From Terriglobus albidus (GTDB lineage Bacteria; Acidobacteriota; Terriglobia; Terriglobales; Acidobacteriaceae), in assembly GCF_025685425.1 (NCBI RefSeq), contig NZ_JAGTAS010000032.1, positions 1-64,000 of the forward strand: a stretch of DNA of 64,000 nucleotides, written 5' to 3'. Below are positions 1 to 64,000 of this stretch, one piece after another. Position 1 is the stretch's first letter; each line of letters opens with the position of its first letter. The notes beneath the pieces are model-generated. The model was not told the DNA's origin. It did no database searches and saw nothing but the letters and a program-made list of their open reading frames with translations. The position numbers and the translations under genes were made by a program.

Positions 1-49
1 TGAGCGTCGGTCGCTGTGACCGCAGGATGAACGGGTGCCGTCCGCCCGC

Positions 50-75
50 GGGGGAGACGATGCCTCGTCTCCCCC
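50..75. other. GC-rich perfect hairpin
   Basis: An 11-bp perfect inverted repeat (GGGGGAGACGA, 4-nt loop TGCC, then TCGTCTCCCCC). No coding frame around it looks real. It could belong to a terminator or to the 3' part of an RNA whose 5' part lies outside the window; no T-run follows on either strand. Confidence 0.45.
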
Positions 76-149
76 ACCACAACAGTCTCTTACAAACTGC
101 CGCTACCTCAGAGATACAAGGATGACAGAACAAGGCTGCGTCCACAGAC

Positions 150-177
150 AAGTAAGCCTCCGCGAGGAGGCTTACTT
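150..177. terminator. Perfect 12-bp hairpin downstream of inositol-phosphate synthase
   Basis: AAGTAAGCCTCC, loop GCGA, GGAGGCTTACTT form a perfect 12-bp stem with a tetraloop. It lies about 40 bp beyond the stop codon of the leftward gene, so it is a plausible transcription end point for it, or for a rightward transcript entering the window. A clear T-tract is missing on both sides, which lowers confidence in an intrinsic terminator. Confidence 0.4.
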
Positions 178-214
178 ACTATTCAACCATTCAACTTATT
201 CAACTATTCAACCA
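178..214. repeat. Short tandem TTCAAC-type repeat
   Basis: Four imperfect tandem units built on ATTCAACY (ATTCAACC, ATTCAACT, ATTCAACT, ATTCAACC) lie between the hairpin at 150-177 and the end of the inositol-3-phosphate synthase gene. Similar slippage-like TTAAAAGTT runs occur at 2566-2590 and 2705-2728. Confidence 0.5.
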
Positions 215-218
215 GTTT

Positions 219-1559
219 CTAATCTCCGTAATAATCCAGGCCTAAGTGAGTAATAAGACCCTCACCCATAATGTGGCGGAGAGTATTCTTCAGCTTCATG
301 GACTGAATAAAAAGATCGTGCTCCGGATATAGCCCTTCGGGCACCGTCGGCGCCTTGAAGTAGAAGCTCAGCCACTCCTGCATGCCCAGCTTCTTCAGCG
401 CCGGCGTGCGGTTGGCGAGATCCATGAAGAGCACCAAATCCAGCGCCAGCGGTGCGGCAAGAATGGAGTCGCGGCAGAGGAAGTCCACCTTGATCTGCAT
501 CGGGTAGCCGAGCCATCCGAAGATATCGATGTTATCCCAGCCTTCTTTGTTATCGCCGCGCGGCGGGTAATAGTTGATGCGGACCTTATGGTAGATATCT
601 TTGTACAGATCGGGATGGAGATCCGGCTGCAGGATGTAATCGAGTACACCCAGCTTGGTCTCTTCCTTGGTCTTGAAGTTATCCGGATCGTCCAGAACTT
701 CGCCGTCCCGATTGCCCAGAATGTTCGTCGAATACCAGCCCGAGAGGCCGAGCATACGCGTCTTGAAAGCCGGAGCAAGCACGGTCTTCATAAAGGTCTG
801 GCCGGTCTTGAAGTCCTTACCCGCGGTGGGCACACCTGCCTGCTTCGAAAGGTCCTGCAGCGCAGGAATGTCCACGGTGAGGTTGGGTGCGCCATTGATG
901 AAGGGAATGCCTTCTTTCAGGCAGGCCCAGGCGTAGATCATCGAGGGTGCGATATCGGGATCGTCGTTGACCAGACCCTTTTCAAATTTTTCCAGCGTGG
1001 AGTGGACCTCTTTCGGCTCCAGGAAGATCTCAGTCGAGCCGCACCAGATCATCACCTGACGATCGGTCTTTGTCTTGAACTCCGCGATATCGTTGCGGAT
1101 CTGATTGGCAAGATCGCACTTGCTGCGGCCGGTCTTCACCTTCTTGCCGTCGAGACGCTTGACGTAATGCTTGTCGAAGACTGCCGGCATCGGCTCAATG
1201 CCTTCGAGGAACGGCTTAATTTGATCCAATTGATCGCGATCGAGAACCTGAGCCGTCTTTGCAGCGTCATACAGATTGCCACCGAAGATGTCCCAACCGG
1301 TGAAGACGAGGTCATTCAGGTCAGCCAGTGGAACGAAGTCCTTAATCAGCGGTGAATTTCCCTCGGTGCGTTTGCCGAGCCGGATGGTTCCCATCTCGGC
1401 CAGCGAACCGATGGGTTTTGCAAAACCTTTGCGAACTGCCTCAACACCTGCGATGAGCGTCGTCGCAACTGCGCCCATGCCTGGAATCATGACGCCAAGT
1501 TTTCCCTTGGCGGGCTGAATCTGCGCCGCAGCTTCGTTGGCTGCGTTGTGATTAGACAT
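219..1559 (-). CDS. ino1: Inositol-3-phosphate synthase
   Basis: Predicted cytosolic NAD-dependent 1L-myo-inositol-1-phosphate synthase (EC 5.5.1.4), which isomerises glucose 6-phosphate to inositol 3-phosphate, the first step towards inositol lipids or solutes. Seen: 446 residues; an N-terminal Rossmann segment with GVMIPGMGAVATT near residues 22-34; family-like blocks GWDIFGGNLYDAA, WCGSTEIF, INGAPNLT, AGKDFKTGQT, LGLSGWYSTNILGNRDG and DFLCRDSILAAPL. Length and motif order match the prokaryotic branch. The gene stands alone and is divergent from the fructokinase gene, with about 95 bp between starts that must hold both promoters. The ATG at 1559 gives a short polar extension before the Rossmann fold and lacks a strong Shine-Dalgarno sequence. 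Confidence 0.93.
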   Translation of the reverse strand: MSNHNAANEAAAQIQPAKGKLGVMIPGMGAVATTLIAGVEAVRKGFAKPIGSLAEMGTIRLGKRTEGNSPLIKDFVPLADLNDLVFTGWDIFGGNLYDAAKTAQVLDRDQLDQIKPFLEGIEPMPAVFDKHYVKRLDGKKVKTGRSKCDLANQIRNDIAEFKTKTDRQVMIWCGSTEIFLEPKEVHSTLEKFEKGLVNDDPDIAPSMIYAWACLKEGIPFINGAPNLTVDIPALQDLSKQAGVPTAGKDFKTGQTFMKTVLAPAFKTRMLGLSGWYSTNILGNRDGEVLDDPDNFKTKEETKLGVLDYILQPDLHPDLYKDIYHKVRINYYPPRGDNKEGWDNIDIFGWLGYPMQIKVDFLCRDSILAAPLALDLVLFMDLANRTPALKKLGMQEWLSFYFKAPTVPEGLYPEHDLFIQSMKLKNTLRHIMGEGLITHLGLDYYGD

Positions 1560-1655
1560 ACTGCGTCACAACCTTCCCTCTATGTTTCTTACTTTCCGTT
1601 GTACGGAAGCTAAAGTATCTCACCAATTTCACGTGCGACAACTTATGCTTTAACC

Positions 1656-2558
1656 ATGCAGAACGCGCGTATTGGCATTGATCTAGGTGGAACGAAGATA
1701 GAAGCCCTGGTGTTGGATGAGCACGGCCAGGAACGTAAACGGTTACGCATTGCAACCCCACGAGAGTACTCCGCAACCGTAGAAGCTATCCGTGACTTAG
1801 TCACCGGAATTGAGTCTGAACTTGGTATTTCAGCTACAGTCGGTGTCGGTATGCCGGGCACCATCGTGCGCAGCACAGGACTGGTCAAGAACGCGAATTC
1901 AACCTGGTTGATCGGCAAGCCATTTGAGCGCGATCTAAGTGCTGCACTCAGCCGCGAGGTCCGCTGTGCCAATGACGCGAACTGCCTTGCCGTCTCCGAG
2001 GCGACCGACGGCGCCGCCGCAGGTATCGCCACCGTCTTCGCTGTCATCATCGGAACCGGCTGCGGCGGGGGCATCGCCCTGCACGGCCGCGTCCACGAGG
2101 GACGCAATGCCATCGCCGGCGAGTGGGGTCACAATGGCCTGCCCTGGCCCACGGCTGATGAGGTTCCCGGTCCCCCCTGCTACTGCGGCAAGCACGGGTG
2201 CATGGAGACGTGGGTCTCCGGGACCGGTCTGGGCAACGACTTCACCCGCGTTACCGGTGTCGCAAAGACCGGCGCCGAGGTGGGGGTCATGGCCGAAGGT
2301 GGCGACCCTGATGCCCTGGCTGCTTTTTCTCGCTTGGAGGACCGTCTGGCCAGGGGTTTATCCAACGTTATCCACATCCTCGACCCGGACGTGATCGTCA
2401 TGGGAGGAGGTCTTTCGAAGGCAAAGCGCCTCTACCAGAACCTCCCCGCCCTGATCGAAAAGTACAGTTTCGGCGGCGGCGTCGATACACCCGTGGTGGA
2501 GGCCAAGCACGGCGACTCCTCCGGTGTCCGCGGAGCTGCGTGGCTCTGGCCGCTTTGA
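1656..2558 (+). CDS. mak: ROK-family fructokinase (Mak type)
   Basis: Predicted ATP-dependent sugar kinase phosphorylating fructose, possibly also glucose or mannose, in the cytosol. Seen: 300 residues; phosphate-binding [13 protein letters not shown] at residues 6-18; [14 protein letters not shown] and [12 protein letters not shown] in the middle; [10 protein letters not shown]; the zinc motif as [12 protein letters not shown]. The blocks NANSTWL and [12 protein letters not shown] follow E. coli Mak almost word for word, so Mak is a better label than generic ROK. It is monocistronic, ends 29 bp before a strong terminator (2588-2641), and is divergent from inositol-3-phosphate synthase. Substrate is inferred from similarity only. 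Confidence 0.88.
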
Positions 2559-2587
2559 AGAGTTAAAAGTTGAAGGTTAAAAGTTAA

Positions 2588-2641
2588 AGAGGGATTCTGT
2601 GGTGAGTTGAAGCTATGGCCTCACCAGAGTCCCTCTTTTTC
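2588..2641 (+). terminator. Intrinsic terminator of the fructokinase gene
   Basis: AGAGGGATTCTGTGGTGAG pairs with CTCACCAGAGTCCCTCT (near-perfect stem, one bulge and one mismatch), followed by TTTTTCT on the + strand. It starts 29 bp after the fructokinase stop. Confidence 0.75.
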
Positions 2642-2654
2642 TACGCGCCAAAAT

Positions 2655-2704
2655 AAAAAAGGATCTTGCTGGAGAAGCAAAACCCCTGCCTCACTACAAG
2701 ATCC
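2655..2704 (-). terminator. Intrinsic terminator of the dedA gene
   Basis: Read on the - strand, GGATCTTG and CAAGATCC form an 8-bp stem around a 28-nt loop, followed by TTTTTTATTTT. It lies 35 bp beyond the DedA stop and is back to back with the fructokinase terminator. The outer flanks TTAAAAGTTAAAGAGGGA (about 2576-2594) and TCCCTCTTTAACTTTTAA (about 2702-2719) also pair over the whole interval. Confidence 0.7.
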
Positions 2705-2739
2705 CTCTTTAACTTTTAACTATTAACTTGCGACTGCTT

Positions 2740-3381
2740 TTAAGCGTTTGCTTCGCTGCGTGAATTCTTCAGGTGTGTCCAGACGAACCAAACGATGCCG
2801 GCGACGAGTATCAGCAGAATCGCTGCGTCCGCCTTGTGCAGCACCTTCTTCAGCGTGGAGTTCGGGTCATTCCAGCTTTCCCCGGCCTTCATGCCCACCC
2901 ATGCCAGGGCAAAGCACCAGGGCCATGAGCCGATGAAGGTATAGATGTGGAAGCGGAGCTGCGGCATCTTTGCGATGCCGGCGGGTAGCGCGATAAAGGT
3001 GCGCACCACGGGCAGCAGACGCCCGATCAGCACCGTGATGTCTCCATACTTCTGAAAGTAATGGTCGACACGGTCGAGGTCGTGCTTGCTCATCAACACA
3101 TAACGCCCGAACTTTTCGACCAGCGGACGCCCGCCGTAGGCTCCGAGCCAGTACGCCACCACCGAGCCGAGGTTGCAGCCGAGCGCACCCATAGTGGCCG
3201 CCCAAAAGAGGCTCATCTTGCCCTGGTACACCACATAGCCGGCAAATGGCATGATGATTTCGCTGGGAAGCGGAATGCAGGCCGACTCAATGCCCATGAG
3301 AAGAGCAATGCCCGGGTAGTGCAGCGCGGCGATCAGGCCGGTAACGTACGGCAAGAGGAAATTGATAATTTTTTCAGTCAT
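2740..3381 (-). CDS. DedA-family inner-membrane protein
   Basis: Member of the DedA/SNARE-associated superfamily. Known members act in membrane homeostasis and several flip undecaprenyl phosphate or phospholipids. Seen: 213 residues, mostly hydrophobic, with about five to six membrane segments; the conserved re-entrant-loop motif ESACIPLPSEIIMPFAG near residues 32-48; a second motif GRLLPVVRTFIALPAGI near 120-136 with the expected Gly-Arg and Pro-x-x-Arg; a charged C-terminus. The gene is monocistronic with its own downstream terminator. No clear Shine-Dalgarno precedes the ATG at 3381. The transported lipid cannot be told from the sequence. Confidence 0.85.
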   Translation of the reverse strand: MTEKIINFLLPYVTGLIAALHYPGIALLMGIESACIPLPSEIIMPFAGYVVYQGKMSLFWAATMGALGCNLGSVVAYWLGAYGGRPLVEKFGRYVLMSKHDLDRVDHYFQKYGDITVLIGRLLPVVRTFIALPAGIAKMPQLRFHIYTFIGSWPWCFALAWVGMKAGESWNDPNSTLKKVLHKADAAILLILVAGIVWFVWTHLKNSRSEANA

Positions 3382-3712
3382 TTGGTGAGGAGGCGTGCCC
3401 TTGCAGTATACCGGGAGGCCGATTGCGGCTGTGTCAAAAGCAGTTGCTGGATGGGCGCTTCTCCCACCGGGGTACCCCTCCCTCGCAACGCCAGGGTGGG
3501 CAAGGAATACCCCAAATTTCTAACAAGCCACAGAACAAAATTTGTCGGTATGCTTCGTTGCTAGTGAAACGGAGACACTTTACACTCCCTTTTTGTGTTT
3601 CTCCTGCAAGAATCTCTTTTCATTGAAGTTACGAGGTAATCCTTTCCCGCCCTAGCTTTGCGAACGTTCACCCCAACGAACAAAGTTCGTTGGGGGACCC
3701 AGAGGGTTATAG
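3382..3712. other. Intergenic region with hairpins and a degenerate repeat end
   Basis: No convincing gene in 331 bp. It contains a CCCACC...GGGTGGG inverted pair (about 3471-3504), a stretch AATTTGTCGGTATGC (3539-3553) that resembles a decayed end of the MITE-like elements at 17847 and 26865, and the palindrome at 3671-3695. Confidence 0.5.
3671..3695. repeat. Dispersed palindrome CCCCAACGAAC/GTTCGTTGGGG, copy 1
   Basis: Perfect 11-bp inverted repeat with a 3-nt AAA loop, about 18 bp beyond the stop of the ThyX-like gene. Related palindromes occur at 17912-17936, 28146-28168 and 61489-61513, always between genes, so this is a dispersed repeat as well as a possible 3'-end hairpin. Confidence 0.65.
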
Positions 3713-5290
3713 CTATCGTTTCAACAGATCGATGGGTTCGTCGATGTCGACCGTGCGGAAGTAGCTTGCCAGTGAGGGATGGCGTTCTGCTACGGCGCGA
3801 TACATCTCCCAAGCCACATTGCGGTAGGAGAAGTGGCCGGCGACGCCGGAGCGAAGCTCACTGATATAGAGGGCCTCCGCGAAGTCCATCTTGAAGAGCG
3901 CACGGACGCGCGTACCCAGCGGTAGCAAATACTGGGCTGACTGTTCCGCCTCGGGCAAGCCGGAGTCGCGGAGTGCACGGTAGGCGGCAAAGCTTGCCTC
4001 CATCGCTTCGCGGTACTCCTCTTCCAGGCCTGCATCAGCCAAACTCGGCTGACCTGGGCACTCGGGGATCTCGTAGCCGTGCACGTCAGTAAACTCCTGG
4101 ATAAGCTGCACGCACTTGCGATGACGGTGCATGTCGCGGAACCCACCGATATCCATCAGGATGTCGAAACCAAAGCCGTGGCCTGAAGAGAAGGCACGCG
4201 TGAGTTCGTCATGCCGTCCGCGATGCTTCGCGCCGAGCGCCACAATGGCATCGCGCTGCGCCGCCGAAAGACCGGTGACGGCATTGCGAATCTGGCGGTA
4301 GGAGTAGTGGCAGTGCGGATAGAGCAGCGAGGCAGCGAGTTCCACCTCCAGCCCCTCGGAGTCATCCACCAGATCGACCAACGGAGCCGGCTCAATCGCT
4401 GCTCCCTGCATCAGCTCAGCCGCTGCTGCACGCAGTTCCTGCTTTGTCGATGCTTCATAGGCGGAGGGCTGGGTATACTTCACCAGCGTGGGAGAGACCT
4501 TTACCTCGCGGCCCAACACGGCCAGGGCGCGGTCACCGCACATCCCGTCCACGGATTTGATCTCCTGGCACAGTACCCGGGCCTCATCAGCGTGAACGTT
4601 CCATGCCGGACCGGTGGCTGCTTCACGCAGCTTCTCGCCAAGCTGCCGAATTTCGGCAAACTCCGAACCAAGAAGCCGCGCAATCTGCCCTTCCAGCGTG
4701 CGTGCATTCACAATCTGCCCGAGGGAGGTATTCGTTGCCAACGGCAGCAGATAACGAGCGACATCGAAAGCGCGAGCCTTGAGCGTGCGAACATAGGCAT
4801 CGTCTTTCATCTCCGCAGGCTGCGGGATAGCTCCCTTTAATGCCTCCAGCATCTGCTTGCCGATGCGGTCATAGGCGATGAACAGTTTTTCAATGGCAGC
4901 GGTATACTCGGCGGTCTTTTCTCGCAGCGCAGGCGTATACCAGCCGCTCTTTTTGAAGTCCTGATAGCGGGTCGAGCGCTCCTGCCCATCCCAGCGCTGC
5001 TCGTCCACCAGGGCAATGGCTGCCAGCAGGCTCAGCCGTTCGATCGCGAACGCAACGTGCGCCAGGTCAGCGATGGAGCGATGACCGTATGCAAAGTAGA
5101 AGGTGTTGAGGAACTGCTCGGCACGCTGGGTGCTGATCTCTTTCAATGACTCTTTCATCGAAAGAGCCGAGCGTGAGTACTTGGCCATGGCATAGGCCAG
5201 CACCTCAGGATCGGCGCCGTGAATGGCGTACACCTCGGTCGTGTTCATGTTCTCCGGAAATGCGGTGGGGTTCTGGCGGACGTCACTCAT
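3713..5290 (-). CDS. Double-domain ThyX-like (FAD-dependent thymidylate synthase-related) protein
   Basis: Related to flavin-dependent thymidylate synthase, which makes dTMP from dUMP. Usual ThyX is about 220-260 residues; this has 525 and reads as two ThyX-like halves (about 15-230 and 300-510). Half 1 has GHRSIADLAHVAFAIERLS (69-87), then DEQRWDGQERSTRY where ThyX has its RHRxxSxNExSxRY signature, then YLLPLATNTSLGQIVNAR (180-197) and an AEIRQL segment. Half 2 has DMHRHRKCVQL (386-396), YLLPLGTRVRALFKMDFAEAL (454-473) and a matching C-terminal helix. Each half keeps only part of the canonical active-site signature. Start chosen at 5290 because GGAGG lies 5 nt upstream; an ATG at 5311 is also in frame. 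Whether it makes dTMP is uncertain. Confidence 0.8.
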   Translation of the reverse strand: MSDVRQNPTAFPENMNTTEVYAIHGADPEVLAYAMAKYSRSALSMKESLKEISTQRAEQFLNTFYFAYGHRSIADLAHVAFAIERLSLLAAIALVDEQRWDGQERSTRYQDFKKSGWYTPALREKTAEYTAAIEKLFIAYDRIGKQMLEALKGAIPQPAEMKDDAYVRTLKARAFDVARYLLPLATNTSLGQIVNARTLEGQIARLLGSEFAEIRQLGEKLREAATGPAWNVHADEARVLCQEIKSVDGMCGDRALAVLGREVKVSPTLVKYTQPSAYEASTKQELRAAAAELMQGAAIEPAPLVDLVDDSEGLEVELAASLLYPHCHYSYRQIRNAVTGLSAAQRDAIVALGAKHRGRHDELTRAFSSGHGFGFDILMDIGGFRDMHRHRKCVQLIQEFTDVHGYEIPECPGQPSLADAGLEEEYREAMEASFAAYRALRDSGLPEAEQSAQYLLPLGTRVRALFKMDFAEALYISELRSGVAGHFSYRNVAWEMYRAVAERHPSLASYFRTVDIDEPIDLLKR

Positions 5291-5421
5291 GGCACCTCCA
5301 AGCATAGCCAATCGGCATCTGGAATACGCCGGTCATTTTCCAGAGCAAGAGATGGCGGTCTGGATCGGCGTTCGCCCGCCTATAATCGGCTCTGACAGGA
5401 AAAGGAGTACCCGCAGCAAAG

Positions 5422-6168
5422 ATGCCGACACTTCAAGGCCGTATCGCACTCGTCACCGGAGCATCGCAGGGCATTGGACGCGCCTGCGCACTGGAACTTG
5501 CCCGTCACGGGGCCACCGTCGCACTGGCCGCACGCCAGGTTGACAAGCTTGAAGCCGTCGCAGCCGAGATCCGCGACGCCGGCGGTACTGCCGAAGCCTT
5601 CGCTCTCGATATCTCCTCCGAGGAATCCATTAAGGCCGCAGCCAAGGAAATCATCGCCAGGTTCGGGAAGGTTGAGATTCTGGTCAACAACGCCGGCATT
5701 ACAAGGGACACACTGGTCCTGCGCATGAAGCGCGATGACTGGGACTCGGTGCTCTCGACCAACCTGACCGGCAGCTTTCTTCTGACACAGGCGCTGATCT
5801 CGCCGATGATGAAGAACCGGTGGGGCCGGATCATCAACATCACCTCGGTTGTCGGCGAGATCGGACAGGCCGGACAGGTCAACTACGCCGCTTCCAAGGC
5901 CGGCATGATCGGTATGACCAAGGCGCTGGCGCGCGAGTTTGCCAGCCGCAGCATCACCGTCAACGCAGTTGCGCCCGGCTTTGTCGAGACAGCCATGACC
6001 CACCTCCTTTCGGACGAGCAGAAGGCATTCTTCGGCACACAGATTCCTCTGGGCCGCCCCGGCACCGACAAAGAAGTGGGTTATGCGGTTGCCTTCCTCG
6101 CCAGTGAAGAGGCAGGCTACATTACCGGACACACACTTGACGTCAATGGCGGCATGTACATGGGCTAA
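5422..6168 (+). CDS. fabG: 3-oxoacyl-[acyl-carrier-protein] reductase
   Basis: Predicted NADPH-dependent beta-ketoacyl-ACP reductase of type II fatty-acid synthesis, cytosolic. Seen: 248 residues, the usual SDR length; cofactor motif TGASQGIGRACALELA near residues 12-27; NNAGITRDTLVLRM as in FabG proteins; catalytic Ser in NITSVVG and YAASKAG giving the Tyr-x3-Lys pair; PGFVETAMT; C-terminal GGMYMG. Shine-Dalgarno AAAGGAG lies 13 nt upstream of the ATG. It does not sit with other fab genes, so another SDR substrate is possible, but NNAGITRD and the C-terminus favour FabG. Its stop codon TAA is the first triplet of the family A repeat that starts at 6169. Confidence 0.88.
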   Translation: MPTLQGRIALVTGASQGIGRACALELARHGATVALAARQVDKLEAVAAEIRDAGGTAEAFALDISSEESIKAAAKEIIARFGKVEILVNNAGITRDTLVLRMKRDDWDSVLSTNLTGSFLLTQALISPMMKNRWGRIINITSVVGEIGQAGQVNYAASKAGMIGMTKALAREFASRSITVNAVAPGFVETAMTHLLSDEQKAFFGTQIPLGRPGTDKEVGYAVAFLASEEAGYITGHTLDVNGGMYMG

Positions 6169-6276
6169 AGCATTTTCCCTGTAGGTGTGATGTAGGGCTT
6201 CCGCATCTATGGGCGTTTTCCGCAAAGAAAACGCCGCTGGACGCCTCTGCGGGTACCGAGCAACAGGGAAAATGCT
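6169..6276 (+). repeat. Dispersed nested-palindrome repeat family A, copy 1
   Basis: A 108-bp element with perfect 14-bp terminal inverted repeats (AGCATTTTCCCTGT / ACAGGGAAAATGCT) and an inner pair GGCGTTTTC / GAAAACGCC. It abuts the stop codon of fabG. Other copies: 9337-9446, 37876-37964, 46086-46193, 57236-57342 and fragment 41451-41490. Confidence 0.85.
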
Positions 6277-6279
6277 CTT

Positions 6280-6393
6280 AGAGCAATTCTCCTAATACTG
6301 TAGTGTTGGATAAATCTGTGAATGCCGTTTTCTTCGAAGGAAAACGGCGCAAACTGCCAAAGCTCCGCTCTACACCTTTAGGTGAACTGCTCT
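6280..6393 (+). repeat. Dispersed nested-palindrome repeat family B, copy 1
   Basis: Begins 4 bp after the family A copy. Outer inverted repeats AGAGCAATTCTCCTAA / TTAGGTGAACTGCTCT (imperfect), inner pair GCCGTTTTC / GAAAACGGC. It has the same two-level design and the same AGAGCA end as family A but a different interior. A second, decayed copy starts at 20589. Confidence 0.7.
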
Positions 6394-6478
6394 TAGCCGC
6401 CCATGTAGATCTCCGTAGATTTGAGTTGCGGGCAAGTGATATACCCTTGAGCGTTACAACCGACGAGGAGTAGATGCC

Positions 6479-8074
6479 CTGAAGCGATCCCGTCTCATCG
6501 CCGCAGCTGTACTTCTCTCCTGCACTGCCGCCGTGCTTCCACTCATGGCGATGTATCTGCTTGGCCGCTCCCGCTCGGTCGAGACGGAACAGCGCCATCT
6601 CACCGACTATGGCAACTGGACTGTCATGCGGGCGAATATTACGCTCAGCGACGCCGTGGCCGCCTTAAAGGACGTGGAGGCCCAGCGCTGGCACGACTGC
6701 TCCCAGGCGCACATCGAAGCCATGCGGTTGTACACCATGAATCACCGCGCCATTAATGAGGTGGGCTTCTTCAAGGATGGATATCTTGTCTGCACCTCGT
6801 GGGGCGTAGTCGACCATCCTCTTCCAAGGCGCCCGCCAGATTACCGGATCGATGGCGGCATCGGCGTCCATCTACGTGTGACTCCTCTTGTCACCCGGGG
6901 GCAGCCCATGATCGGCTTCGAGTACGGCTCTCATAACGTGCTGGTCGATCCGGTCCGCATGGTCGACGTTCTGGTCGACAATGAGATGGCCCTTGCCCTG
7001 GCCAACAGCAACGGCGAAGTCCTGGCTACGCTCAACAATCCTGATCCTGCGGTCGTTCGTCAGGCTATCGATCATCCAGGTCCTGGCGAGGCCGGCAACT
7101 TGCTTTACTCCAGCTACCGAACATCACTTTGGACGGCAGTTGCCATCGAACGCCGCACGTATACCCGAGCAGATTTTCACCGGCAGGAGCTTGTATTGCT
7201 GCCCGTCGGCCTCCTGATAGCAGGCCTGATGGTCGGCACTATCACCTGGGCACTCCGCCGCCGGCTCTCACCTCTCTCCGAGCTGGAGATTGCCGTTAAG
7301 AACAAGGAGTTCATTCCCTGGTATCAGCCCATCGTCGAGCTGGCAACCGGCCGCTGCATCGGTGCGGAGGCGCTTGCACGCTGGCATCGCCCCGATGGCA
7401 CCATCGTCGGAGCGAACATCTTTATCCCAGTGGCGGAACAGAGTGAGCTCATCCGCCTGATCACCGATCTGATCGTGGAGAGGACGATCGCCGATATGTA
7501 TCCATTCCTCTCCCGTAAAGCCGGCCTGCACATTGCGATCAATCTGAGCGCGGACGATGTGGAGACCGGACGCCCCCTGCCCTTGCTGGCCGAACTGCTG
7601 CGCGAAAGAGGTATTCCTCCAAACCGCATCTGGCTGGAAGTAACCGAACGTGGATTCATCAACGCTACTGCCGCACGCGATACGCTGATGCGCGCTCAGG
7701 CACAGGGGCACATCATCGCGGTCGACGACTTCGGAACAGGCTATTCCAACCTGGGCCTGCTCCACTCGCTCCCATTGAATGTTCTCAAGATCGATAAGTC
7801 GTTCGTGGACGCCATCGGCACCGAGTCGGCGACCAGCACCGTGATCGCCCACATCATCGATATGGCCAATGAACTGCAGCTAGAGATCATTGCTGAAGGG
7901 ATTGAGACAGCCGCACAGGCGGAGTATCTGCGCAGCCGCGGTGTCCGCTACGGCCAGGGATGGTTCTTCGCCAAAGCCATGCAGCGCGAAGAGTTTCTGG
8001 CCTACTACCGGCTGCACAAAGACAAGGAAGTGAAGTCCGAACCGGCGCTGTCATCAAATGAGACAACTTGGTAA
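6479..8074 (+). CDS. Membrane-anchored CSS-motif EAL cyclic-di-GMP phosphodiesterase
   Basis: Predicted to hydrolyse c-di-GMP, with a periplasmic redox-sensing CSS domain. With the CTG at 6479 as start the protein has 531 residues: basic n-region then TM1 (about 5-26), periplasmic domain with DCSQAH and the CSS-type VCTSWG, TM2 near 242-260, then the EAL domain. Catalytic signatures are intact: EALARW, INLSADDV, LEVTERG, VDDFGTGYSNLG, KIDKSFV, AEGIETAAQ and GQGWFFAKAM, so it should be active. The start is unusual. The first ATG/GTG in frame (GTG 6533) would remove most of TM1, whereas CTG 6479 has GAGGAG 8 nt upstream and yields a good signal anchor; no ATG, GTG or TTG lies between the upstream stop (6437) and it. 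In E. coli such proteins respond to disulfide status of the two Cys. Confidence 0.85.
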   Translation: MKRSRLIAAAVLLSCTAAVLPLMAMYLLGRSRSVETEQRHLTDYGNWTVMRANITLSDAVAALKDVEAQRWHDCSQAHIEAMRLYTMNHRAINEVGFFKDGYLVCTSWGVVDHPLPRRPPDYRIDGGIGVHLRVTPLVTRGQPMIGFEYGSHNVLVDPVRMVDVLVDNEMALALANSNGEVLATLNNPDPAVVRQAIDHPGPGEAGNLLYSSYRTSLWTAVAIERRTYTRADFHRQELVLLPVGLLIAGLMVGTITWALRRRLSPLSELEIAVKNKEFIPWYQPIVELATGRCIGAEALARWHRPDGTIVGANIFIPVAEQSELIRLITDLIVERTIADMYPFLSRKAGLHIAINLSADDVETGRPLPLLAELLRERGIPPNRIWLEVTERGFINATAARDTLMRAQAQGHIIAVDDFGTGYSNLGLLHSLPLNVLKIDKSFVDAIGTESATSTVIAHIIDMANELQLEIIAEGIETAAQAEYLRSRGVRYGQGWFFAKAMQREEFLAYYRLHKDKEVKSEPALSSNETTW

Positions 8075-8145
8075 CAGGACGGTGCATGTCGATATTCAAA
8101 ACAAAGACCCAGGGTAAAACCCGCTTCTTTTATTGACCCAATAGA

Positions 8146-8166
8146 CCGTGGGCTAAAAGCTCACGG
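8146..8166. other. Short inverted repeat in the 8075-8284 gap
   Basis: CCGTGGGCT / AGCTCACGG pair around AAA, one mismatch. It lies between the convergent EAL and oxidoreductase genes and may act as a terminator. The same gap holds GCAGATTTCTCCGCTTCGC (about 8223-8241), which looks like genome-repeat DNA; nothing in it looks coding. Confidence 0.35.
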
Positions 8167-8284
8167 CACGCGATCCGCCCAAAGCGCGATCGCCAGTCAA
8201 ACAGCGAAGAATGGGTAGAGAAGCAGATTTCTCCGCTTCGCTGCGAAATGACAATTAAGAATAAACTCTACGCACCGATACTCT

Positions 8285-9223
8285 CTAGCTCTGCTCACCC
8301 ATAGTCAAAACAACCTTGCCCGGGCGATCGCCTCGAATCTCCCGGCCGGTAAATGCGGCAGGCACACGCTCGAGATCGATCTCCGCAGCCACGTAAGGCG
8401 TGAGATATCCGGCATCGAGCAGCATGGCGATATCGGAGAGCTGTGTCCGGTCTCCATGGACGATAAAGAATGCAGCCTTTTGCCGCGGATCCTGGCTGTT
8501 TTCTTCAACGATGGTCACCATGCGTCCGCCTTCCCGGAGCAATGGCCATGCCTGTTCCAACAGATTTCCGCCGACCGTATCGAAGATGACATCCATACCG
8601 GCGCCAATATCCGCCAGCCCATCCTTCGATGGGTGAATCACGCGTTCGGCGCCGAGATTCTTCACGAAGTCATGCTTGCCCATCGAAGCGGTAGCGAGGA
8701 TCTCCGCTCCGTGCATCCGCGCAAGCTGGATAACATAGGCTCCAACCGCGCCTGAACCACCCAATACCAGGACCTTCTCGCCCGCTCTGAGGTTGCCGCG
8801 ATCAAACAGCCCCTGCCATGCCGTAAGGGCTGAGATAGGAACCGAGGCCGCCGCCGCAAAGGAGAGATTCTTCGGCATGATGGCTACCATCTCCGGACGG
8901 GTGATACAGAATTCTGCCAGTGCGCCGTTGGCGAACCAGTCATTCATGCCAAAGATAGCCTGGCCGGGCACCATACCTGTAACTCCGCTGCCGACTGCGG
9001 CGACGGTACCGGAGAACTCATGCCCGGGAATTGGCCTGACGCGCGGATTACCCTCTTTCGTATGGGTTGTGGGATACCAGAGGAGTTCACTCGGCGTAAT
9101 AGCGGCTGCGTGAACGCGAATAAGAATCTCACCCTCGCCGCAGGTTGGGGTATCAACCTCGGTCAGGGCAAACTCGAAGGTCTGAATGGCATCAGTGGCT
9201 GCGGTGATACACACGCATTTCAT
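8285..9223 (-). CDS. NADP-dependent quinone oxidoreductase-like MDR protein
   Basis: Medium-chain dehydrogenase/reductase of the zinc-free quinone oxidoreductase group; it probably reduces quinones or alpha,beta-unsaturated carbonyls with NADPH in the cytosol. Seen: 312 residues from the ATG at 9223; GroES-like N-terminal half with VHAAAITPSELLW and PGHEFSGTVAAVGSGVTG; Rossmann half with VLVLGGSGAVGAYVIQLAR; C-terminal GREIRGDRPGKVVL, typical of this group. Zinc-ligand cysteines are absent. Start chosen at 9223 because GGGGGGC lies 6 nt upstream and the family starts there; a longer frame to 9277 has no support. Substrate unknown. Confidence 0.82.
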   Translation of the reverse strand: MKCVCITAATDAIQTFEFALTEVDTPTCGEGEILIRVHAAAITPSELLWYPTTHTKEGNPRVRPIPGHEFSGTVAAVGSGVTGMVPGQAIFGMNDWFANGALAEFCITRPEMVAIMPKNLSFAAAASVPISALTAWQGLFDRGNLRAGEKVLVLGGSGAVGAYVIQLARMHGAEILATASMGKHDFVKNLGAERVIHPSKDGLADIGAGMDVIFDTVGGNLLEQAWPLLREGGRMVTIVEENSQDPRQKAAFFIVHGDRTQLSDIAMLLDAGYLTPYVAAEIDLERVPAAFTGREIRGDRPGKVVLTMGEQS

Positions 9224-9336
9224 ACTTAGCCCCCCAAGGCGCAGAGTAGCGTCTGCACCAAGGAAATCCCAGACCAAAGGAGTGTGCTCCGGACCACCCC
9301 TTTCGAGTGGCCCGGGCCAGGTTCAAGATGACCTGA

Positions 9337-9446
9337 AGCATTCTTCCTGTAGATGTAGAGCAGGGCTTCCGCATCTATTGGGCGTTTCCGCAATGAAAAC
9401 GCCGCTTCACGCCCCTTCCGGAATACACAGCAACAGGGAAAATGCT
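9337..9446 (-). repeat. Dispersed nested-palindrome repeat family A, copy 2
   Basis: 110 bp; ends AGCATTCTTCCTGT and ACAGGGAAAATGCT, inner pair GGCGTTTCC / GAAAACGCC. The right end abuts the stop codon TAG (9447-9449) of the small reverse ORF, so the repeat end supplies that stop. Confidence 0.82.
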
Positions 9447-9584
9447 CTAAGAGCCGCCGCGCTCCCGGTCGCCTTCAGGTCCGTCGTACTCGCTGTCGTA
9501 GTCACGATCGGACCCTCCGCGCCGCTTGCGTTCCCACTCGCGCCGGGCCTCTTCTTCCGTCCGCTCTTCTCTGCCGTCCGCCAT
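9447..9584 (-). CDS. Small highly charged protein, unknown
   Basis: 45 residues, almost entirely Glu, Asp, Arg and Gly, with REERTEEEARREWERKRR (residues 5-22) followed by an acidic Asp/Tyr/Glu tail. The first half could form a charged helix and the rest is probably disordered. The ATG at 9584 has a weak GGGAG about 12 nt upstream. It lies 37 bp downstream of the Gfo/Idh/MocA gene on the same strand and could be co-transcribed. The stop codon is provided by the end of the family A repeat. No family recognised; it could also be a chance ORF in GC-rich DNA. Confidence 0.4.
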   Translation of the reverse strand: MADGREERTEEEARREWERKRRGGSDRDYDSEYDGPEGDRERGGS

Positions 9585-9621
9585 ACTTTGATTGCTCCCG
9601 CTGGTTGCGATCTGTCGAGTC

Positions 9622-10716
9622 CTACAGCTTGATGCCGGCTGACTCGTAGATCTTCTCAATATAGGTAAGATCGCGCAGCCCCTCTTCGCCTGGAGTCTTC
9701 GGGGTACGCCCTGTCTGGACACACTCCGCAAAGTGATCGGCCTCACGCTCGAACTGTTTCGGGTCCTTTTCGGGATTGCTCTCTTCCCAGTGCTCGCCTT
9801 TTCCCCGGCCGCGCATGGTGACACCGTCATAGCCGTAGGTTGGCCCCATCTCCAGGGTTCCGGACGCACCATGGACACGCATGAAGCCCTCCATCTGTCC
9901 TCCGTAGGTGGAGGCACAACTGGCCACCACTCCGCTGGGGAAGCGCATGCTCCATTCGACCGACTCTTCCATCTCTGCAAAGCGCGGATCGTTCTTGTGC
10001 ACCGTGCCGGCGACGGCCTTAATCTCTACCGGCTCCTCGCCCGTGAACATGCGAGCCGCCTGCAGCGCATAGATACCAACGTCGAAGACACTGCCGCCGC
10101 CGGCCAGAGCCTTCTTCGTACGCCATACGCCGGGCTGAATGTTGAAGCCGAACTGCCCCTCGAATGCGACAACATCGCCGATCTTGCCACTGCGCACCAT
10201 CTCGATGCATTTCAGCGTCAGCGGCTCATATTGCATGCGGTAAGCAATCATCAGTTTTACGTTCGCGGTTTTACAGGCACCGATCATCTGCTGACACTCG
10301 GCCGAGCTTAGCGCCATCGGCTTCTCGCAGAAGACGTGCTTGCCTGCCTTGGCCGCGCGGATGGTGTACTCGGCATGCATGGAGTTAGGCAGAGCGACAT
10401 AGACGGCCTGCACTGTTTTGTTGTCCCGGATACGGTCGAAGTCCTCGTAGCTATAGATCGAGTCCTTTGGAACGTCATACTGCGCCGCGATGCGTTCGGC
10501 CTTGTCACGATGTCCGCTGACAAGGGCCGTGATCTTACAACGCTGCGACTGCTTCACACCGCGCATGAAGTGGTCGGCGATGACGCCCAGCCCGATGACG
10601 GCGAAGCCGACCCGTTCCTGCTGCTGTGCGAATATGTCTGGAACCGCACCAGGAACAGCGATGGCTGCCGTGCTCAGTGCACCTAGTCTGGTAAATTCAC
10701 GCCTTGTCCACGCCAT
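9622..10716 (-). CDS. Exported Gfo/Idh/MocA-family oxidoreductase (Tat signal)
   Basis: Predicted NAD(P)-dependent sugar or polyol oxidoreductase of the glucose-fructose oxidoreductase type, probably periplasmic with prebound cofactor. Seen: 364 residues; Tat signal TRREFTRLGALSTAA at residues 4-18; Rossmann motif VIGLGVIADHFM near 43-54; VYVALPNSMHAEY; signature HVFCEKPMAL with the conserved Glu-Lys-Pro; C-terminal alpha/beta domain with GGSVFDVGIYALQAARM. Start at ATG 10716 because GGAGGA lies 9 nt upstream; ATG 10725 directly abuts the same GGAGGA and is less likely. Its 5' end faces the cysteine-rich leader and peroxiredoxin transcript across about 75 bp. Substrate unknown. Confidence 0.87.
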   Translation of the reverse strand: MAWTRREFTRLGALSTAAIAVPGAVPDIFAQQQERVGFAVIGLGVIADHFMRGVKQSQRCKITALVSGHRDKAERIAAQYDVPKDSIYSYEDFDRIRDNKTVQAVYVALPNSMHAEYTIRAAKAGKHVFCEKPMALSSAECQQMIGACKTANVKLMIAYRMQYEPLTLKCIEMVRSGKIGDVVAFEGQFGFNIQPGVWRTKKALAGGGSVFDVGIYALQAARMFTGEEPVEIKAVAGTVHKNDPRFAEMEESVEWSMRFPSGVVASCASTYGGQMEGFMRVHGASGTLEMGPTYGYDGVTMRGRGKGEHWEESNPEKDPKQFEREADHFAECVQTGRTPKTPGEEGLRDLTYIEKIYESAGIKL

Positions 10717-10793
10717 TTCTCTCATTCCTCCGTTTTCGCGTTCGCGTTTTTGGATGCATGCGACCCGGAAGAATTCTGCCACATTCCGCAGGT

Positions 10794-10823
10794 TTGACAC
10801 CGGGCTCCGCATGAGACTAGGCT
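10794..10823 (+). promoter_or_regulatory. Predicted sigma-70 promoter of the Cys-rich leader
   Basis: TTGACA (10794-10799), 18-bp spacer, TAGGCT (10818-10823). A start point about 7 nt downstream would fall near 10830, leaving only about 6 nt before the leader ATG at 10837, that is a near-leaderless mRNA. The -35 is a consensus match, the -10 is fair. Confidence 0.5.
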
Positions 10824-10836
10824 TTGTATCAAGCTA

Positions 10837-10914
10837 ATGATCACTCGTTTCGCCAACTCCTGCATGTGCTGCTGCCGCTGCTGTTGCTGTGGCCCGATGC
10901 GGGTGTGCGAATGA
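10837..10914 (+). CDS. Cysteine-rich leader peptide (candidate attenuator uORF)
   Basis: A 25-codon ORF with nine Cys codons, including the run SCMCCCRCCCC (residues 8-18) and a Cys just before the last residue. It starts with ATG, ends with TGA, and lies 138 bp upstream of the peroxiredoxin start. There is no Shine-Dalgarno; the predicted promoter places the transcript start about 6 nt before the ATG. A hairpin with a 12-bp perfect stem (10951-10986) begins 36 nt after the stop. Known: leaderless short ORFs with poly-Cys tracts act as cysteine-responsive attenuators in mycobacteria. Inference: ribosome stalling at Cys codons under Cys-tRNA shortage could change folding of the downstream RNA and so peroxiredoxin expression. 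A tRNA-Cys gene follows the peroxiredoxin. Confidence 0.6.
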   Translation: MITRFANSCMCCCRCCCCGPMRVCE

Positions 10915-10950
10915 GCGAATCGAACTGACAAGTTCAGAGATTAGGACTCA

Positions 10951-10986
10951 GAAACCCACCCGAAGCCTGCAGGCCGGGTGGGTTTC
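10951..10986 (+). promoter_or_regulatory. Leader hairpin between Cys-rich ORF and peroxiredoxin
   Basis: GAAACCCACCCG and CGGGTGGGTTTC form a perfect 12-bp stem; the 12-nt loop itself contains GCCTGCAGGC, a self-complementary 10-mer. The 3' flank is CAAACTTTC, not a full T-run, so it may be a weak terminator, an attenuator structure or a protein site. Confidence 0.6.
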
Positions 10987-11052
10987 AAACTTTCAGCCGC
11001 TTTTTGACCCGACAGGAAAACGAACGAACTTTCAAGGAAGGAAACAAAGCAG

Positions 11053-11709
11053 ATGTCACTCCGGATCAATGACACCGCACCTGATTTCAAGGCCGAAACC
11101 TCGCAGGGCCCAATCAACTTTCACGAGTGGATCGGCGACAACTGGGCTGTGCTCTTCTCGCACCCCAAGGACTTCACTCCGGTCTGCACCACCGAGCTCG
11201 GCGCCGTAGGCGCTCTCGAGAAGGACTTCGCTGCCCGCGGCGCTAAGGTCATCGGCCTGAGCGTTGACCCGGCAGAGAGCCACAGCCGCTGGGCACGGGA
11301 CATCAAGGACGTGACCGGCGCCGATGTGAACTACCCCATCATCGCCGACACCGACCTGAAGGTGGCCAAGCTCTACGGCATGCTTCCCGCCGAAGCCGGC
11401 GATAGCTGCGAAGGCCGCACCCCGGCTGACAACGCCACCGTTCGCGTGGTCTACGTTATCGGACCCGACAAGAAGATCAAGCTGCAGCTTGCCTACCCGA
11501 TGACCACGGGCCGCAACTTCGATGAGATCCTGCGCGTTCTGGACTCCATCCAGCTCACCGCCAAGCACAAGGTTGCGACTCCGGCGAACTGGAAGCCCGG
11601 CGAAGATATCATCATCACCGGCGCTGTCTCGAACGAAGAAGCAGACAAGATCTTCCCGGGCTACAAGACCGTGAAGCCTTATCTGCGTACGGCTCCGCAG
11701 CCGAAGTAA
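11053..11709 (+). CDS. Peroxiredoxin, 1-Cys/Prx6 type
   Basis: Thiol peroxidase reducing hydrogen peroxide and organic hydroperoxides in the cytosol. Seen: 218 residues; FSHPKDFTPVCTTELGA (residues 35-51) with the peroxidatic Cys in PVCTTE; IGLSVDPAESHSRWARDI; YPIIADTDLKVAKLYGML; a long C-terminal domain with TPANWKPGEDIII typical of the Prx6/archaeal group. A further Cys near residue 119 (GDSCEGRTPADNATVR) is in the same region as in that group. Shine-Dalgarno AAGGAAGG lies about 12 nt upstream of the ATG. Upstream are the Cys-rich leader and hairpin; downstream are a hairpin (11778-11812) and tRNA-Cys. Regulation by cysteine supply is suggested but not shown. Confidence 0.93.
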   Translation: MSLRINDTAPDFKAETSQGPINFHEWIGDNWAVLFSHPKDFTPVCTTELGAVGALEKDFAARGAKVIGLSVDPAESHSRWARDIKDVTGADVNYPIIADTDLKVAKLYGMLPAEAGDSCEGRTPADNATVRVVYVIGPDKKIKLQLAYPMTTGRNFDEILRVLDSIQLTAKHKVATPANWKPGEDIIITGAVSNEEADKIFPGYKTVKPYLRTAPQPK

Positions 11710-11777
11710 TGCTTCGTGGCCGTAATGCTCCTCAGCCGGAGTAGCGCAGTTTCGTTGTAATCTGTAACAGGAAATTC

Positions 11778-11812
11778 ACTCCGCCGGGCCCTTCACTGGC
11801 GCGCGGCGGAGT
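11778..11812 (+). terminator. Hairpin between peroxiredoxin and tRNA-Cys
   Basis: ACTCCGCCG pairs with CGGCGGAGT (perfect 9 bp, 17-nt loop). It ends 6 bp before tRNA-Cys. No T-run follows, so it may be a processing or read-through structure rather than a strong terminator. Confidence 0.4.
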
Positions 11813-11818
11813 TCAAGA

Positions 11819-11894
11819 GCACCGGTGGCGAAGTGGCTAACGCGCTGGTCTGCAAAACCAGTATTCGCGGGTTCAATTCCCGCCCGGTGCTCCA
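11819..11894 (+). tRNA. tRNA-Cys (anticodon GCA)
   Basis: All cloverleaf parts are visible: acceptor GCACCGG / CCGGTGC, D arm GCGAAGTGGCTAACGC, anticodon stem CTGGT / ACCAG with loop CTGCAAA (GCA at 34-36), T arm GCGGG TTCAATT CCCGC, discriminator T as expected for tRNA-Cys, and encoded CCA. Confidence 0.97.
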
Positions 11895-12001
11895 AAGAAT
11901 CAGTGGCTTAGGTTTTCACTTTGATATTGATCAATCCCCTAAAACCCATTGATAAAACAGGCTCAGCGAATGCTTGATTCGTACGGCAAGCTTCACCTCA
12001 C

Positions 12002-12202
12002 GTGGCGCTGCAGGTGGAAACTCTCGCCGCCGGCATCCGGCCCCATCACTTCGAGGTGACGCTCCATGCGCACTCAGTAGCTGGTTCCCCTGCTTCGGTC
12101 GATTGCATCGCCGCCGTCCGCTGTCGACTGGGCGGAAGTGTCACACCCTATATCTTTCTATCGGACGAACCCGAGGTCATCGCATTGCTCACGCGAACGT
12201 AA
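12002..12202 (+). CDS. Small hypothetical protein or gene remnant
   Basis: A 66-codon frame starting at GTG 12002, open since 11978, with codon use like the neighbouring genes (mostly G or C in third position). The product has a hydrophobic/charged mix (for example VETLAAGIRPHHFEVTLHAH) but no motif I recognise. No clear ribosome binding site, so it may be the end of a decayed gene. The rest of the 11895-12335 gap shows nothing else. Confidence 0.3.
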   Translation: MALQVETLAAGIRPHHFEVTLHAHSVAGSPASVDCIAAVRCRLGGSVTPYIFLSDEPEVIALLTRT

Positions 12203-12335
12203 GCAGCTTGCCAGGTAGTCCCAATTAGTCAGGAGATGCTGTTATCGAGAATAAAGAATAAGAGAATGTAATTGAGCTATGCAGATTTCGACGGCGAATT
12301 AGAAACATACTTCGACGACAGCGAGGGCAGCAAAG

Positions 12336-13319
12336 ATGATTTCAGCTTCTTTTTGGACTGCAATTCTGATGGCAGCCCTTACCGTCGATGCTTACGCGCA
12401 GGCGGCTGATCCCGCGCCGTTGGGGAAGATGGTTAACCTTGGCGGATATCGTCTTCACCTCTACTGCACAGGCAAAGGGAGACAGACGGTTGTGCTCTCG
12501 CCGGGAGGCGGGGATTTTTCAATTGCGTGGTACCTCGTACAGCAGAGACTCGAAAGTTCTGCGCGCATCTGTTCCTATGACCGCGCAGGGTCGGCGTGGA
12601 GCGATGCCGGTCCGCAACCGATGACGATGCGGCAGGAAGCCAACGAAGTGGAGCGAGCCCTCAGGATCTCCGGGGAGAAAGGGCCTTATATCCTGGTCGG
12701 TCATTCGATCGGTGGGTTGGTGATGATGACATTCGCGGAAGGATATCCGGACGAGACTGCCGGGATCGTACTTGTGGATACGCCGAGCCCGGATTCGACG
12801 CTTGGTTACTGGGGGAAATTGGTGCGGGTGCGAGACCTGGCAAAACGGACAATTCCGCCGGTTCACACCATGGAGACGGGATCTCCGATTCCAATCGCCG
12901 ATGCGGAACGGGAACAGGCGATGAAGTTCAAGAGCCGCAAGATTGGGGCGCCGTTTGATCGTTTGCCACCTGAGATTCAGAAGCTACAACTCTGGGCACA
13001 GACACTGCCACCGAAAGTGGGCCTCACGGAAGAAACGGATTACACACCAGAGGAATTCGAATTTCTGTATGAACTTGAGGACTTCGGACATCCATTCGGA
13101 AACAAACCGTTGGTGGTAATGATTGGTATGGTTGACCATGCCTCTCACGAGGAAAAGATCACGGCGAAGAGGGCGGAGCGAACGCTTTCTACGAACAGCA
13201 AAGTCATCGAGGTCGAGGATTCGGGACATGCAATTCCTCTCGAAGACCCGTCAGCGGTGGTGGGAGCGATTCGGGAGACGATGGAGGCAGTTCTGCATCA
13301 TGCTCCCCTGAAGCAGTAA
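12336..13319 (+). CDS. Secreted alpha/beta-hydrolase
   Basis: Serine hydrolase of the alpha/beta-hydrolase fold, probably exported: residues 1-22 form a signal peptide ending in AYAQA. Seen: 327 residues; oxyanion segment VVLSPGGGDFSIAW; ICSYDRAGSAWSDAG; nucleophile elbow LVGHSIGGLVMM near residue 122-133 (GHSIGG, Ser nucleophile); acid region after VVMIGMVDHAS; catalytic His in EDSGHAIPLEDP near the C-terminus. Shine-Dalgarno GAGGG precedes the ATG by 8-9 nt. Substrate unknown (esters or lactones likely). Monocistronic. Confidence 0.8.
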   Translation: MISASFWTAILMAALTVDAYAQAADPAPLGKMVNLGGYRLHLYCTGKGRQTVVLSPGGGDFSIAWYLVQQRLESSARICSYDRAGSAWSDAGPQPMTMRQEANEVERALRISGEKGPYILVGHSIGGLVMMTFAEGYPDETAGIVLVDTPSPDSTLGYWGKLVRVRDLAKRTIPPVHTMETGSPIPIADAEREQAMKFKSRKIGAPFDRLPPEIQKLQLWAQTLPPKVGLTEETDYTPEEFEFLYELEDFGHPFGNKPLVVMIGMVDHASHEEKITAKRAERTLSTNSKVIEVEDSGHAIPLEDPSAVVGAIRETMEAVLHHAPLKQ

Positions 13320-13482
13320 CGCATGTTTGGTTTGAAATTAGCGTTCGGAGTCAGTGAATAAGCGGGCACGCACCAGTCCGAGGTTGGCATTTTCAATATG
13401 TCCATCTTCATTGTGGTGAAAAAGCAGGTCCTTCACTACGTTAAGGATGACAACATTTTGCTATGAACTCAGACTCACGACA

Positions 13483-15015
13483 CTAGGTGATCTCAAAGCT
13501 CACCCCCTGTGCAAGAGGGAGATCCATTCCGTAGTTGATGGTGTTGGTAGCGCGGCGCATGTATTGCTTCCATGCGTCGGAGCCTGACTCGCGACCTCCG
13601 CCGGTGTCTTTTTCGCCGCCGAAGGCTCCGCCAATTTCAGCGCCGGAGGTGCCGATGTTGACATTCGCGATGCCGCAGTCGGATCCACTTGCGGAGAGAA
13701 AGCGCTCGGCTTCGCGCATATTGAGCGTAAAGATGGAGGAGGAGAGACCCTGCGGCACATCGTTATGCAGATGGAGAGCTTCTTCGAAATCGCGGTACTT
13801 TAGAACATACAAAATAGGCGCGAAGGTCTCGCGCCTTACGATCTCTGCCTGGCCGGCAATTTCGACGAGCGCGGGACGAACATAGAACGCCTCGTCCGAA
13901 CTACCATCCGGCGTAACACGCTCTCCTCCGGTGATCGTTGCTCGTGCCCTGCGTGCTTCTTCGAGAGCACGCTGCATTGCTTCAAAGGCACGTGCATCGA
14001 TCAGCGGACCGACCAGCGTGCCGGCTTTGCGCGGATCGCCGATAACGACCGATTGATAAACCTTCTTGAGCGACGTGACAAGGTTGTCGTAGATGGTGTC
14101 ATGCACGATCAATCGGCGAAGCGTCGTGCAACGCTGCCCCGCTGTGCCCATCGCCGAGAAGGCGATGGCGCGCAGAGTCAGATCCAGGTCGGCGCTTGGG
14201 CAGACAATCGCGGCGTTGTTTCCGCCCAACTCCAGGATGGCTCGCGCGAAGCGCCCTGCGAGCCGCGGTGCAACGGCACGCCCCATCGCAGTCGAGCCGG
14301 TCGCTGAGACCAGCGACACACTCGGACTATCGACAAGCATCTGTCCCAGACTTCCATTCCCCACTAGCAGCGTCGAGAGTCCAGTGGGCACGCCGCCAAA
14401 TTTAGCTGCCGCCCGTTCAAACAGCGCCTCCGTCGCAAGTGCTGTGAGCGGTGTCTTCTCCGAGGGCTTCCATACCACGGCGTTGCCACAGACCAGTGCG
14501 AGTGCTGCATTCCAGGACCACACCGCGACCGGAAAGTTGAACGCGGAGATCACGCCGACGACACCGAGCGGATGCCATGTCTCCATCATGCGGTGGTTCG
14601 CGCGCTCAGAGGTGATGGTGAGACCGGTAAGTTGTCGCGATAGTCCGGCGGCAAAGGCGCAGATATCGATCATCTCCTGCACCTCCCCGAGACCTTCTGA
14701 CAGGATCTTGCCGGTTTCAATTGTCACAAGCCGACCAAGTGTGGAGATCTCCGACCGTAGCTCTTCGCCAAGCAGTCGAACCAGATCTCCGCGTTTGGGA
14801 GCGGGAACGCTGCGCCATGCAACGAATGCATTCCGTGCCTTCGTAAGAGCCTCATTGGCTGCTGCCGCGTCAGTCTTCGCGACGCGCGCAATCACCTGGC
14901 CGGTAATAGGTGTCCGCACGACCAGTTCACCGTGTGTATAAGCCGCGGCGGGCACCCCCAGGTTTGAGAGCAATTGATGCACCTCTTGTTCGAGAGAACT
15001 CTTATCGGTCGTCAT
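13483..15015 (-). CDS. amaB: L-2-aminoadipate-6-semialdehyde dehydrogenase (ALDH7 family)
   Basis: Predicted NAD-dependent oxidation of 2-aminoadipate 6-semialdehyde (in equilibrium with piperideine-6-carboxylate) to 2-aminoadipate in lysine catabolism. Seen: 510 residues; the ALDH7 signature run ETGKILSEGLGEVQEMIDIC (residues 100-119) and METWHPLGVVGVISAFNFPV (144-163); catalytic Glu262 in LELGGNN and Cys296 in GTAGQRCTTLRR. ALDH7 members include human antiquitin and Pseudomonas AmaB. Third gene of a reverse operon; starts 32 bp after the HglS-type gene with GGAG about 9-12 nt before the ATG. The context of aminotransferase and 2-oxoadipate decarboxylase supports lysine rather than choline or general aldehyde oxidation. 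Confidence 0.9.
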   Translation of the reverse strand: MTTDKSSLEQEVHQLLSNLGVPAAAYTHGELVVRTPITGQVIARVAKTDAAAANEALTKARNAFVAWRSVPAPKRGDLVRLLGEELRSEISTLGRLVTIETGKILSEGLGEVQEMIDICAFAAGLSRQLTGLTITSERANHRMMETWHPLGVVGVISAFNFPVAVWSWNAALALVCGNAVVWKPSEKTPLTALATEALFERAAAKFGGVPTGLSTLLVGNGSLGQMLVDSPSVSLVSATGSTAMGRAVAPRLAGRFARAILELGGNNAAIVCPSADLDLTLRAIAFSAMGTAGQRCTTLRRLIVHDTIYDNLVTSLKKVYQSVVIGDPRKAGTLVGPLIDARAFEAMQRALEEARRARATITGGERVTPDGSSDEAFYVRPALVEIAGQAEIVRRETFAPILYVLKYRDFEEALHLHNDVPQGLSSSIFTLNMREAERFLSASGSDCGIANVNIGTSGAEIGGAFGGEKDTGGGRESGSDAWKQYMRRATNTINYGMDLPLAQGVSFEIT

Positions 15016-15047
15016 CGTTCACTTCTCCGTTACCGAACGGTGGTGTC

Positions 15048-16076
15048 CTACTTCTGATTGGCGGTCACTTTGAAGATTGCCTGAGCATTGGAGCTGTCAA
15101 AGCTCAAGTCAAGCTTTGTCTTTCCATCTTCTGCCGGAAGCGGAAGCCGGGTGATGAACTCGTAGAACGACCCGGGTACTTCCTTTTCAATCAGACTGCC
15201 ACCTTCTATGCGGAAGTTACGCCGCACCCGCGCTGCAAGAAATGCAGTCTGGCGAACCCTGCCTGATTGTGAGGTCTCAACCGTTGCCTTCATGGCGCGG
15301 CCAAGCGCCTTCTGCTCTTCAGCCAAACGATCGACATCCGCAACTCGGTCCGTAGCGTGGTTGAAAGCGTTTCCTTCCGTTGCGATCCATGCCATCTCAG
15401 CAGACTCAGCCAGCAAACTCTCGTAGTCTGCAAGAGCCGGATCATCATGCTGGCGACTGAAGACCTTTACAAGCACGGGCAACAACGCAATCGCTTTTTC
15501 TACAGGCAGAGAATGCTGCGCTTCCAATTCAACCAGTAGAGACTTCGCCCCCGCCGTAAGCGGATCGCGAGAGGTAGAAGTCACACGTCGGACGGCGGCC
15601 TGGAACTCCGCCGAGAAGCGGTCCGGGTGTAGCTCACTGATAAAGAACTGTGCAAGTTCCTCCGGGTACTCCACCTGGGCATACGAACGTCCAGTCATCT
15701 TCAGACGCTCCAGCGGATAAACGCCGTTCAGCGCATAACCGAGCGGGCGCAGGATGCGTGTGATTGCCTCTTCGCCTGCCGGCAACGCACCCATGCCATT
15801 GAGTGCGACCGTACGGACGGCCCCATGGTCATGCATGATCTTCTTGCCATCACGAAGACAATCTTCCGCGTAGTGTTTTGCATCCGGCACGCGATTTAAT
15901 AGGTCTTCGAACAGCATCATGTTCAGGACTTGCGCAATGCCCGCGCGCGAAATATTCGTACCAGACTCTGCCATGAGACTTTCAGGAACTTTGAGCACTT
16001 CAAACAGGCGGCGCGAGCGCTCCGCACCGGCAATCCTTTCGAGCGTTTCCTGCACTACAGCTACCTTGGTCAGCAT
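15048..16076 (-). CDS. hglS: 2-oxoadipate dioxygenase/decarboxylase (HglS, DUF1338 family)
   Basis: Predicted Fe(II)-dependent conversion of 2-oxoadipate to D-2-hydroxyglutarate with release of CO2, a lysine-degradation step first assigned in Pseudomonas putida. Seen: 342 residues; MHDHGAVRTV (81-90) with a probable metal-binding His84; WIATEGNAFNHATDRV (230-245) with a second probable ligand His240; SFYEFITR (303-310) with a candidate acidic ligand Glu306. These match the DUF1338 pattern of two His and one acidic residue. Start at ATG 16076 with GGAGAAGGAAG immediately upstream; an upstream extension to 16148 overlaps the preceding gene and is unlikely. Middle gene of the operon, 32 bp from each neighbour. 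Confidence 0.85.
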   Translation of the reverse strand: MLTKVAVVQETLERIAGAERSRRLFEVLKVPESLMAESGTNISRAGIAQVLNMMLFEDLLNRVPDAKHYAEDCLRDGKKIMHDHGAVRTVALNGMGALPAGEEAITRILRPLGYALNGVYPLERLKMTGRSYAQVEYPEELAQFFISELHPDRFSAEFQAAVRRVTSTSRDPLTAGAKSLLVELEAQHSLPVEKAIALLPVLVKVFSRQHDDPALADYESLLAESAEMAWIATEGNAFNHATDRVADVDRLAEEQKALGRAMKATVETSQSGRVRQTAFLAARVRRNFRIEGGSLIEKEVPGSFYEFITRLPLPAEDGKTKLDLSFDSSNAQAIFKVTANQK

Positions 16077-16108
16077 CTTCCTTCTCCTTTTCTGATTCCG
16101 GGATTCTG

Positions 16109-17509
16109 TTATCGAGTGGTGTGCATGACGCACTCTTCCTGAACGCATTCTTCAAGGATGTCGAGAGCAACATCCGTTTCTTCCTGCGTAACGATCAGCG
16201 GCGGGCACAGGCGGACCGTATTCTCGCCACAGCCAAGCAGCAGCAACCCTTTTTCGAAAGCGAGATTGACGATGCGGTCGCGCAGTGCTCCTGCCTGTTT
16301 GCGCGATTGCTTGTCCTCGACGATCTCGACTCCGATCATCAAACCGCGTCCACGAACGTCTCCAACGATCTCATACTTTTCCACCCAGGCGCCGAGCCTT
16401 GCAAGGGCTGCCACTCCGACCCTCGCAGCGTTGTCCATGCCTTCGCGCTCGACGATGTCCAGGGTCGCCATCGCGGCCGCAAGGCAGATGGGGTTTCCGC
16501 CATAGGTACTTGCATGCGAGCCTGGGACCCAATCCATCAGCTCAGCCTTCGCCATACAGACGCCCAGCGGCATGCCGGAGGCAATTCCCTTCGCGATACA
16601 GACGATGTCGGGCTCAACACCGGAGTGTTCGATGGCCCACCATTTTCCTGTTCTTCCGACACCTGACTGGACCTCATCCGCAACCAGAAGAATGCCGTGA
16701 CGGTCACAGATGCGTCGAAGCTCCTGTAGAAAGCTATTCGGCGGCACGACGTATCCGCCTTCGCCTTGAATGGGTTCGACGAAGATGGCGGCGACTTCCT
16801 CGGGCGGCAACGTTGTCTTAAACAGCTTCTCTTCAAGAAAGCGTGCGCATGCCAAACCATACGCCTCCTCTTCCTGCGGCCCTTTGACCCGGCGGCGATA
16901 CGGATAGGGATACGGCACGTGCGTAACACCAGGAACCAGCGGAGCAAAGCGGCGCTTCTGCTGGATCTTGGAAGCAGTGAGCGAGAGCGCGCCCATCGTG
17001 CGGCCATGGAAGCTGCCGAAGAAGCTGATAATGTTTTGCCGGCCGGTGTGGTAGCGCGCCAGCTTCAACGCGCACTCCACAGCTTCTGCGCCTGAATTTC
17101 CGAAGTAAAAACGATGCGGCCCAGGCATCGGCGCAATGGCAGACAGACGCGATGCGAGCTGCGGCATCAGATCGTAGTAAAAATCGGTACCGGACATGTG
17201 GATCAGCCGCGCAGCCTGATCCTGGATCGCCTTCACGACCTCTGGATGGCAATGGCCGGTAGAGTTGACGGCGATACCGGCAGTGAAGTCCAGAAACTCG
17301 TTGCCATCTACATCTTCAATCCGGCAGCCACACCCATTCTTTACGACGAGAGGATAGCCGCGCGTGTAGCTTGGCGAAATGAGACGTTGGTCCTCGATCA
17401 CTATTGTTTGCGCTAGCGGTCCTGGCACGCTGGTGGCCAACTTTGGACCAAATTTTGCGTGCATTCTGGAGTCAGCGACGCGTACAGATGCTTGTATTTC
17501 GATGCTCAT
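16109..17509 (-). CDS. Class III aminotransferase, probable lysine or aminoadipate aminotransferase
   Basis: PLP enzyme of the acetylornithine/4-aminobutyrate aminotransferase family. Seen: 466 residues; [84 protein letters not shown]-lysine in IVCIAKGIASGMPLG; STYGGNPICLAAA. As the first gene of an operon with 2-oxoadipate decarboxylase and aminoadipate-semialdehyde dehydrogenase it probably transaminates the epsilon-amino group of lysine or converts 2-aminoadipate to 2-oxoadipate. Archaeal relatives of this group can be amino-acid racemases, so that is an alternative. Start ATG 17509 has GGGAG 6 nt upstream; a longer frame to 17536 has no support. Confidence 0.8.
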   Translation of the reverse strand: MSIEIQASVRVADSRMHAKFGPKLATSVPGPLAQTIVIEDQRLISPSYTRGYPLVVKNGCGCRIEDVDGNEFLDFTAGIAVNSTGHCHPEVVKAIQDQAARLIHMSGTDFYYDLMPQLASRLSAIAPMPGPHRFYFGNSGAEAVECALKLARYHTGRQNIISFFGSFHGRTMGALSLTASKIQQKRRFAPLVPGVTHVPYPYPYRRRVKGPQEEEAYGLACARFLEEKLFKTTLPPEEVAAIFVEPIQGEGGYVVPPNSFLQELRRICDRHGILLVADEVQSGVGRTGKWWAIEHSGVEPDIVCIAKGIASGMPLGVCMAKAELMDWVPGSHASTYGGNPICLAAAMATLDIVEREGMDNAARVGVAALARLGAWVEKYEIVGDVRGRGLMIGVEIVEDKQSRKQAGALRDRIVNLAFEKGLLLLGCGENTVRLCPPLIVTQEETDVALDILEECVQEECVMHTTR

Positions 17510-17846
17510 ACGTTTCTCCCGCAGGCTGGCGAGCAATCTGGTTTCACCTCTGAGCCATGGCCGATATCGCGATCAAAACGCGACAAGATCGCCTTCAGAC
17601 GAAGCTGAAGCTCAGTACCCTGGATTTAGGTGGAAACGCTAGTCGCCGGAGAAGAGGTTCGGCCGTACGGTGCTGGGAACAGCCCGGGCCGTTTCAGACA
17701 AGTTCTGGCGCGACGATCTGCACCGAACTGCGATAAGCACGAAGCCATTGCTCGGATTGTCAGGCGTGAACATATGCTTGACCCCGTTTCGCCCGGAAGT
17801 ATAGCGCACCGTGGTAACAATGCACACTACAAACTGTCCGGACGAC

Positions 17847-18225
17847 GAGGGTATATCGACAAATTCTGGAACGCATACTCTCGGTGCGCATCATCTATTG
17901 CGACTCGGAGTCCAAAACGAACCTGGTTCGTTGGGGTAATAAGGCAAGGGGTGGGATATTCGGGTATCCCGCTAACCGAGTTCGGTGTGGGAATTATTCG
18001 AGCAAAACTCGAATCGGGTGGGAGCCGTGGGCTTTTTAGCCCACGGTCTATCGCTCACTAAGAAATGGGCTTTCAGCCCTGGGCTTTCCTATCTGTCAGA
18101 GAAAGCCCAGGGCTTAAAGCCCTCTTACTTTTACGTCTTTATCAGCAGGCTGAAGCCCGCTGCTCCCACCAATTTCAGCCATACGCTGATCGCCTCAGAC
18201 CGATCGAATTTGTCGATACGCCCTA
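17847..18225. mobile_element. MITE-like element, copy 1 (longer form)
   Basis: About 379 bp with inverted ends (GGGTATATCGACAAATTC on the left, GAATTTGTCGATACGCCC on the right). The interior shares modules with 26865-27158: GTGGGCT/AGCCCAC hairpin, a GGGCTTTCAGCCCTGGGC block, CAGGCTGAAGCCCGCTGCTC. It has no ORF of its own, as expected for a non-autonomous element. Confidence 0.65.
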
Positions 18226-18295
18226 GTTAGATCTAGCGGTTGCGAGTCAGCCTGCCGGGAGGTGGAGGGATCCTGATGCCGATTGCAGTGAATAT

Positions 18296-18317
18296 TTATT
18301 CAACCTCCATTGAATAA
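18296..18317. promoter_or_regulatory. AT-rich inverted repeat, candidate operator
   Basis: TTATTCAA, 6-nt spacer CCTCCA, TTGAATAA: a perfect 8-bp inverted repeat 65 bp upstream of the fusion gene. Size and base composition suit an Lrp/AsnC- or ArgR-class amino-acid regulator, although the half-site order (ATTCA before TGAAT) is opposite to the classical ARG box. Which protein binds is unknown. Confidence 0.4.
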
Positions 18318-18382
18318 TCATTCTCGTTGACCCGTCAGCATACGTTCTGCCATTCTCCAGACCATGGGAGCGGGTACGGGCC

Positions 18383-20530
18383 ATGATTACCGAGCCATAT
18401 AAGGAGAAGGAAAAACAGCCTCTTCCTGGCGAAAATTATCCTGTCCCTGCGCTACTGATGTGCCCGCCCAGGTTTTATGACGTTTCTTACGTCATCAATC
18501 CCTGGATGCGGGGAAACCTGGGTAAAGCTTCGCTGCCGCTTGCCACGCAGCAGTGGCAGAAGTTGTACCGGGTCCTGTGCGGCATGGCACACGTTCTTCT
18601 GGTGGAACCTGTCGCCGGCTCGCCCGACATGGTCTTTACAGCGAACGCGGGCCTTGCGCACGCCGGTACTGTCGTCATCAGCAGCTTCTACTATCCAGAG
18701 CGGCAGAACGAGGAGACGCACTTCCGTCGCTGGTTCGCCGATGCTGGCTATAGAGTCGCTGATCTACCTCGCGAGATTTCCTTCGAGGGCGAAGGCGATG
18801 CACTGTTCTCCTCCGACCGGTTACGCCTCTGGGTGGGATATGGATACCGCACGAGCGAAAGCAGTCACGCAATTCTTCGTGAACTATGGGGCTGTGAACA
18901 ATGGGACGTGGAGGTGGCAGGTCTTCATCTCGTGGACCCGCGTTTCTATCACCTTGACACCTGTTTCGCCCCGCTCAAAGACGGTTCCCTGCTCTACTAT
19001 CCACCTGCGTTTGATCAGGCATCGATCGCAAGGATCGAATCCTACTACTCACCAGCCCAGCGCATCGTTGTCAGCGAACAAGATGCGATGAGCTTCGCAT
19101 GCAACGCAGTCAACATTGGCAAGACCATCGTGCTCAACCGCATCAGCGCTGAACTCGAACGCAGGCTCATGACTCGTGGATTCGAGGTAATCCAAGTAGA
19201 ATTGAGTGAGTTCCTTAAAGCCGGGGGCGCTGCTAAATGTCTGGTCATGCAGTTGACTCCAGAACTCCATCTACTTCCCAAGTTTGTTACGACCACTGAG
19301 TCGCCTCATGAAACCATGCATCTGACATCGCAGTCTTCTGCCGCTAACGATCTAATCGCGCTCGAAGAGAAGTATGGCGCCCACAACTATCATCCGCTCG
19401 ATGTCGTCATCGAGAGCGCGCAAGGCGCCTGGGTCACCGACGTAGAGGGCCGGCGCTATCTGGATTTTCTCGCCGCCTATTCCGCGGTGAATCAGGGTCA
19501 CTGTCATCCTGCGATACTTCGTGCTTTGACGGAACAGGCGGGCAAGGTTGCACTGACTTCACGTGCTTTTCGCAACACACAGCTCCCGCTGCTGCTCCGC
19601 GATCTGCACGATCTGACCGGGTTCGATATGGCGCTGCCCATGAACTCCGGAGCCGAGGCCGTCGAAACGGCTCTCAAGGCAGCCCGCAAGTGGGGCGAGA
19701 AGGTCAAAGGAGTAGCGAAAGACCGCGCCGAGATCATCGTCTGTGCCAACAACTTCCATGGCCGGACGATTTCTATCGTGGGCTTTTCTACTGAGCCGCA
19801 ATATCGCGACGGCTTTGGCCCATTCGCTGCAGGCTTCCGGAACGTCCCCTATGGAGACGTCGAAGCGTTACGCAATGCGATCACACCCAACACCTGTGCC
19901 TTCCTGGTTGAACCGATCCAGGGGGAGGCAGGAATTATTCTTCCTCCTGCCGGCTACCTTGGTGAGGTAGCGAAGTTATGTCGTGAAAACAATGTGTTGC
20001 TGATTCTAGATGAGATCCAGTCCGGCCTTGGACGCACAGGAAAGCTCTTTGCCTACATGCATGATCAGATCAGGCCTGATGTCCTCATCATCGGTAAGGC
20101 GCTGTCTGGAGGGTTCTATCCTGTGTCGGCGGTACTCTCGTCGCGTGAAGTCCTCGGTGTGTTTCGGCCCGGAGATCATGGCAGCACCTTTGGCGGTAAC
20201 CCTCTGGCCTGCGCGGTCGCCCGGGCCGCGCTCCGTGTCATTGTCGACGAAGATCTTTCCACGCGCTCGGCGGAGTTAGGCGCCCACGCTCTTGCAAAAC
20301 TCAGGCAGATTCGCAGCCCGCACGTGGTTGAAGTGCGTGGCATTGGCCTGTGGCTCGCTATAGAACTCAACGTGCCTGCGAGGCCGTTCTGCGAACAAAT
20401 TCGTGATCGCGGTGTTCTCTGCAAGGAGACGCACGAAAAGGTGATCCGGATTGCACCACCGCTTACGATCAGCCCCGGCGATCTCGATTGGGGTCTGGAG
20501 CAGATAGCTCGCGTCATTGAACAGATTTAG
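18383..20530 (+). CDS. Arginine dihydrolase-like / ornithine aminotransferase fusion
   Basis: A 715-residue two-domain enzyme. Residues 1-310 resemble the guanidino-modifying (amidinotransferase/ArgZ-AgrE) fold: [20 protein letters not shown] (23-42), [13 protein letters not shown] (79-91), [16 protein letters not shown] with His190, and [11 protein letters not shown] with Cys286 at the expected catalytic position. Residues 325-715 are a class III aminotransferase of the ornithine type: [76 protein letters not shown] Lys572 in [22 protein letters not shown]. Predicted: arginine to ornithine, CO2 and ammonia, then ornithine to glutamate semialdehyde. In cyanobacterial AgrE the same N-terminal domain is fused to an ornithine-cyclodeaminase-like domain, so the partner here differs. 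Divergent from the lysine operon. Arginine specificity is inferred. Confidence 0.85.
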
Positions 20531-20588
20531 ATCTGTTCAATGATGTAGGTGCGGTTCAATTGCCATCCTGTTCCGCGGCAGCGCATCT

Positions 20589-20665
20589 AGAGCAATTTTC
20601 TGATACTGTAACTCTGGATAAATCTGCGAATGTCGTCTTCTTCGCAGGAAAATGGCAATGTTCTT
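20589..20665 (+). repeat. Dispersed nested-palindrome repeat family B, copy 2 (degenerate)
   Basis: AGAGCAATTTTCTGATACTG matches the start of family B copy 1 (6280) and is followed by GGATAAATCTGCGAATG, close to GGATAAATCTGTGAATG at 6310. The right half is not clearly recognisable. Confidence 0.55.
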
Positions 20666-20705
20666 TCAGGAAGGTCGAAGACCTGAGCTCCCCATCCGAC
20701 GGTGA

Positions 20706-21566
20706 CTACCGGGTGTTCGCAATTGCCGCAAGCTTCCGCTCACGCCTTGCTTGCCTTTTCCGTTGAAAATAAGCGGTCAAATCCGGAGAGAACTCCAACA
20801 GCTGGGCTCCAATCATTCCTTCTACCGTAACAATCGAGGCATTCTCGATCGTAAGAGCGGCTCCGCGTTCGTCGCTTGGATAGTATGCATTCGAAATGCC
20901 TCCAGCGATGAAATTTCCCAGCACATTTGACACATTGAATTGACGGCGACCGTTGTCTCCGTGGCAGATGAACGTGGTCAACGCAGAATAGACAATACGA
21001 GAAGCAATCGAGCCGTCTCCTTTACGGTAATACCGGGGATCCTGATGAAGGAGGCTGGGCAAGATTGCGTTTCCGATGAGTGTGCCATTCGCGTTGTCAG
21101 CATACGCAGCGCCGAAGCGCTTGAAATAGCCTGCCGGTCCGTGACCATATCCGGTGTGATTGTCTGAATATTCTCCATATCCGCCGGCGACAACTGCCAG
21201 GCCTATGGTGGCGGGATCAGTGATGCTATGAAACGCAAGATTGAATTTCTGGGATGTGGAGATTGGCGCAGCGTGTCCATTGAGAACAACATTGAAGTTC
21301 GGGAGGACCCCGCCAATGCGTTGCTTCTCCTCTTCTTTCACCTCACGTGCGGCCTGCTCCTGCTGTTCCCTGGCTCGACGGTCGGCATCCATCTGCGACT
21401 CGGCCGGAGCCGACGAACTTTGTGACTGGATAAATCTTGCAGAAGGTGAATCCGGAAGATCCACGGCAGCAGTCATGGAGTCGCCAGTTCGAGTTGCAGA
21501 TTGCGCATACACGAGCGACGCGCACATTGTGAAGATATAAAACACGACCTTTGAGCGGTGAATCAC
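20706..21566 (-). CDS. Exported protein of unknown function
   Basis: 286 residues from GTG 21566. N-terminal hydrophobic signal peptide (about 1-22, ending VYAQS), then a Ser/Pro- and charge-rich linker with a Glu/Arg/Gln-rich helix (RRAREQQEQAAREVKEEEKQ), then a globular part with HSITDPATIGLAVVAGGYGEY, LLHQDPRYYRKGDGS, GNFIAGGISNAYYPSDERG and a basic C-terminus. Gly/Tyr/Asn richness suggests a periplasmic or outer-membrane-associated protein. I know similar proteins only as uncharacterised in Acidobacteriota. No ribosome binding site is obvious. Convergent with the fusion gene. Confidence 0.65.
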   Translation of the reverse strand: MIHRSKVVFYIFTMCASLVYAQSATRTGDSMTAAVDLPDSPSARFIQSQSSSAPAESQMDADRRAREQQEQAAREVKEEEKQRIGGVLPNFNVVLNGHAAPISTSQKFNLAFHSITDPATIGLAVVAGGYGEYSDNHTGYGHGPAGYFKRFGAAYADNANGTLIGNAILPSLLHQDPRYYRKGDGSIASRIVYSALTTFICHGDNGRRQFNVSNVLGNFIAGGISNAYYPSDERGAALTIENASIVTVEGMIGAQLLEFSPDLTAYFQRKRQARRERKLAAIANTR

Positions 21567-21716
21567 AGATTTAAAGTTGTCCCGGTTCTATTCCATGTAG
21601 CGGCTCATTCCATTAAGCGCGCTGATTGAGGTACCTGAAAATCTAGCGTACCCGTATTGTGGCCTGTTGTTTTCCAAATTCCGTCCCCGGCCTTTACTCT
21701 GTCGGCTAAACGACAC

Positions 21717-24383
21717 TCATTGCGATTCGCGGCGGTGAATGGCAAAGTACGGCTGGTTCGACAACGTTCGATTCAAGGGTGGATAAAACGCCGCGCCCTG
21801 TGAACTGCGTATTTCAAAGTAGTACTGCAAAGGAAACGGAGATTGCGTATAGGCGCCTGGAATCGCAGCCTGAAACAGGCTGTCTTTGCGCTGCATAGGT
21901 ATAGACGACCAGCGTTCACCGTGGGTGACATGGCGATACCAGAGACGCACTTCGTCGACCGGAGAGGCTACTTTGAGATCCAATTCCAGAGACGCCCCGG
22001 GATGGAAGAAAGTTGCAGGCGAATGAGTTGCGCTGAACTCCGGCCGCGGGCGCGGTGTAAGCAGCGATTCGGCGTCGGCTCTGGTTTCATGGACCTCTGC
22101 GGTAGCGAAATATTGTTCGAGCGCGAGGACATCCTTCTCGATCGCCGGAATGCGGTCGGCCCAATGGCCATGGCGCACCGGTATGGAGCCATAACTAATG
22201 TCGGCGGTATAGATCGAGCTGGCGCGCGTTGCCATCGTCTTCCATGACTCCAGCGCCTTGCGATATTGCTTAATACCTTCGGCGGCTATCTTCTTGTTGC
22301 CGGTCCCCTGGAAGAGCGCATAACAAACAGCGGCACGGAAGAGTCCGGCGTAGTAACCGCCGAGGCCGTTCAGGATGAGGATGTCTTCTTCCGCGCGGCG
22401 GAATGCCGGGGATGCCGTGCGACCGGCGATCGACTTCTGCGCCGCGGCAAGCGCACTCGACGATTGCGAGACCAGCTCGTCGATCCATTGCGCCACCTCG
22501 AGCGGGTGATAGTGAGCAACGACGGAATGGCTCAGCAGGGCACGCGCATAGTCATCGATCGACAGGAAAATCTGAGGGTCGAGCGGGCTGATGGCGGTGA
22601 TATTGTGCGGAGCAGGCGAGTCACTGTAGAGAGGCTTCTCTTTTGTCGGCAGGATCGAGATGGGGGTATAGAGCTCCACCCATAACGAGTGGTTGGAAGC
22701 GGAAGGCAGCCATGCCGTCGTGACGAGCGGAAGGATGCGGCTGGAGTTAGCCAGCGCTATCTCGATGTGTTCCGCCGCACTGCCGTAGGTTCGACGGAGA
22801 GCACGCTTGTACGCTTCCGGTGCGGCATCCGGGTTGTACAGGCAGCGGCCCCAGATCAGATAGGTAAGCTCGAACTTTTCTGTATCGAGTGTGGGGGACG
22901 CCAGTTGCCGGTTGACATAGGCGTTGCGACCATCGCGGTGTCCCGAGCCTTCCCTTCCTTTGAAGGTGAGCGGCTCACAAAGCTCCATGCCCGCGGCGCC
23001 ACAGAAATGGGCGGCATTGCCATAGCCTGAGGCAAGTGCAGGATCAGCCCACAGCAGGTGGCGCTGGGTCCCCGGCCACGCACGATAAAGGACCTCGATC
23101 TCGGATCCCTGCTGATAGAAGTCTCCATACCCATAGCGAGTGAAGTTTCTTGCGCCGTTGGAGACGGCGAAGGTACCGGTCACATTCTCGCGCGGATATT
23201 CGGTCGCGCGGATGTCGGCCTGGTGATAGCCGAGCCCCAGATGTTCGGCCCAGAACTTCGCGCCTGCCGTCAGGCGCATTCCGGTCTTGTGGCCAATGTC
23301 GATCATCGTCTGATTGAGGCCCTTGGCATGCATGTCGACCTCAATGGGGCGGCCTGCGTCTCGTATCGCTTCGAAGAGCGTCTCCCAGAAGGGATAACTC
23401 CCCTCGGGGATACCGCTTTCGCCGTGAATGCGCAGCGTCAACCCGGTGATCTCAGGGCACACCTTCAGGATCTCAGCCAGGGCGGCGCGGCAGTACGCGG
23501 CATGCGTCTGCGGCGTGAGGCCAAGGATCTGGTGGTCCGCATGAGGGCTTGCTGTCCACTGATAGGCATGCGTCCAGAGGCCCAGCTGGAAATCGAGCCC
23601 GCGACGCCTGGTCTCCTTGGCGATGAACTGCAGCGTCTCCAGATTCTTCTCCCGCTCTCCAGCGGCCAGCGGCGGATCGACGCGCACGCCTGGGTAGGCG
23701 GACAGTTCGACCAGGTAGGGATAGGGGAAATGCAGGTAATCTCCGGTCACTCCGGTGGGGAAGTCATAGCCGAAGCCCAGTGCGAAGTTGAACCGGTTGA
23801 AGCGCGCGGATGCGATGTTATCGAGATAATGTGTCCAGAATGCACGGTCATAAAACCAGGACTTGTCTTCAATCTCGGAACAGAATGCACGGGCAACACT
23901 GCGTACACGATTCGGAGTCCGCTCGATGATGGACGCATTCAGCTGGAAAGCGGTGTCCAGCCGGTCACTCTCGCGAATGCGATCGGCTAATTCCAACAGA
24001 CCATAGGTAATCCCCCGCCCGTCGATACCGCTTACAAGAATGACATTGCGCTCGGCTTTTGCAGGAACAATCACGGTCATCTCAGGAGTGTGATCGCCGG
24101 GAACCTCAAAACCTTTGGCGAGCTCACTGACCACGGAAGCGACCACAATGGTTGCTAACGGTTTTCCACCGCTTTTGACGGATACCCCTTTGGCTTCCAA
24201 CGAAGACTGCAACTGCTGCAACGCCCATGCAACGCCTGGCTGTTGTGCCAGCTTTTCGACCGGATCGGTCTTAATCTGCACTGTTCCTTGTGAAGGAGCC
24301 GCTGTCGCCGTGCGCCCAAGAGTCGTGGTAGCCGAAAGCGCCGCCAGTTGCACAAACCGTCGCCGTGTGGTGTTGAGACCCAT
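21717..24383 (-). CDS. Tat-exported putative glycoside hydrolase, family uncertain
   Basis: 888 residues from ATG 24383 (GAGGAG 8 nt upstream). Tat signal NTTRRRFVQLAALSATTTLG at residues 4-23. Residues about 40-150 resemble the alpha/beta domain that precedes the barrel in GH20/GH67/GH84-type enzymes (VSGIDGRGITYGLLELADRI). A TIM-barrel-like part follows: SARFNRFNFALGFGYDFPTG, LDFQLGLWTHAYQWTASPHA, ITGLTLRIHGESGIPEGSYP with possible catalytic acids, PIEVDMHAKG. Residues about 480-760 are helical, and the last 90 look like a beta-sandwich (SPVDEVRLWYRHVTHGERW). It could act on a glucuronide or hexosaminide. Divergent from another Tat-exported glycosidase-like gene, sharing a 172-bp promoter region. 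Confidence 0.6.
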   Translation of the reverse strand: MGLNTTRRRFVQLAALSATTTLGRTATAAPSQGTVQIKTDPVEKLAQQPGVAWALQQLQSSLEAKGVSVKSGGKPLATIVVASVVSELAKGFEVPGDHTPEMTVIVPAKAERNVILVSGIDGRGITYGLLELADRIRESDRLDTAFQLNASIIERTPNRVRSVARAFCSEIEDKSWFYDRAFWTHYLDNIASARFNRFNFALGFGYDFPTGVTGDYLHFPYPYLVELSAYPGVRVDPPLAAGEREKNLETLQFIAKETRRRGLDFQLGLWTHAYQWTASPHADHQILGLTPQTHAAYCRAALAEILKVCPEITGLTLRIHGESGIPEGSYPFWETLFEAIRDAGRPIEVDMHAKGLNQTMIDIGHKTGMRLTAGAKFWAEHLGLGYHQADIRATEYPRENVTGTFAVSNGARNFTRYGYGDFYQQGSEIEVLYRAWPGTQRHLLWADPALASGYGNAAHFCGAAGMELCEPLTFKGREGSGHRDGRNAYVNRQLASPTLDTEKFELTYLIWGRCLYNPDAAPEAYKRALRRTYGSAAEHIEIALANSSRILPLVTTAWLPSASNHSLWVELYTPISILPTKEKPLYSDSPAPHNITAISPLDPQIFLSIDDYARALLSHSVVAHYHPLEVAQWIDELVSQSSSALAAAQKSIAGRTASPAFRRAEEDILILNGLGGYYAGLFRAAVCYALFQGTGNKKIAAEGIKQYRKALESWKTMATRASSIYTADISYGSIPVRHGHWADRIPAIEKDVLALEQYFATAEVHETRADAESLLTPRPRPEFSATHSPATFFHPGASLELDLKVASPVDEVRLWYRHVTHGERWSSIPMQRKDSLFQAAIPGAYTQSPFPLQYYFEIRSSQGAAFYPPLNRTLSNQPYFAIHRRESQ

Positions 24384-24555
24384 CGTGTGACTCCTCATCG
24401 CGGTAAAAACCTGATCTTGAACGTCGTCGGACTTATACAGGCTCGCGGCCAGGCACGGCAAACGACGCCGGTGCCCGCTATCTGTTACTCTGCGGTCGCG
24501 CAACGCCGCCATCATGAAAAAGGCGTAAACACCAGCGAAACAGGAGCTGACTTCA

Positions 24556-26736
24556 ATGAGTATGAACCGGCGGGAATTCAATGCCCTGAGTGCAGGAACA
24601 CTCCTATCGGTGGCGGCGAAGAACGCAACGGGCAGCGATCTGGCGGCCATCCTCGCGGCTCCGGAACAACAGGCCGATGCTCTTCCCTGGTATCGCACGA
24701 TCAAGCGGATCGGCCAGACGAACTTCAACGAACGCGATGGGGAGTCGCAGAATGTTGAGCAATGGGCTGATTACTGGGCATCGGCAAAGGTGCAGGCTGT
24801 TGCCCTTTCGGTCTCGGGTCCGGTGGCCTTCTACCCATCGAAGGTTCCCTTCTTTCATCACAGCATCTACCTGAAGGGCCGCGATCTCTTTGGAGAGTGT
24901 CTCCGCGCGGCCAAGAAACGCGGCATGCGCGTGTATGGCCGTATGAGTCCGGATATCCAATGGACCGATCCAGCACTGCTGCAAACACATCCGCTCTGGT
25001 TTCGCAGGAATCAGAACGGCGGCTTGCAGCAGTCCGCACCGGACATTGCCTTCACCTGCATCTTCAGCGAGCACTACTCGAAACAGCAGCCCGCCATCAT
25101 TCGCGAGCTGAATGCGAACTACGATATCGACGGCGTCTATATGAACGGCTGGCCGACGATGCAGGTCTGCTACTGCGAGAACTGCCGCAAGATCGGAGAT
25201 CCTCATTCGAAGGAATATCGTTCGGCATTGATGGATAAGGCCTTCGAACTGATTCAGCTTTACAAAGCGACGGTGATGGAGAAGAGCCCAAATAACTTCT
25301 ACTCCTGCAACCTGGGAGGCGGATTGAAGGAATCAGGACTGGATCAGTGGCGTCTTACGCGTGAGGCAACCTGGTACACGGCTGACAATCAATCGAGGTC
25401 CGGTGTCGTTGCTCCCGTCTGGCAGGACGCCCAGCAGGTGAAGTTCGCACGCGCCCTGATGGGCGATCGTTCTGTTGCAGCAGTGAGCGCGAGCTACGGA
25501 CGTGCGGGCAGCATTATGTGGCGCCAGGTGGCTGATAGCTCCATGGAGCCAGTGTGCCGTATGGCGCAAACAGCGGCGGCTGGTGGAATCATCTGGTATC
25601 ACTGGCTGGGACTGGAACAAGGGTTCCATGACGATCGCCGCTGGCAGGCTCCCGGCCGGGAGTTTCTTTCATGGCATGCGAAGAATGATGCGCACTTTCA
25701 TAACAAGCGCTCTCTCGCAAAGGTTGCCATTCTTACCTCACCGCGGTCGGTGACACTCTACCAGGCACCGTACACGGAAGATCGTACCGACCATATCGAA
25801 GGAATGTATGCGGCACTGGTAGAAGCCCGGATTCCGTTCGACTTTGTCCATGAAGAAGATCTGAGTCTGGAGCGTTTGCGGACATACTCCGTTCTTATCC
25901 TGCCGAACGTTGCTCTACTCTCTGATACACAGGCCAGCGCGATCAGGCAGTTTGCGTTGGCTGGCGGTTCCCTGCTGGCTACCTTTCAGACGGGTCTGTT
26001 CGACGAGAGCGGGGAGCCTCGCAACGATTTCGCGCTGGGCGAGCTATTCGGAATCAAAAAGGCAGGCGAAGCTGTACGCACTACGGCGCAGGCAACGGAT
26101 CCTATCGGTGGTATCCACTTGCAATCCATCCGTAACCGTGGGCCTCTCACGGAAGGTTTTGAAGAGACACGATGGATCGCCGGGCCGGTATGGCGGCAGC
26201 CGGTCGAGCCCATCCAAAGCAGCACCATGACGTTCATCAAACCCTATCCTGTCTATCCACCGGAGGCTGTCTATCAACGGGAGGAGCCGAGCGATCTTCC
26301 ATCGATGGTGACTCGGGAGCTAGGGCCATCGCGCCTGGTGTATCTGGCCGGGGATATGGATAGTTCCTTCTGGCGGCTCGATCATCCTGATCTCGGCCGG
26401 CAGATTACAAACGCCGTGCGCTGGCTGCTGAAGGACACCAATGTCGTCGACGTGCATGGCGATGGACTCATTGAAGTCACCGCTTGGGAGACGCAGCCGG
26501 GCTATGCCTTCCACCTTCTGAATTACACGGGAGCGAATGCGTTTCGCGGACACATGCGCAAACCAGCAACACTCACGGATCAAAAGCTGGAGATTCGGCT
26601 GCCGGATGCCAAGAAGATCAAAAAGGCATCCCTGCTACACGCAGGGATGCCGGTTGTGTTCCAACAGAGTGGGAACCGTGTTTCTCTAACCGTTCCTCGG
26701 GTGGAGCTTTACGAGGTGGTCGCACTGGAGGTGTAA
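24556..26736 (+). CDS. Tat-exported glycosyl-hydrolase-like protein with glutaminase-like C-terminal domain
   Basis: 726 residues. Tat-like signal MNRREFNALSAGTLLS at residues 3-18. A TIM-barrel-like part (about 45-400) with WASAKVQAVALSVSGPVAFY, YGRMSPDIQWTDPALL, NYDIDGVYMNGWPT and CYCENCRKIG resembles the uncharacterised alpha-amylase-related family often called hypothetical glycosyl hydrolase 6. Residues about 410-600 look like the beta-galactosidase trimerisation/glutamine-amidotransferase-like domain (VLILPNVALLSDTQASAIRQF, GGSLLATFQTGLFDE). The C-terminus is a beta domain. Shine-Dalgarno AGGAG is 9 nt before ATG 24556. Divergent from the gene at 21717-24383; the two probably act on the same glycan. 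Confidence 0.65.
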   Translation: MSMNRREFNALSAGTLLSVAAKNATGSDLAAILAAPEQQADALPWYRTIKRIGQTNFNERDGESQNVEQWADYWASAKVQAVALSVSGPVAFYPSKVPFFHHSIYLKGRDLFGECLRAAKKRGMRVYGRMSPDIQWTDPALLQTHPLWFRRNQNGGLQQSAPDIAFTCIFSEHYSKQQPAIIRELNANYDIDGVYMNGWPTMQVCYCENCRKIGDPHSKEYRSALMDKAFELIQLYKATVMEKSPNNFYSCNLGGGLKESGLDQWRLTREATWYTADNQSRSGVVAPVWQDAQQVKFARALMGDRSVAAVSASYGRAGSIMWRQVADSSMEPVCRMAQTAAAGGIIWYHWLGLEQGFHDDRRWQAPGREFLSWHAKNDAHFHNKRSLAKVAILTSPRSVTLYQAPYTEDRTDHIEGMYAALVEARIPFDFVHEEDLSLERLRTYSVLILPNVALLSDTQASAIRQFALAGGSLLATFQTGLFDESGEPRNDFALGELFGIKKAGEAVRTTAQATDPIGGIHLQSIRNRGPLTEGFEETRWIAGPVWRQPVEPIQSSTMTFIKPYPVYPPEAVYQREEPSDLPSMVTRELGPSRLVYLAGDMDSSFWRLDHPDLGRQITNAVRWLLKDTNVVDVHGDGLIEVTAWETQPGYAFHLLNYTGANAFRGHMRKPATLTDQKLEIRLPDAKKIKKASLLHAGMPVVFQQSGNRVSLTVPRVELYEVVALEV

Positions 26737-26864
26737 TAGCGCGGGTGCTAATGTCCTGTGACTGAAGTTCGCAACATAAATCATGAAGCAGATCCTTCAC
26801 TTCATAACCCAGCCAGCAGAGCTGGCCGGGGAGCCGTTTCGTTCAGGACGACAAGATTTTTTGC

Positions 26865-27158
26865 TAGGGTGTATCGACAAATTCCAGATAGCCCACACTC
26901 TGGGTGCCCCATCCATCGCAGCGCGATGGGTGGGATGTTCGAGCAAGCTCGAATCGGTGGGAGCCGTGGGCTTTCAGCCCACGGTGTATGGACTCAATAT
27001 GGAATGGGCTTTAGCCCTGGGCGTTTTCCTCGCGTACAAAGGAGGCCCAGGGCTAAAGCCCGTCTACTTTTACGCCTTTATCAGCGGGCTGAAGCCCGCT
27101 GCTCCCACCAGTTTCAGTCATCCTGTGTTAGATCAACCGAATTTGTCGATACGCCCTA
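26865..27158. mobile_element. MITE-like element, copy 2
   Basis: 294 bp with ~20-bp imperfect terminal inverted repeats: left TAGGGTGTATCGACAAATTC, right GAATTTGTCGATACGCCCTA, and TA on both edges consistent with TA target duplication. Interior hairpins: CCCCATCCATCG/CGATGGGTGGG, CCGTGGGCTTTCAGCCCACGG, GGGCTTTAGCCCTGGGC, GCGGGCTGAAGCCCGC. No ORF. The rest of the 26737-27183 gap holds nothing recognisable. Confidence 0.7.
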
Positions 27159-27183
27159 AGAACTTCACCACATTAGCAGTCGA

Positions 27184-28026
27184 TCAGGCGAGTGTGCCGT
27201 CAAACCACTGATTGACATTGGCGGCCTGGACGCGAACCGAGAGGAAGAACTGACCGAAGGAAGCGTAGACGGCGCTCACCTTGTCGAAGCGCATCTCGTA
27301 GATCAGCTTTTTGAAGACGATGGGATCGTCAGCGAAAAGGTCGACACCCCACTCCCAATCGTCAAGACCGATGGAGCCGGTGATGATCTGGCGGACGTGA
27401 TCGGCGTAGCGACGACCGATCATGCCGTGCTCGTGCATCATGGCGCGGCGGTCAGCCATGGGCTCGGTGTACCAGTTGACCTGTTCGCCGCGCTTACGGT
27501 CCATGGGATAGAAGCAGAGATACTTCGCCGGCGGGATCGCCGGGAAGAGGCGCGAGCTGAGTGAAGCGAAGGTGCGTGCAGTGGCCTCACTGGCTCCGGC
27601 GTTCCACTCGGGCGTCCCAGGCTCAAGCCCCTTTTCGGCGAGTTGCGTGTAGATCTTCTCCGAAGACTCGTAGAGGCCGAGCTCGACGATGGAAAGGTAC
27701 GAAGATGTCTGCTGGAGAAAGGGATAGAGACGGGTCTGAGCCAGCTCAAGCTCAACGCGGTTCAGGTCTTCCAGCGAATCGCGGAAGTGGATCAGAGTAA
27801 GGTCGCCCTTGTGGCCGATCTGCGAGAACAGTGCGGATTGATTCGGGTGCCCATTGGGCTCCGTGTTGCCGGCCTCCCAACGAGCGAGGAGCCCGCTGAA
27901 CTCTTCTGAGATGGCCGTGCGCTCGTCAAGGGGGAGCTTTTTCCAAGCAGTCCAGTCAAAGCGGAAGATCTGATGAAGGACGTTGGAACCTTCAAGCGTC
28001 AAGGGTACCTGTGGGAGTTCGGGCAA
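27184..28026 (-). CDS. hemQ: Coproheme decarboxylase HemQ (chlorite-dismutase superfamily)
   Basis: Predicted to convert coproheme III to heme b in the coproporphyrin-dependent heme pathway. Seen: 280 residues; YLCFYPMDRKRGEQVNWYT with the HemQ Tyr-Pro-Met-Asp-Lys/Arg-x-Arg signature; MMHEHGMIGRRYADHVRQII including the probable proximal His region; GSIGLDDWEWGVDLFADDP; FKKLIYEMRFDKVSAVYASFG. The chlorite-dismutase catalytic Arg context is replaced by the HemQ pattern. Start is TTG 28026: GGAGG lies 9 nt upstream and an in-frame TAA sits at 28033-28035, so no ATG/GTG is available further upstream. Stands alone; no other heme genes in the window. Confidence 0.87.
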   Translation of the reverse strand: MPELPQVPLTLEGSNVLHQIFRFDWTAWKKLPLDERTAISEEFSGLLARWEAGNTEPNGHPNQSALFSQIGHKGDLTLIHFRDSLEDLNRVELELAQTRLYPFLQQTSSYLSIVELGLYESSEKIYTQLAEKGLEPGTPEWNAGASEATARTFASLSSRLFPAIPPAKYLCFYPMDRKRGEQVNWYTEPMADRRAMMHEHGMIGRRYADHVRQIITGSIGLDDWEWGVDLFADDPIVFKKLIYEMRFDKVSAVYASFGQFFLSVRVQAANVNQWFDGTLA

Positions 28027-28080
28027 AAGGACTTACCTCCGTTCACCTTTAATTATCGCAGCAGGATGGCATTTGCCTGT

Positions 28081-28225
28081 ACTACGGTGGCGCTCCGAAA
28101 GAGATGAAAGGCGGTCGCGCAAAGCGCGATACCCCACCGTTGTTACCCCAACGAACAAGTTCGTCGGGAGCCCCACCTTCGCGGGTGAAACCGCAAAGGG
28201 TGGGGCAACGAGTGTATTGCCTGCT
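28081..28225. repeat. Cluster of dispersed hairpin modules
   Basis: Between hemQ and the giant gene. Contains GCGCAAAGCGC, the palindrome CCCCAACGAAC/GTTCGTCGGG (28146-28168) and a CCCCACC...GGTGGGG inverted pair around 28171-28205. The same modules recur at 3382-3712, 17900-17990, 26900-26960 and 61440-61785. Confidence 0.5.
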
Positions 28226-28232
28226 CGCGATG

Positions 28233-31200
28233 CTACTGTGCGACGGTGATGGTTGCGCTTCCGGAGCCTGAGGCGTAGTTGGCTCCGGTATAGGTGGCCG
28301 TGATGGTGTGGCCACCGGACGTTAGATTCGAGGTTGTGTAGGCGGCTTGTCCGTTGCTGTCGACTGCGACTGTCGCCAGTAGTGTACTGCCGTCATAGAA
28401 GGAGACCGATCCAACTCCGGCCGGTGGCCCTGCGCTCCAGGAGGTTACTGCCGTTGAAAACGTCAGGCTTGTTCCCGTGCTTGCGTACCAGCTCGATGGT
28501 GTGAGCGATACATTGACTGGCGCTGCTGTCACGGTGAAACTCTGCGCCTGAGTCGCCGCGCCATAGTTGGTTTGCTGTGGATAGGTGATGACGAGCGTGT
28601 GGTTGCCCACCACTGGCTTTGTCAACGTGAAGCCCGCACTTCCGTTGCTCAGCGGAACAGATACCGCCGAACCTCCATCGTAGCTATAGTTGATTACCCC
28701 TTGTGGAGAGCCCGCGTTCGAGCTCATGTTCACTGTGCATTGATAGTTCGAACCGTACGGCGACGACGCATTCCAGCACGAAGCGCCCATCGTGACCGGG
28801 ACTGGAGTGACATTCACCGCAGTCTGCGCCGAAGTGCCGGCGGGATTGTTTCCGTCCCCGGAATAGACTGCGGTGAAGGTATGCGTACCGGCAGCCAGTC
28901 CGGGCGAGATGTACCAGTAGGCGCATCCATTCCCTTGCAAGGACAGCGTGGTAAGCGAAGAGACTCCATCCACGATCTGAACGGTTCCAATAGGCGTTGC
29001 CGCCGTAGCTCCAGTCACACAAGCGGTGACATTGGTAGCGCCGGGATAGACGAGTTGCGTGCCGGCGAACTGAAGCGTTACGGATGCATCATAGACACTC
29101 AGTGTCAGACTGGCCGAACCGGTAAGGTGATTGGTGTCTCCACCATATTGAGCGGTAATCACCTCGGTGCCGGAACTTGTCGGCACAAAGGAGCAGGTTG
29201 CGACACCAGAGGCACTGACCACTGCGGTACACAACACTGTTGAGCCCGCGCTGAAGATAACAGAGCCGCCGGGTTGACCTGCCCCGTTGACCGTCGCCGT
29301 CAGCGTCTCGGTCTTGCCTTGTGCTGCAGGATTGGAGCTTGCGGCAAGCGTCACGGTAGATGCTGCCTGCTGGATCGTGAGGGTTCCGTTCACAAAATGC
29401 AGGCTGTAGTTCGCCACACTGACCGTACCGACCGCAGCCGTGATGGTATATGAGCCGGCATCGGTTGGAGCGGCCGGATTGGTGGTCAACGACGGCGCAC
29501 CACTCAGGATGGACGCCGTATCTCCGTTCACAAATCCGCTATAGCTGGCGGTATAGGCCGGCACAGTCTGGCCGTAGGTGATGGTCGAGGAGGCTGCGGT
29601 GACAGTCAAGGCCGGCTCCGACGCGGTAATGAAGCTCACGTTGTCGAACTTGCTGGTTTCTGTGGAGTACGTTGTGATGTCGCCCGAGCATGCCGCAAGA
29701 CCGACATAGTAGGTGCTTGCCATATTGATGGTGCGAGTATCCACGACAAACCAGGTCACTCCATCAGACGACTGAGAAGCAGTGAAGACATTCCCTGCAC
29801 GCTCCAGCCTGAACCAGACCGGTATCCAGGTATATTGGTTGCCGGATGTCCAGGTCATGCTGTCGCCTGTGGTTGCTCTTCCCCCCATCTGGGCAATGCG
29901 GCCGCCGGTCGATCCCAGAACCATCGCCGTTGTAACCGCATTGGCATCCAGTGATTCCCGCATCATCAGGCCGGTGTTGCTCAATGTTCCGCTCTCACCG
30001 AACAGACGTGCGGTCAGCGTGAAGTCACCCGTGACCTGTTGATAAGCATAGTGCAGCGAATCAGCAGCGCCGCCGATTCCACTTCCCTGACCGGTGACCA
30101 GGAACGTATTGTTTGCGGCCGTGGCATACTGCGCAGTGCCTGGCGCCTGCACAACACCAATGTCCGTATCCAGCCAGCCTGTCGGCAACGCTCCTGCACT
30201 CATGGGTGTGGCGCCGGCAGAGGTCGACGCCGCGCTGGTTCCTGACTGGTTCACCGCCTGCACCTCATAGAAGTAGGCCATGCCATTGGTCACGCTCGAG
30301 TCCGTGTACTGCGGCATTGTGGTTTGTGTAAGGCTTGCGATCGTGGTGTACGACACACCGTCCGTCGAACGTAGTACGTTGTAGCCGTTCGCAGTGACTG
30401 TCGTCGACCAGTTGAGGAAGACCTGGCCCACGCTGGCGGTGGCGGTCAGTCCGGTTGGCGCTGCAGGCGTAGGCGATGGAGGATATGCTGACGCCGAGGC
30501 ATTCAAGGTAAAGGTCAGCGTGCCGTAACCGAAGTGGTCGGTGCTGCCATGCTCCGGCCGCTGCAACTGAGCCATTGCCTGCGTGTTGGGTGTGCTTAAT
30601 CCCTGGAGAACGTTGTAGTGGTTGTAAAGCAGTTCCCACACCGGACGATCGTCCAGACGGTCACGTCCGTTGGTGGACGGATAGTACTGCAGGACATTGT
30701 CGCTGTTGTTGTAGAGCGTATAGGGAACCGTCTGGTTCATGTTGTACTGGGACACATATTCGGCTCCCGCAAGAAGGCGATTGTTGCTGTAGCTGAAGAG
30801 ATCGACACCCTGGTTCCAGGCTGTCTGCGCCGCGTACCCGAGCAGGCCTACGCCAAGCTGAGCATGCTCCTGGTCACGGCCCGCCTCCTGCCACTGGCCC
30901 AGCGCCCCATCGTTGTAGAGAATCCAGACGGCGTGGTTGATCGCCCCATTGCCTGCTCCGTTTTGATAGTAGGCAACGCCCTGATTGAACCAGTCGGTGT
31001 TGTCATTGAGCACGCCCATTGCGATCAGTGCACCGATGTTGCATGCATCCCAGTTCGCCCAGTAATGATCGATTGACGCACCATTGTGTCTGGTGAGAAA
31101 GTCATTGACCACTGGATAGAGATAGTTCGTGAACATGTTCTGGAAGGCTGCGAAGTCGCTATCGGACCATCCGGAGTAGCCGCGCAAGGTCTCGCCGGCG

Positions 31201-34061
31201 AGAGCGAAGTCCTGAACCGCGATGCCCATCAGGCCCGGGATATCAGTGCCCGTCGGCACCTGGTTCACCTTCGATGCCCACGCGTTCAGAATCTTCTTTG
31301 ACTCGTCCGCATAGGTCGTATCGCCCGAGATGCGCCAGCGCAGAGCATTCAGATACGCGGCATGAGCATCCAGGTCCGCGTTCTGGCGGCTGCTTCCCAT
31401 ATTTGCGGTTGCGTGGTTTGTGTAGGTGCTCTGCGCCTGTGAATCTGTGATGAGCAGATTCCAGTCGTCGATCCAGGGATGTGCACCGGCTGCCACCTGT
31501 GCCTTCATGCGATCGAAGTCGGCCTGGGTGTGCAACCCGCCGGGATGCACAAAGGCGCGGCCGGAGACCGTTACGGTAACGGCTGGAGACGTACCGCTGG
31601 TGTAGTTGCTGTCTCCGCTATAGGTTGCGGTCAAGACATCGGACCCATCAGGAAGCGCTGAGGTAGCAAGCGTCGCGACACCACCGGTCAATATTCCAGT
31701 GCCGAGAACTGTGCTTCCGAAATAGAAGGTCACCGTACCGGTTGGAGTAGCGCCGGCTCCGGATACCGTGGCCGTCAGGGTTTCTTTCACACCAAGATTC
31801 AGCGAAGCCGACGATGGCGTAAGCACAACGGTCGGGACTCCATATACCTGAACGGAGACAGTAGATGACGAGGCGGCATAGGTAGCGTCGCCGGCATAAC
31901 TTGCCCGAACGCTGTTGGCCCCTACAGGTACAGCCGTTGTCGACAGGGTCGCGGTTCCGGAAGAGTTCAGCGCGGCGCTTCCAAGCAGGGTTGTGCCATC
32001 GTAGAAAGCAACTGTTCCCGTAGGCACAGTTCCACTGCCCGATACAGTTGCGGTAAAGGTCACGTTCTGCCCTTGATTGATGGTTGCAGGGGAAGCCGTG
32101 ACCGAAGTCGTCGACGATGCGTTGCCGGTGACGTTCACCGAAACCGTATTCGAGGTGGAACCTGCGTTCGATGTATTTCCTGGGTAGCTGGCTGTAATCG
32201 ACAATGCGCCGGTCGCGGACGGAGTGTAGGTCAATGCCGCGACGCCAGACGAGCTCAACGTTGCTGTGCCCAGCAGGGAGCTGCCGTTGTTATAGAAAGA
32301 AATAGTCCCGCTTGGGCTCGCGCCGCCGGTGACCGTTGCCGTCAAAGTCATGGCGGTTCCCGCAGCGACGCTGCTGGCGGAGGTCTGCAGGGTAGTGGTG
32401 GTCGTCGGCAGAGCCGCGGCCTGCAATAGAATCTGCTGCGGCGAGAGTATTCCGTCGGTGATAAATGAGAGAGCGGCAGAGCTTGCGTTGTTGTCCTGCG
32501 GCGAATAGGTGATGGCGATGCTGCAGTTTGCTCTCGGAGCCAGTGAGGTGAAATTGCAGGCATTCGGGGAAGAAGTCGAAGCAATGGCAAAGTTACTTGC
32601 GTTCGTGCCGCTAAAGACCGGTGCGCCGCCGGTAAAGTTCAACGTGGTATTACCCACATTGCTGAGCAATACCGACTGTGCCGCGCTGGTTGTGTTCGGC
32701 GCCTGTCCGGCAAAGACCAGCAGACCCTGCGGACCGACCTGTCGCACCTTGAGATCGCCGGAGTCCGTAATATAGACGCGGCCGGCTGCATCGGCCGCGA
32801 CCCCTCGCGGCCCGCTCAACAGAGCACTGGTGGCAACACCACCATCACCGTTTGTCCCGGTCGCGGTACCGGCCGTCCCGGTACCCGCAACGATGGAGAG
32901 GATGCCGGTCGCCGCATTCACTTCAAGGATCTCGTTATATCCATTGACCGCGAGATAGATGTTGCCGGCTGGATCGGTTGCCAACCCGGTGGTGCCATTC
33001 AACTTCGCCGTGGTCGCTCGCACTCCATAGGGAGAGAGGGCGCCACCTCCTCCGGCGATGGTGTACAGATCTCCCTGGACGGGAGATGTGATCGTCGGAT
33101 TTTCGAGAGTAATCAGCGCAGCCGCGGCGCTGCCGCCGACATAGATCATCCGGATCAGGTTGTTGTTCTTATCGGAGATATAGACGTTATTCGAAGCATC
33201 CACCGCGACCGCGTAGGGCTGGTTCAGCAGCGATGAAGAAGCTACGGTCCCATTCGGACTATTACCAGATGCGCCTGAGGCTGTTCCACCACCGCCCGCG
33301 ATGGTGCTGATAAAGCCGGTGGAGGCGCTCACCTCACGGATGGCGTTATTGCCTTGATCCGCCAGGTACATATTGCCAATGGAGTCGAACTTGATGTCGT
33401 CAACACCGTGGAGTCCGACGGAACTGGAGGTTGCCAGCGTTCCGTCACCTCCATTGGCGCTGGTGCGGCTGCCCGCTACGCGATAGATGGCGCCCAGCGT
33501 TGGGCTGGTGACGCTCGCTTCCAGAGAGATAAAGTTCGTGCCGACTGTATTCGCTCCTCCGGCATAGACCACCCACACTGTCGAGGAAGTACCAGCGACA
33601 TAGATATCACCGGCAGAGTCGATCCCCAGGCCGCCAGTATTCGGCGTAATCTTCGCGCTGGTGGCCAGCGTGCCGTTCGATGGCGTGCCACACTGATTTT
33701 CTATACCCGCGACCACATAGATATTGCCGACGACTGGAGAGGTAACTCCTGTCTCAGCCGCAATCAACTGCGCTGCCGTTGCCCCGCCTTCATAGATCAC
33801 GCGTACGGTGCAGTAGGTGCCGTCGACGAAGAAGACGTCACCGGCGGAGTCCGCAACAATGCCCTTAATACCGCCCGACATCAGAGCGCTGGTCGCGGGT
33901 CCGCCGTCTCCGGTATATCCCGCCGCCCCCGTACCGGCGATCGTCGTGATGATCTCGGGCTGAAAGGTCAGGGCAGGTTGAGCCAGTCCAGGCATCAGCG
34001 AAAGGGTAAAGAAGAAACACAACCAGATCGCTAACCGTTGTCTTTTTCCACTCATTCTCAC
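28233..34061 (-). CDS. Giant secreted NHL / Ig-like / alginate-lyase-like multidomain protein
   Basis: 1942 residues from GTG 34061 (GGAGGAG 8 nt upstream; ATG 34055 also possible). Domains in order: signal peptide (about 1-30, ending GLAQP); NHL-type beta-propeller repeats (about 30-430, units such as TIAGTGAAGYTGDGGPATSA and VAVDASNNVYISDKNNNLIR); an ASH-like domain (430-540); three Ig-like repeats (540-830, GTVAFYDGTTLLGSAALNS type); an alginate-lyase-like alpha-toroid (about 835-1195, GGLHTQADFDRMKAQVAAG, HYWANWDACNIGALIAMG, WQEAGRDQEHAQLGVGLLG); a fibronectin III module; a DUF1349-like concanavalin domain (1290-1475); an MBG-type domain (1480-1565); further Ig-like repeats to the end. 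Extracellular polysaccharide binding and cleavage is likely; substrate unknown. Ends without a sorting motif. Confidence 0.85.
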   Translation of the reverse strand: MRMSGKRQRLAIWLCFFFTLSLMPGLAQPALTFQPEIITTIAGTGAAGYTGDGGPATSALMSGGIKGIVADSAGDVFFVDGTYCTVRVIYEGGATAAQLIAAETGVTSPVVGNIYVVAGIENQCGTPSNGTLATSAKITPNTGGLGIDSAGDIYVAGTSSTVWVVYAGGANTVGTNFISLEASVTSPTLGAIYRVAGSRTSANGGDGTLATSSSVGLHGVDDIKFDSIGNMYLADQGNNAIREVSASTGFISTIAGGGGTASGASGNSPNGTVASSSLLNQPYAVAVDASNNVYISDKNNNLIRMIYVGGSAAAALITLENPTITSPVQGDLYTIAGGGGALSPYGVRATTAKLNGTTGLATDPAGNIYLAVNGYNEILEVNAATGILSIVAGTGTAGTATGTNGDGGVATSALLSGPRGVAADAAGRVYITDSGDLKVRQVGPQGLLVFAGQAPNTTSAAQSVLLSNVGNTTLNFTGGAPVFSGTNASNFAIASTSSPNACNFTSLAPRANCSIAITYSPQDNNASSAALSFITDGILSPQQILLQAAALPTTTTTLQTSASSVAAGTAMTLTATVTGGASPSGTISFYNNGSSLLGTATLSSSGVAALTYTPSATGALSITASYPGNTSNAGSTSNTVSVNVTGNASSTTSVTASPATINQGQNVTFTATVSGSGTVPTGTVAFYDGTTLLGSAALNSSGTATLSTTAVPVGANSVRASYAGDATYAASSSTVSVQVYGVPTVVLTPSSASLNLGVKETLTATVSGAGATPTGTVTFYFGSTVLGTGILTGGVATLATSALPDGSDVLTATYSGDSNYTSGTSPAVTVTVSGRAFVHPGGLHTQADFDRMKAQVAAGAHPWIDDWNLLITDSQAQSTYTNHATANMGSSRQNADLDAHAAYLNALRWRISGDTTYADESKKILNAWASKVNQVPTGTDIPGLMGIAVQDFALAGETLRGYSGWSDSDFAAFQNMFTNYLYPVVNDFLTRHNGASIDHYWANWDACNIGALIAMGVLNDNTDWFNQGVAYYQNGAGNGAINHAVWILYNDGALGQWQEAGRDQEHAQLGVGLLGYAAQTAWNQGVDLFSYSNNRLLAGAEYVSQYNMNQTVPYTLYNNSDNVLQYYPSTNGRDRLDDRPVWELLYNHYNVLQGLSTPNTQAMAQLQRPEHGSTDHFGYGTLTFTLNASASAYPPSPTPAAPTGLTATASVGQVFLNWSTTVTANGYNVLRSTDGVSYTTIASLTQTTMPQYTDSSVTNGMAYFYEVQAVNQSGTSAASTSAGATPMSAGALPTGWLDTDIGVVQAPGTAQYATAANNTFLVTGQGSGIGGAADSLHYAYQQVTGDFTLTARLFGESGTLSNTGLMMRESLDANAVTTAMVLGSTGGRIAQMGGRATTGDSMTWTSGNQYTWIPVWFRLERAGNVFTASQSSDGVTWFVVDTRTINMASTYYVGLAACSGDITTYSTETSKFDNVSFITASEPALTVTAASSTITYGQTVPAYTASYSGFVNGDTASILSGAPSLTTNPAAPTDAGSYTITAAVGTVSVANYSLHFVNGTLTIQQAASTVTLAASSNPAAQGKTETLTATVNGAGQPGGSVIFSAGSTVLCTAVVSASGVATCSFVPTSSGTEVITAQYGGDTNHLTGSASLTLSVYDASVTLQFAGTQLVYPGATNVTACVTGATAATPIGTVQIVDGVSSLTTLSLQGNGCAYWYISPGLAAGTHTFTAVYSGDGNNPAGTSAQTAVNVTPVPVTMGASCWNASSPYGSNYQCTVNMSSNAGSPQGVINYSYDGGSAVSVPLSNGSAGFTLTKPVVGNHTLVITYPQQTNYGAATQAQSFTVTAAPVNVSLTPSSWYASTGTSLTFSTAVTSWSAGPPAGVGSVSFYDGSTLLATVAVDSNGQAAYTTSNLTSGGHTITATYTGANYASGSGSATITVAQ

Positions 34062-34508
34062 GTTTGTCACTCCTCCATACGGTCCTGCGTGTGCGCACAA
34101 ACACACCTTTACTCCTGGGTTAACCCATAGAGCGCTTTGTAAAATCGCTTGTGATTGCCGGGAAGACATCCCCTTTATTGCGTGACGAGTCTTCCGATGG
34201 CTCTGCGGGATCGTCAACGTTCCAAACAGTTCAGCCGACGTAGGGGAAAACGGTTCCTCTTTGATTTCAAGCACTTAAAATCGCGTACGGCTCTTTAACC
34301 GGACACGTTATGGACAACGTTATGAGTTGTTAAATGCAGCCCTGGAAGGCGCGGCGGGGATCTGTAACCTTTTCGAACCAAACGCGCGACTAGTAAGACG
34401 CGATTGATGAGAGTAGAGCCCGCAAGAGGCTCTGACCAGATGCAGATTGTCCCCGCACCCGTCCAATGTCCGGAACGGTGCGGTTCTTGGGTCCGGTTTC
34501 CTAAAAGG
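34062..34508. other. Intergenic region upstream of the giant gene
   Basis: 447 bp between two same-strand genes. No convincing ORF. Visible: GAGCC/GGCTC hairpin near 34418-34434 and CCGCACCCGT / ACGGTGCGG (34454-34484, one unpaired base) that could end the kinase transcript. The AT-rich zone 34100-34300 probably carries the promoter of the giant gene. No known riboswitch core was recognised. Confidence 0.4.
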
Positions 34509-37500
34509 TCAGATGTCGTCGCCCGCTGAAGGGTGGAGAAGCCGGCGGACCGTTTCTCTCAGCTTATGGAGCAGCGTGGGATGCTCGTAACGATAGACGA
34601 CCGCGCCCGGAACGATGAGCGTCACTTCAGTTCCTGCGGCCGTGGAACTTACAGTCAGCTTGCTTCGGATTCGCGATGCCCGCTCGCGCATCCCCTGTAA
34701 TCCGAAATGACCCTCGCGGCCTTCCGCCAGCAGAGCCGGATCAATCCCCTGCCCATTGTCCTTGATGCGCAGGGAGAGATCGTTTGCATACCGAAGCTCA
34801 ATCTCCAGCCGGCTTGCCTTGGAATGAGCCGCCGCATTCCGAATCGCTTCATCGGCAATACGGTAGATCTCGTCTCGCACGATCGGATGCATGTCTCTGG
34901 CATCGCCCACCGCCGAAAAGATAATGTCCATCGAAGCGGGCTGCTGATGTTCTTCGGCGGCCCGTTGTAGTGCTTCGAAGAGATGATTCTTCTCCGTGGT
35001 GCTGCCCCGTAGAGAGTGCACCGCTGCCCGCGCTTCGTCGACTGCCCTGCCCAGCCATATCGACAGCTTCTCGAGCGTCTGCTGCCTGCGTTTTTCGTCC
35101 GTATCCTCACGGAGGGCGTCCTCCGCAATCATCTTGCTGCTCTGTACGGTTTGCAGGAAGGTATCGTGCAACTCTCGTGCGAGCCGAGTTCGTTCAGCCA
35201 GGCGCTCGTCGAAGCGTGCGCTCAAGGCTGCCGCGACCTGGCGCACCCGCAGCCGATAGAGCATCCAAACGATAAGTACGATCGCGAGGCCGCATAGAGC
35301 AGCGAACCAGGTTGACTGGTACCAGGCAGGCAGAATCTTGAACGAGAACGAGGCTCCGGTCTCGTTCCAGACACCGTGATCGTTGCATGCGATGACCCGG
35401 AAGGTATAGTTCCCGGGACGAAGCTTGGTGTAGTAAGCCTGACGTCTGGTTCCTGCGTCGGACCATTCCGTGTCGATCGGCTCCAGCCTGTAGCGAAACT
35501 GCACCCGCTCGGGGATCCTGAGGCTGAGCGCGGTGTAACCGATCTCGATGTTTCCGTTCCGCGGAGGAAGCGCGAGATTCTGCAGATGAGAGTAGGTTTG
35601 TCCGCCGGCCACCAGCGAGCTAATCAGAACGGTCGGCGGCACCAGGTTATAGGATCGCTCGAGTGACGCCGGATCGAGCCATGCGATCCCTTTGGTGGTC
35701 GCAAACCATAACCGGCCGTCCTCGGCTTCCACCATCGAGGGTTCGGGAAATCTTTCAGCGGCGAGGCCAGGCAGGCCATCCAAGGTATCGAAACTCTCTG
35801 CGGACACAGCGTAGTCAGGATTCGCGAACCACTTTGCTAGCTCGTCGGCCTTGACGTGGACAATGCCGGAGAATCCGCTGATCCAAAGGTCACCGGTCTG
35901 GAGATCACCCGTTTTGGTTTCGACGATGCCCGAGACGCGTCCTGGCAAGCTTGCATCTTTCCAGCGCATCATGCGGAATTCGCCATGCAGCAGCAGTTGT
36001 ACTCCGGTCTCAGAGCCGAGCCAGACGTGTTCCCCTTTGACTGTAAGCGCGTTCGGAAACCGGTTCTTACCGAGATAGGTGTATTTCTTGTAGCTGCTGC
36101 CGTCCCACTCCACTACATGGTTGGAAAATGCGAACCAGATATTACCCATCGGATCGCTTTCCATCGTGCCCAGGATGCCCGGTTCACGGCCAAGAGCAAC
36201 GTTCTGATTCACCCATGTCTGGCCGATACGCCGGTAGACATTTTGACCGAATGTCAGAAGCCAGAGCTCATTGTTTTTGTCCAGTGCGATCGAGGCTACG
36301 ACCTCGCGATCATCATTCGGGTAAGAGACGGGTTCAAGATGATCGGCATAGGCCCTCCAGAGCAGATGCTTCCCCAGACCGGAGGACCAAATGCCGCCCT
36401 TGAAGTCTCGGCGAATCGCAATGACTTGACTCGTCTCGGAGAATGTCCTGTTCCTGCCGTCGAAGAAGACTTCGGTGAGTGGCAGGCTCCGGCTCCCAAT
36501 CCATACGTTCTGGTTATTGCCGATCGCAATAGCGAACTGATGTTCGCTGATTATGGGTGTCGCTACCTGCGAGATCAGGTTTCGCCGAAGCTGATCCAAG
36601 CCCGAGTTGGTTGCGACCCAAAGACTGCCTTCACGATCGGACAGGAGCTTCCATACAACGTCGGAGCTTAATCCCTGGGTCATGGTGAAGTGCTGGCCGC
36701 CGGCAATGTCGACACCCACGTCCATTGGGCTCTTCTCTGCCTGTGGAATGCGCAGGAGCCCATGACTGCTCGCCGCCCAGAGTGTGCCGTTGCTATCGAA
36801 GGTGAAATTGCCGAATCTTGGACGCCTGGGTGTGTGCGAGGGACTCTGCGAAGGCATGCTCGAAGCAGAGCCTCCCTCTGATACCCGTCGCAAACCCAGC
36901 TCGTCCGAGAGCCACATGGAGCCATTCGGTCCTTCATGAAGGTATGCAAAGTCTCCGACAGGCCCCTCTCCATGTGGACTGACGATGAATTTGCCGGCAC
37001 CCCGGGGAAGATAAAAGAGCTTCCCGGACGGCATCTTCAGCCAGATGGCGCCGGCGCGATCGATGGCGATCGCCGAAGGAAAGCCGCCGGGAAGAGCATA
37101 CCTGCTGCTGACCAGCTCACATCTGTTGTCACGGACCTGAAACAGACCGGCCGATCCGGCTACCCATAATGTGCCATCACGATCCTCAACCGTGGAACCC
37201 GTCAGAAGCCCGGGCGTGCAGCCATTGCCGGGAAACGCCGACAACTTTCCATCTTTCCAGAGAAGAAGTCCAGGCGCCCTGGTCCTGAACCACACATCTC
37301 CTGAAGCGGCCACAAACACCGAGTTCAATTCGGCATTTTGTGCGGCGCCGCCAGTGATGGCGTCCGCCGACTCAAAACGAACTCCGTCGAAACGGAAGAC
37401 GCCCCTGGAGGTCGTCAGCCACAGATATCCGTCACGGCTTTGCTGAATATCGAAGACCGCACCCAAACCGCTTTCAGACGACCATGCCGTGTGGTGAAAG

Positions 37501-37649
37501 TTCCTCAACTCCTGGCCACCATCTCCAGATTGCGGCGTCCGCGAAGGCTGCGCCTGCAACAGGAAGACCGGAGATATGGCCATGAGGAAGATCACCGCGA
37601 AGAGCTCTCGCAGCGGCAACGGGAAGGAATAGCCGTCTGTTTGTTTCAT
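34509..37649 (-). CDS. Reporter-type sensor histidine kinase (beta-propeller, Y_Y_Y, HisKA_3)
   Basis: 1046 residues. Signal/anchor segment (about 10-31, LFAVIFLMAISPVFLLQAQ); two seven-bladed periplasmic propellers of regulator repeats (about 40-690, for example SRDGYLWLTTSRGVFRFDG); Y_Y_Y domain (about 690-770, RVQFRYRLEPIDTEWSDAG, LRPGNYTFRVIACNDHG); one TM (about 780-800); HisKA_3 with RLARELHDTFLQTVQ, phospho-acceptor His828; NarL-type HATPase with DEAIRNAAAHSKAS, LRIKDNGQGID and HFGLQGMRERA. Such kinases normally phosphorylate a LuxR-type response regulator, but none lies next to it. In Bacteroidetes related sensors detect polysaccharide fragments, which would suit the adjacent giant lyase-like gene. 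Start ATG 37649 is uncertain; GTG 37679 is also in frame. Confidence 0.87.
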   Translation of the reverse strand: MKQTDGYSFPLPLRELFAVIFLMAISPVFLLQAQPSRTPQSGDGGQELRNFHHTAWSSESGLGAVFDIQQSRDGYLWLTTSRGVFRFDGVRFESADAITGGAAQNAELNSVFVAASGDVWFRTRAPGLLLWKDGKLSAFPGNGCTPGLLTGSTVEDRDGTLWVAGSAGLFQVRDNRCELVSSRYALPGGFPSAIAIDRAGAIWLKMPSGKLFYLPRGAGKFIVSPHGEGPVGDFAYLHEGPNGSMWLSDELGLRRVSEGGSASSMPSQSPSHTPRRPRFGNFTFDSNGTLWAASSHGLLRIPQAEKSPMDVGVDIAGGQHFTMTQGLSSDVVWKLLSDREGSLWVATNSGLDQLRRNLISQVATPIISEHQFAIAIGNNQNVWIGSRSLPLTEVFFDGRNRTFSETSQVIAIRRDFKGGIWSSGLGKHLLWRAYADHLEPVSYPNDDREVVASIALDKNNELWLLTFGQNVYRRIGQTWVNQNVALGREPGILGTMESDPMGNIWFAFSNHVVEWDGSSYKKYTYLGKNRFPNALTVKGEHVWLGSETGVQLLLHGEFRMMRWKDASLPGRVSGIVETKTGDLQTGDLWISGFSGIVHVKADELAKWFANPDYAVSAESFDTLDGLPGLAAERFPEPSMVEAEDGRLWFATTKGIAWLDPASLERSYNLVPPTVLISSLVAGGQTYSHLQNLALPPRNGNIEIGYTALSLRIPERVQFRYRLEPIDTEWSDAGTRRQAYYTKLRPGNYTFRVIACNDHGVWNETGASFSFKILPAWYQSTWFAALCGLAIVLIVWMLYRLRVRQVAAALSARFDERLAERTRLARELHDTFLQTVQSSKMIAEDALREDTDEKRRQQTLEKLSIWLGRAVDEARAAVHSLRGSTTEKNHLFEALQRAAEEHQQPASMDIIFSAVGDARDMHPIVRDEIYRIADEAIRNAAAHSKASRLEIELRYANDLSLRIKDNGQGIDPALLAEGREGHFGLQGMRERASRIRSKLTVSSTAAGTEVTLIVPGAVVYRYEHPTLLHKLRETVRRLLHPSAGDDI

Positions 37650-37875
37650 GGTTACCCGACAGCGATTTGTTTTGGCCACAATGGGACTCTCGTCATTTCA
37701 GACCCGGTTGATTTATTGGGATTCGGAACGGAACTCAGGCGATTGGGGAAGGCCAGCGGAATCACGGACTTACCCCTCCCAAAGGACTTCAGACATGCAC
37801 GGACAACACCATCATCGATGGTGATATCACATTGCGTCACGTTTTCGAAATTTTGAGGTGGGAATTGGTGATCAG

Positions 37876-37964
37876 AGCATTTCCCTGTTGCCGGGTATCC
37901 CGGAAAGGGCGCGCAGCGGCGTTTTCAGATGCCGAAGCCCTGCTATACCTACAGCGAAAATGCT
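37876..37964 (-). repeat. Dispersed nested-palindrome repeat family A, copy 3 (internal deletion)
   Basis: Reverse orientation; 89 bp. Ends AGCATTTCCCTGT and ACAGCGAAAATGCT. One half of the inner inverted repeat is missing, leaving GGCGTTTTC only. Confidence 0.72.
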
Positions 37965-38052
37965 CCAGCCGGTCGGCGGTCTGCTGTCTCCGATGAGACG
38001 AAGCACACCTGCCTTCCGGCTGATCAGGTTTCATCGAATATCCGGAGACGCC

Positions 38053-38745
38053 TTATTCCGGCAGTGGTTCTCCGGATTGTTCACGAACCATGTATTGCGC
38101 GTACCAGTCGTACCAGTTCGCATCCGTCTGCCCTGTCCGTGCTTCATGCTGACCGTGCGCAGCAGCGGCGCGGCGTAATGCACTGACCAGATCGGCAACC
38201 GAGGCATAGCTCGTGTCGCCGGCGACACGGCCTGGAAGCCGCGTTGTTATCTCCTGGAAGAACCAGCCGTTCCCGTCCGGATCCTGGAAGGAGGCAAAGG
38301 ACCGGTAGCTGCTTCGTGCGGGATCTGGGCCGGAGACACGATTGCTCCCAAAGAGATAGGGCTCATCGGATCCGATGTAGTTATCCGACGCACCATGGAA
38401 GATCTCACTGACCGCAATCCCACGGGCAAGCAACTCACTTCGGGCAGCAGCAACGTCGGAGACGATCAGGTACAGCCCCTTGGCGGACCCAGGCGCCGCA
38501 GCGGTCACGTTTTTGCCGAAGATGATGGAGCAGCCGGAGCCCGGCGGCGTGAACTGGATCACACGATAGTCACTTCCCTTCTCGAAGTCAGCATCGAGCC
38601 GCCATCCGAGTTTGGTGTAGAACTCCTTTGCCCGATCGACATCCGAGACTGGAATGACGACAATTTCTAACTTCATGTCGACTTGTTTAATGCCTACAAC
38701 GCCAGCCTCTGCGCCGCTGGGGATTTCCTGAACTGGGCTTGCCAT
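38053..38745 (-). CDS. VOC (glyoxalase/bleomycin-resistance) family protein
   Basis: 230 residues from ATG 38745 (GGAAGGAG about 9 nt upstream; a longer frame to 38844 lacks support). Seen: one vicinal-oxygen-chelate module, KLEIVVIPVSDVDRAKEFYT (residues 25-44), GWRLDADFEKGSDYRVIQFTPPGS, DVAAARSELLARGI, then SFASFQDPDGNGWFFQEIT, the usual C-terminal strand. A C-terminal tail of about 60 residues (LVSALRRAAAAHGQHEARTG) is longer than in most single-module members. Could be a dioxygenase, a lyase or an antibiotic-binding protein; function is not assignable. It is 64 bp downstream of the hydrolase gene on the same strand and may share its transcript. Confidence 0.75.
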   Translation of the reverse strand: MASPVQEIPSGAEAGVVGIKQVDMKLEIVVIPVSDVDRAKEFYTKLGWRLDADFEKGSDYRVIQFTPPGSGCSIIFGKNVTAAAPGSAKGLYLIVSDVAAARSELLARGIAVSEIFHGASDNYIGSDEPYLFGSNRVSGPDPARSSYRSFASFQDPDGNGWFFQEITTRLPGRVAGDTSYASVADLVSALRRAAAAHGQHEARTGQTDANWYDWYAQYMVREQSGEPLPE

Positions 38746-38809
38746 ACGCTTCTCCTTCCAAATGAGTGAGGGATCATTACAGTGGCCCCGGGGTGTTCTT
38801 ACTCGTGTC

Positions 38810-39856
38810 TTACATGCGGTCAACGTCGAGCACTGCCTGCGCAAAAGCCTGTGGGGCTTCCTGCGGCAGGTTATGACCGATGCCGCCCGTTATGTCCCGG
38901 TGTTGATATTTGCCAGAGAATTTGCGGGCATAGGCCGCAGGGTCCGGGTGCGGAGCTCCATTGGCGTCGCCTTCCAACGTAATGCTTGGGACGCGAATCG
39001 AAGGTGCCTGTGCCAGTTGCTTTTCGAACTCATCGTACTTCTTCTCTCCTTCGGCAAGTCCAAGCCTCCATCGATAGTTGTGGATAACAATGGCGACGTG
39101 ATCGGGATTGTCGAAGGAGGCCGCACTGCGGTTAAAGGTTTGCTCGTCGAAGTTCCATTTTGGGGAGGCAAGCTTCCAGATTAGGTTGGCGAATTCTTTC
39201 CGATACCGCTCATATCCTGCTCGCCCACGCTCCGTCGCGAAATAGAACTGATACCACCATTCCAACTCAGCCTTCGGAGGCAGCGGCGCCTTGCCGGCTT
39301 CCTGGCTGCCGATGAGATAGCCGCTGACTGAGACGAGCGCTTTACAGCGTTCCGGCCAGAGCGCAGCTACGATGTCCGCGGTACGGGCGCCCCAATCGAA
39401 TCCTGCGAGAACCGCCTTATCGAGATGCAGCGCGTCCATCAACGCCACCACATCAAGAGCGAGAGCGGAAGGCTGGCCGTTGCGCATGGTTTCGTCAGAG
39501 AGGAACCGCGTCGCACCATATCCGCGCAGATATGGAATAATGACCCGGTAATCTTCTGCCGCTAACCGCGGCGCAACCTCCACAAAGCTGTGAATGTCAT
39601 ACGGCCAACCATGCAGAAGAAGGACCGGTTTTCCGTTGGAAGGTCCGACTTCGGCATAGCTGACGCGAAGAACGCCTGCATCGATTTCTTTGAGCGAATC
39701 AAACGTTGCGCTCTGAGCGGCAGCCGCGGATGGACTTGACGCCTGCGGCATCTCACTTTCTTTTGCAAAGAGCGGTTCTCCCAGCAGCACTGCTCCGGCT
39801 GAGAGTCCCACTCCCAGCATGCGTCTGCGAGATAGTTTGTTCACTTCCTGTTCCAC
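38810..39856 (-). CDS. Exported epoxide-hydrolase-like alpha/beta-hydrolase
   Basis: 348 residues from GTG 39856 (AAAGGAG 7 nt upstream). Tat-like signal LSRRRMLGVGLSAGAVLLG at residues 8-26. Seen: oxyanion motif LLHGWPYD; PYLRGYGATRF; nucleophile elbow AGFDWGARTADIV, where Asp replaces Ser as in epoxide hydrolases and haloalkane dehalogenases; catalytic His in GGIGHNLPQEAP. Predicted to open epoxides or, less likely, remove halide from small molecules in the periplasm. Followed by the VOC gene, 64 bp downstream. Natural substrate unknown. Confidence 0.8.
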   Translation of the reverse strand: MEQEVNKLSRRRMLGVGLSAGAVLLGEPLFAKESEMPQASSPSAAAAQSATFDSLKEIDAGVLRVSYAEVGPSNGKPVLLLHGWPYDIHSFVEVAPRLAAEDYRVIIPYLRGYGATRFLSDETMRNGQPSALALDVVALMDALHLDKAVLAGFDWGARTADIVAALWPERCKALVSVSGYLIGSQEAGKAPLPPKAELEWWYQFYFATERGRAGYERYRKEFANLIWKLASPKWNFDEQTFNRSAASFDNPDHVAIVIHNYRWRLGLAEGEKKYDEFEKQLAQAPSIRVPSITLEGDANGAPHPDPAAYARKFSGKYQHRDITGGIGHNLPQEAPQAFAQAVLDVDRM

Positions 39857-40052
39857 GGCGAATCTCCTTTGAATGGTACGAGCAATTGAATCGTTACAGC
39901 CGTCATAGCCGGTTAATCGTTGGTAAGCCTTCCAATATGGATTGATGCCGCCCATATCCCTTGGTTTCAAGAGATATGGACGGCATGCGTAAGGAGACGC
40001 TCTGCAAGTGGCGGCCATCGTCAGTTCGCAAAGCTGCGGTTCGAGGAAGCAA

Positions 40053-41351
40053 TCAAATTTGATCGAGTGCATCAAATAGATCGCGTACAAGATCCTTTGA
40101 GCTTTCCAGTCCGACTGAGAGACGAATCATGGAGTTGGTTATTTTGCATCGATCCAGGTCATCTTCGCTCATATCCGAATGAGTCATGGTTCGCGGATGC
40201 TCTATCAGAGACTCTGTACCTCCAAGCGAGACGGCAAGATGACAGATTTTCACGGCGTCTAGAAAACGTGCCGCTTCCTCGAAGCCAGCATCTTTAAGAT
40301 AGAAGGTGATCATGGAACCAGGTCCCGTGCACTGCTTCTTGTACGTTGCGTAAGAAGGACCATCGTTCTCGGTGAGCAATCCCGGAAACAGTACCCGCTC
40401 CACTTTAGGATGCTGTGTCAAGGCAGTCGCTACTTTGGTAGCCTTTTCCGCTTGTCGCTCCATTCGTAACCAGCATGTTTCCAAGGAACGAGTAAGCATC
40501 CATGCGGTGTCTGCGGCCAGAGTTCCGCCGAGAATTGTCCGGAAGTCGCGTATAGCTCCAATGAGATCTTTGCCACGTCCTTCGCCAGCCAGTACGATAC
40601 CTGCGATCAGATCGCTGTGCCCGCCAAGAAACTTGGTAGCCGAGTAAAAGACCAGATCAGCCCCTTGCAGAAACGGATGTTGAAACACCGGACCAAGAAA
40701 GGTATTGTCAACCGCGATCAGCGTCTTGGCGCCATTGCGAGCCCTAACCAATTGGACGATGGCCTGAATGTCGGTAATCGTCATACTCGGGTTAGAGGGG
40801 GTTTCGAGGTAAACCATATCGTAAGGTTGGGGAGAGTTGTCTAATGCAGATTCGACGGCGGACAAGTCACTCGTATCGACTGCATGTGCCGAATAACCGA
40901 ATCGCTCTCCAAAGTGTTCTAAGAAGAAATACGTCCCTCCATAGACCGGATCGGTATAGAGTATTCGCGCGCCGACAGGTAACAGCGCGAGCAGCGTTGT
41001 GCTGATGGCACTCATGCCGGAAGGGAAAGCGGCAGCAAACGCAGCTCCATTCTCGATGGCAACCATCTTGTCCTCCCAAATCTCGACGTTGGGATTGTTG
41101 AGGCGCGAATAAATCAATCCGGGATCTTTTCCGTCGTCGTCGGGCAAATGGTAAGCACGTTGAAAGAACTGACGGCCCTCTTCGGCACTACTGAATTCAA
41201 ACGTTGAAGTTCTGAATAGCGGCGGCTTCACCGAGCGTTCGGAAAATTTAGAAGCGTATCCTGCCAGGATCGCGCGGGTTGACGGATGAAGTTCTCTCAG
41301 CCTGCTTTTGTAGGCTGGTGGTGACTGATCATTGCTGTCGGACGGGCTCAT
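40053..41351 (-). CDS. Cys/Met-metabolism PLP-dependent enzyme (cystathionine gamma-synthase / methionine gamma-lyase family)
   Basis: 432 residues from ATG 41351 (GAGGA 7-8 nt upstream). PLP fold type I: FPSGMSAISTTLLALL (109-124), YTDPVYGGTYFF, YLETPSNPSM, IAVDNTFLGPVFQHP, PLP Lys240 in FYSATKFLGGHSDLIAG, and a C-terminal KICHLAVSLGGTESLIEHPR. It could be a cystathionine gamma-synthase, O-acetylhomoserine sulfhydrylase or gamma-lyase; the residues that separate them cannot be judged here. The insert AYHLPDDDGKDPGLIYSR before the YSRxxNP block is longer than in E. coli MetB. Its 3' end leaves about 197 bp before the hydrolase gene. No SAM or Met-responsive riboswitch was recognised upstream. 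Confidence 0.82.
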   Translation of the reverse strand: MSPSDSNDQSPPAYKSRLRELHPSTRAILAGYASKFSERSVKPPLFRTSTFEFSSAEEGRQFFQRAYHLPDDDGKDPGLIYSRLNNPNVEIWEDKMVAIENGAAFAAAFPSGMSAISTTLLALLPVGARILYTDPVYGGTYFFLEHFGERFGYSAHAVDTSDLSAVESALDNSPQPYDMVYLETPSNPSMTITDIQAIVQLVRARNGAKTLIAVDNTFLGPVFQHPFLQGADLVFYSATKFLGGHSDLIAGIVLAGEGRGKDLIGAIRDFRTILGGTLAADTAWMLTRSLETCWLRMERQAEKATKVATALTQHPKVERVLFPGLLTENDGPSYATYKKQCTGPGSMITFYLKDAGFEEAARFLDAVKICHLAVSLGGTESLIEHPRTMTHSDMSEDDLDRCKITNSMIRLSVGLESSKDLVRDLFDALDQI

Positions 41352-41450
41352 TTGGGTTCCTCTTTTTCGCAAGCCTTCTCATGGCAACGAACATGTTACG
41401 AGCGTAGCCCGGAAATGAAAATGTCTTCACTCCAATGGAGCCAGATACTA

Positions 41451-41490
41451 GACCATTTTTCCTGTTGCTGGGGTAGCCCGGAAGAGGAGT
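41451..41490 (-). repeat. Fragment of repeat family A
   Basis: CCATTTTTCCTGTTGCTGG then TAGCCCGGAAG match one end of family A (reverse complement of the CTTCCGG...AGCAACAGGGAAAATG arm). The other half is absent. Confidence 0.5.
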
Positions 41491-41519
41491 TGAGTGCGTG
41501 ACGGTGGCAGAATCCCTAC

Positions 41520-43940
41520 CTATTCCGCCGATTCCAGGATGATGGCGTCATAGGTCTTCCGGGCATGGTCATAGGCCGCTGCTGCCGCTTGCAACTCTTC
41601 CGGCCGGATTCTCTGGCTCTTCTGCTGCCAGCAAACATCCACAGATTTGCGGCACCATTCCGCGCTGCGGCGTGATGCACGGACCGGTTTACCGTCGACC
41701 GACAGGAAGATTGGATTTGTGTGCGAAGAGGGATAAATTCGCACCGCGGCCCAACTGCTGCGTTGCAGCTTTGAAGAGAAACGAACGGGATGAGGATTTC
41801 CATCCGCCTCCACATACTTCCGGTCTGCCACCTCTCCATTGATCAAAAGCTCCACCGGGACCTGACGCGTATCGCTCACACGAGCCCGTTCCAGGTGCCA
41901 ATAAGGCCTGTCATAGAGAGAAGCATGCTGAATCCGCCTGGTCTCGCCGGTAGGCGTGGCTTCGAGCCGCGCGCATGCAGTCACGTTGAAGTTCACCTCC
42001 GTCGCTCCTCCAGGAAGATCGATGGAACGCTGGTCGTGAGAATGTCCTTCGACAGCAAACTGAAAGAGATGGCTCCTGCCGTCACCGAAGTAGCTGCTCC
42101 CATTCAGCAGTTGCTTGAGCCAGAGGGCGTAACCATCATCTCCTTCGGCGGGACGCGGAAGGGCGACATAGGAGCGTCCGCCACCGACGCATGCATCGGT
42201 GAGACAGGGGAAGTCTGTCTCACCCGCGAAGGCAGTACGGAAGCCACAGTTCAGGGTGTGATACCAGATGTTCATCTCAGCGAACGGCCAGAGGTCACAG
42301 CCTGAGATAAAGTCAATGACGCCCGGATGGGTTACATCGACGATGTACTCATTGGCTCCCATGCTGTTGAAGGGGGGAATGATGTAGTTCGGAAGCTGCG
42401 TGCTGTCGACGACCAGGCCATGGGCTGAGTGAGCATACCCGACGACGGCTCCCTGAGCTTTGGCCCATTGCAAAATCGGGATGTTCCAGCTCGGCCAGTC
42501 CTCCAGGCCTCGCGTGCCGGGATATTGCTGATCCCGAAGCTGCAGAAGCACCAGATGACCGCAATGACTGGAAGGAAAGCCCGAGACCTCAATATCGTAG
42601 CGAACCAGGGAGCGGACCTCTGGCGCGTCGGCCCCCGGAATGGCGGTGAGCACCTGCCTGGTCTGTTCCGCAGCGATGGCTTGTGCATCATGCGGCATCC
42701 CCTTCAATGCTTCTCCGGCAGCGGGATGAGAGGAAATATGGTGCATCTCCTCCGCATGACCGGTGAAGAACTGTTTCTGATATTCGAAGCCAGGTCCCCA
42801 GTTGAGTACAGATCCCAGGTCGAGCGCCTCTCCATCCACCTGACGCTCCATCACAATAGGAACCACACCTTCCGTGGGGCTCTCGTAGTGGGAGCATCCG
42901 GCGGCGTGGATATGCGTGTCGCCGGAGTAGTAGCCCTGCGAACGTGGTATTACCCAGCGCTTCAGTTGTAGCTGTAGCGCCGGGTTCACGGCTCTGGCAA
43001 CTCTCAATGTCGTATGGCTCGTAAGGTACTCCGGTCCGCGCGTGTATTCCACCGTGTAGTCACCTTCGGGAAGGCGGAGCGTCTCGCCGGAATAGCGATA
43101 GACCTGCGGCTGAAAGTTAAGGTCAGGTAACTCTCGTTTTGTTTGAGGAGGGTAGACACGGCCGCGCGAATCGCGCACGGTGATGGCGGCAATGGAAGGC
43201 TTACCCGCCTCATCGAATATCTTGAGGCGGATGGCCATGGCCGGGGTGCAATGAAAAAGAATCGGGACGGAGCTACGATAGCCCAGATCCTGTTCGCCAT
43301 AACCAGCGTCGGCCTGGAGCGTGGCTTCACGATCGCCTGCATCACGGCTATACAACTGCAGGATGCGGTACTCCAGAGAGAGACCGGATAACGCCGGCGT
43401 CATCGGTGGAGAGTCGAAGGTATCAACAGCAATCCAGCGGGCTCTGGCTTCCACTTCATCCACCGCTCCATTGGTGAAGTCATGCACACCTTCAATTGCC
43501 AACGAGGAGTGTCTGCCAACAGGAGCTCCCTGCGGTGACTTGATCTTCAGGGTTGCCGTTGTTGCCGCGTTATTGAAGACCTTAACAAGGAAGGTCCGCC
43601 AGCCACCCTGCACCAGCTCCGCCAAGGCGTTTCCGCGAGCAACAGCGAGACGCATCTCCGGATTGATGGTGACTTGAAGAAGTACATGGCGGTCCAACAG
43701 GGTGATTACTTTTTCAAGAGCACTCGCCTGGACATTAGCTTCCTGCAGCGTAGAGCGAATAACGCCGGACTCAGACAAAGGAACGCCGATACTCTCCAGC
43801 GCTGTGAGCAGCCTGAGAGTCTGCTCCCGAAAGGGCTGAAATGCCGGGAGTTCCTCCGCCGCGGAGACGGCAGCAGGCAGAAGAGCGCATGCCGAGGAAC
43901 CGATCGCGAGGCGGTGGAACGTGCGGCGTGTGAGATACAT
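41520..43940 (-). CDS. CehA/McbA-family metallohydrolase, exported
   Basis: 806 residues. Tat-like signal YLTRRTFHRLAIGSSACALL at residues 2-21. Residues about 30-330 form beta domains; the C-terminal half is the PHP-type metallohydrolase: GYYSGDTHIHAAGCSHYESP (metal-ligand His-x-His), YAHSAHGLVV, GETDFPCLTD with further ligands, then RLEATPTGETRRI and a beta domain with LLINGEVADRKYVEADG. Named relatives hydrolyse carbaryl or related esters and phosphates, but most members sit in polysaccharide loci of Acidobacteriota and Planctomycetes with unknown substrate. Start ATG has GAGG 7 nt upstream. It follows the MFS gene by 8 bp, so they form an operon driven from the promoter that holds operator 45367-45380. 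Confidence 0.8.
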   Translation of the reverse strand: MYLTRRTFHRLAIGSSACALLPAAVSAAEELPAFQPFREQTLRLLTALESIGVPLSESGVIRSTLQEANVQASALEKVITLLDRHVLLQVTINPEMRLAVARGNALAELVQGGWRTFLVKVFNNAATTATLKIKSPQGAPVGRHSSLAIEGVHDFTNGAVDEVEARARWIAVDTFDSPPMTPALSGLSLEYRILQLYSRDAGDREATLQADAGYGEQDLGYRSSVPILFHCTPAMAIRLKIFDEAGKPSIAAITVRDSRGRVYPPQTKRELPDLNFQPQVYRYSGETLRLPEGDYTVEYTRGPEYLTSHTTLRVARAVNPALQLQLKRWVIPRSQGYYSGDTHIHAAGCSHYESPTEGVVPIVMERQVDGEALDLGSVLNWGPGFEYQKQFFTGHAEEMHHISSHPAAGEALKGMPHDAQAIAAEQTRQVLTAIPGADAPEVRSLVRYDIEVSGFPSSHCGHLVLLQLRDQQYPGTRGLEDWPSWNIPILQWAKAQGAVVGYAHSAHGLVVDSTQLPNYIIPPFNSMGANEYIVDVTHPGVIDFISGCDLWPFAEMNIWYHTLNCGFRTAFAGETDFPCLTDACVGGGRSYVALPRPAEGDDGYALWLKQLLNGSSYFGDGRSHLFQFAVEGHSHDQRSIDLPGGATEVNFNVTACARLEATPTGETRRIQHASLYDRPYWHLERARVSDTRQVPVELLINGEVADRKYVEADGNPHPVRFSSKLQRSSWAAVRIYPSSHTNPIFLSVDGKPVRASRRSAEWCRKSVDVCWQQKSQRIRPEELQAAAAAYDHARKTYDAIILESAE

Positions 43941-43948
43941 GGTGAACC

Positions 43949-45277
43949 TCAGCGCTCCAGCCGGACCTGAAGCTGTTCCAGGGTGGCGCCCTTGGTCTCC
44001 GGATAGATAAACAGAACAACAAAGAACTGAACTACGGTCATTGCCGCGAAGAAAAAGAAGGGTGCGCTGCGGGAGAATTGAACCACGATCAGCGGAAACA
44101 GTGCAGCGATGATTGCGTCCATGATCCAGTGCGAGCTTCCGCCGAGACTCTGTCCTTTGGAACGCACCTTCGTCGGAAAGATCTCGGAGATATACACCCA
44201 GATCACGGCTCCCTGCGAAGCGCCGAAGAAGCCGATGAACGTAACCAGCAGCCAGACGACGCTGCCCAGGTGAGTTCCTTGCCGGAAGAGGATCGCAGTG
44301 TAGAGAAGGCAGGCGCAGGTGCCGACTGCGCCAAGCAGAAGCAGTGTCTTACGGCCAAGCTTGTCGATGAGGAGCATTCCGATGACGGTGCCCGCGAGGT
44401 TGGCGAGGCCGATGTAAATCGATTGCGAGAACGTGGACAGGCGGCTCAGTCCCGCGGCTGCAAAGATGTCGTTGGCATAGTAGAGCACTGCGTTGATGCC
44501 GGAGAGCTGATTGAAGAAGCCAATCGAGATCGCAAGAAAGATGGGCAGCCGGAGAGAACGCTGAAACAAAGGCTCTTTCTTCTGAAGAGTGTCCTGGTGG
44601 AGCGAACTCCGAATCTCATTGAGCTCGGCCTGAGGATCTTCTGTCCCCATCATTCGCAGCACGGCCAGAGCATCATCAATGCTGTTACGCGTGATCAGGA
44701 AACGTGAGCTCTGCGGGATGGTGTAGAGCAGGACGAGAAACAGGAGCGCGGGAAGGAACGCAATGCCAAGCTGCCACCGCCACTCTGCCGCGCCAAGATC
44801 GAGGCGGGCAATCCACCAGTTAGAGATATAAGCCAGCAGAATGCCGAGGACAATATTTGCCTGGAAGGTTCCAACCAGCCGGCCACGCCAGCGGGCAGGC
44901 GCCAGCTCCGCAATATAAACCGGACCGAGTACGGACGATCCTCCGATACCGAGACCGCCAATAAACCGGAAGACCAGGAGTGAGGGCCAGTTCCACGCCA
45001 GAGCGCAGCCAAGCGCCGAAACAATATACATCACCGCCATGAGGCGGAGGGCATTGCGTCCGCCGCTTCTCTGTCCCAGGGGGCCGGCAAGAATGCAGCC
45101 GATGACCGTGCCCCATAGAGCAATAGACACTGTGATCCCTAGAGACTGGGCCGAGAGATGAAAAGTCTCTGTCAGGCGTCCGGTCGTGCCTGCGATGACG
45201 ACGGTGTCAAAGCCGAAGAGCAATCCACCCAAAGCGCCTACGAGCGTGCTTCGGAAGAGAGTGGAGGTCATACGCAT
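43949..45277 (-). CDS. Sugar porter MFS transporter
   Basis: 442 residues, 12 predicted membrane segments. Sugar-porter signatures: GALGGLLFGFDTVVIAG in TM1, RFIGGLGIGGSSVLGPVYIAELAPARWRG (split PESP-like region), QLSGINAVLYYANDIF in TM7, DKLGRKTLLLLG, and a C-terminal PETKGATLEQLQ. Predicted proton-sugar symport of a mono- or disaccharide into the cytoplasm. AGGAG lies 10 nt before ATG 45277. First gene of the MFS-CehA operon, divergent from the GmhA-like gene; the shared 181-bp region holds a LacI-type operator. Substrate is inferred to be a product of the neighbouring glycosidases. Confidence 0.9.
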   Translation of the reverse strand: MRMTSTLFRSTLVGALGGLLFGFDTVVIAGTTGRLTETFHLSAQSLGITVSIALWGTVIGCILAGPLGQRSGGRNALRLMAVMYIVSALGCALAWNWPSLLVFRFIGGLGIGGSSVLGPVYIAELAPARWRGRLVGTFQANIVLGILLAYISNWWIARLDLGAAEWRWQLGIAFLPALLFLVLLYTIPQSSRFLITRNSIDDALAVLRMMGTEDPQAELNEIRSSLHQDTLQKKEPLFQRSLRLPIFLAISIGFFNQLSGINAVLYYANDIFAAAGLSRLSTFSQSIYIGLANLAGTVIGMLLIDKLGRKTLLLLGAVGTCACLLYTAILFRQGTHLGSVVWLLVTFIGFFGASQGAVIWVYISEIFPTKVRSKGQSLGGSSHWIMDAIIAALFPLIVVQFSRSAPFFFFAAMTVVQFFVVLFIYPETKGATLEQLQVRLER

Positions 45278-45366
45278 GCAGAGAGTTCTCCTGATGACGG
45301 CGGTACATCTGATTCACGTCGTAAACAGACGTTTTTCCGATGCAAGCCAATCTAACATCAAATTTA

Positions 45367-45380
45367 TGGAATCGGTTCCA
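45367..45380. promoter_or_regulatory. LacI-family operator, site 1
   Basis: TGGAATCGGTTCCA, one mismatch from a perfect palindrome with central CG. It lies 89 bp from the MFS start and 78 bp from the GmhA-like start and so can control both. Sites with the same core at 49991, 50167 and 56026. Confidence 0.7.
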
Positions 45381-45458
45381 ATTTCTCATGCCACTCAGGT
45401 AAAGTACAGCAACGACGGCATTCGAGAACAAATATGCCGGCTTACGAGGATGGCTTAT

Positions 45459-46085
45459 ATGCATGTGGAATCAGTTCACTCTATGGTCACCGGTCAGCTA
45501 CAACACACCCTGAATACCATCGCCAGGGTTCAGGCAGACAAGTCCATCATCGCCACCGTTGTGGAGGCCGGAAAGGCGATCGCAGAAGCGATGAAGCGCG
45601 ATCACAAACTGATCGTTGCCGGAAACGGAGGCTCAGCCGCCGATTCGCAGCATCTCGTAGCGGAGTTTGTCTCACGGCTCACGCGTGACCGTCCTGCAAT
45701 GCCCGCCGTCGCCCTGACGACCGACACATCGATTCTGACAGCCATAGGAAATGACTTCTCCTATGACAACGTCTTCGAACGGCAGATTGAGGCTATTGGA
45801 CGGCCCGGGGATGTATTTCTTGCGATCTCCACCTCAGGTAATGCAAAGAACCTGATCAAGGCACTCCACATGTGCCGGCAGAAGAACATCATCAGCATCG
45901 GCTACCTTGGGAACGATGGCGGACAGATGGCGCCTTTGTGCGATTACAAAGTGATTGTCCCTTCGCGGATCACGATGCACATACAGGAGTCACACTTGGC
46001 GCTGGAGCATATCCTCTGCATGGTGGTAGAACGTTTCTATTTTGGCGAAGAATTCGATAATGTTCCTCAGTATCTGGCGGAATAG
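45459..46085 (+). CDS. gmhA: SIS-domain phosphoheptose isomerase-like protein (GmhA)
   Basis: 208 residues. Predicted isomerisation of sedoheptulose 7-phosphate to D-glycero-D-manno-heptose 7-phosphate, or of a related ketose/aldose phosphate. Seen: VAGNGGSAADSQHLVAEFVSRL (phosphate-binding, GmhA-specific), ALTTDTSILTAIGNDFSYDNVFERQIEA, DVFLAISTSGNAKNLIKAL, and HIQESHLALEHILCMVVERFYF with the GmhA catalytic-type Glu/His. Start chosen at ATG 45459 (GAGG 8 nt upstream); longer frames would run through the operator at 45367. Placement under a LacI-type operator in a sugar locus suggests a catabolic isomerase rather than LPS heptose synthesis. The stop codon TAG is the first triplet of repeat family A copy 4. 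Confidence 0.85.
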   Translation: MHVESVHSMVTGQLQHTLNTIARVQADKSIIATVVEAGKAIAEAMKRDHKLIVAGNGGSAADSQHLVAEFVSRLTRDRPAMPAVALTTDTSILTAIGNDFSYDNVFERQIEAIGRPGDVFLAISTSGNAKNLIKALHMCRQKNIISIGYLGNDGGQMAPLCDYKVIVPSRITMHIQESHLALEHILCMVVERFYFGEEFDNVPQYLAE

Positions 46086-46193
46086 AGCATTTCCCCTGTA
46101 GGTGTAGTCCAGAGCAGCCGCATTTATAGGCGTTTTCCGCAATGAAAACGCCGCTGCCTCCCTTCCGGGATATCCAGCAACAGGGAAAATGCT
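46086..46193 (+). repeat. Dispersed nested-palindrome repeat family A, copy 4
   Basis: 108 bp, ends AGCATTTCCCCTGT and ACAGGGAAAATGCT, inner pair GGCGTTTTC / GAAAACGCC. It directly follows the stop codon of the GmhA-like gene. Confidence 0.85.
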
Positions 46194-46214
46194 CTAGACT
46201 GCTCAAATCAATGA

Positions 46215-46247
46215 AGCCCCGGAGACGGATCTCCGGGGCTTTCTCTT
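46215..46247 (+). terminator. Intrinsic terminator after the GmhA-like gene
   Basis: AGCCCCGGAGA, loop CGGA, TCTCCGGGGCT: perfect 11-bp stem followed by TTCTCTT on the + strand. It also lies just beyond the stop of the convergent TonB receptor gene and may serve both. Confidence 0.8.
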
Positions 46248-46260
46248 TGGGGTTACTGGA

Positions 46261-49200
46261 TTAGAAGTTGAACTTGAAGCCCAGCTGCATCTGTCGCGGA
46301 ATGTTCGACTGACTTACCGCGACAAACCCGAACTGATTGCTGGTAGGCGTCATATTCGGTCCGCCGCGAACAGCGGTGTTGGTGACGTTGAAGGTCTCGA
46401 ACCGGAACTGTGCGTTATACCGGTCGGTAATGTTGAAGCGCTTTGAGAACGATAGATCGGCCAGCGGAGCGTTTGGATTACGAATGTACTTCGACTGGAA
46501 GGGCGCGGCGCGCAGTTCCAAGTTGGAGGTGTTGGTGATCTGCCAAGCAGGATTCGAGCAGCTTACGAAGCCATTACGAGCCGAATTCGGAGCGAGCGAT
46601 GTTCCATTGACCTGGCGTACACAACTGTTGAAGTAGTTGCTATTGCTCTTCTGCCCACCGATATTTGGATCAGCGATAAGCGCGGCAGCGGCATTGATTG
46701 ACGCGGGAGCTCCTGACTGAATGGTCTCAATATAGTTGAGCTGCCAGCCGCCGATCAGCAACTCCATCGGACGGTTAACATGTCCCCCGAAGTGATGCCC
46801 CCGGCCGAAGGGCAGTTCCCAGACGCCGGAGATCACAAGACGCTGAGGACGATCGGAGGCGCTGATGTTCTTGAACGGCGCGGCATCCTGGCTATTCAGG
46901 TAGGAGACTGCCTCCTGCGTCTTCGACCAGGTGTACGCTCCCATCAGGGTGAGCCCCTGTGCGAACCGCTTCTGGAGTGACATCTGCAGCGAGTCGTACC
47001 AGATCTTTCCTACGGACTCCTGTCCATAGGTAACGTTCTGGAATTGCGGGTATGGCAAAAGCAGTTGCTGACGCGAAACCGTGGCGCCATTCAAACTGCT
47101 GCCGGGGATAAGACCGGCGAAAGGATTGGTAACGGTCTGCGCCAGATAGGCCGAAGGAGTCGGGCTGCCGGGCGCAGCCGCGGCTGCGGCGCGTACCTGC
47201 GCGATCTGCGCATTGCTGAGGACATTCAGGTTTCTGGCGGAGCCGGCCTGATTGTCGTTGGTATTGATGTTGTTCGTACGGCTGCCCACGTAGCTTACAT
47301 CCCAGACGACATTGCCTGGGAACTGCTGCTGCAGGCCGAACGAGAACTGATGTACGTACGGAATCTTGCGGTCGACATTGTTGAAGATAATGCTCTGTCC
47401 CTGGAAGGTTGAGAGACCGAGTGTGCTGCCCGAAGGCTGCAGTACGGTCGGAAACGGATTATTCAACGGAGGCGCATTGGGATTATTCCCGGCCGGGCGA
47501 TACTGGTCCGCGGTCGTTCCGCCGGCCACGTTGCTGGCAATGTAAGCAGTGTCCTGTGCAAAGCCCTGCGCGGCGCCGAAGGCTGCCTCCGGCAGGAAGA
47601 ACATACCGTATCCGCCACGGAGAATCAGATTATTGTTGGCGCGGAATACCGCTCCGGCGCGCGGCTGTACGTGCCCGTACTGCGTGTTGAAGGCCTCGCG
47701 CGGCTGTCCGGCTGCGCCCGAAAAGAGCAGGCCACCGGTCAGATTTGCGCATGCCGGGCAGGTTGCGGGATTGGCCGACTTCGCTGCTGCCGCGAGCGGA
47801 GAGGCCGTGTTGTAAGCAAAGCCGCGGTTCTGGCGGTTCTGCGCCTCAGTCGGTGAGCCCTCGATGTCATAGCGGATACCCAGGTTCAAAGTGAGGCGGC
47901 GAGAGAGCTTGAAATCATCCTGCAGATAGATCGCGTAGTAACGCCAGCGATAACTCAGGCGTGGGGTGTATTGGATAATGCCGCTGGCCGGAGCTCCGAG
48001 CAACAGAGATGCGACGGCGGATCCCTGCGAGCTGGATGTTGCCGCCGTCGGATCAGCCTGTGTGAAGTTCTGGTTGAAGGTGAACTGGCCGCCGCCGTAG
48101 ACAAACGATCCGCCGCCCGTGTTATAGCGGATATCGCGGAGATCCGCGCCGACATGCAGAGAGTGCTTGCCGTAAAGCATCTGCAGTCCAGGTTGGAAAC
48201 CGATGATGTTGCTGATGCCGAACCGTGGATTACGTGTGCCGGCATCGCCAACGCCTGTCCCGGAAAGAGTCAGACGGGGAGGCACGGGAACAAAGCGGCT
48301 GTTCGCGAAGCTCTGCGAGAAACCGAGAGACGTAATGTCGTACCCATAAACCCGCGAACGATCAACCGTCTCGTTATAGCGGGTGATGGAGGCACGAAGA
48401 TCCATCACGATACGGGAACTCAACGTCGTAATCGAGTCGATGACGCCGTTGTCATTCACACGCGCGAGCGGATCCTGCGCATCAAGCAGCGGGCCGGTGA
48501 AATTGAATGCCCCGTTGTCTACCTGATTGCGACGTCCGTGTGCATAGCGAACATACAGTCGCTCGCGCTGTCCGAAGTTCTGATCGATGCGGCCGATCCA
48601 GTTACGGAAGTGGTCCTGACTGAGGTTCGTGCCGGTGTTGTAGTTGTTGGCGGAGGTGTAGTTGGTATCGACGCTGCCGGAAGCGGCATAGTTCGGCTTG
48701 GGATATGCCTGCGCCAGTTTGTATCCGGCGCTGTTTGCCAGCCTCGACGAAGGAATGCGATTGCCGGGGAACGGATCGCGCACACAGCAGACGCCGCCAG
48801 GGCCGAGCCGGGTGGTATAGGGGTCGTAGATGGTGGGTTCTCCGGCTCCGGAGAAGTCGCCATTGCGCTCAGGAGTACTGATCGTACCGGTAAGGGTAGG
48901 GGAGGGCGAAGCTTCCTTATAGTTTTCGAAGCCGAAGAGGAAGAAAGTCCGGTCCTTGGCGTCGTACAGACCTGGGATGCTCAGAGGACCGGTAACAGCG
49001 AAACCATACTGATCGAGAGTATGTCCGCCGAGATTTGCCTTGGTAACCGGATCGATTGCATAGCGAGGCGCTCCGGCAGCTTTATTGGAGATGCTGTTCG
49101 CATCGAACTGGTATCGCCGCATGAATTCATACGCAGAACCGTGATAGACGTTGGTACCGCTCTTAGTCGAAACATTGAAGATGCCTCCGCCGGTTCGGCC

Positions 49201-49941
49201 GTACTGGGCATCGTAGAAGTTGTTGACGATCTTGAACTCCTGGGTCGCATCGACCGTCGGGATATAGGCGACATTCTGATTGGCATGGGAGCGATCGCCG
49301 GCCGTATCGGAGATGGCGTCGTCGGGCGCTCCATCGATCAGAAAGGAGTTGGTCTGCCGCAGGCCTCCGTTGATGGAGAAGTTCGCATTGTCTCCGTTAT
49401 CGAAGGGGCGAGTGAACGACGGATTTCCCTGGAAGGTAACGCCGGGAACCAGGTTCGCCAGTTGAAAGGGATTGCGGCCGTTCAATGGCAGCTCGGTGAC
49501 CCGCTTGTTATCAATCAGGCCGCTGCGGGTGGCAGTTCCCTCTTCCAGCAATGGAGCTTCCGTGGTGACGGTAACCACCTCAGTCTGCGTTCCAATTGAT
49601 AGCCCGAGATCGACCGTGAGCTTATCGCCGACATGCAGCTCGATATTGTTCTGGGTAGCGGTGCTGAAACCCGGCGCCTCAGCAGAGACGGAATACGTTC
49701 CCGGGGTAAGGAAAGGAACGGTGTAGTTCCCTTCTCCATCGGTGGTTGCTTCTGTCTGAACACCGGTGGCAGTGTTGGTGACTTTGACGTGAGCGTTGGG
49801 GATGGCAGCTTTGGCGGAGTCCTGCACACGCCCGTTCAACGTAGCACGCGTTTCCTGGGCGCGCGCGGAAGGAAATAAGGCGAAGAACATGACCGCGATG
49901 ACCATGATCTGGAAACAGTGGCGGAGTCGAGTTGCAATCAC
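46261..49941 (-). CDS. TonB-dependent receptor, Oar-like, with carboxypeptidase-regulatory domain
   Basis: 1226 residues from GTG 49941 (GAGG 9 nt upstream). Signal peptide about 1-28 (ending SARAQ); carboxypeptidase-regulatory-like domain about 32-110 (ATLNGRVQDSAKAAIPNAHV, TTDGEGNYTVPFLTPGTYSV); plug domain from about 120 (VVTVTTEAPLLEEG, ELPLNGRNPFQLANLVPGV); large beta-barrel ending in the aromatic-terminated QLGFKFNF. This is the Acidobacteriota counterpart of SusC-type importers and probably moves oligosaccharides across the outer membrane. No SusD homologue lies next to it. LacI-type operator 49989-50006 is 48 bp upstream of the start; the GH38 gene is divergent. Convergent with the GmhA-like gene. 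Confidence 0.9.
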   Translation of the reverse strand: MIATRLRHCFQIMVIAVMFFALFPSARAQETRATLNGRVQDSAKAAIPNAHVKVTNTATGVQTEATTDGEGNYTVPFLTPGTYSVSAEAPGFSTATQNNIELHVGDKLTVDLGLSIGTQTEVVTVTTEAPLLEEGTATRSGLIDNKRVTELPLNGRNPFQLANLVPGVTFQGNPSFTRPFDNGDNANFSINGGLRQTNSFLIDGAPDDAISDTAGDRSHANQNVAYIPTVDATQEFKIVNNFYDAQYGRTGGGIFNVSTKSGTNVYHGSAYEFMRRYQFDANSISNKAAGAPRYAIDPVTKANLGGHTLDQYGFAVTGPLSIPGLYDAKDRTFFLFGFENYKEASPSPTLTGTISTPERNGDFSGAGEPTIYDPYTTRLGPGGVCCVRDPFPGNRIPSSRLANSAGYKLAQAYPKPNYAASGSVDTNYTSANNYNTGTNLSQDHFRNWIGRIDQNFGQRERLYVRYAHGRRNQVDNGAFNFTGPLLDAQDPLARVNDNGVIDSITTLSSRIVMDLRASITRYNETVDRSRVYGYDITSLGFSQSFANSRFVPVPPRLTLSGTGVGDAGTRNPRFGISNIIGFQPGLQMLYGKHSLHVGADLRDIRYNTGGGSFVYGGGQFTFNQNFTQADPTAATSSSQGSAVASLLLGAPASGIIQYTPRLSYRWRYYAIYLQDDFKLSRRLTLNLGIRYDIEGSPTEAQNRQNRGFAYNTASPLAAAAKSANPATCPACANLTGGLLFSGAAGQPREAFNTQYGHVQPRAGAVFRANNNLILRGGYGMFFLPEAAFGAAQGFAQDTAYIASNVAGGTTADQYRPAGNNPNAPPLNNPFPTVLQPSGSTLGLSTFQGQSIIFNNVDRKIPYVHQFSFGLQQQFPGNVVWDVSYVGSRTNNINTNDNQAGSARNLNVLSNAQIAQVRAAAAAAPGSPTPSAYLAQTVTNPFAGLIPGSSLNGATVSRQQLLLPYPQFQNVTYGQESVGKIWYDSLQMSLQKRFAQGLTLMGAYTWSKTQEAVSYLNSQDAAPFKNISASDRPQRLVISGVWELPFGRGHHFGGHVNRPMELLIGGWQLNYIETIQSGAPASINAAAALIADPNIGGQKSNSNYFNSCVRQVNGTSLAPNSARNGFVSCSNPAWQITNTSNLELRAAPFQSKYIRNPNAPLADLSFSKRFNITDRYNAQFRFETFNVTNTAVRGGPNMTPTSNQFGFVAVSQSNIPRQMQLGFKFNF

Positions 49942-49988
49942 GATGCGGACCTCACGGAAGAAGCTTCAGGAACAGCGTCAAACTCACA

Positions 49989-50006
49989 ATTGGAATCGGT
50001 TCCAAT
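49989..50006. promoter_or_regulatory. LacI-family operator, site 2
   Basis: ATTGGAATCGGTTCCAAT, an 18-bp palindrome with one mismatched pair, centred in the divergent region between the TonB receptor (start 49941) and GH38 (start 50247). The rest of this 305-bp region carries both promoters and site 3. Confidence 0.75.
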
Positions 50007-50166
50007 TTTCGGCGTGCTTCACGATCTACCTTCCAACACTCAGATGTCAAGTATTTCTTCACGGAATTTTCGCAATCCATAAGGAAATCTGCGCCACACC
50101 TCCCTTTCCGGCCTGATTCTTGACAGTCCCGGGAAGGGCGACTAGAGTTCCGATTGTCTGCCGAAC

Positions 50167-50180
50167 TGGAACCGATACCA
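50167..50180. promoter_or_regulatory. LacI-family operator, site 3
   Basis: TGGAACCGATACCA; its reverse complement TGGTATCGGTTCCA differs from site 1 at one position. It lies 66 bp upstream of GH38. With site 2 it forms a pair about 175 bp apart, which could allow looping. Confidence 0.6.
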
Positions 50181-50246
50181 CTAAAACCGAGGTTCAGAGC
50201 TCGCGCAACCACCAGCACCCGCCGTGGGTAGAGGATTGAGATAACG

Positions 50247-52838
50247 ATGAGGCAATCAGAGACACTGGGCCGGATGCCGGTCCTTTCCATAATGGCGGCC
50301 ATACTGCTGGGGGGACACACAGCGGTTGGGCAGACTACACCGGCTCAGGCTGCGCCCACACCGGGAGCGTCCGCGGCAACCGCGGAGGCCGGGAAGCCAC
50401 AGTGGAAGCCAGAGGCTGCCGGCCTGACGCTACACATGATCGGCAACTCGCATATCGATGCTGTCTGGTTGTGGCCGCTTGCCGAGGGCGACGCGGTCGT
50501 ACACAGCACCTTCCGTTCGGCGCTCGACCGCATGAAGGAAGATCCCGAGCTGACCATGACGACCAGCTCTTCGCAGTTTTATGAGTGGGTGGAGGCCAGC
50601 GATCCAGCCATGATCGCTGAGATTCGCAAGCATGTCGCCTCTGGCCGATGGAATCTGGCCGGTGGATGGTGGGTGGAACCGGACGTCAATGTTCCCAGTG
50701 GAGAATCCCTTATCCGGCAAGGCCTCTACGGCCAACGCACCCTGCAGCGCATCTTTGGACGGCGGGCGATCGTCGGCTATAACCCCGATTCGTTTGGCCA
50801 CACAGGTAACCTCCCCCAGATCCTAAAGCTGCAACGCCTTCCCTATTACGTATTCATGCGGCCGAATGCATTGGAGAAGCCGGCCATCACCCAGAACCTT
50901 TTCCAATGGCAAGGGATCGATGGCACGCGGACGTTGACCTACCGCATACCGCTCTTCTACGACGATCCTGCTGCGGTACGAAATCATATGGAACGCACGA
51001 TCGATGCCCTGCACGGACAGCCGGAACGGATCGACATGGAGTTCTTCGGCATTGGCGACCACGGCGGTGGTCCGACAAAAGAAAACATGAGATCCATCCG
51101 GCAGATCCAGACGGAGCCGGGCGCACCGAAGATCTTCTATTCCACACCGGAGCGTTACTTCGCCGAAGTAAAGAACAAATTGCCTGCCGATATTCAGGTC
51201 TATCAGGGAGATCTGCAGCATCATTCAGTCGGAACTTACACCGCAGGATCGGCAATCAAGAAGCTCAATCGCAGTACAGAGGCCATGCTGCTGACCGCAG
51301 AGAAGTTCAGTGCGATCGGCTCGGCGGCGTGGGGAGCAACCTACCCAAAAGAGGAGTTCACGAAGGCCTGGCAACGTGTGCTGCTGTTGCAGTTTCACGA
51401 TGGCATGTCGGCGACAACGCTTCCTGAACACTTCGACGCCGCCCGCGATGCCTTCGGTCGGGCACGCGATATTGCCCTGACAGCCACGACCGTCTCACTG
51501 CAACGGCTTGCCTGGCAGATCCCAACGACCGACCCCGCCTCGAAGTATCTCGTCGTCTTCAATCCGCACGCCTGGCCCGTAAAAAAAGAAGTGGAGTACG
51601 ACCTGGGGTGGGACGCGAATATCCCTGCACAGGTGGAGGATGAGAACGGTCGGGCGCTGCCCTTTCAGTGGGTTAACGCCACCACGGTCGTCACCAATCG
51701 ACGTGGGCTGGTTGCCGAAGTAGAGGTTCCCGCAATGGGATATCGCCAGATTCGTGTACGCCGCGCGGAGCAGACCACACCGCGTCCGGCAGAGGCGCCG
51801 CACGCGACAGAGGACTCGCTCGAGAACTCACATCTTCGCCTCAGCTTCAGCAATGACGGCGGCATCAATCTCTACGATAAAGACACTAAGCGTGAAGTCT
51901 TCGCAAACACATCCGGCGGCATGCGTGCGGTTGTGATGGACGATCCAAGCGATACCTGGAGCCACCATGTTCGCGCGTACGACAAGGAAGTCGGAGTCTT
52001 TCAGCGCACCGGACTAAAGATCCTGGAAGATGGTCCTCTACGCGCTCGAATCCGCGAAACCCGCAGCTACAACGCTTCCACGTTGACGATCGACTGGATC
52101 CTCTACGCCGGCAGCTCGATGCTAGACGCGCAGGTCACGCTGGACTGGCATGAACACCTGAAGATGTTGAAGTTCTCGTATCCAGTTAACATCACTAACC
52201 CAAAAGTCACGACAGAGATTGCCTACGGAGCCCTGGCAAGAACCAACGAAGGCGATGAAGATCCAGGACAACGCTGGATCGATCTCACCGGTACAGGAGA
52301 CGACCAACCGTATGGCCTCGCGGTGATCAACGATGCCAAGTACGGCTACAGCGTATTGGGCAACGATATGCGGGTCTCCATCGCACGCGCCGCGGTATAC
52401 GCCCATCATGAGCCACGGGTACTGGAGTCAGGCGTCGATTACCAATGGATGGACCAGGGTGTGCAGACCTTCCAAATGCAAATGCTGCCGCACACCGGCT
52501 CATGGCAGGACACTAATGTTGTGCGTGCGGCTGAGGAACTGGTGAGCAGCACCCCGGTTGTCTATCAGGGAATTCATCCGGGGACACGCAAGGGCTCCGA
52601 CTCCTTCCTTTCAGTCGATGCCCAGGATGTCATTGTGGAAGCTGTCAAGGAGTCGGAGGACGGCAACGATCTCATTGTTCGCTCGTATGAAACAGCGGGC
52701 CGGCCCACCAAAGCCACGATCCATATGGCTACACCCGCTGTCACGTGGACGGGTGACTTCCATGCATTCGAGATCAAGACACTTCGCATCGACCGCCACA
52801 CAGGCAAGGTGAAAGAGACGGACGCGCTTGAAGACTAA
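50247..52838 (+). CDS. Glycoside hydrolase family 38 alpha-mannosidase, exported
   Basis: 863 residues. Signal peptide about 1-29 (MAAILLGGHTAVGQ). GH38 catalytic domain: IGNSHIDAVWLWP with zinc ligands His69 and Asp71; GGWWVEPDVNVPSGESLIRQ; nucleophile Asp181 in VGYNPDSFGHTGNLPQ; LQFHDGMSATT with a late zinc-binding His region. The middle three-helix and C-terminal beta domains follow (ENSHLRLSFSNDGGINLYDK, ILYAGSSMLDAQVTLDWHEH). Predicted removal of alpha-linked mannose in the periplasm. Two LacI-type operators lie upstream. Overlaps the next gene (ROK kinase) by 11 bp, so the two are translationally coupled. Confidence 0.9.
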   Translation: MRQSETLGRMPVLSIMAAILLGGHTAVGQTTPAQAAPTPGASAATAEAGKPQWKPEAAGLTLHMIGNSHIDAVWLWPLAEGDAVVHSTFRSALDRMKEDPELTMTTSSSQFYEWVEASDPAMIAEIRKHVASGRWNLAGGWWVEPDVNVPSGESLIRQGLYGQRTLQRIFGRRAIVGYNPDSFGHTGNLPQILKLQRLPYYVFMRPNALEKPAITQNLFQWQGIDGTRTLTYRIPLFYDDPAAVRNHMERTIDALHGQPERIDMEFFGIGDHGGGPTKENMRSIRQIQTEPGAPKIFYSTPERYFAEVKNKLPADIQVYQGDLQHHSVGTYTAGSAIKKLNRSTEAMLLTAEKFSAIGSAAWGATYPKEEFTKAWQRVLLLQFHDGMSATTLPEHFDAARDAFGRARDIALTATTVSLQRLAWQIPTTDPASKYLVVFNPHAWPVKKEVEYDLGWDANIPAQVEDENGRALPFQWVNATTVVTNRRGLVAEVEVPAMGYRQIRVRRAEQTTPRPAEAPHATEDSLENSHLRLSFSNDGGINLYDKDTKREVFANTSGGMRAVVMDDPSDTWSHHVRAYDKEVGVFQRTGLKILEDGPLRARIRETRSYNASTLTIDWILYAGSSMLDAQVTLDWHEHLKMLKFSYPVNITNPKVTTEIAYGALARTNEGDEDPGQRWIDLTGTGDDQPYGLAVINDAKYGYSVLGNDMRVSIARAAVYAHHEPRVLESGVDYQWMDQGVQTFQMQMLPHTGSWQDTNVVRAAEELVSSTPVVYQGIHPGTRKGSDSFLSVDAQDVIVEAVKESEDGNDLIVRSYETAGRPTKATIHMATPAVTWTGDFHAFEIKTLRIDRHTGKVKETDALED

Positions 52839-53841
52839 GAATTCCGCATCGTCGTCCAAAGGCCACCTGGTGGGAGTGGATATCGGGGGAACGAAGACAG
52901 CCGTTGTCTTCTCTCAAAGCCTGCCGAAGATTGCATGGCGGGCTGAGTTTGCAACACGGCCCGATCTTGGGCCCGATCACGCCATCGATCGGATCATTGC
53001 GCTTATCGATGAAGGAAAGCAGTTCCTTGGTGCCGACGTCGAAGCGATTGGGGTAAGCTGCGGCGGTCCGCTGGATCGCGAAACCGGAGTGATACGCCGG
53101 CCGCCGAATCTGTCGACGTGGGACGATGTTCCTGTCGCCGATCTGCTTACGAATGCATTTCGGGTTCCTTGTCATGTCGAGAACGACGCGAATGCAGGCG
53201 CTGTTGCGGAACACCAGTTTGGCGCAGGGCGTGGCTGCAGGAACATGATCTTTCTGACCATGGGAACCGGCCTTGGGGCGGGTCTGATCCTGAACGGAAG
53301 TATCTTCCACGGAACCAATGCCATGGCCGGCGAGATCGGTCATATCCGGCTTACCGCGAATGGCCCTGAAGGATACGGGAAAGCCGGATCAGTAGAGGGC
53401 TGGGCAAGCGGTGCAGGCATGGCACAGCATGGGGCGGATGTAATCCGGCAGGCGATCGCAAAGGGCGAGCCAACATCGCTGAGCGGGCAACTCGAAGTCG
53501 TTACAGCTCGCGATATTGGCATCGCGCTGCAGGAGAACGACGCCGTAGCTCGCCGCATTGTGCAGCAGACCGGCGAGCGCTTGGGAGAAGCGCTCGCGAT
53601 CCTTGTCGACCTGCTGAACCCGGAGAAGATTGTCGTTGGTGGCCTGGCATTGCGCCTTGGCGAATCGCTGCTGACACCTGCACGCAGACGTATGCATGAG
53701 GAAGCTCTCCCCGCGGCAGCAACGATATGCACCGTTATTCCGGCCGCTTTGGGAGAGAGCATCGGTGATGTCGCGGCTCTGTGCGTCGCCATGGGGCTGT
53801 GCATGCCGACGGAGCGTGCCAGCGCAGTTCAATTACGGTAG
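52828..53841 (+). CDS. ROK-family sugar kinase lacking the zinc motif
   Basis: 337 residues from TTG 52828, 11 bp inside the end of GH38. Predicted cytosolic phosphorylation of the released sugar. Seen: LVGVDIGGTKTAVVF (residues 14-28), ENDANAGAVAEHQFGAGRG, LTMGTGLGAGLILNG, AGEIGHIRL, then GPEGYGKAGSVEGWASGAGM where most ROK kinases have CxCGxxGCxE. The Cys ligands are therefore missing, as in a known zinc-free subgroup; the catalytic Asp in ENDAN is retained. It could be a glucose, mannose or allose kinase. The start is not certain because the Shine-Dalgarno is weak, but coupling to GH38 favours the early TTG. Confidence 0.85.
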   Translation: MKTKNSASSSKGHLVGVDIGGTKTAVVFSQSLPKIAWRAEFATRPDLGPDHAIDRIIALIDEGKQFLGADVEAIGVSCGGPLDRETGVIRRPPNLSTWDDVPVADLLTNAFRVPCHVENDANAGAVAEHQFGAGRGCRNMIFLTMGTGLGAGLILNGSIFHGTNAMAGEIGHIRLTANGPEGYGKAGSVEGWASGAGMAQHGADVIRQAIAKGEPTSLSGQLEVVTARDIGIALQENDAVARRIVQQTGERLGEALAILVDLLNPEKIVVGGLALRLGESLLTPARRRMHEEALPAAATICTVIPAALGESIGDVAALCVAMGLCMPTERASAVQLR

Positions 53842-53856
53842 TGCCGGCCGCAACCG

Positions 53857-56001
53857 TCAGCCGATGCGGTTCCACTGACCGAGCTGATAGGGCCGTCGAG
53901 CATTGCTTGCCTGGACGATGCTGACCTGCCGGCTCGCCCCCAGACGCACGCCATTGAGATCTTCGCCTTTACCATCCCAGACGCCGGATCCATTCCCATA
54001 GACGCGAACACTCAGTTGTCGTGAACCTGAATCTTCGGTGGATGCCGACGGTTCAGCCCAGGGAATGACAGCATTTTCTTTGATGTAGATAGGAATCTCT
54101 TTGCGGTCGCGATTGACGCGGATCGTCTGCTCTCCGGCAAGATGCTCGCCTGTCCAGAAGTCATGCCAGTTTCCAGGGGGCAGCACGACATCTCTTCCCT
54201 TCTCTCCGGCAAAGAGAGGAGCGACGAGGAGACGGTCACCCATCATGTACTGGTCGTCCGCAGTTTGTAGCGCCTTATGTTGCGGGAAATCGAGAAGCGG
54301 AGACCGGAAGACGGGAGTTCCGTCCGCGGCATATTTCGCGAACGCAGATCTCAGATAAGGCACCAGTGACATCCGCCATCCAAGAATCTCGCGGCAACGG
54401 GTCTCCAGTTCCTGCCAGTTCGCAGCGAATTCATCGCGATTGTTCCGTTCCTGCTCGATCTGCTTCCATGGTGGATTTTTGATGTACCAGGCATTCACCA
54501 TCGCCAGCGGTGAGAAGACAACAGTCTGCAATCGCCGAATCAGGTCTTCTTCGTTATCGGCATCTCTTACCTCAGGGCACCACAACAGGCCGCTAAAGCC
54601 GGCATTGATGAGAGCTCGAACGAACTGACGATGATCGTAGAGATCGCTATAGAGCACAAACGGATAAGGTGATGCGAGGGCGCCACTGGAACGAACCAGA
54701 CTGTATGTTGATTGCTGCCGTTGTTGAAAGGCAGCAAGTACGGCATGCTGATACTTCAGACCGAACGCGGCGTGCATCTGTTCTCCATCGAGGCCGGAGG
54801 GGAAGCTGCTGTTGTCGGGCCAGGACCATCCTTCGGTGAAGTCGGAGTTGTCACACTCATCAAGTTTGAAGCCGCTGATACCGATGTCGATCAGGGCCTT
54901 ACCGTGATAGTCGCCAAAGATTCTTCGTGCCGGCTCCCCGGCAAAATCAGGAACCAGGCCTTCCCAAACCGCATAGTTCCCAGAGTGGGGTTGCAGGGCT
55001 GAAAAGATCGGCGACGAAGGATGCGTGAACGCATGTTCCCAGAGATTGACGCGATAACCGAGCGAGCGCGCCTGCTGTACAAACTGCTTCGGATCGGGAA
55101 AGCGTGCGGACTCCCAGGCAAAGCTGCAGGAGTACGCATGCGTTTGCCATCCAGGCTCCAGGCCGATGACATCGCACGGAATCTTCTGCTCACGGAACTC
55201 ATGTGCGAGCTTAAGAACCGCCTCCTGGCTGAGATGTTGCTCGGGCCGATACCAGAACCCCAGTCCCCACTCGGGCGGATTTACGCCGCCACCGCTGAAC
55301 AGGTTATAGCGCTGCACCGCCTCCATCATGGATGGTCCGGCAAAGTAGTAAACATCGACACCAGCCGCTCTGGGAACTTCCACCAGAACCTCGCTCTGGT
55401 TTTGCCGATCGCGTTCCCGCATCTGTCGGGGAGTATTCACTGCAGCCTGACCTGCGGTCTGTGGCTGTGACGGCTTGGGATGGACCTCTCCGCAATAAAA
55501 CTGGGCATGACGGAAGGTGTCGACCAGGATGCCATATCCACGGGTTGTGATGTAAAAGGGCACAGGAGCATGCGAGTCGCCGGAGTCTCCCTTTGGATCG
55601 GCATTCACACGGATGGTGCGTTTCTTCGATCTCTGCTGGAATGACATCAGTTGCAGTCCGAAGCCATACATCAGCTCTCCTTCGAAGAGAGGCAGGCGAA
55701 GATGCGTTCCGCGATGATCGATGGTTGCGGCGATCTTCGGTGGCGCAAGCAACGACTCCTGAGGAAGCCGATGCATTTCATCCGTTGCAGGTGGAATGAG
55801 GCGATCGCGCACAGGAGAGTGGATCTCCGGGCTGCCCACCGTCAGACACCACACTCCGGGAGCCACGGGCTTCCAGCCGGAGGAGGCGGCAGCACTCGCA
55901 ACCTGCGCGATCCCCGAAGACACAAGCGGACCCACTAGAGTGCTACCGGCGACGCCGCCCAATATACCTTTCGCCAACTGTCTTCGATTGAGACCGGACA
56001 T
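53857..56001 (-). CDS. Glycoside hydrolase family 31 protein, Tat-exported
   Basis: 714 residues from ATG 56001 (GGAG 8 nt upstream; a frame to 56220 would run through the operator and lacks support). Tat-like signal LNRRQLAKGILGGVAGSTLV. GH31 layout: N-terminal beta-sandwich (LRLPLFEGELMYGFGLQLMS), (beta/alpha)8 barrel with PPEWGLGFWYRPEQHLSQEA, IGLEPGWQTH, GISGFKLDECDNSDF carrying the probable nucleophile Asp381, LYSDLYDHRQFVRALINAGF and FSGLLWCPEVRDADNEED; C-terminal beta domains with LPPGNWHDFWTGEHL. Alpha-glucosidase, alpha-xylosidase and alpha-galactosidase activities all occur in the family. Operator site 4 is 25 bp upstream. Convergent with the ROK gene. Confidence 0.87.
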   Translation of the reverse strand: MSGLNRRQLAKGILGGVAGSTLVGPLVSSGIAQVASAAASSGWKPVAPGVWCLTVGSPEIHSPVRDRLIPPATDEMHRLPQESLLAPPKIAATIDHRGTHLRLPLFEGELMYGFGLQLMSFQQRSKKRTIRVNADPKGDSGDSHAPVPFYITTRGYGILVDTFRHAQFYCGEVHPKPSQPQTAGQAAVNTPRQMRERDRQNQSEVLVEVPRAAGVDVYYFAGPSMMEAVQRYNLFSGGGVNPPEWGLGFWYRPEQHLSQEAVLKLAHEFREQKIPCDVIGLEPGWQTHAYSCSFAWESARFPDPKQFVQQARSLGYRVNLWEHAFTHPSSPIFSALQPHSGNYAVWEGLVPDFAGEPARRIFGDYHGKALIDIGISGFKLDECDNSDFTEGWSWPDNSSFPSGLDGEQMHAAFGLKYQHAVLAAFQQRQQSTYSLVRSSGALASPYPFVLYSDLYDHRQFVRALINAGFSGLLWCPEVRDADNEEDLIRRLQTVVFSPLAMVNAWYIKNPPWKQIEQERNNRDEFAANWQELETRCREILGWRMSLVPYLRSAFAKYAADGTPVFRSPLLDFPQHKALQTADDQYMMGDRLLVAPLFAGEKGRDVVLPPGNWHDFWTGEHLAGEQTIRVNRDRKEIPIYIKENAVIPWAEPSASTEDSGSRQLSVRVYGNGSGVWDGKGEDLNGVRLGASRQVSIVQASNARRPYQLGQWNRIG

Positions 56002-56025
56002 TCCGTGAACTCCGCTAGAATGAAT

Positions 56026-56039
56026 TGGAATCGATTCCA
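56026..56039. promoter_or_regulatory. LacI-family operator, site 4
   Basis: TGGAATCGATTCCA, a perfect 14-bp palindrome, 25 bp from the GH31 start and 112 bp from the LacI start, so it may give both GH31 control and autoregulation. Confidence 0.75.
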
Positions 56040-56150
56040 TTCTTTGCTGTGACTCTATTGAAGGCCCTTTTGTTCTGTCAACGTTGTGCCTCATGAAATA
56101 GCACACAGAGCACGTCAGTAAATCTGATACAAACGTTCTGGCTGATAGAA

Positions 56151-57155
56151 ATGACGAAAAAGACTGCAAGTGTACCGGCATTGATGGATGTTGCCCGCCG
56201 CGCGGGCGTAGGGGCGGCAACGGTTTCCCGGGTCATCAATGGTGGACAGAATGTAAGCACGAAAACACTGGCCAAGGTGCAGGCTGCGATTCAGGAGCTT
56301 GGCTACCATCCCAGCCAGGCGGCGCGCAGTCTGAAGGGCGCCAAGACAAAAACGATCGGGCTCATCATTCCAAGTGTCGCTGATCCCTTCTTCTCAGCGG
56401 CAGCCGCCGCGATTCAGGAAGTAGCTCTCGAGCATGAGACGCTGGTTCTGCTGGCGGCAAGCGATAACCAGCCGGCGCGAGAGCGTGAACAGATTACCGC
56501 GCTGATACAGCGTAGGATCGATGGCCTTATTCTTGCTCCAACCTACGCGGCCGAGCCCACGATGCTGCAGCACGCCAAGTTTCCTGTCATCTGCTTTGAC
56601 CGCCCGTTCCCTGACAAAGCTGTGCCGACCGTGCTCGCTGATAACTATGGAGGCGCAAAGGCAGCTACCGAACACCTGATCCGCAATGGATATGAACGGA
56701 TTCTTTGCATCGGTGGAGATGCGCCGCTTTTCACCAGCCAGAAGCGCGTCAAGGGACATCGTGATGTCATCCGCGCAGCCGGACTTCCCTATCTTGCGGA
56801 GTTGAACGTTCAGGATTACCTTTCGACACGCGCTGCTTTGGATCGACATCTTGCCGGACGGCAGAAGATCGATGCGATCTTCTGCATCAAGAACGAACTT
56901 ACCGTTCATGCGTATCGTGTCCTTCGTGAACGCCGCATTGCGATTCCCCGCTCGGTTGCACTTCTCGGATTCGACGACTTCGAACTTGCTGATGCCCTGG
57001 AGCCTCCGATCAGCGTCATTCGCCAGCCCGTCGTCGAGATCGCACGGAAAGCTGCAGAGATGCTCTTCAAAACCATGGAGCATGAATCGGTTGGAAAAGG
57101 GATGATTACGATGAGGGTCGAATTGGTAACTCGCGGCTCTTGTGGCGAACAGTAG
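56151..57155 (+). CDS. LacI-family transcriptional regulator
   Basis: 334 residues. N-terminal helix-turn-helix and hinge: ALMDVARRAGVGAATVSRVI (residues 10-29), QAAIQELGYHPSQAARSLKG (45-64). Periplasmic-binding-protein-like effector domain: GLIIPSVADPFFSAAAAAIQ, IDGLILAP, VICFDRPFPD, ADNYGGAKAATEHLIRNGYERI, FCIKNELTVHAYRVLRERRI, LLGFDDFELADALEPPISVI. Predicted repressor released by a sugar from the locus. The palindrome between it and GH31 and the three matching sites at 45367, 49989 and 50167 are its probable targets. No strong Shine-Dalgarno before ATG 56151. Confidence 0.9.
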   Translation: MTKKTASVPALMDVARRAGVGAATVSRVINGGQNVSTKTLAKVQAAIQELGYHPSQAARSLKGAKTKTIGLIIPSVADPFFSAAAAAIQEVALEHETLVLLAASDNQPAREREQITALIQRRIDGLILAPTYAAEPTMLQHAKFPVICFDRPFPDKAVPTVLADNYGGAKAATEHLIRNGYERILCIGGDAPLFTSQKRVKGHRDVIRAAGLPYLAELNVQDYLSTRAALDRHLAGRQKIDAIFCIKNELTVHAYRVLRERRIAIPRSVALLGFDDFELADALEPPISVIRQPVVEIARKAAEMLFKTMEHESVGKGMITMRVELVTRGSCGEQ

Positions 57156-57235
57156 GCCAATGCAGCAGAGACGCTGCATGGAACTATCCCGCGTCCTGGC
57201 GCGGGATAGCTCTAGAAAGAAGCGAGAAGCGCTCG

Positions 57236-57342
57236 AGCATTTCCCTGTAGATATCGTCCCGAGCATCCACATCTACAGGCGTTTCCTCAACGAAAACGCC
57301 GCTGCACGCCCTTTCCGGAATACCAGCAACAGGGAAAAGACT
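57236..57342 (-). repeat. Dispersed nested-palindrome repeat family A, copy 5
   Basis: 107 bp; ends AGCATTTCCCTGT and ACAGGGAAAAGACT, inner pair GGCGTTTCC / GAAAACGCC. Its right end directly abuts the stop codon TAG (57343-57345) of the reverse outer-membrane protein gene. Confidence 0.8.
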
Positions 57343-58401
57343 CTAGAAGTGATGGGCAATGCCCATCACAAGAGCGTAATCCGCAAAAGCGGCATCCCCG
57401 TGGGCTCCGACTGCAAGGTCAGGAACAGAGGCCCGGCGATTCCGTTGAATGGCCCAGGGAGCGTTCACCATCAGCGTGCTTCGACCGTACTGGTAAGTGA
57501 TACCGGGATCGATCGAGATAATGTAACCCGGACGACGGAAGCCATCGCTCTTACCGAAGGCATCGCGGACAGGAATGCCCTCCATACGGCCTCCAAAGGT
57601 CGCCGAGAGGCCACGAACCTTGGGAACATGGCGGCCCAATCCGGCCCGGAAGAGATACTGATCCGTGACGGACATGTACTTCTCCAACGGCCTGGTGCGG
57701 AAGGTCAGTACATTGTTCGTGTCCCGAGGATTGAAGAGCCAGGAGCCCTGGAAGTAAGCCGTGGTCTTGAAGTAGGTCTGTTTATAGGCTTGCGACGACA
57801 ATGTAAAGCCCCAGCTACCGTCACCGGGCTGCATGGACTGGTCGGCCGTTGCCTTCCCATAGGTTCCGTTTGACAGCAGAGCCGTGCCGGTTGCATCGCT
57901 TACACCGGTCGGAAGCTTGAGGCCGAAGCCGATGGCGACGTTGCCACCCCACTCGGTGGGTCCACGGAAGAGCCAGGACTGAGCCCCGACGATGATGTCA
58001 CCCACACCCGCGATCTCATAGACACCCTTAGGGGTATAGAGCTGATTGCGTGTCCCCTGCAATACAGGAACGGAGACATTGAAGCTCCAGCGGGGATTCA
58101 GATCGTAGTTGAGGGCGATGTTGTAGATGTTCTGGTGGTTCTTGATCTGAGTCCCGAGAACCGCGCGCTGCGTCTGCTCGACGGTACCGACGTAGTGCCG
58201 GAATGAGCTGAAGCTGCGCCAGTCCACTTCCACCGAGACTTTATGCATAAAGTCATGTGGACCACCATGCGTTTTACCGCTATTTGTTTCTTCCTGCGGG
58301 CCCATTGCGCAGATTGACTGATTGGTGTGCGCGGCGATACAACCTTGACCAAGCGCGAAGGTGGAAGACGCAATGAGGGCGAGCAGGGTAAACGTTTTCA
58401 T
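57343..58401 (-). CDS. Outer-membrane beta-barrel protein, unknown substrate
   Basis: 352 residues. Signal peptide about 1-19 (LLALIASSTFALGQG). The rest alternates short amphipathic strands with Gly/Asn turns: YNIALNYDLNPRWSFNVSVP, GGNVAIGFGLKLPTGVSDAT, TDQYLFRAGLGRHVPKVRG, YQYGRSTLMVNAPWAIQRN, ending in aromatic HHF, all typical of a barrel like the phenol-degradation MetA-type transporters. The mature N-terminus carries a His/Gly/Thr patch (GKTHGGPHDFMHK) that could bind metal. Its start codon overlaps that of the divergent TlpA-like gene. The stop codon is supplied by repeat copy 5. Function unknown. Confidence 0.75.
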   Translation of the reverse strand: MKTFTLLALIASSTFALGQGCIAAHTNQSICAMGPQEETNSGKTHGGPHDFMHKVSVEVDWRSFSSFRHYVGTVEQTQRAVLGTQIKNHQNIYNIALNYDLNPRWSFNVSVPVLQGTRNQLYTPKGVYEIAGVGDIIVGAQSWLFRGPTEWGGNVAIGFGLKLPTGVSDATGTALLSNGTYGKATADQSMQPGDGSWGFTLSSQAYKQTYFKTTAYFQGSWLFNPRDTNNVLTFRTRPLEKYMSVTDQYLFRAGLGRHVPKVRGLSATFGGRMEGIPVRDAFGKSDGFRRPGYIISIDPGITYQYGRSTLMVNAPWAIQRNRRASVPDLAVGAHGDAAFADYALVMGIAHHF

Positions 58402-58963
58402 GGAAGTTCTGAGAAAGAAGAATACGCCTTATTTGGCGGCTTTGAACATCGTTTTTGCAGCGATTTTTGTGCTCCTTCTACAGGAAGGATTTGCTCAGGG
58501 ACAAGCTCTTCGCGAGCCTTCCGCCGTACTTACCGACCTCAAGGGTAATCGGCGTCGGATCGAGGAGCTTCATGGTACGCCAGCGGTCATAAATTTCTGG
58601 GCCACCTGGTGTATGCCCTGCAAAAGCGAGATGCCTCGGCTGGTCAAGCTCCAGGAGCGATATCCCAGGGTTCGCTTCGTCGCCATCTCCATTGACAGCG
58701 CGGATGCCCGGGAAAAGATTCCGGGGCTGATCGCGAAGCGTAAGTTTTCTCTTCCAGTCTGGCAGGGGGCATCCGCCGATACCTTGAAAGAACTCGAGCT
58801 CGGCGAACTGGTTCCGGCGACGGTGATCCTGGATACGGACGGCATGCTGGTAGGCCGTATCGAAGGCGAAGCAAGCGAAAAGGACATCTCCTCCCGCCTG
58901 GACTGGCTGCTCAATGGCCGCCAGGGCAAACAGCCAAAGCTTATACAGAAAAATGACTGGTGA
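58400..58963 (+). CDS. TlpA-like thioredoxin-fold protein, membrane-anchored
   Basis: 187 residues from ATG 58400; ATG 58373 (GGAAG 5 nt upstream, 9 residues longer) is also possible. Signal anchor TPYLAALNIVFAAIFVLLLQ near residues 9-28. TlpA/ResA-type domain: TPAVINFWATWCMPCKSEMP with redox motif CMPC, VRFVAISIDSADAREKIP, LVPATVILDTDG with the cis-Pro region, and GRIEGEASEKDISSRL. Predicted periplasmic disulfide reductase, for instance in cytochrome c maturation or repair of exported proteins. It is divergent from the outer-membrane barrel with start codons sharing the tetranucleotide CATG, which implies overlapping promoters inside each other's coding sequence. Confidence 0.82.
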   Translation: MEVLRKKNTPYLAALNIVFAAIFVLLLQEGFAQGQALREPSAVLTDLKGNRRRIEELHGTPAVINFWATWCMPCKSEMPRLVKLQERYPRVRFVAISIDSADAREKIPGLIAKRKFSLPVWQGASADTLKELELGELVPATVILDTDGMLVGRIEGEASEKDISSRLDWLLNGRQGKQPKLIQKNDW

Positions 58964-59095
58964 GACGTTCCAGATTATCTGTCCCGGAGTGACCTGTTAC
59001 GCCCGTGGCAGCACCCGTACGAAATCTGATTCCCAGACGCGAGAGAAGGATCTATACCCTTCCCAACCCTGAGCGACTTTCACTACAATCCGCAG

Positions 59096-59108
59096 GTAAG
59101 CGCTTTAC
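59096..59108. promoter_or_regulatory. Candidate LacI/GalR-class operator upstream of GH36
   Basis: GTAAGCGCTTTAC contains the perfect core AAGCGCTT, the pattern bound by many LacI/GalR proteins, 117 bp upstream of GH36. It differs from the TGGAATCG sites and may belong to the second LacI gene (63372-64000). Confidence 0.35.
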
Positions 59109-59225
59109 TCGATAGATCTCTTCGATCCACTCCAGCAACATCTCAGCAAAGTCAGACTTACCTCCGCCGAAACCATGCGGGAGCATTCCAACGACTGTAT
59201 TTAGCGAACCAAGAAGGAGCGCGGC

Positions 59226-61421
59226 ATGAAGCATGTCACCTGGGCCATTCTCTTCCTCACACCGGTAGCATTTGCATTGCAAAGCTCCGGCGGAGGAGCA
59301 AAAGACGGACAGCGGGTCTTTCGGCTGAACGGCGGTGATGTGAGCTATGTCGTTGGAGTGAATGACGAAGGCGAATTGCAAACTGTCTACTGGGGAAAGC
59401 GGCTGCCGGAGTCACAGGAGTTCCAGGCGCCGAAGCAGCGGCAGGGACTAGCTTCGTTCGATATGCCCGTGAATACAACTCCGCAGGAGTTTACAGGCTG
59501 GGGCGGAGGGCTCTATCTTGAACCCGATCTCAAGATCACCTTTCCCGACGGTAATCGCGACCTTGTTCTGAAGTATGCCTCGCACACGGCGACGGCCGAC
59601 CAGTTGGATGTTGTGATGAAAGACATCTCGCGTGAGGTTTACGTGAAGGTGCAATATCACATGGACTCCGCAACCGGCCTTATCCGCCGGTCAGCTGAGA
59701 TCTCAAACCGCACCGGGGCGCCGTTCACCATCGAGCAGGTCGCGAGCGGAACCTACAATCTGCCTCGCGGCGCCGACTATCAACTGCACTACGTCACCGG
59801 GCGGTGGGCCGCGGAATGGAATCTGCAACAGCAGCCAATCCATGGCGGGAAGACAGTTCTGGAGAGCCGCCGGGGAACGACCGGAGCACAGAACAATCCG
59901 TGGGTGATGATCGATCGCACCGGAGATCACGACCAGGATCACGGAGATGTATGGTTCGCCGCACTAGGCTGGAGCGGATCGTGGCAGATTGCCGTGGAGC
60001 AGGATCCTACCAAAGGAACGCGCATCACCGGCGGACCGAACGCTTTCGACTCCTCCTACTTGCTGAAGAGCGGGGAGACATTCCAGACACCGTACTTTTA
60101 CGGGGGCTTCTCCAGTAACGGCACCGGCGGCGCGTCTCGCCTGCTGCATCGTTTCGAGGTCGATTCCCTGCTGCCGCATGCGCCGCATCCCAAGCTGCGT
60201 CCTGTTCTTTACAACTCATGGGAAGCGACTGCGTTCAAGGTTGATGAGGCCGGCCAGATGGCGCTTGCCGAAAAAGCCGCGAGCATTGGGATTGAACGCT
60301 TTGTCATGGACGATGGCTGGTTCGGACAACGTAACGACGACCATGCCGGTCTGGGCGACTGGAACGTCAATCCGAAGAAGTTTCCTCACGGCCTGAAGCC
60401 ACTGATCGACAAGGTGCACTCGCTGAAGATGGACTTCGGCCTGTGGGTTGAGCCCGAGATGGTGAATCTGGACAGCGATCTTTATCGGAAGCATCCGGAC
60501 TGGGTTCTGAACTTTACCGGCCGTCCCCGGACCGAGGGCCGCAATCAGCTGGTGCTGAATCTGGCCCGCCCAGACGTTCACGACTACGTCCTTGGCTTTC
60601 TGGACAAACTGCTGAACGAGAATGACATCGCGTTTCTCAAGTGGGACTATAACCGCAACTGGTCGGAACCCGGCTGGTCCGCTGTTCCTGTTGAACAACA
60701 AAAAAATGTATACGTAGACTTTATTCGAAATTACTACGATATTTTGCAAAAGCTGCGGCAGAAACATCCTGCGGTTGAGATTGAAAGCTGCTCCGGCGGC
60801 GGCGGCCGTGTAGACCTTGGAGTGATGCAGTTCACCGACGAAGTCTGGACGTCCGACAACACCGACGCGTATGACCGGCTCTTCCTGCAGGAGGGCTTCA
60901 GCTATGCCTACACCCCGGCGGTCATGATGGCCTGGGTCACAGACTCACCTACATGGGTGAATCAGCGTTCTCTGTCGCTGGAGTATCGTTTTCTCTCTTC
61001 GATGCAAGGCTCTCTCGGGATCGGAGCCAATCTCAACAAGTGGACACCCGAAGACTTCGCGGCCGCGCAGAAGATGATTGCAGCCTATAAGACTGTTCGC
61101 CAGACGGTACAGCAGGGAGATTTGTATCGTCTGATGTCGCCTCGTGAAGGCGAGCAGGCCGCAACGGAGAGCGTCTCACGCGATGGGAAACAGGTGGCGG
61201 TCTTCGCGTATCTCCACTCCAGTACGCAGATGTATCCCTATCCTCGGCTGTATCTGCGAGGTCTCGACGAGAATGCGATGTACGAGCTGCATCCGGTTGC
61301 CGGCAAAGTGAATGAAGGTACTCCGGTTAAAGCGACGGGAGCGTACTGGATGCATCACGGAGTGGATCTTGCACTCCGGGGAGATTTTCAGGCGGCAATG
61401 TTTACGCTTGAGCGGCAGTGA
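59226..61421 (+). CDS. Glycoside hydrolase family 36 alpha-galactosidase, exported
   Basis: 731 residues. Signal peptide about 1-18 (MKHVTWAILFLTPVAFAL). GH36 layout: N-terminal beta-supersandwich (EFTGWGGGLYLEPDLKITFP), barrel with VLYNSWEATAFKVDEAGQMA, ERFVMDDGWFG, DFGLWVEPEMVN, nucleophile Asp474 in FLKWDYNRNW, ESCSGGGGRVDLGVMQ, acid/base Asp544 in VWTSDNTDAYDRL, and a C-terminal beta domain. Predicted removal of alpha-1,6-galactose, for example from raffinose-type sugars or galactomannan, in the periplasm. AAGGAG is 7 nt before the ATG. Lies in the sugar locus next to the SSS symporter, convergent with it. Confidence 0.92.
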   Translation: MKHVTWAILFLTPVAFALQSSGGGAKDGQRVFRLNGGDVSYVVGVNDEGELQTVYWGKRLPESQEFQAPKQRQGLASFDMPVNTTPQEFTGWGGGLYLEPDLKITFPDGNRDLVLKYASHTATADQLDVVMKDISREVYVKVQYHMDSATGLIRRSAEISNRTGAPFTIEQVASGTYNLPRGADYQLHYVTGRWAAEWNLQQQPIHGGKTVLESRRGTTGAQNNPWVMIDRTGDHDQDHGDVWFAALGWSGSWQIAVEQDPTKGTRITGGPNAFDSSYLLKSGETFQTPYFYGGFSSNGTGGASRLLHRFEVDSLLPHAPHPKLRPVLYNSWEATAFKVDEAGQMALAEKAASIGIERFVMDDGWFGQRNDDHAGLGDWNVNPKKFPHGLKPLIDKVHSLKMDFGLWVEPEMVNLDSDLYRKHPDWVLNFTGRPRTEGRNQLVLNLARPDVHDYVLGFLDKLLNENDIAFLKWDYNRNWSEPGWSAVPVEQQKNVYVDFIRNYYDILQKLRQKHPAVEIESCSGGGGRVDLGVMQFTDEVWTSDNTDAYDRLFLQEGFSYAYTPAVMMAWVTDSPTWVNQRSLSLEYRFLSSMQGSLGIGANLNKWTPEDFAAAQKMIAAYKTVRQTVQQGDLYRLMSPREGEQAATESVSRDGKQVAVFAYLHSSTQMYPYPRLYLRGLDENAMYELHPVAGKVNEGTPVKATGAYWMHHGVDLALRGDFQAAMFTLERQ

Positions 61422-61439
61422 GTGTCTGCGGAAGCTTCA

Positions 61440-61785
61440 CAACACTTCCGTGTGGCTGGAATCTGGGTGCCCCATCCATCGCTACTCACCCCAACAAACG
61501 AAGTTCGTCGGGGACCCGATACCCGATGGGTGGGATATCCGAAGGTACCTCAGCGGCTAAAAGCCGCTTCACTTCAGAGGTCTGGTACGGCGCAGCTAAA
61601 GCTGCGCCCTTAAACAAGACACTCGCGCGTTGCGCGAACGGAGAAGCAAGCTCATAGCTTGCTTCTTGTTTTGCTTAAGGGCATGCTTCAGCCATGCCGT
61701 ATTTGGCCTGGAAGAGATGCGGCTTTAAGCCGCTGAGGTACTATGCCACCTTTGACATTTGCTTTTGAAACAGAAATATTCGTAA
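61440..61785. repeat. Cluster of dispersed hairpin modules
   Basis: 370-bp gap between GH36 and the SSS gene, no ORF supported. Contains CCCCATCCATCG...CGATGGGTGGG around the palindrome at 61489-61513, then CAGCGGCTAAAAGCCGCTT, GCGCAGCTAAAGCTGCGC, AAGCAAGCTCATAGCTTGCTT (shortened by one base each side it is a clean hairpin) and GCGGCTTTAAGCCGC. These resemble the interior of the MITE-like elements. Confidence 0.6.
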
Positions 61786-61791
61786 CAAGCT

Positions 61792-63369
61792 CTACCACCA
61801 CAAAATATTCATCAGAATCGTAGAAGCAAACAGGATCACCGAGAGAATGCAGAGCATTCGGTTTCTCGGGATAAGATCCTCCCGCTGCCAGCGAAGAGTT
61901 GCGTGTTGCCGCGCAGCCTCCGGCGTAGGAGGTGGGCTCGAGAGCCAGCCTACGATCATCGCGATGGTAAATGCATAAATCGAGGCATAGAAATTTGCGG
62001 ACATCGTGCTTCCGTAGTGCAGCCACCCGCGCATAACAGCGATGGAGTGCAACGAGGAGAGGATGGAGCCGGCGAAGAAACCGGTCATGGCGCCACGTTC
62101 CGAAGTTCTGCGGGAGAAGATCCCCAGGAGAAAAACTGCCCAGAACGGCGCGGCAAAGACCGAAAAGATCAGTTGCACGTGCTCCATCAGGTTGGCAAAA
62201 AGGAAGTTGAGATAGGACGCAAAAAGGCTGACGATAACCGCAAAGATCACGGCCACCCGCCCCATCGTCAGATAGTGCCGGTCAGATTTTCCGGGCCGAA
62301 GCACCTGACGGTAGATATCCTCCGTCCACAGTGCGGCAAACGCCGAGACGTTCGACGCCAGCCCGGACATGAGACTGGCCGCAAGCGCCGTAATTCCCAG
62401 GTCAGTCAGCCACCGGCCGTACAGCAAAGTCATCAGCGATGGCAGCGCCCGGTCATAGCGGCTGTTCAGGTTTGGCACCAGCCCGTAAGCCACCAGGCCC
62501 GGAACAATCACGATCATGGAAAAGAGGTGTTTGCCAAAACCCGCCCATAGCGGAACCTGCCTCGCCTCAAGTTCTGTGCGCGCAGTGAAGGCACGCTGCA
62601 TAAGCACGAAGTCAGTGCACCAGTATCCGAAGCTGAGAACGAGGCCAAGGCCGACCGTAACACCAAGCGCATCCATCGGAGCGTGCGGGGCAGCCAGCGG
62701 CAGACCGCGCCAGAGATGGACACGATTGCCGAGAGCCCAGGCGGGAAGCGTTCTGAAACGGCGTGCACTGAGAATCGCCAGCGGAAGCAATCCGGCGACG
62801 ATGACGGCAAGCTGAAAGATCTCGTTATAGATCGTGGCTCGAATGCCGCCCAGCAGCACATAGATGGTCAGCGCAATCGAGCAGAGCGCGATACCGTATT
62901 CAAATGGAAGCGACATGGTCGCCGCCAGAACCTGGGCGACGGCGTACTGGCTGATGCCGGCCAGCAGCAGCAGCATGATCGCGGTGATACATGCGTTGAT
63001 CAGGCGCATGCGGGGGCCATAGCGGAGCAGAAGATATCCCGGCACACTGGTGATGTTGTTACGCCGGTAGATCGGCATCATCCAGAGGGCGAGAAAGATC
63101 ATGGCGGGGATGGCGCCTACCCAGTAGAAATGAAGCGCCTGTGCTCCATATTGCGCGGCCATGGCGCTAAGTCCAACAATCTCAAGAGCGCCGCAGTTAG
63201 TCGCGATGTAGGCGGTAACCACCGCCCACAGAGGCATGACATGGGTTGCATTCAGATACTCGCCGACCGAGATATTCCGGCGCTTCGAGAACCATCCGAT
63301 GACCATCGTGATGATGAGATAGGCAGCAAAAAAAGCGAGATCGGCTCCCAGTGGCCTTCCGGATTGCAT
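61792..63369 (-). CDS. Sodium:solute symporter (SSS) family transporter
   Basis: 525 residues, about 14 membrane segments. SSS/SGLT-type features: GADLAFFAAYLIITMVIGWF in TM1, SVGEYLNATHVMPLWAVVTA, GLSAMAAQYGAQALHFYWVG, VPGYLLLRYGPRMR, TIYVLLGGIRATIYNEIFQL, FAALWTEDIYRQVLRPGKSD and ERGAMTGFFAGSIL. Predicted sodium-driven import of a sugar released by GH36 or neighbours. Start either ATG 63369 or TTG 63375; with TTG the start overlaps the TGA stop of the upstream LacI gene, so the two are almost certainly co-transcribed and coupled. Convergent with GH36. Confidence 0.87.
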   Translation of the reverse strand: MQSGRPLGADLAFFAAYLIITMVIGWFSKRRNISVGEYLNATHVMPLWAVVTAYIATNCGALEIVGLSAMAAQYGAQALHFYWVGAIPAMIFLALWMMPIYRRNNITSVPGYLLLRYGPRMRLINACITAIMLLLLAGISQYAVAQVLAATMSLPFEYGIALCSIALTIYVLLGGIRATIYNEIFQLAVIVAGLLPLAILSARRFRTLPAWALGNRVHLWRGLPLAAPHAPMDALGVTVGLGLVLSFGYWCTDFVLMQRAFTARTELEARQVPLWAGFGKHLFSMIVIVPGLVAYGLVPNLNSRYDRALPSLMTLLYGRWLTDLGITALAASLMSGLASNVSAFAALWTEDIYRQVLRPGKSDRHYLTMGRVAVIFAVIVSLFASYLNFLFANLMEHVQLIFSVFAAPFWAVFLLGIFSRRTSERGAMTGFFAGSILSSLHSIAVMRGWLHYGSTMSANFYASIYAFTIAMIVGWLSSPPPTPEAARQHATLRWQREDLIPRNRMLCILSVILFASTILMNILWW

Positions 63370-63371
63370 GC

Positions 63372-64000
63372 TCAATTCATGCTCTTCTTCTTCGGCGCAC
63401 TCTTCGGTCTTGCGGTACTTTCGCGGACGACCAGTTGTGTGGGAACGGAGAACTCGGCACCCATGCGCTCAAGATTCTGTTTCGTATAGTTCATTGCCTG
63501 CAGACAGGCGGTCGCAAGCCGTTTGCGCGGAATGCGGATCGTGGTAAGCGGCGGCTGCACGACCTCGCTCAGAAAAAGGTCGTCAACGCCCACAATCGAA
63601 AGGTCGCGCGGAACACCAAGGCCAAGACGATGAATGCCAAGCGCCGCACCCAGGGCCGTAAGATCGTTCGCGGTAATGATCGCGGTGGGAGGAGCAGGCG
63701 TCTTCATCAGTGACGTCACGGCAGCCTCACCGCCTGTCACCTCATAGTTCCCACGCCGCGTCAGCCCCGGATAGAAAACCAGGCCCGCGCCGCGTACAGC
63801 CTGTTCAAATGCATTCGCTCGCACTTCCGAGGTATGAGGGCCCTTTGTGCCACCAATGTACCCGATCCGTTTATGTCCAAGTGTCTTCAGATGCTGCACG
63901 GCCTCGATGAACCCGCGCTCGTAGTCAATCGAGACATCACTGCAACCGACCTGTACTGACCGGCGGTCCACGGTGACCAGCGGGATCTGACGTAACAGCA
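63372..64000 (-). CDS. LacI-family transcriptional regulator, 5' end outside the window
   Basis: Partial: the reading frame runs off the window at 64000 and lacks the helix-turn-helix. Visible effector domain: IPLVTVDRRSVQVGCSDVSI, ERGFIEAVQHLKTLGHKRIG, YIGGTKGPHTSEVRANAFEQ, TAIITANDLTALGAALGI, DLSIVGVDDLFLSEVVQPPL, RKRLATACLQAMNY. The C-terminal tail is Lys-rich (SAPKKKSMN). It is directly followed by the SSS symporter gene and probably controls it, and perhaps GH36, in response to a sugar. Confidence 0.88.
   Translation of the reverse strand, partial: LLRQIPLVTVDRRSVQVGCSDVSIDYERGFIEAVQHLKTLGHKRIGYIGGTKGPHTSEVRANAFEQAVRGAGLVFYPGLTRRGNYEVTGGEAAVTSLMKTPAPPTAIITANDLTALGAALGIHRLGLGVPRDLSIVGVDDLFLSEVVQPPLTTIRIPRKRLATACLQAMNYTKQNLERMGAEFSVPTQLVVRESTARPKSAPKKKSMN

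Follow-up and report, generated by a model that had tools for sequence, protein, structure and literature searches.

A 1-Cys peroxiredoxin gene and a second tRNA-Cys gene of Terriglobus albidus appear to form an operon controlled by a cysteine-specific, ribosome-mediated transcription attenuator, a reading to which we assign a probability of about 0.8 on comparative sequence evidence. The locus lies in a 64,000-nucleotide stretch of contig NZ_JAGTAS010000032.1 (positions 1 to 64,000, here called the window), with all of its elements on the + strand. A promoter-like sequence, TTGACA-N18-TAGGCT (10794–10823), can be read directly from the sequence, the two hexamers being at 10794–10799 and 10818–10823. 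It is followed by a leader ORF of 25 codons, nine of them for Cys (MITRFANSCMCCCRCCCCGPMRVCE, 10837–10914), which is supported by its translation and by homologous leaders. The predicted terminator hairpin (10951–10986) has 12 bp, the arms GAAACCCACCCG (10951–10962) and CGGGTGGGTTTC (10975–10986) pairing perfectly. Then come the peroxiredoxin gene (11053–11709), a second hairpin (11778–11812), which lacks a T-run and ends 6 nt before the tRNA, and the tRNA-Cys gene itself (11819–11894). Beyond the promoter, in the opposite orientation, is a gene for a Gfo/Idh/MocA oxidoreductase. An earlier note on this DNA had listed the promoter, the nine-Cys ORF, both hairpins, the peroxiredoxin and the tRNA-Cys on this strand, and each of them was found. 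A scan of the window for consensus promoters and terminators listed neither element (the -10 hexamer matches at 3 of 6 positions and the T-run is short), and comparison with Rfam at the gathering threshold gave no match except the tRNA. The overall arrangement is that of an attenuator, a short ORF with a run of regulatory codons ahead of a structural gene.

A search of 60 genomes of the family with the peroxiredoxin gave matches in 33, and 30 loci (L003–L032) were examined for two features together, a Cys-dense upstream ORF (three or more Cys within 8 codons) and a CCCACC...GG(T/C)GGG hairpin. The earlier note had proposed looking for the Cys-rich frame at orthologous loci; it is kept at 21 of the 30, at 17 of these along with the hairpin, and the remaining nine have neither. 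Conservation of both elements in 17 of 30 loci rules out their chance occurrence. Named genomes gave at least 590 peroxiredoxin loci, and among the best 80 both elements were present in three (L049, L050, L055), all acidobacterial and none proteobacterial, and a Cys-dense ORF without the hairpin occurred in nine more, which represents the background. A covariance model, R1, was built from 24 aligned leader-terminator regions with the terminator as its sole structure. Matches to it were obtained in 146 of 200 genomes of the family (E ≤ 0.1) and in 38 of 396 genomes of the phylum (E ≤ 0.001), 32 of the 38 being within the family. A total of 111 loci were classified, and the counts below refer to the 105 within the family, which are better-scoring matches rather than a random draw. 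The six outside it (L227–L232) were left out of the 105. Poly-Cys leaders are found in four of these six (L229–L232) and are absent from L227 and L228. A CysK-like gene lies just downstream in L230 and a sulfite-reductase-like gene about 900 nt further on in L229 and L232, L231 being too short to show one. In L228 (G585:C27:125651-125779), from another family of the phylum, the leader-like frame MTHLYWYYWYWYAQRVGR is rich in Trp and Tyr, and is apparently a Trp/Tyr attenuator.

The leaders show signs of coding. In their last 18 codons, the leader frame of the 105 loci holds 616 Cys codons, 315 of them TGC and 301 TGT, and the two alternative frames hold 42 and 191. The in-frame number is greatest at codons -8 to -13 from the stop (51–81 of 105 leaders) and has a second maximum at codon -2 (61 of 105), with Cys scarce at -3 to -6 (4–12). 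In the window, the Cys run stops 8 codons short of the stop codon. The poly-TGC stretch could be rejected both as a chance run and as the frame of a poly-Leu signal peptide, given the excess of Cys in a single frame and the conservation of stop codon and hairpin. The ATG at 10837 is 13 nt past the -10 hexamer, so the window's transcript would carry a 5' leader of about 6 nt and the ORF would be near-leaderless. A sequence of the form TTGA[CT]-N16-19-xANNNT with an in-frame start was seen at 80 of 105 homologous loci; reckoned from predicted promoter spacing only, as for the 6 nt of the window, in 53 of the 80 the start codon is at most 3 nt from where the transcript is predicted to begin. By this prediction the leaders of the family would have little or no 5' untranslated RNA.

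The last codons of the leader are complementary to the 5' arm of the terminator. In the window, CGGGTG in codons 22–23 (10900–10905) is the complement of CACCCG (10957–10962), which is part of that arm, and across the loci the 3' part of the leader and the terminator 5' arm make up an antiterminator that excludes the terminator. With ample Cys-tRNA, the ribosome would reach the stop codon and cover CGGGUG, and the terminator would form. If Cys-tRNA were scarce, it would stall on the Cys run, CGGGUG would pair with CACCCG, no terminator would form and RNA polymerase would continue into the peroxiredoxin and tRNA-Cys genes. Estimated from the size of the ribosome footprint, a ribosome whose A site holds codon 18 (10888, the last of the Cys run) would cover the RNA to about 10900 and leave CGGGUG (10900–10905) essentially free. 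Both states are seen in folding of the window: positions 10901–10963 fold as the antiterminator (-19.2 kcal/mol, z -3.21), and 10901–10992 as the terminator (-37.5 kcal/mol, z -4.53). The window's T-run is weak and short (GGGTTTCAAACTT). A predicted intrinsic terminator lies between leader and first gene in the window and in its relatives. The earlier note had proposed that cysteine or Cys-tRNA supply acts through the poly-Cys ORF; this reading is supported, and the mode of action can be refined to transcription attenuation with an identifiable antiterminator.

Over the 105 loci, the duplex between leader and terminator arm has a mean z of -1.38 against composition shuffles. Eight of 24 loci fall individually below 0.05; the window is absent from these, its own 6-bp duplex being no better than shuffles (z -0.60). 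Matched partners from the same locus pair more strongly than mismatched ones (-15.8 vs -13.7 kcal/mol), with none of 2000 permutations as good. Since the 105 loci contain a few near-duplicates (e.g. L049/L212, L213/L214), a non-redundant set of 58 loci below 70% identity was also used, and gave -15.2 vs -13.0 kcal/mol (0 of 5000). The duplex is weak at the sulfite reductase, SsuA and rhodanese loci. Alignment A5 consists of 34 loci picked from the 1-Cys peroxiredoxin (Prx1) set, for the most part tRNA-Cys-linked. In its 8-pair antiterminator 85.5% of cells are paired, both sides have changed in 13 cells and the covariation score is 0.138, each value being reached by 0 of 500 shuffles, although kinship alone may lift sequences above shuffles without any structure, and two of the five pairing measures were unremarkable (reached by 27 and 348 of 500). 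Versions of the antiterminator slid along A5 had at most 53.4% of cells paired. Alignment A2 (24 loci) gave 69.8% paired (0 of 500) and a covariation of 0.098 (8 of 500), and in A3 (10 sequences), where the arms hardly vary, covariation of the antiterminator was no higher than in shuffles. The terminator is paired in 96.9% and 95.5% of cells in two alignments, and shows little covariation because its arms are near-invariant. A second small hairpin, of the TCGAA..TTCGA type, was seen by eye in the antiterminator loop of several tRNA-linked loci (L004, L049, L050, L007 and L036), and has a counterpart in the window (GAACU..AGUUC).

Alternative structures could act on translation instead, hiding or exposing the peroxiredoxin start, possibly as in mycobacteria. 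For the poly-Cys leaders of mycobacteria, one study (PMC1262725) reports, in its accessible part, no conserved terminator, and no hairpin was found at the cysD leader of the window's own genome. Against such translational attenuation, a T-rich tract follows the hairpin in many relatives (by eye), and the hairpin, at loci that have it, lies 33–187 nt ahead of the aligned peroxiredoxin start. Two loci moreover have a tRNA, an untranslated product, as the first gene. We regard translational control as unlikely, and transcription attenuation as the better account of these features.

The genes behind the attenuator in the 105 family loci are the 1-Cys peroxiredoxin (Prx1) in 75, a second peroxiredoxin (Prx2) in 14, sulfur genes in 13 and unclassified genes in three; the share of peroxiredoxins is biased upward because R1 was trained on peroxiredoxin loci. 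The sulfur genes, named from one representative each, are CysD (four), sulfite reductase (three) and one each of CysK, SsuA, a sulfate-binding protein, SQR, a rhodanese and YeiH. Many of the targets (CysD, sulfite reductase, CysK, SsuA, the sulfate-binding protein and tRNA-Cys) are thereby tied to the metabolism of the amino acid that would be sensed. In L187 and L191, the place of the tRNA-Cys behind the attenuator-linked peroxiredoxin is taken by a cysteine synthase gene.

The genome of the window has other leaders of this kind. R1 gave 17 matches there (E ≤ 10), and of eight examined besides the window's own, two were leader-like (L199, and weakly L202). The leader MVMNRIAACTCCVCCNSVCCCAVSDLA precedes a YeiH-type putative sulfate exporter, MQTAKNTCCCSAACCCV with a hairpin precedes sulfite reductase, and MRRVLTDRCCCLL (translated by eye) precedes cysD. 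L202 (C54:68821-68859, - strand), a weaker candidate leader, is a short three-Cys ORF accompanied by a CCCACC..GGTGGG terminator, ahead of a rhodanese gene and a gene for an SrpI-type (type 2A) encapsulin shell; perhaps a sulfur-storage compartment is under the same Cys control. Since Cys leaders stand before sulfur genes both in relatives and in the window's genome, cysteine is the likely signal, and the target set is most simply read as responding jointly to the supply of cysteine. The proposal that Cys-tRNA supply would tune the peroxiredoxin is strengthened by these like leaders before genes of sulfate activation, sulfite reduction and cysteine synthesis. The same genes bear on the idea that the nascent Cys-rich peptide is itself the sensor, its thiols binding metal or being oxidized and thereby altering ribosome progress, so that redox or metal stress, and not a lack of Cys-tRNA, would induce the peroxiredoxin. 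The presence of nine thiols among 25 residues would suit such a role, as would a peroxiredoxin behind the leader at 89 of 105 loci, a figure biased by the training of R1 on such loci. Yet Cys varies in number and order while the distance of the Cys cluster from the stop keeps to a fixed range, and for CysD, CysK, sulfite reductase and sulfate or sulfonate uptake the natural signal is cysteine supply. A peptide sensor is accordingly quite improbable, and decoding of Cys codons is the preferred reading.

The peroxiredoxin has the domains AhpC-TSA (PF00578) and 1-cysPrx_C (PF10417), and its closest solved relatives are the Prx6 proteins PDB 6p0w and 7kuu. Its peroxidatic Cys45, in the motif PVCTTE, is invariant in 13 of 13 aligned sequences, so that Pfam domains, structural relatives and alignment all place it with the Prx6-type (LsfA-like) 1-Cys peroxiredoxins. 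In a plasmid collection, 192 records match the protein, Sinorhizobium and Rhizobium being the commonest names. LsfA, the Prx6 of Pseudomonas, is induced by low sulfate according to the accessible text of two papers (PMC4199769, PMC12581299), and this induction is a physiological precedent for the peroxiredoxin described here, which would guard cells with a short thiol pool.

The tRNA-Cys of the window was identified by ARAGORN and by Rfam RF00005 (68.6 bits). It forms a cloverleaf with anticodon GCA and U73, and its CCA end is encoded; GCA and U73 are the main determinants of tRNA-Cys, as stated in the available part of PMC7609411. The gene is present in the locus as the earlier note had it, but is not the genome's sole tRNA-Cys; a single-copy gene was dropped as an idea, another adjoining tRNA-Gly. 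This housekeeping tRNA-Cys beside tRNA-Gly recurs in relatives: a search of 18 family genomes found the pair, or parts of it, in every one. Both kinds have the GCA anticodon and U73. The attenuator-linked and Gly-linked genes share a mean identity of 69%, against 88% and 95% within the kinds (the L159 tRNA is an outlier), and the window's copy is the divergent one. In 15 of 15 genomes there was one full-length or near-full-length match to the window tRNA (E ≤ 1e-8). A further 25 family genomes, in none of which a Prx1-tRNA pair was known, included six that matched it (E ≤ 1e-6), G026 being in both sets: those of G026 and G019 are of the second kind, those of G004, G046 and G108 of the housekeeping kind, and that of G054 lies behind the second peroxiredoxin (L190). 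In G026 the second-kind tRNA-Cys is just after a siroheme synthase-like gene (by eye). In G151, two additional copies of the tRNA-Cys 3' end (45–46 nt, G151:C1:4610646-4610691 and 4487247-4487292), at distances of about 19 and 105 kb from the complete gene, look like attachment sites of integrated elements.

At 59 of 105 loci, a tRNA-Cys gene lies downstream of the attenuator in the same orientation. By class, it is present at 49 of the 75 Prx1 loci (24 are without it and two too short), at eight of 14 Prx2 loci and at two of the three unclassified loci. At L188 and L192, the tRNA-Cys starts 55 and 80 nt past the attenuator match, without an intervening protein gene. The 46 distinct gaps between Prx1 and tRNA-Cys measure 19–178 nt (median 48.5). 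Their folds have z < -2 in 33 of 46 and about zero in a few, and the last stem is 4–8 nt before the tRNA in 33. A T-run after the last stem is found in none of the 46, which rules out the hairpin between peroxiredoxin and tRNA as a terminator. Thirteen tRNA-linked peroxiredoxin gap loci are second loci of genomes whose leader stands under another locus id (the window's, G061, G203, G493, G188, G034, G149, G151, G209, G564, G031, G047 and G017). These gap features fit co-transcription with processing by RNase P, which would excise the tRNA and leave the peroxiredoxin mRNA with the 3' hairpin (11778–11812) as a cap. Seven loci (L015, L021, L023, L026, L142, L241 and L246) also have a selenocysteine tRNA in the same orientation as the attenuator-linked Prx1 and 96–924 nt beyond it. 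Five others (L159, L162, L174, L196 and L243) have one behind the second peroxiredoxin, which in L159, L174 and L243 lies beyond the tRNA-Cys.

The tRNA-Cys may instead have its own promoter inside the peroxiredoxin gene. More radically, leader and hairpin could be a small separate transcript, with peroxiredoxin and tRNA-Cys on constitutive promoters of their own and the neighborhood accidental. The hairpin could then be an ordinary terminator, and consensus scans are unable to prove promoters either way. Such an accident is hard to reconcile with a gene order that is the same in many genomes, with Prx-tRNA gaps that are as short as 19 nt and have no T-run, and with a match of leader strand to terminator arm that makes sense as a switch; we consider it very unlikely. 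For a single attenuated operon, the feedback loop through tRNA-Cys suggested in the earlier note gains support from the same-strand linkage, the 19–178 nt gaps without a T-run and the two loci with the tRNA first. The extra tRNA-Cys would speed the decoding of Cys codons and so reset the gauge, and it may also have another use. We lean, if only somewhat, towards a further view, in which the core of the system would be a dedicated second tRNA-Cys switched by stalling in the leader, a tRNA gene governed by lack of its own charged product, with the two kinds of peroxiredoxin riding along and translation serving as a sensor of thiol or sulfur stress.

The literature consulted, which leaves out most subscription papers, describes neither such a system in Acidobacteriota nor a tRNA gene under the control of a leader peptide. 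As of 2010, according to the available part of one survey, almost no predicted attenuator in the phylum had an assigned function (PMC2965389), and the locus offers a candidate one. The rationale of the link between sulfur starvation and antioxidant defense is described as largely unexplored in the accessible text of PMC12581299; here the two would be tied by a testable RNA mechanism. The proposal also amounts to a tRNA gene regulated by a leader peptide that reads its own codon, and to an inducible second tRNA-Cys.

The classical attenuators of trp, his and phe combine regulatory codons, an antiterminator, a terminator and stall-dependent read-through. The present system differs from them in its predicted near-leaderless ORF, and in having a stress enzyme and a tRNA gene among its targets rather than a biosynthetic operon alone. 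Poly-Cys leaderless short ORFs were reportedly described in mycobacteria by Canestrari in 2020. Like that of the window, which would be near-leaderless, the mycobacterial leaders are short ORFs with a Cys run near the stop, upstream of cysteine or sulfur genes. Unlike them, the system described here has two kinds of peroxiredoxin and tRNA-Cys among its targets, and an acidobacterial host. Cys leader peptides of Actinobacteria were reported without conserved terminators in the available portion of one paper (Seliverstov 2005, PMC1262725), whereas here the terminator/antiterminator pair is clear. Two motifs are described in the accessible text of PMC8632094. PBC-28-3, which stands upstream of AhpC, is a structured motif built differently from the window's attenuator. 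LsfA is of the same peroxiredoxin type, with catalytic Cys45 and a link to sulfur starvation; it is raised in low sulfur, and an attenuator goes unmentioned in the available parts of the two papers (PMC4199769, PMC12581299). The selC* tRNA-Cys is likewise an additional tRNA-Cys with U73 and mostly a GCA anticodon but, as far as the accessible text of PMC7609411 goes, has a modified 8/4 form and comes from anaerobes of other phyla, while the window's tRNA is an ordinary 7/5 one (by eye). The other motif of PMC8632094, uORFC-8-2, which precedes cysS in Rhodobacterales, is similar in that a uORF with Cys codons and an intrinsic terminator presumably allow read-through at low Cys-tRNA and feed Cys-tRNA supply. 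As described there, its first stem contains two Cys codons in tandem, its target is a synthetase gene, and it is confined to Rhodobacterales; in the system described here the Cys run is longer, and the targets are a peroxiredoxin and the tRNA itself.
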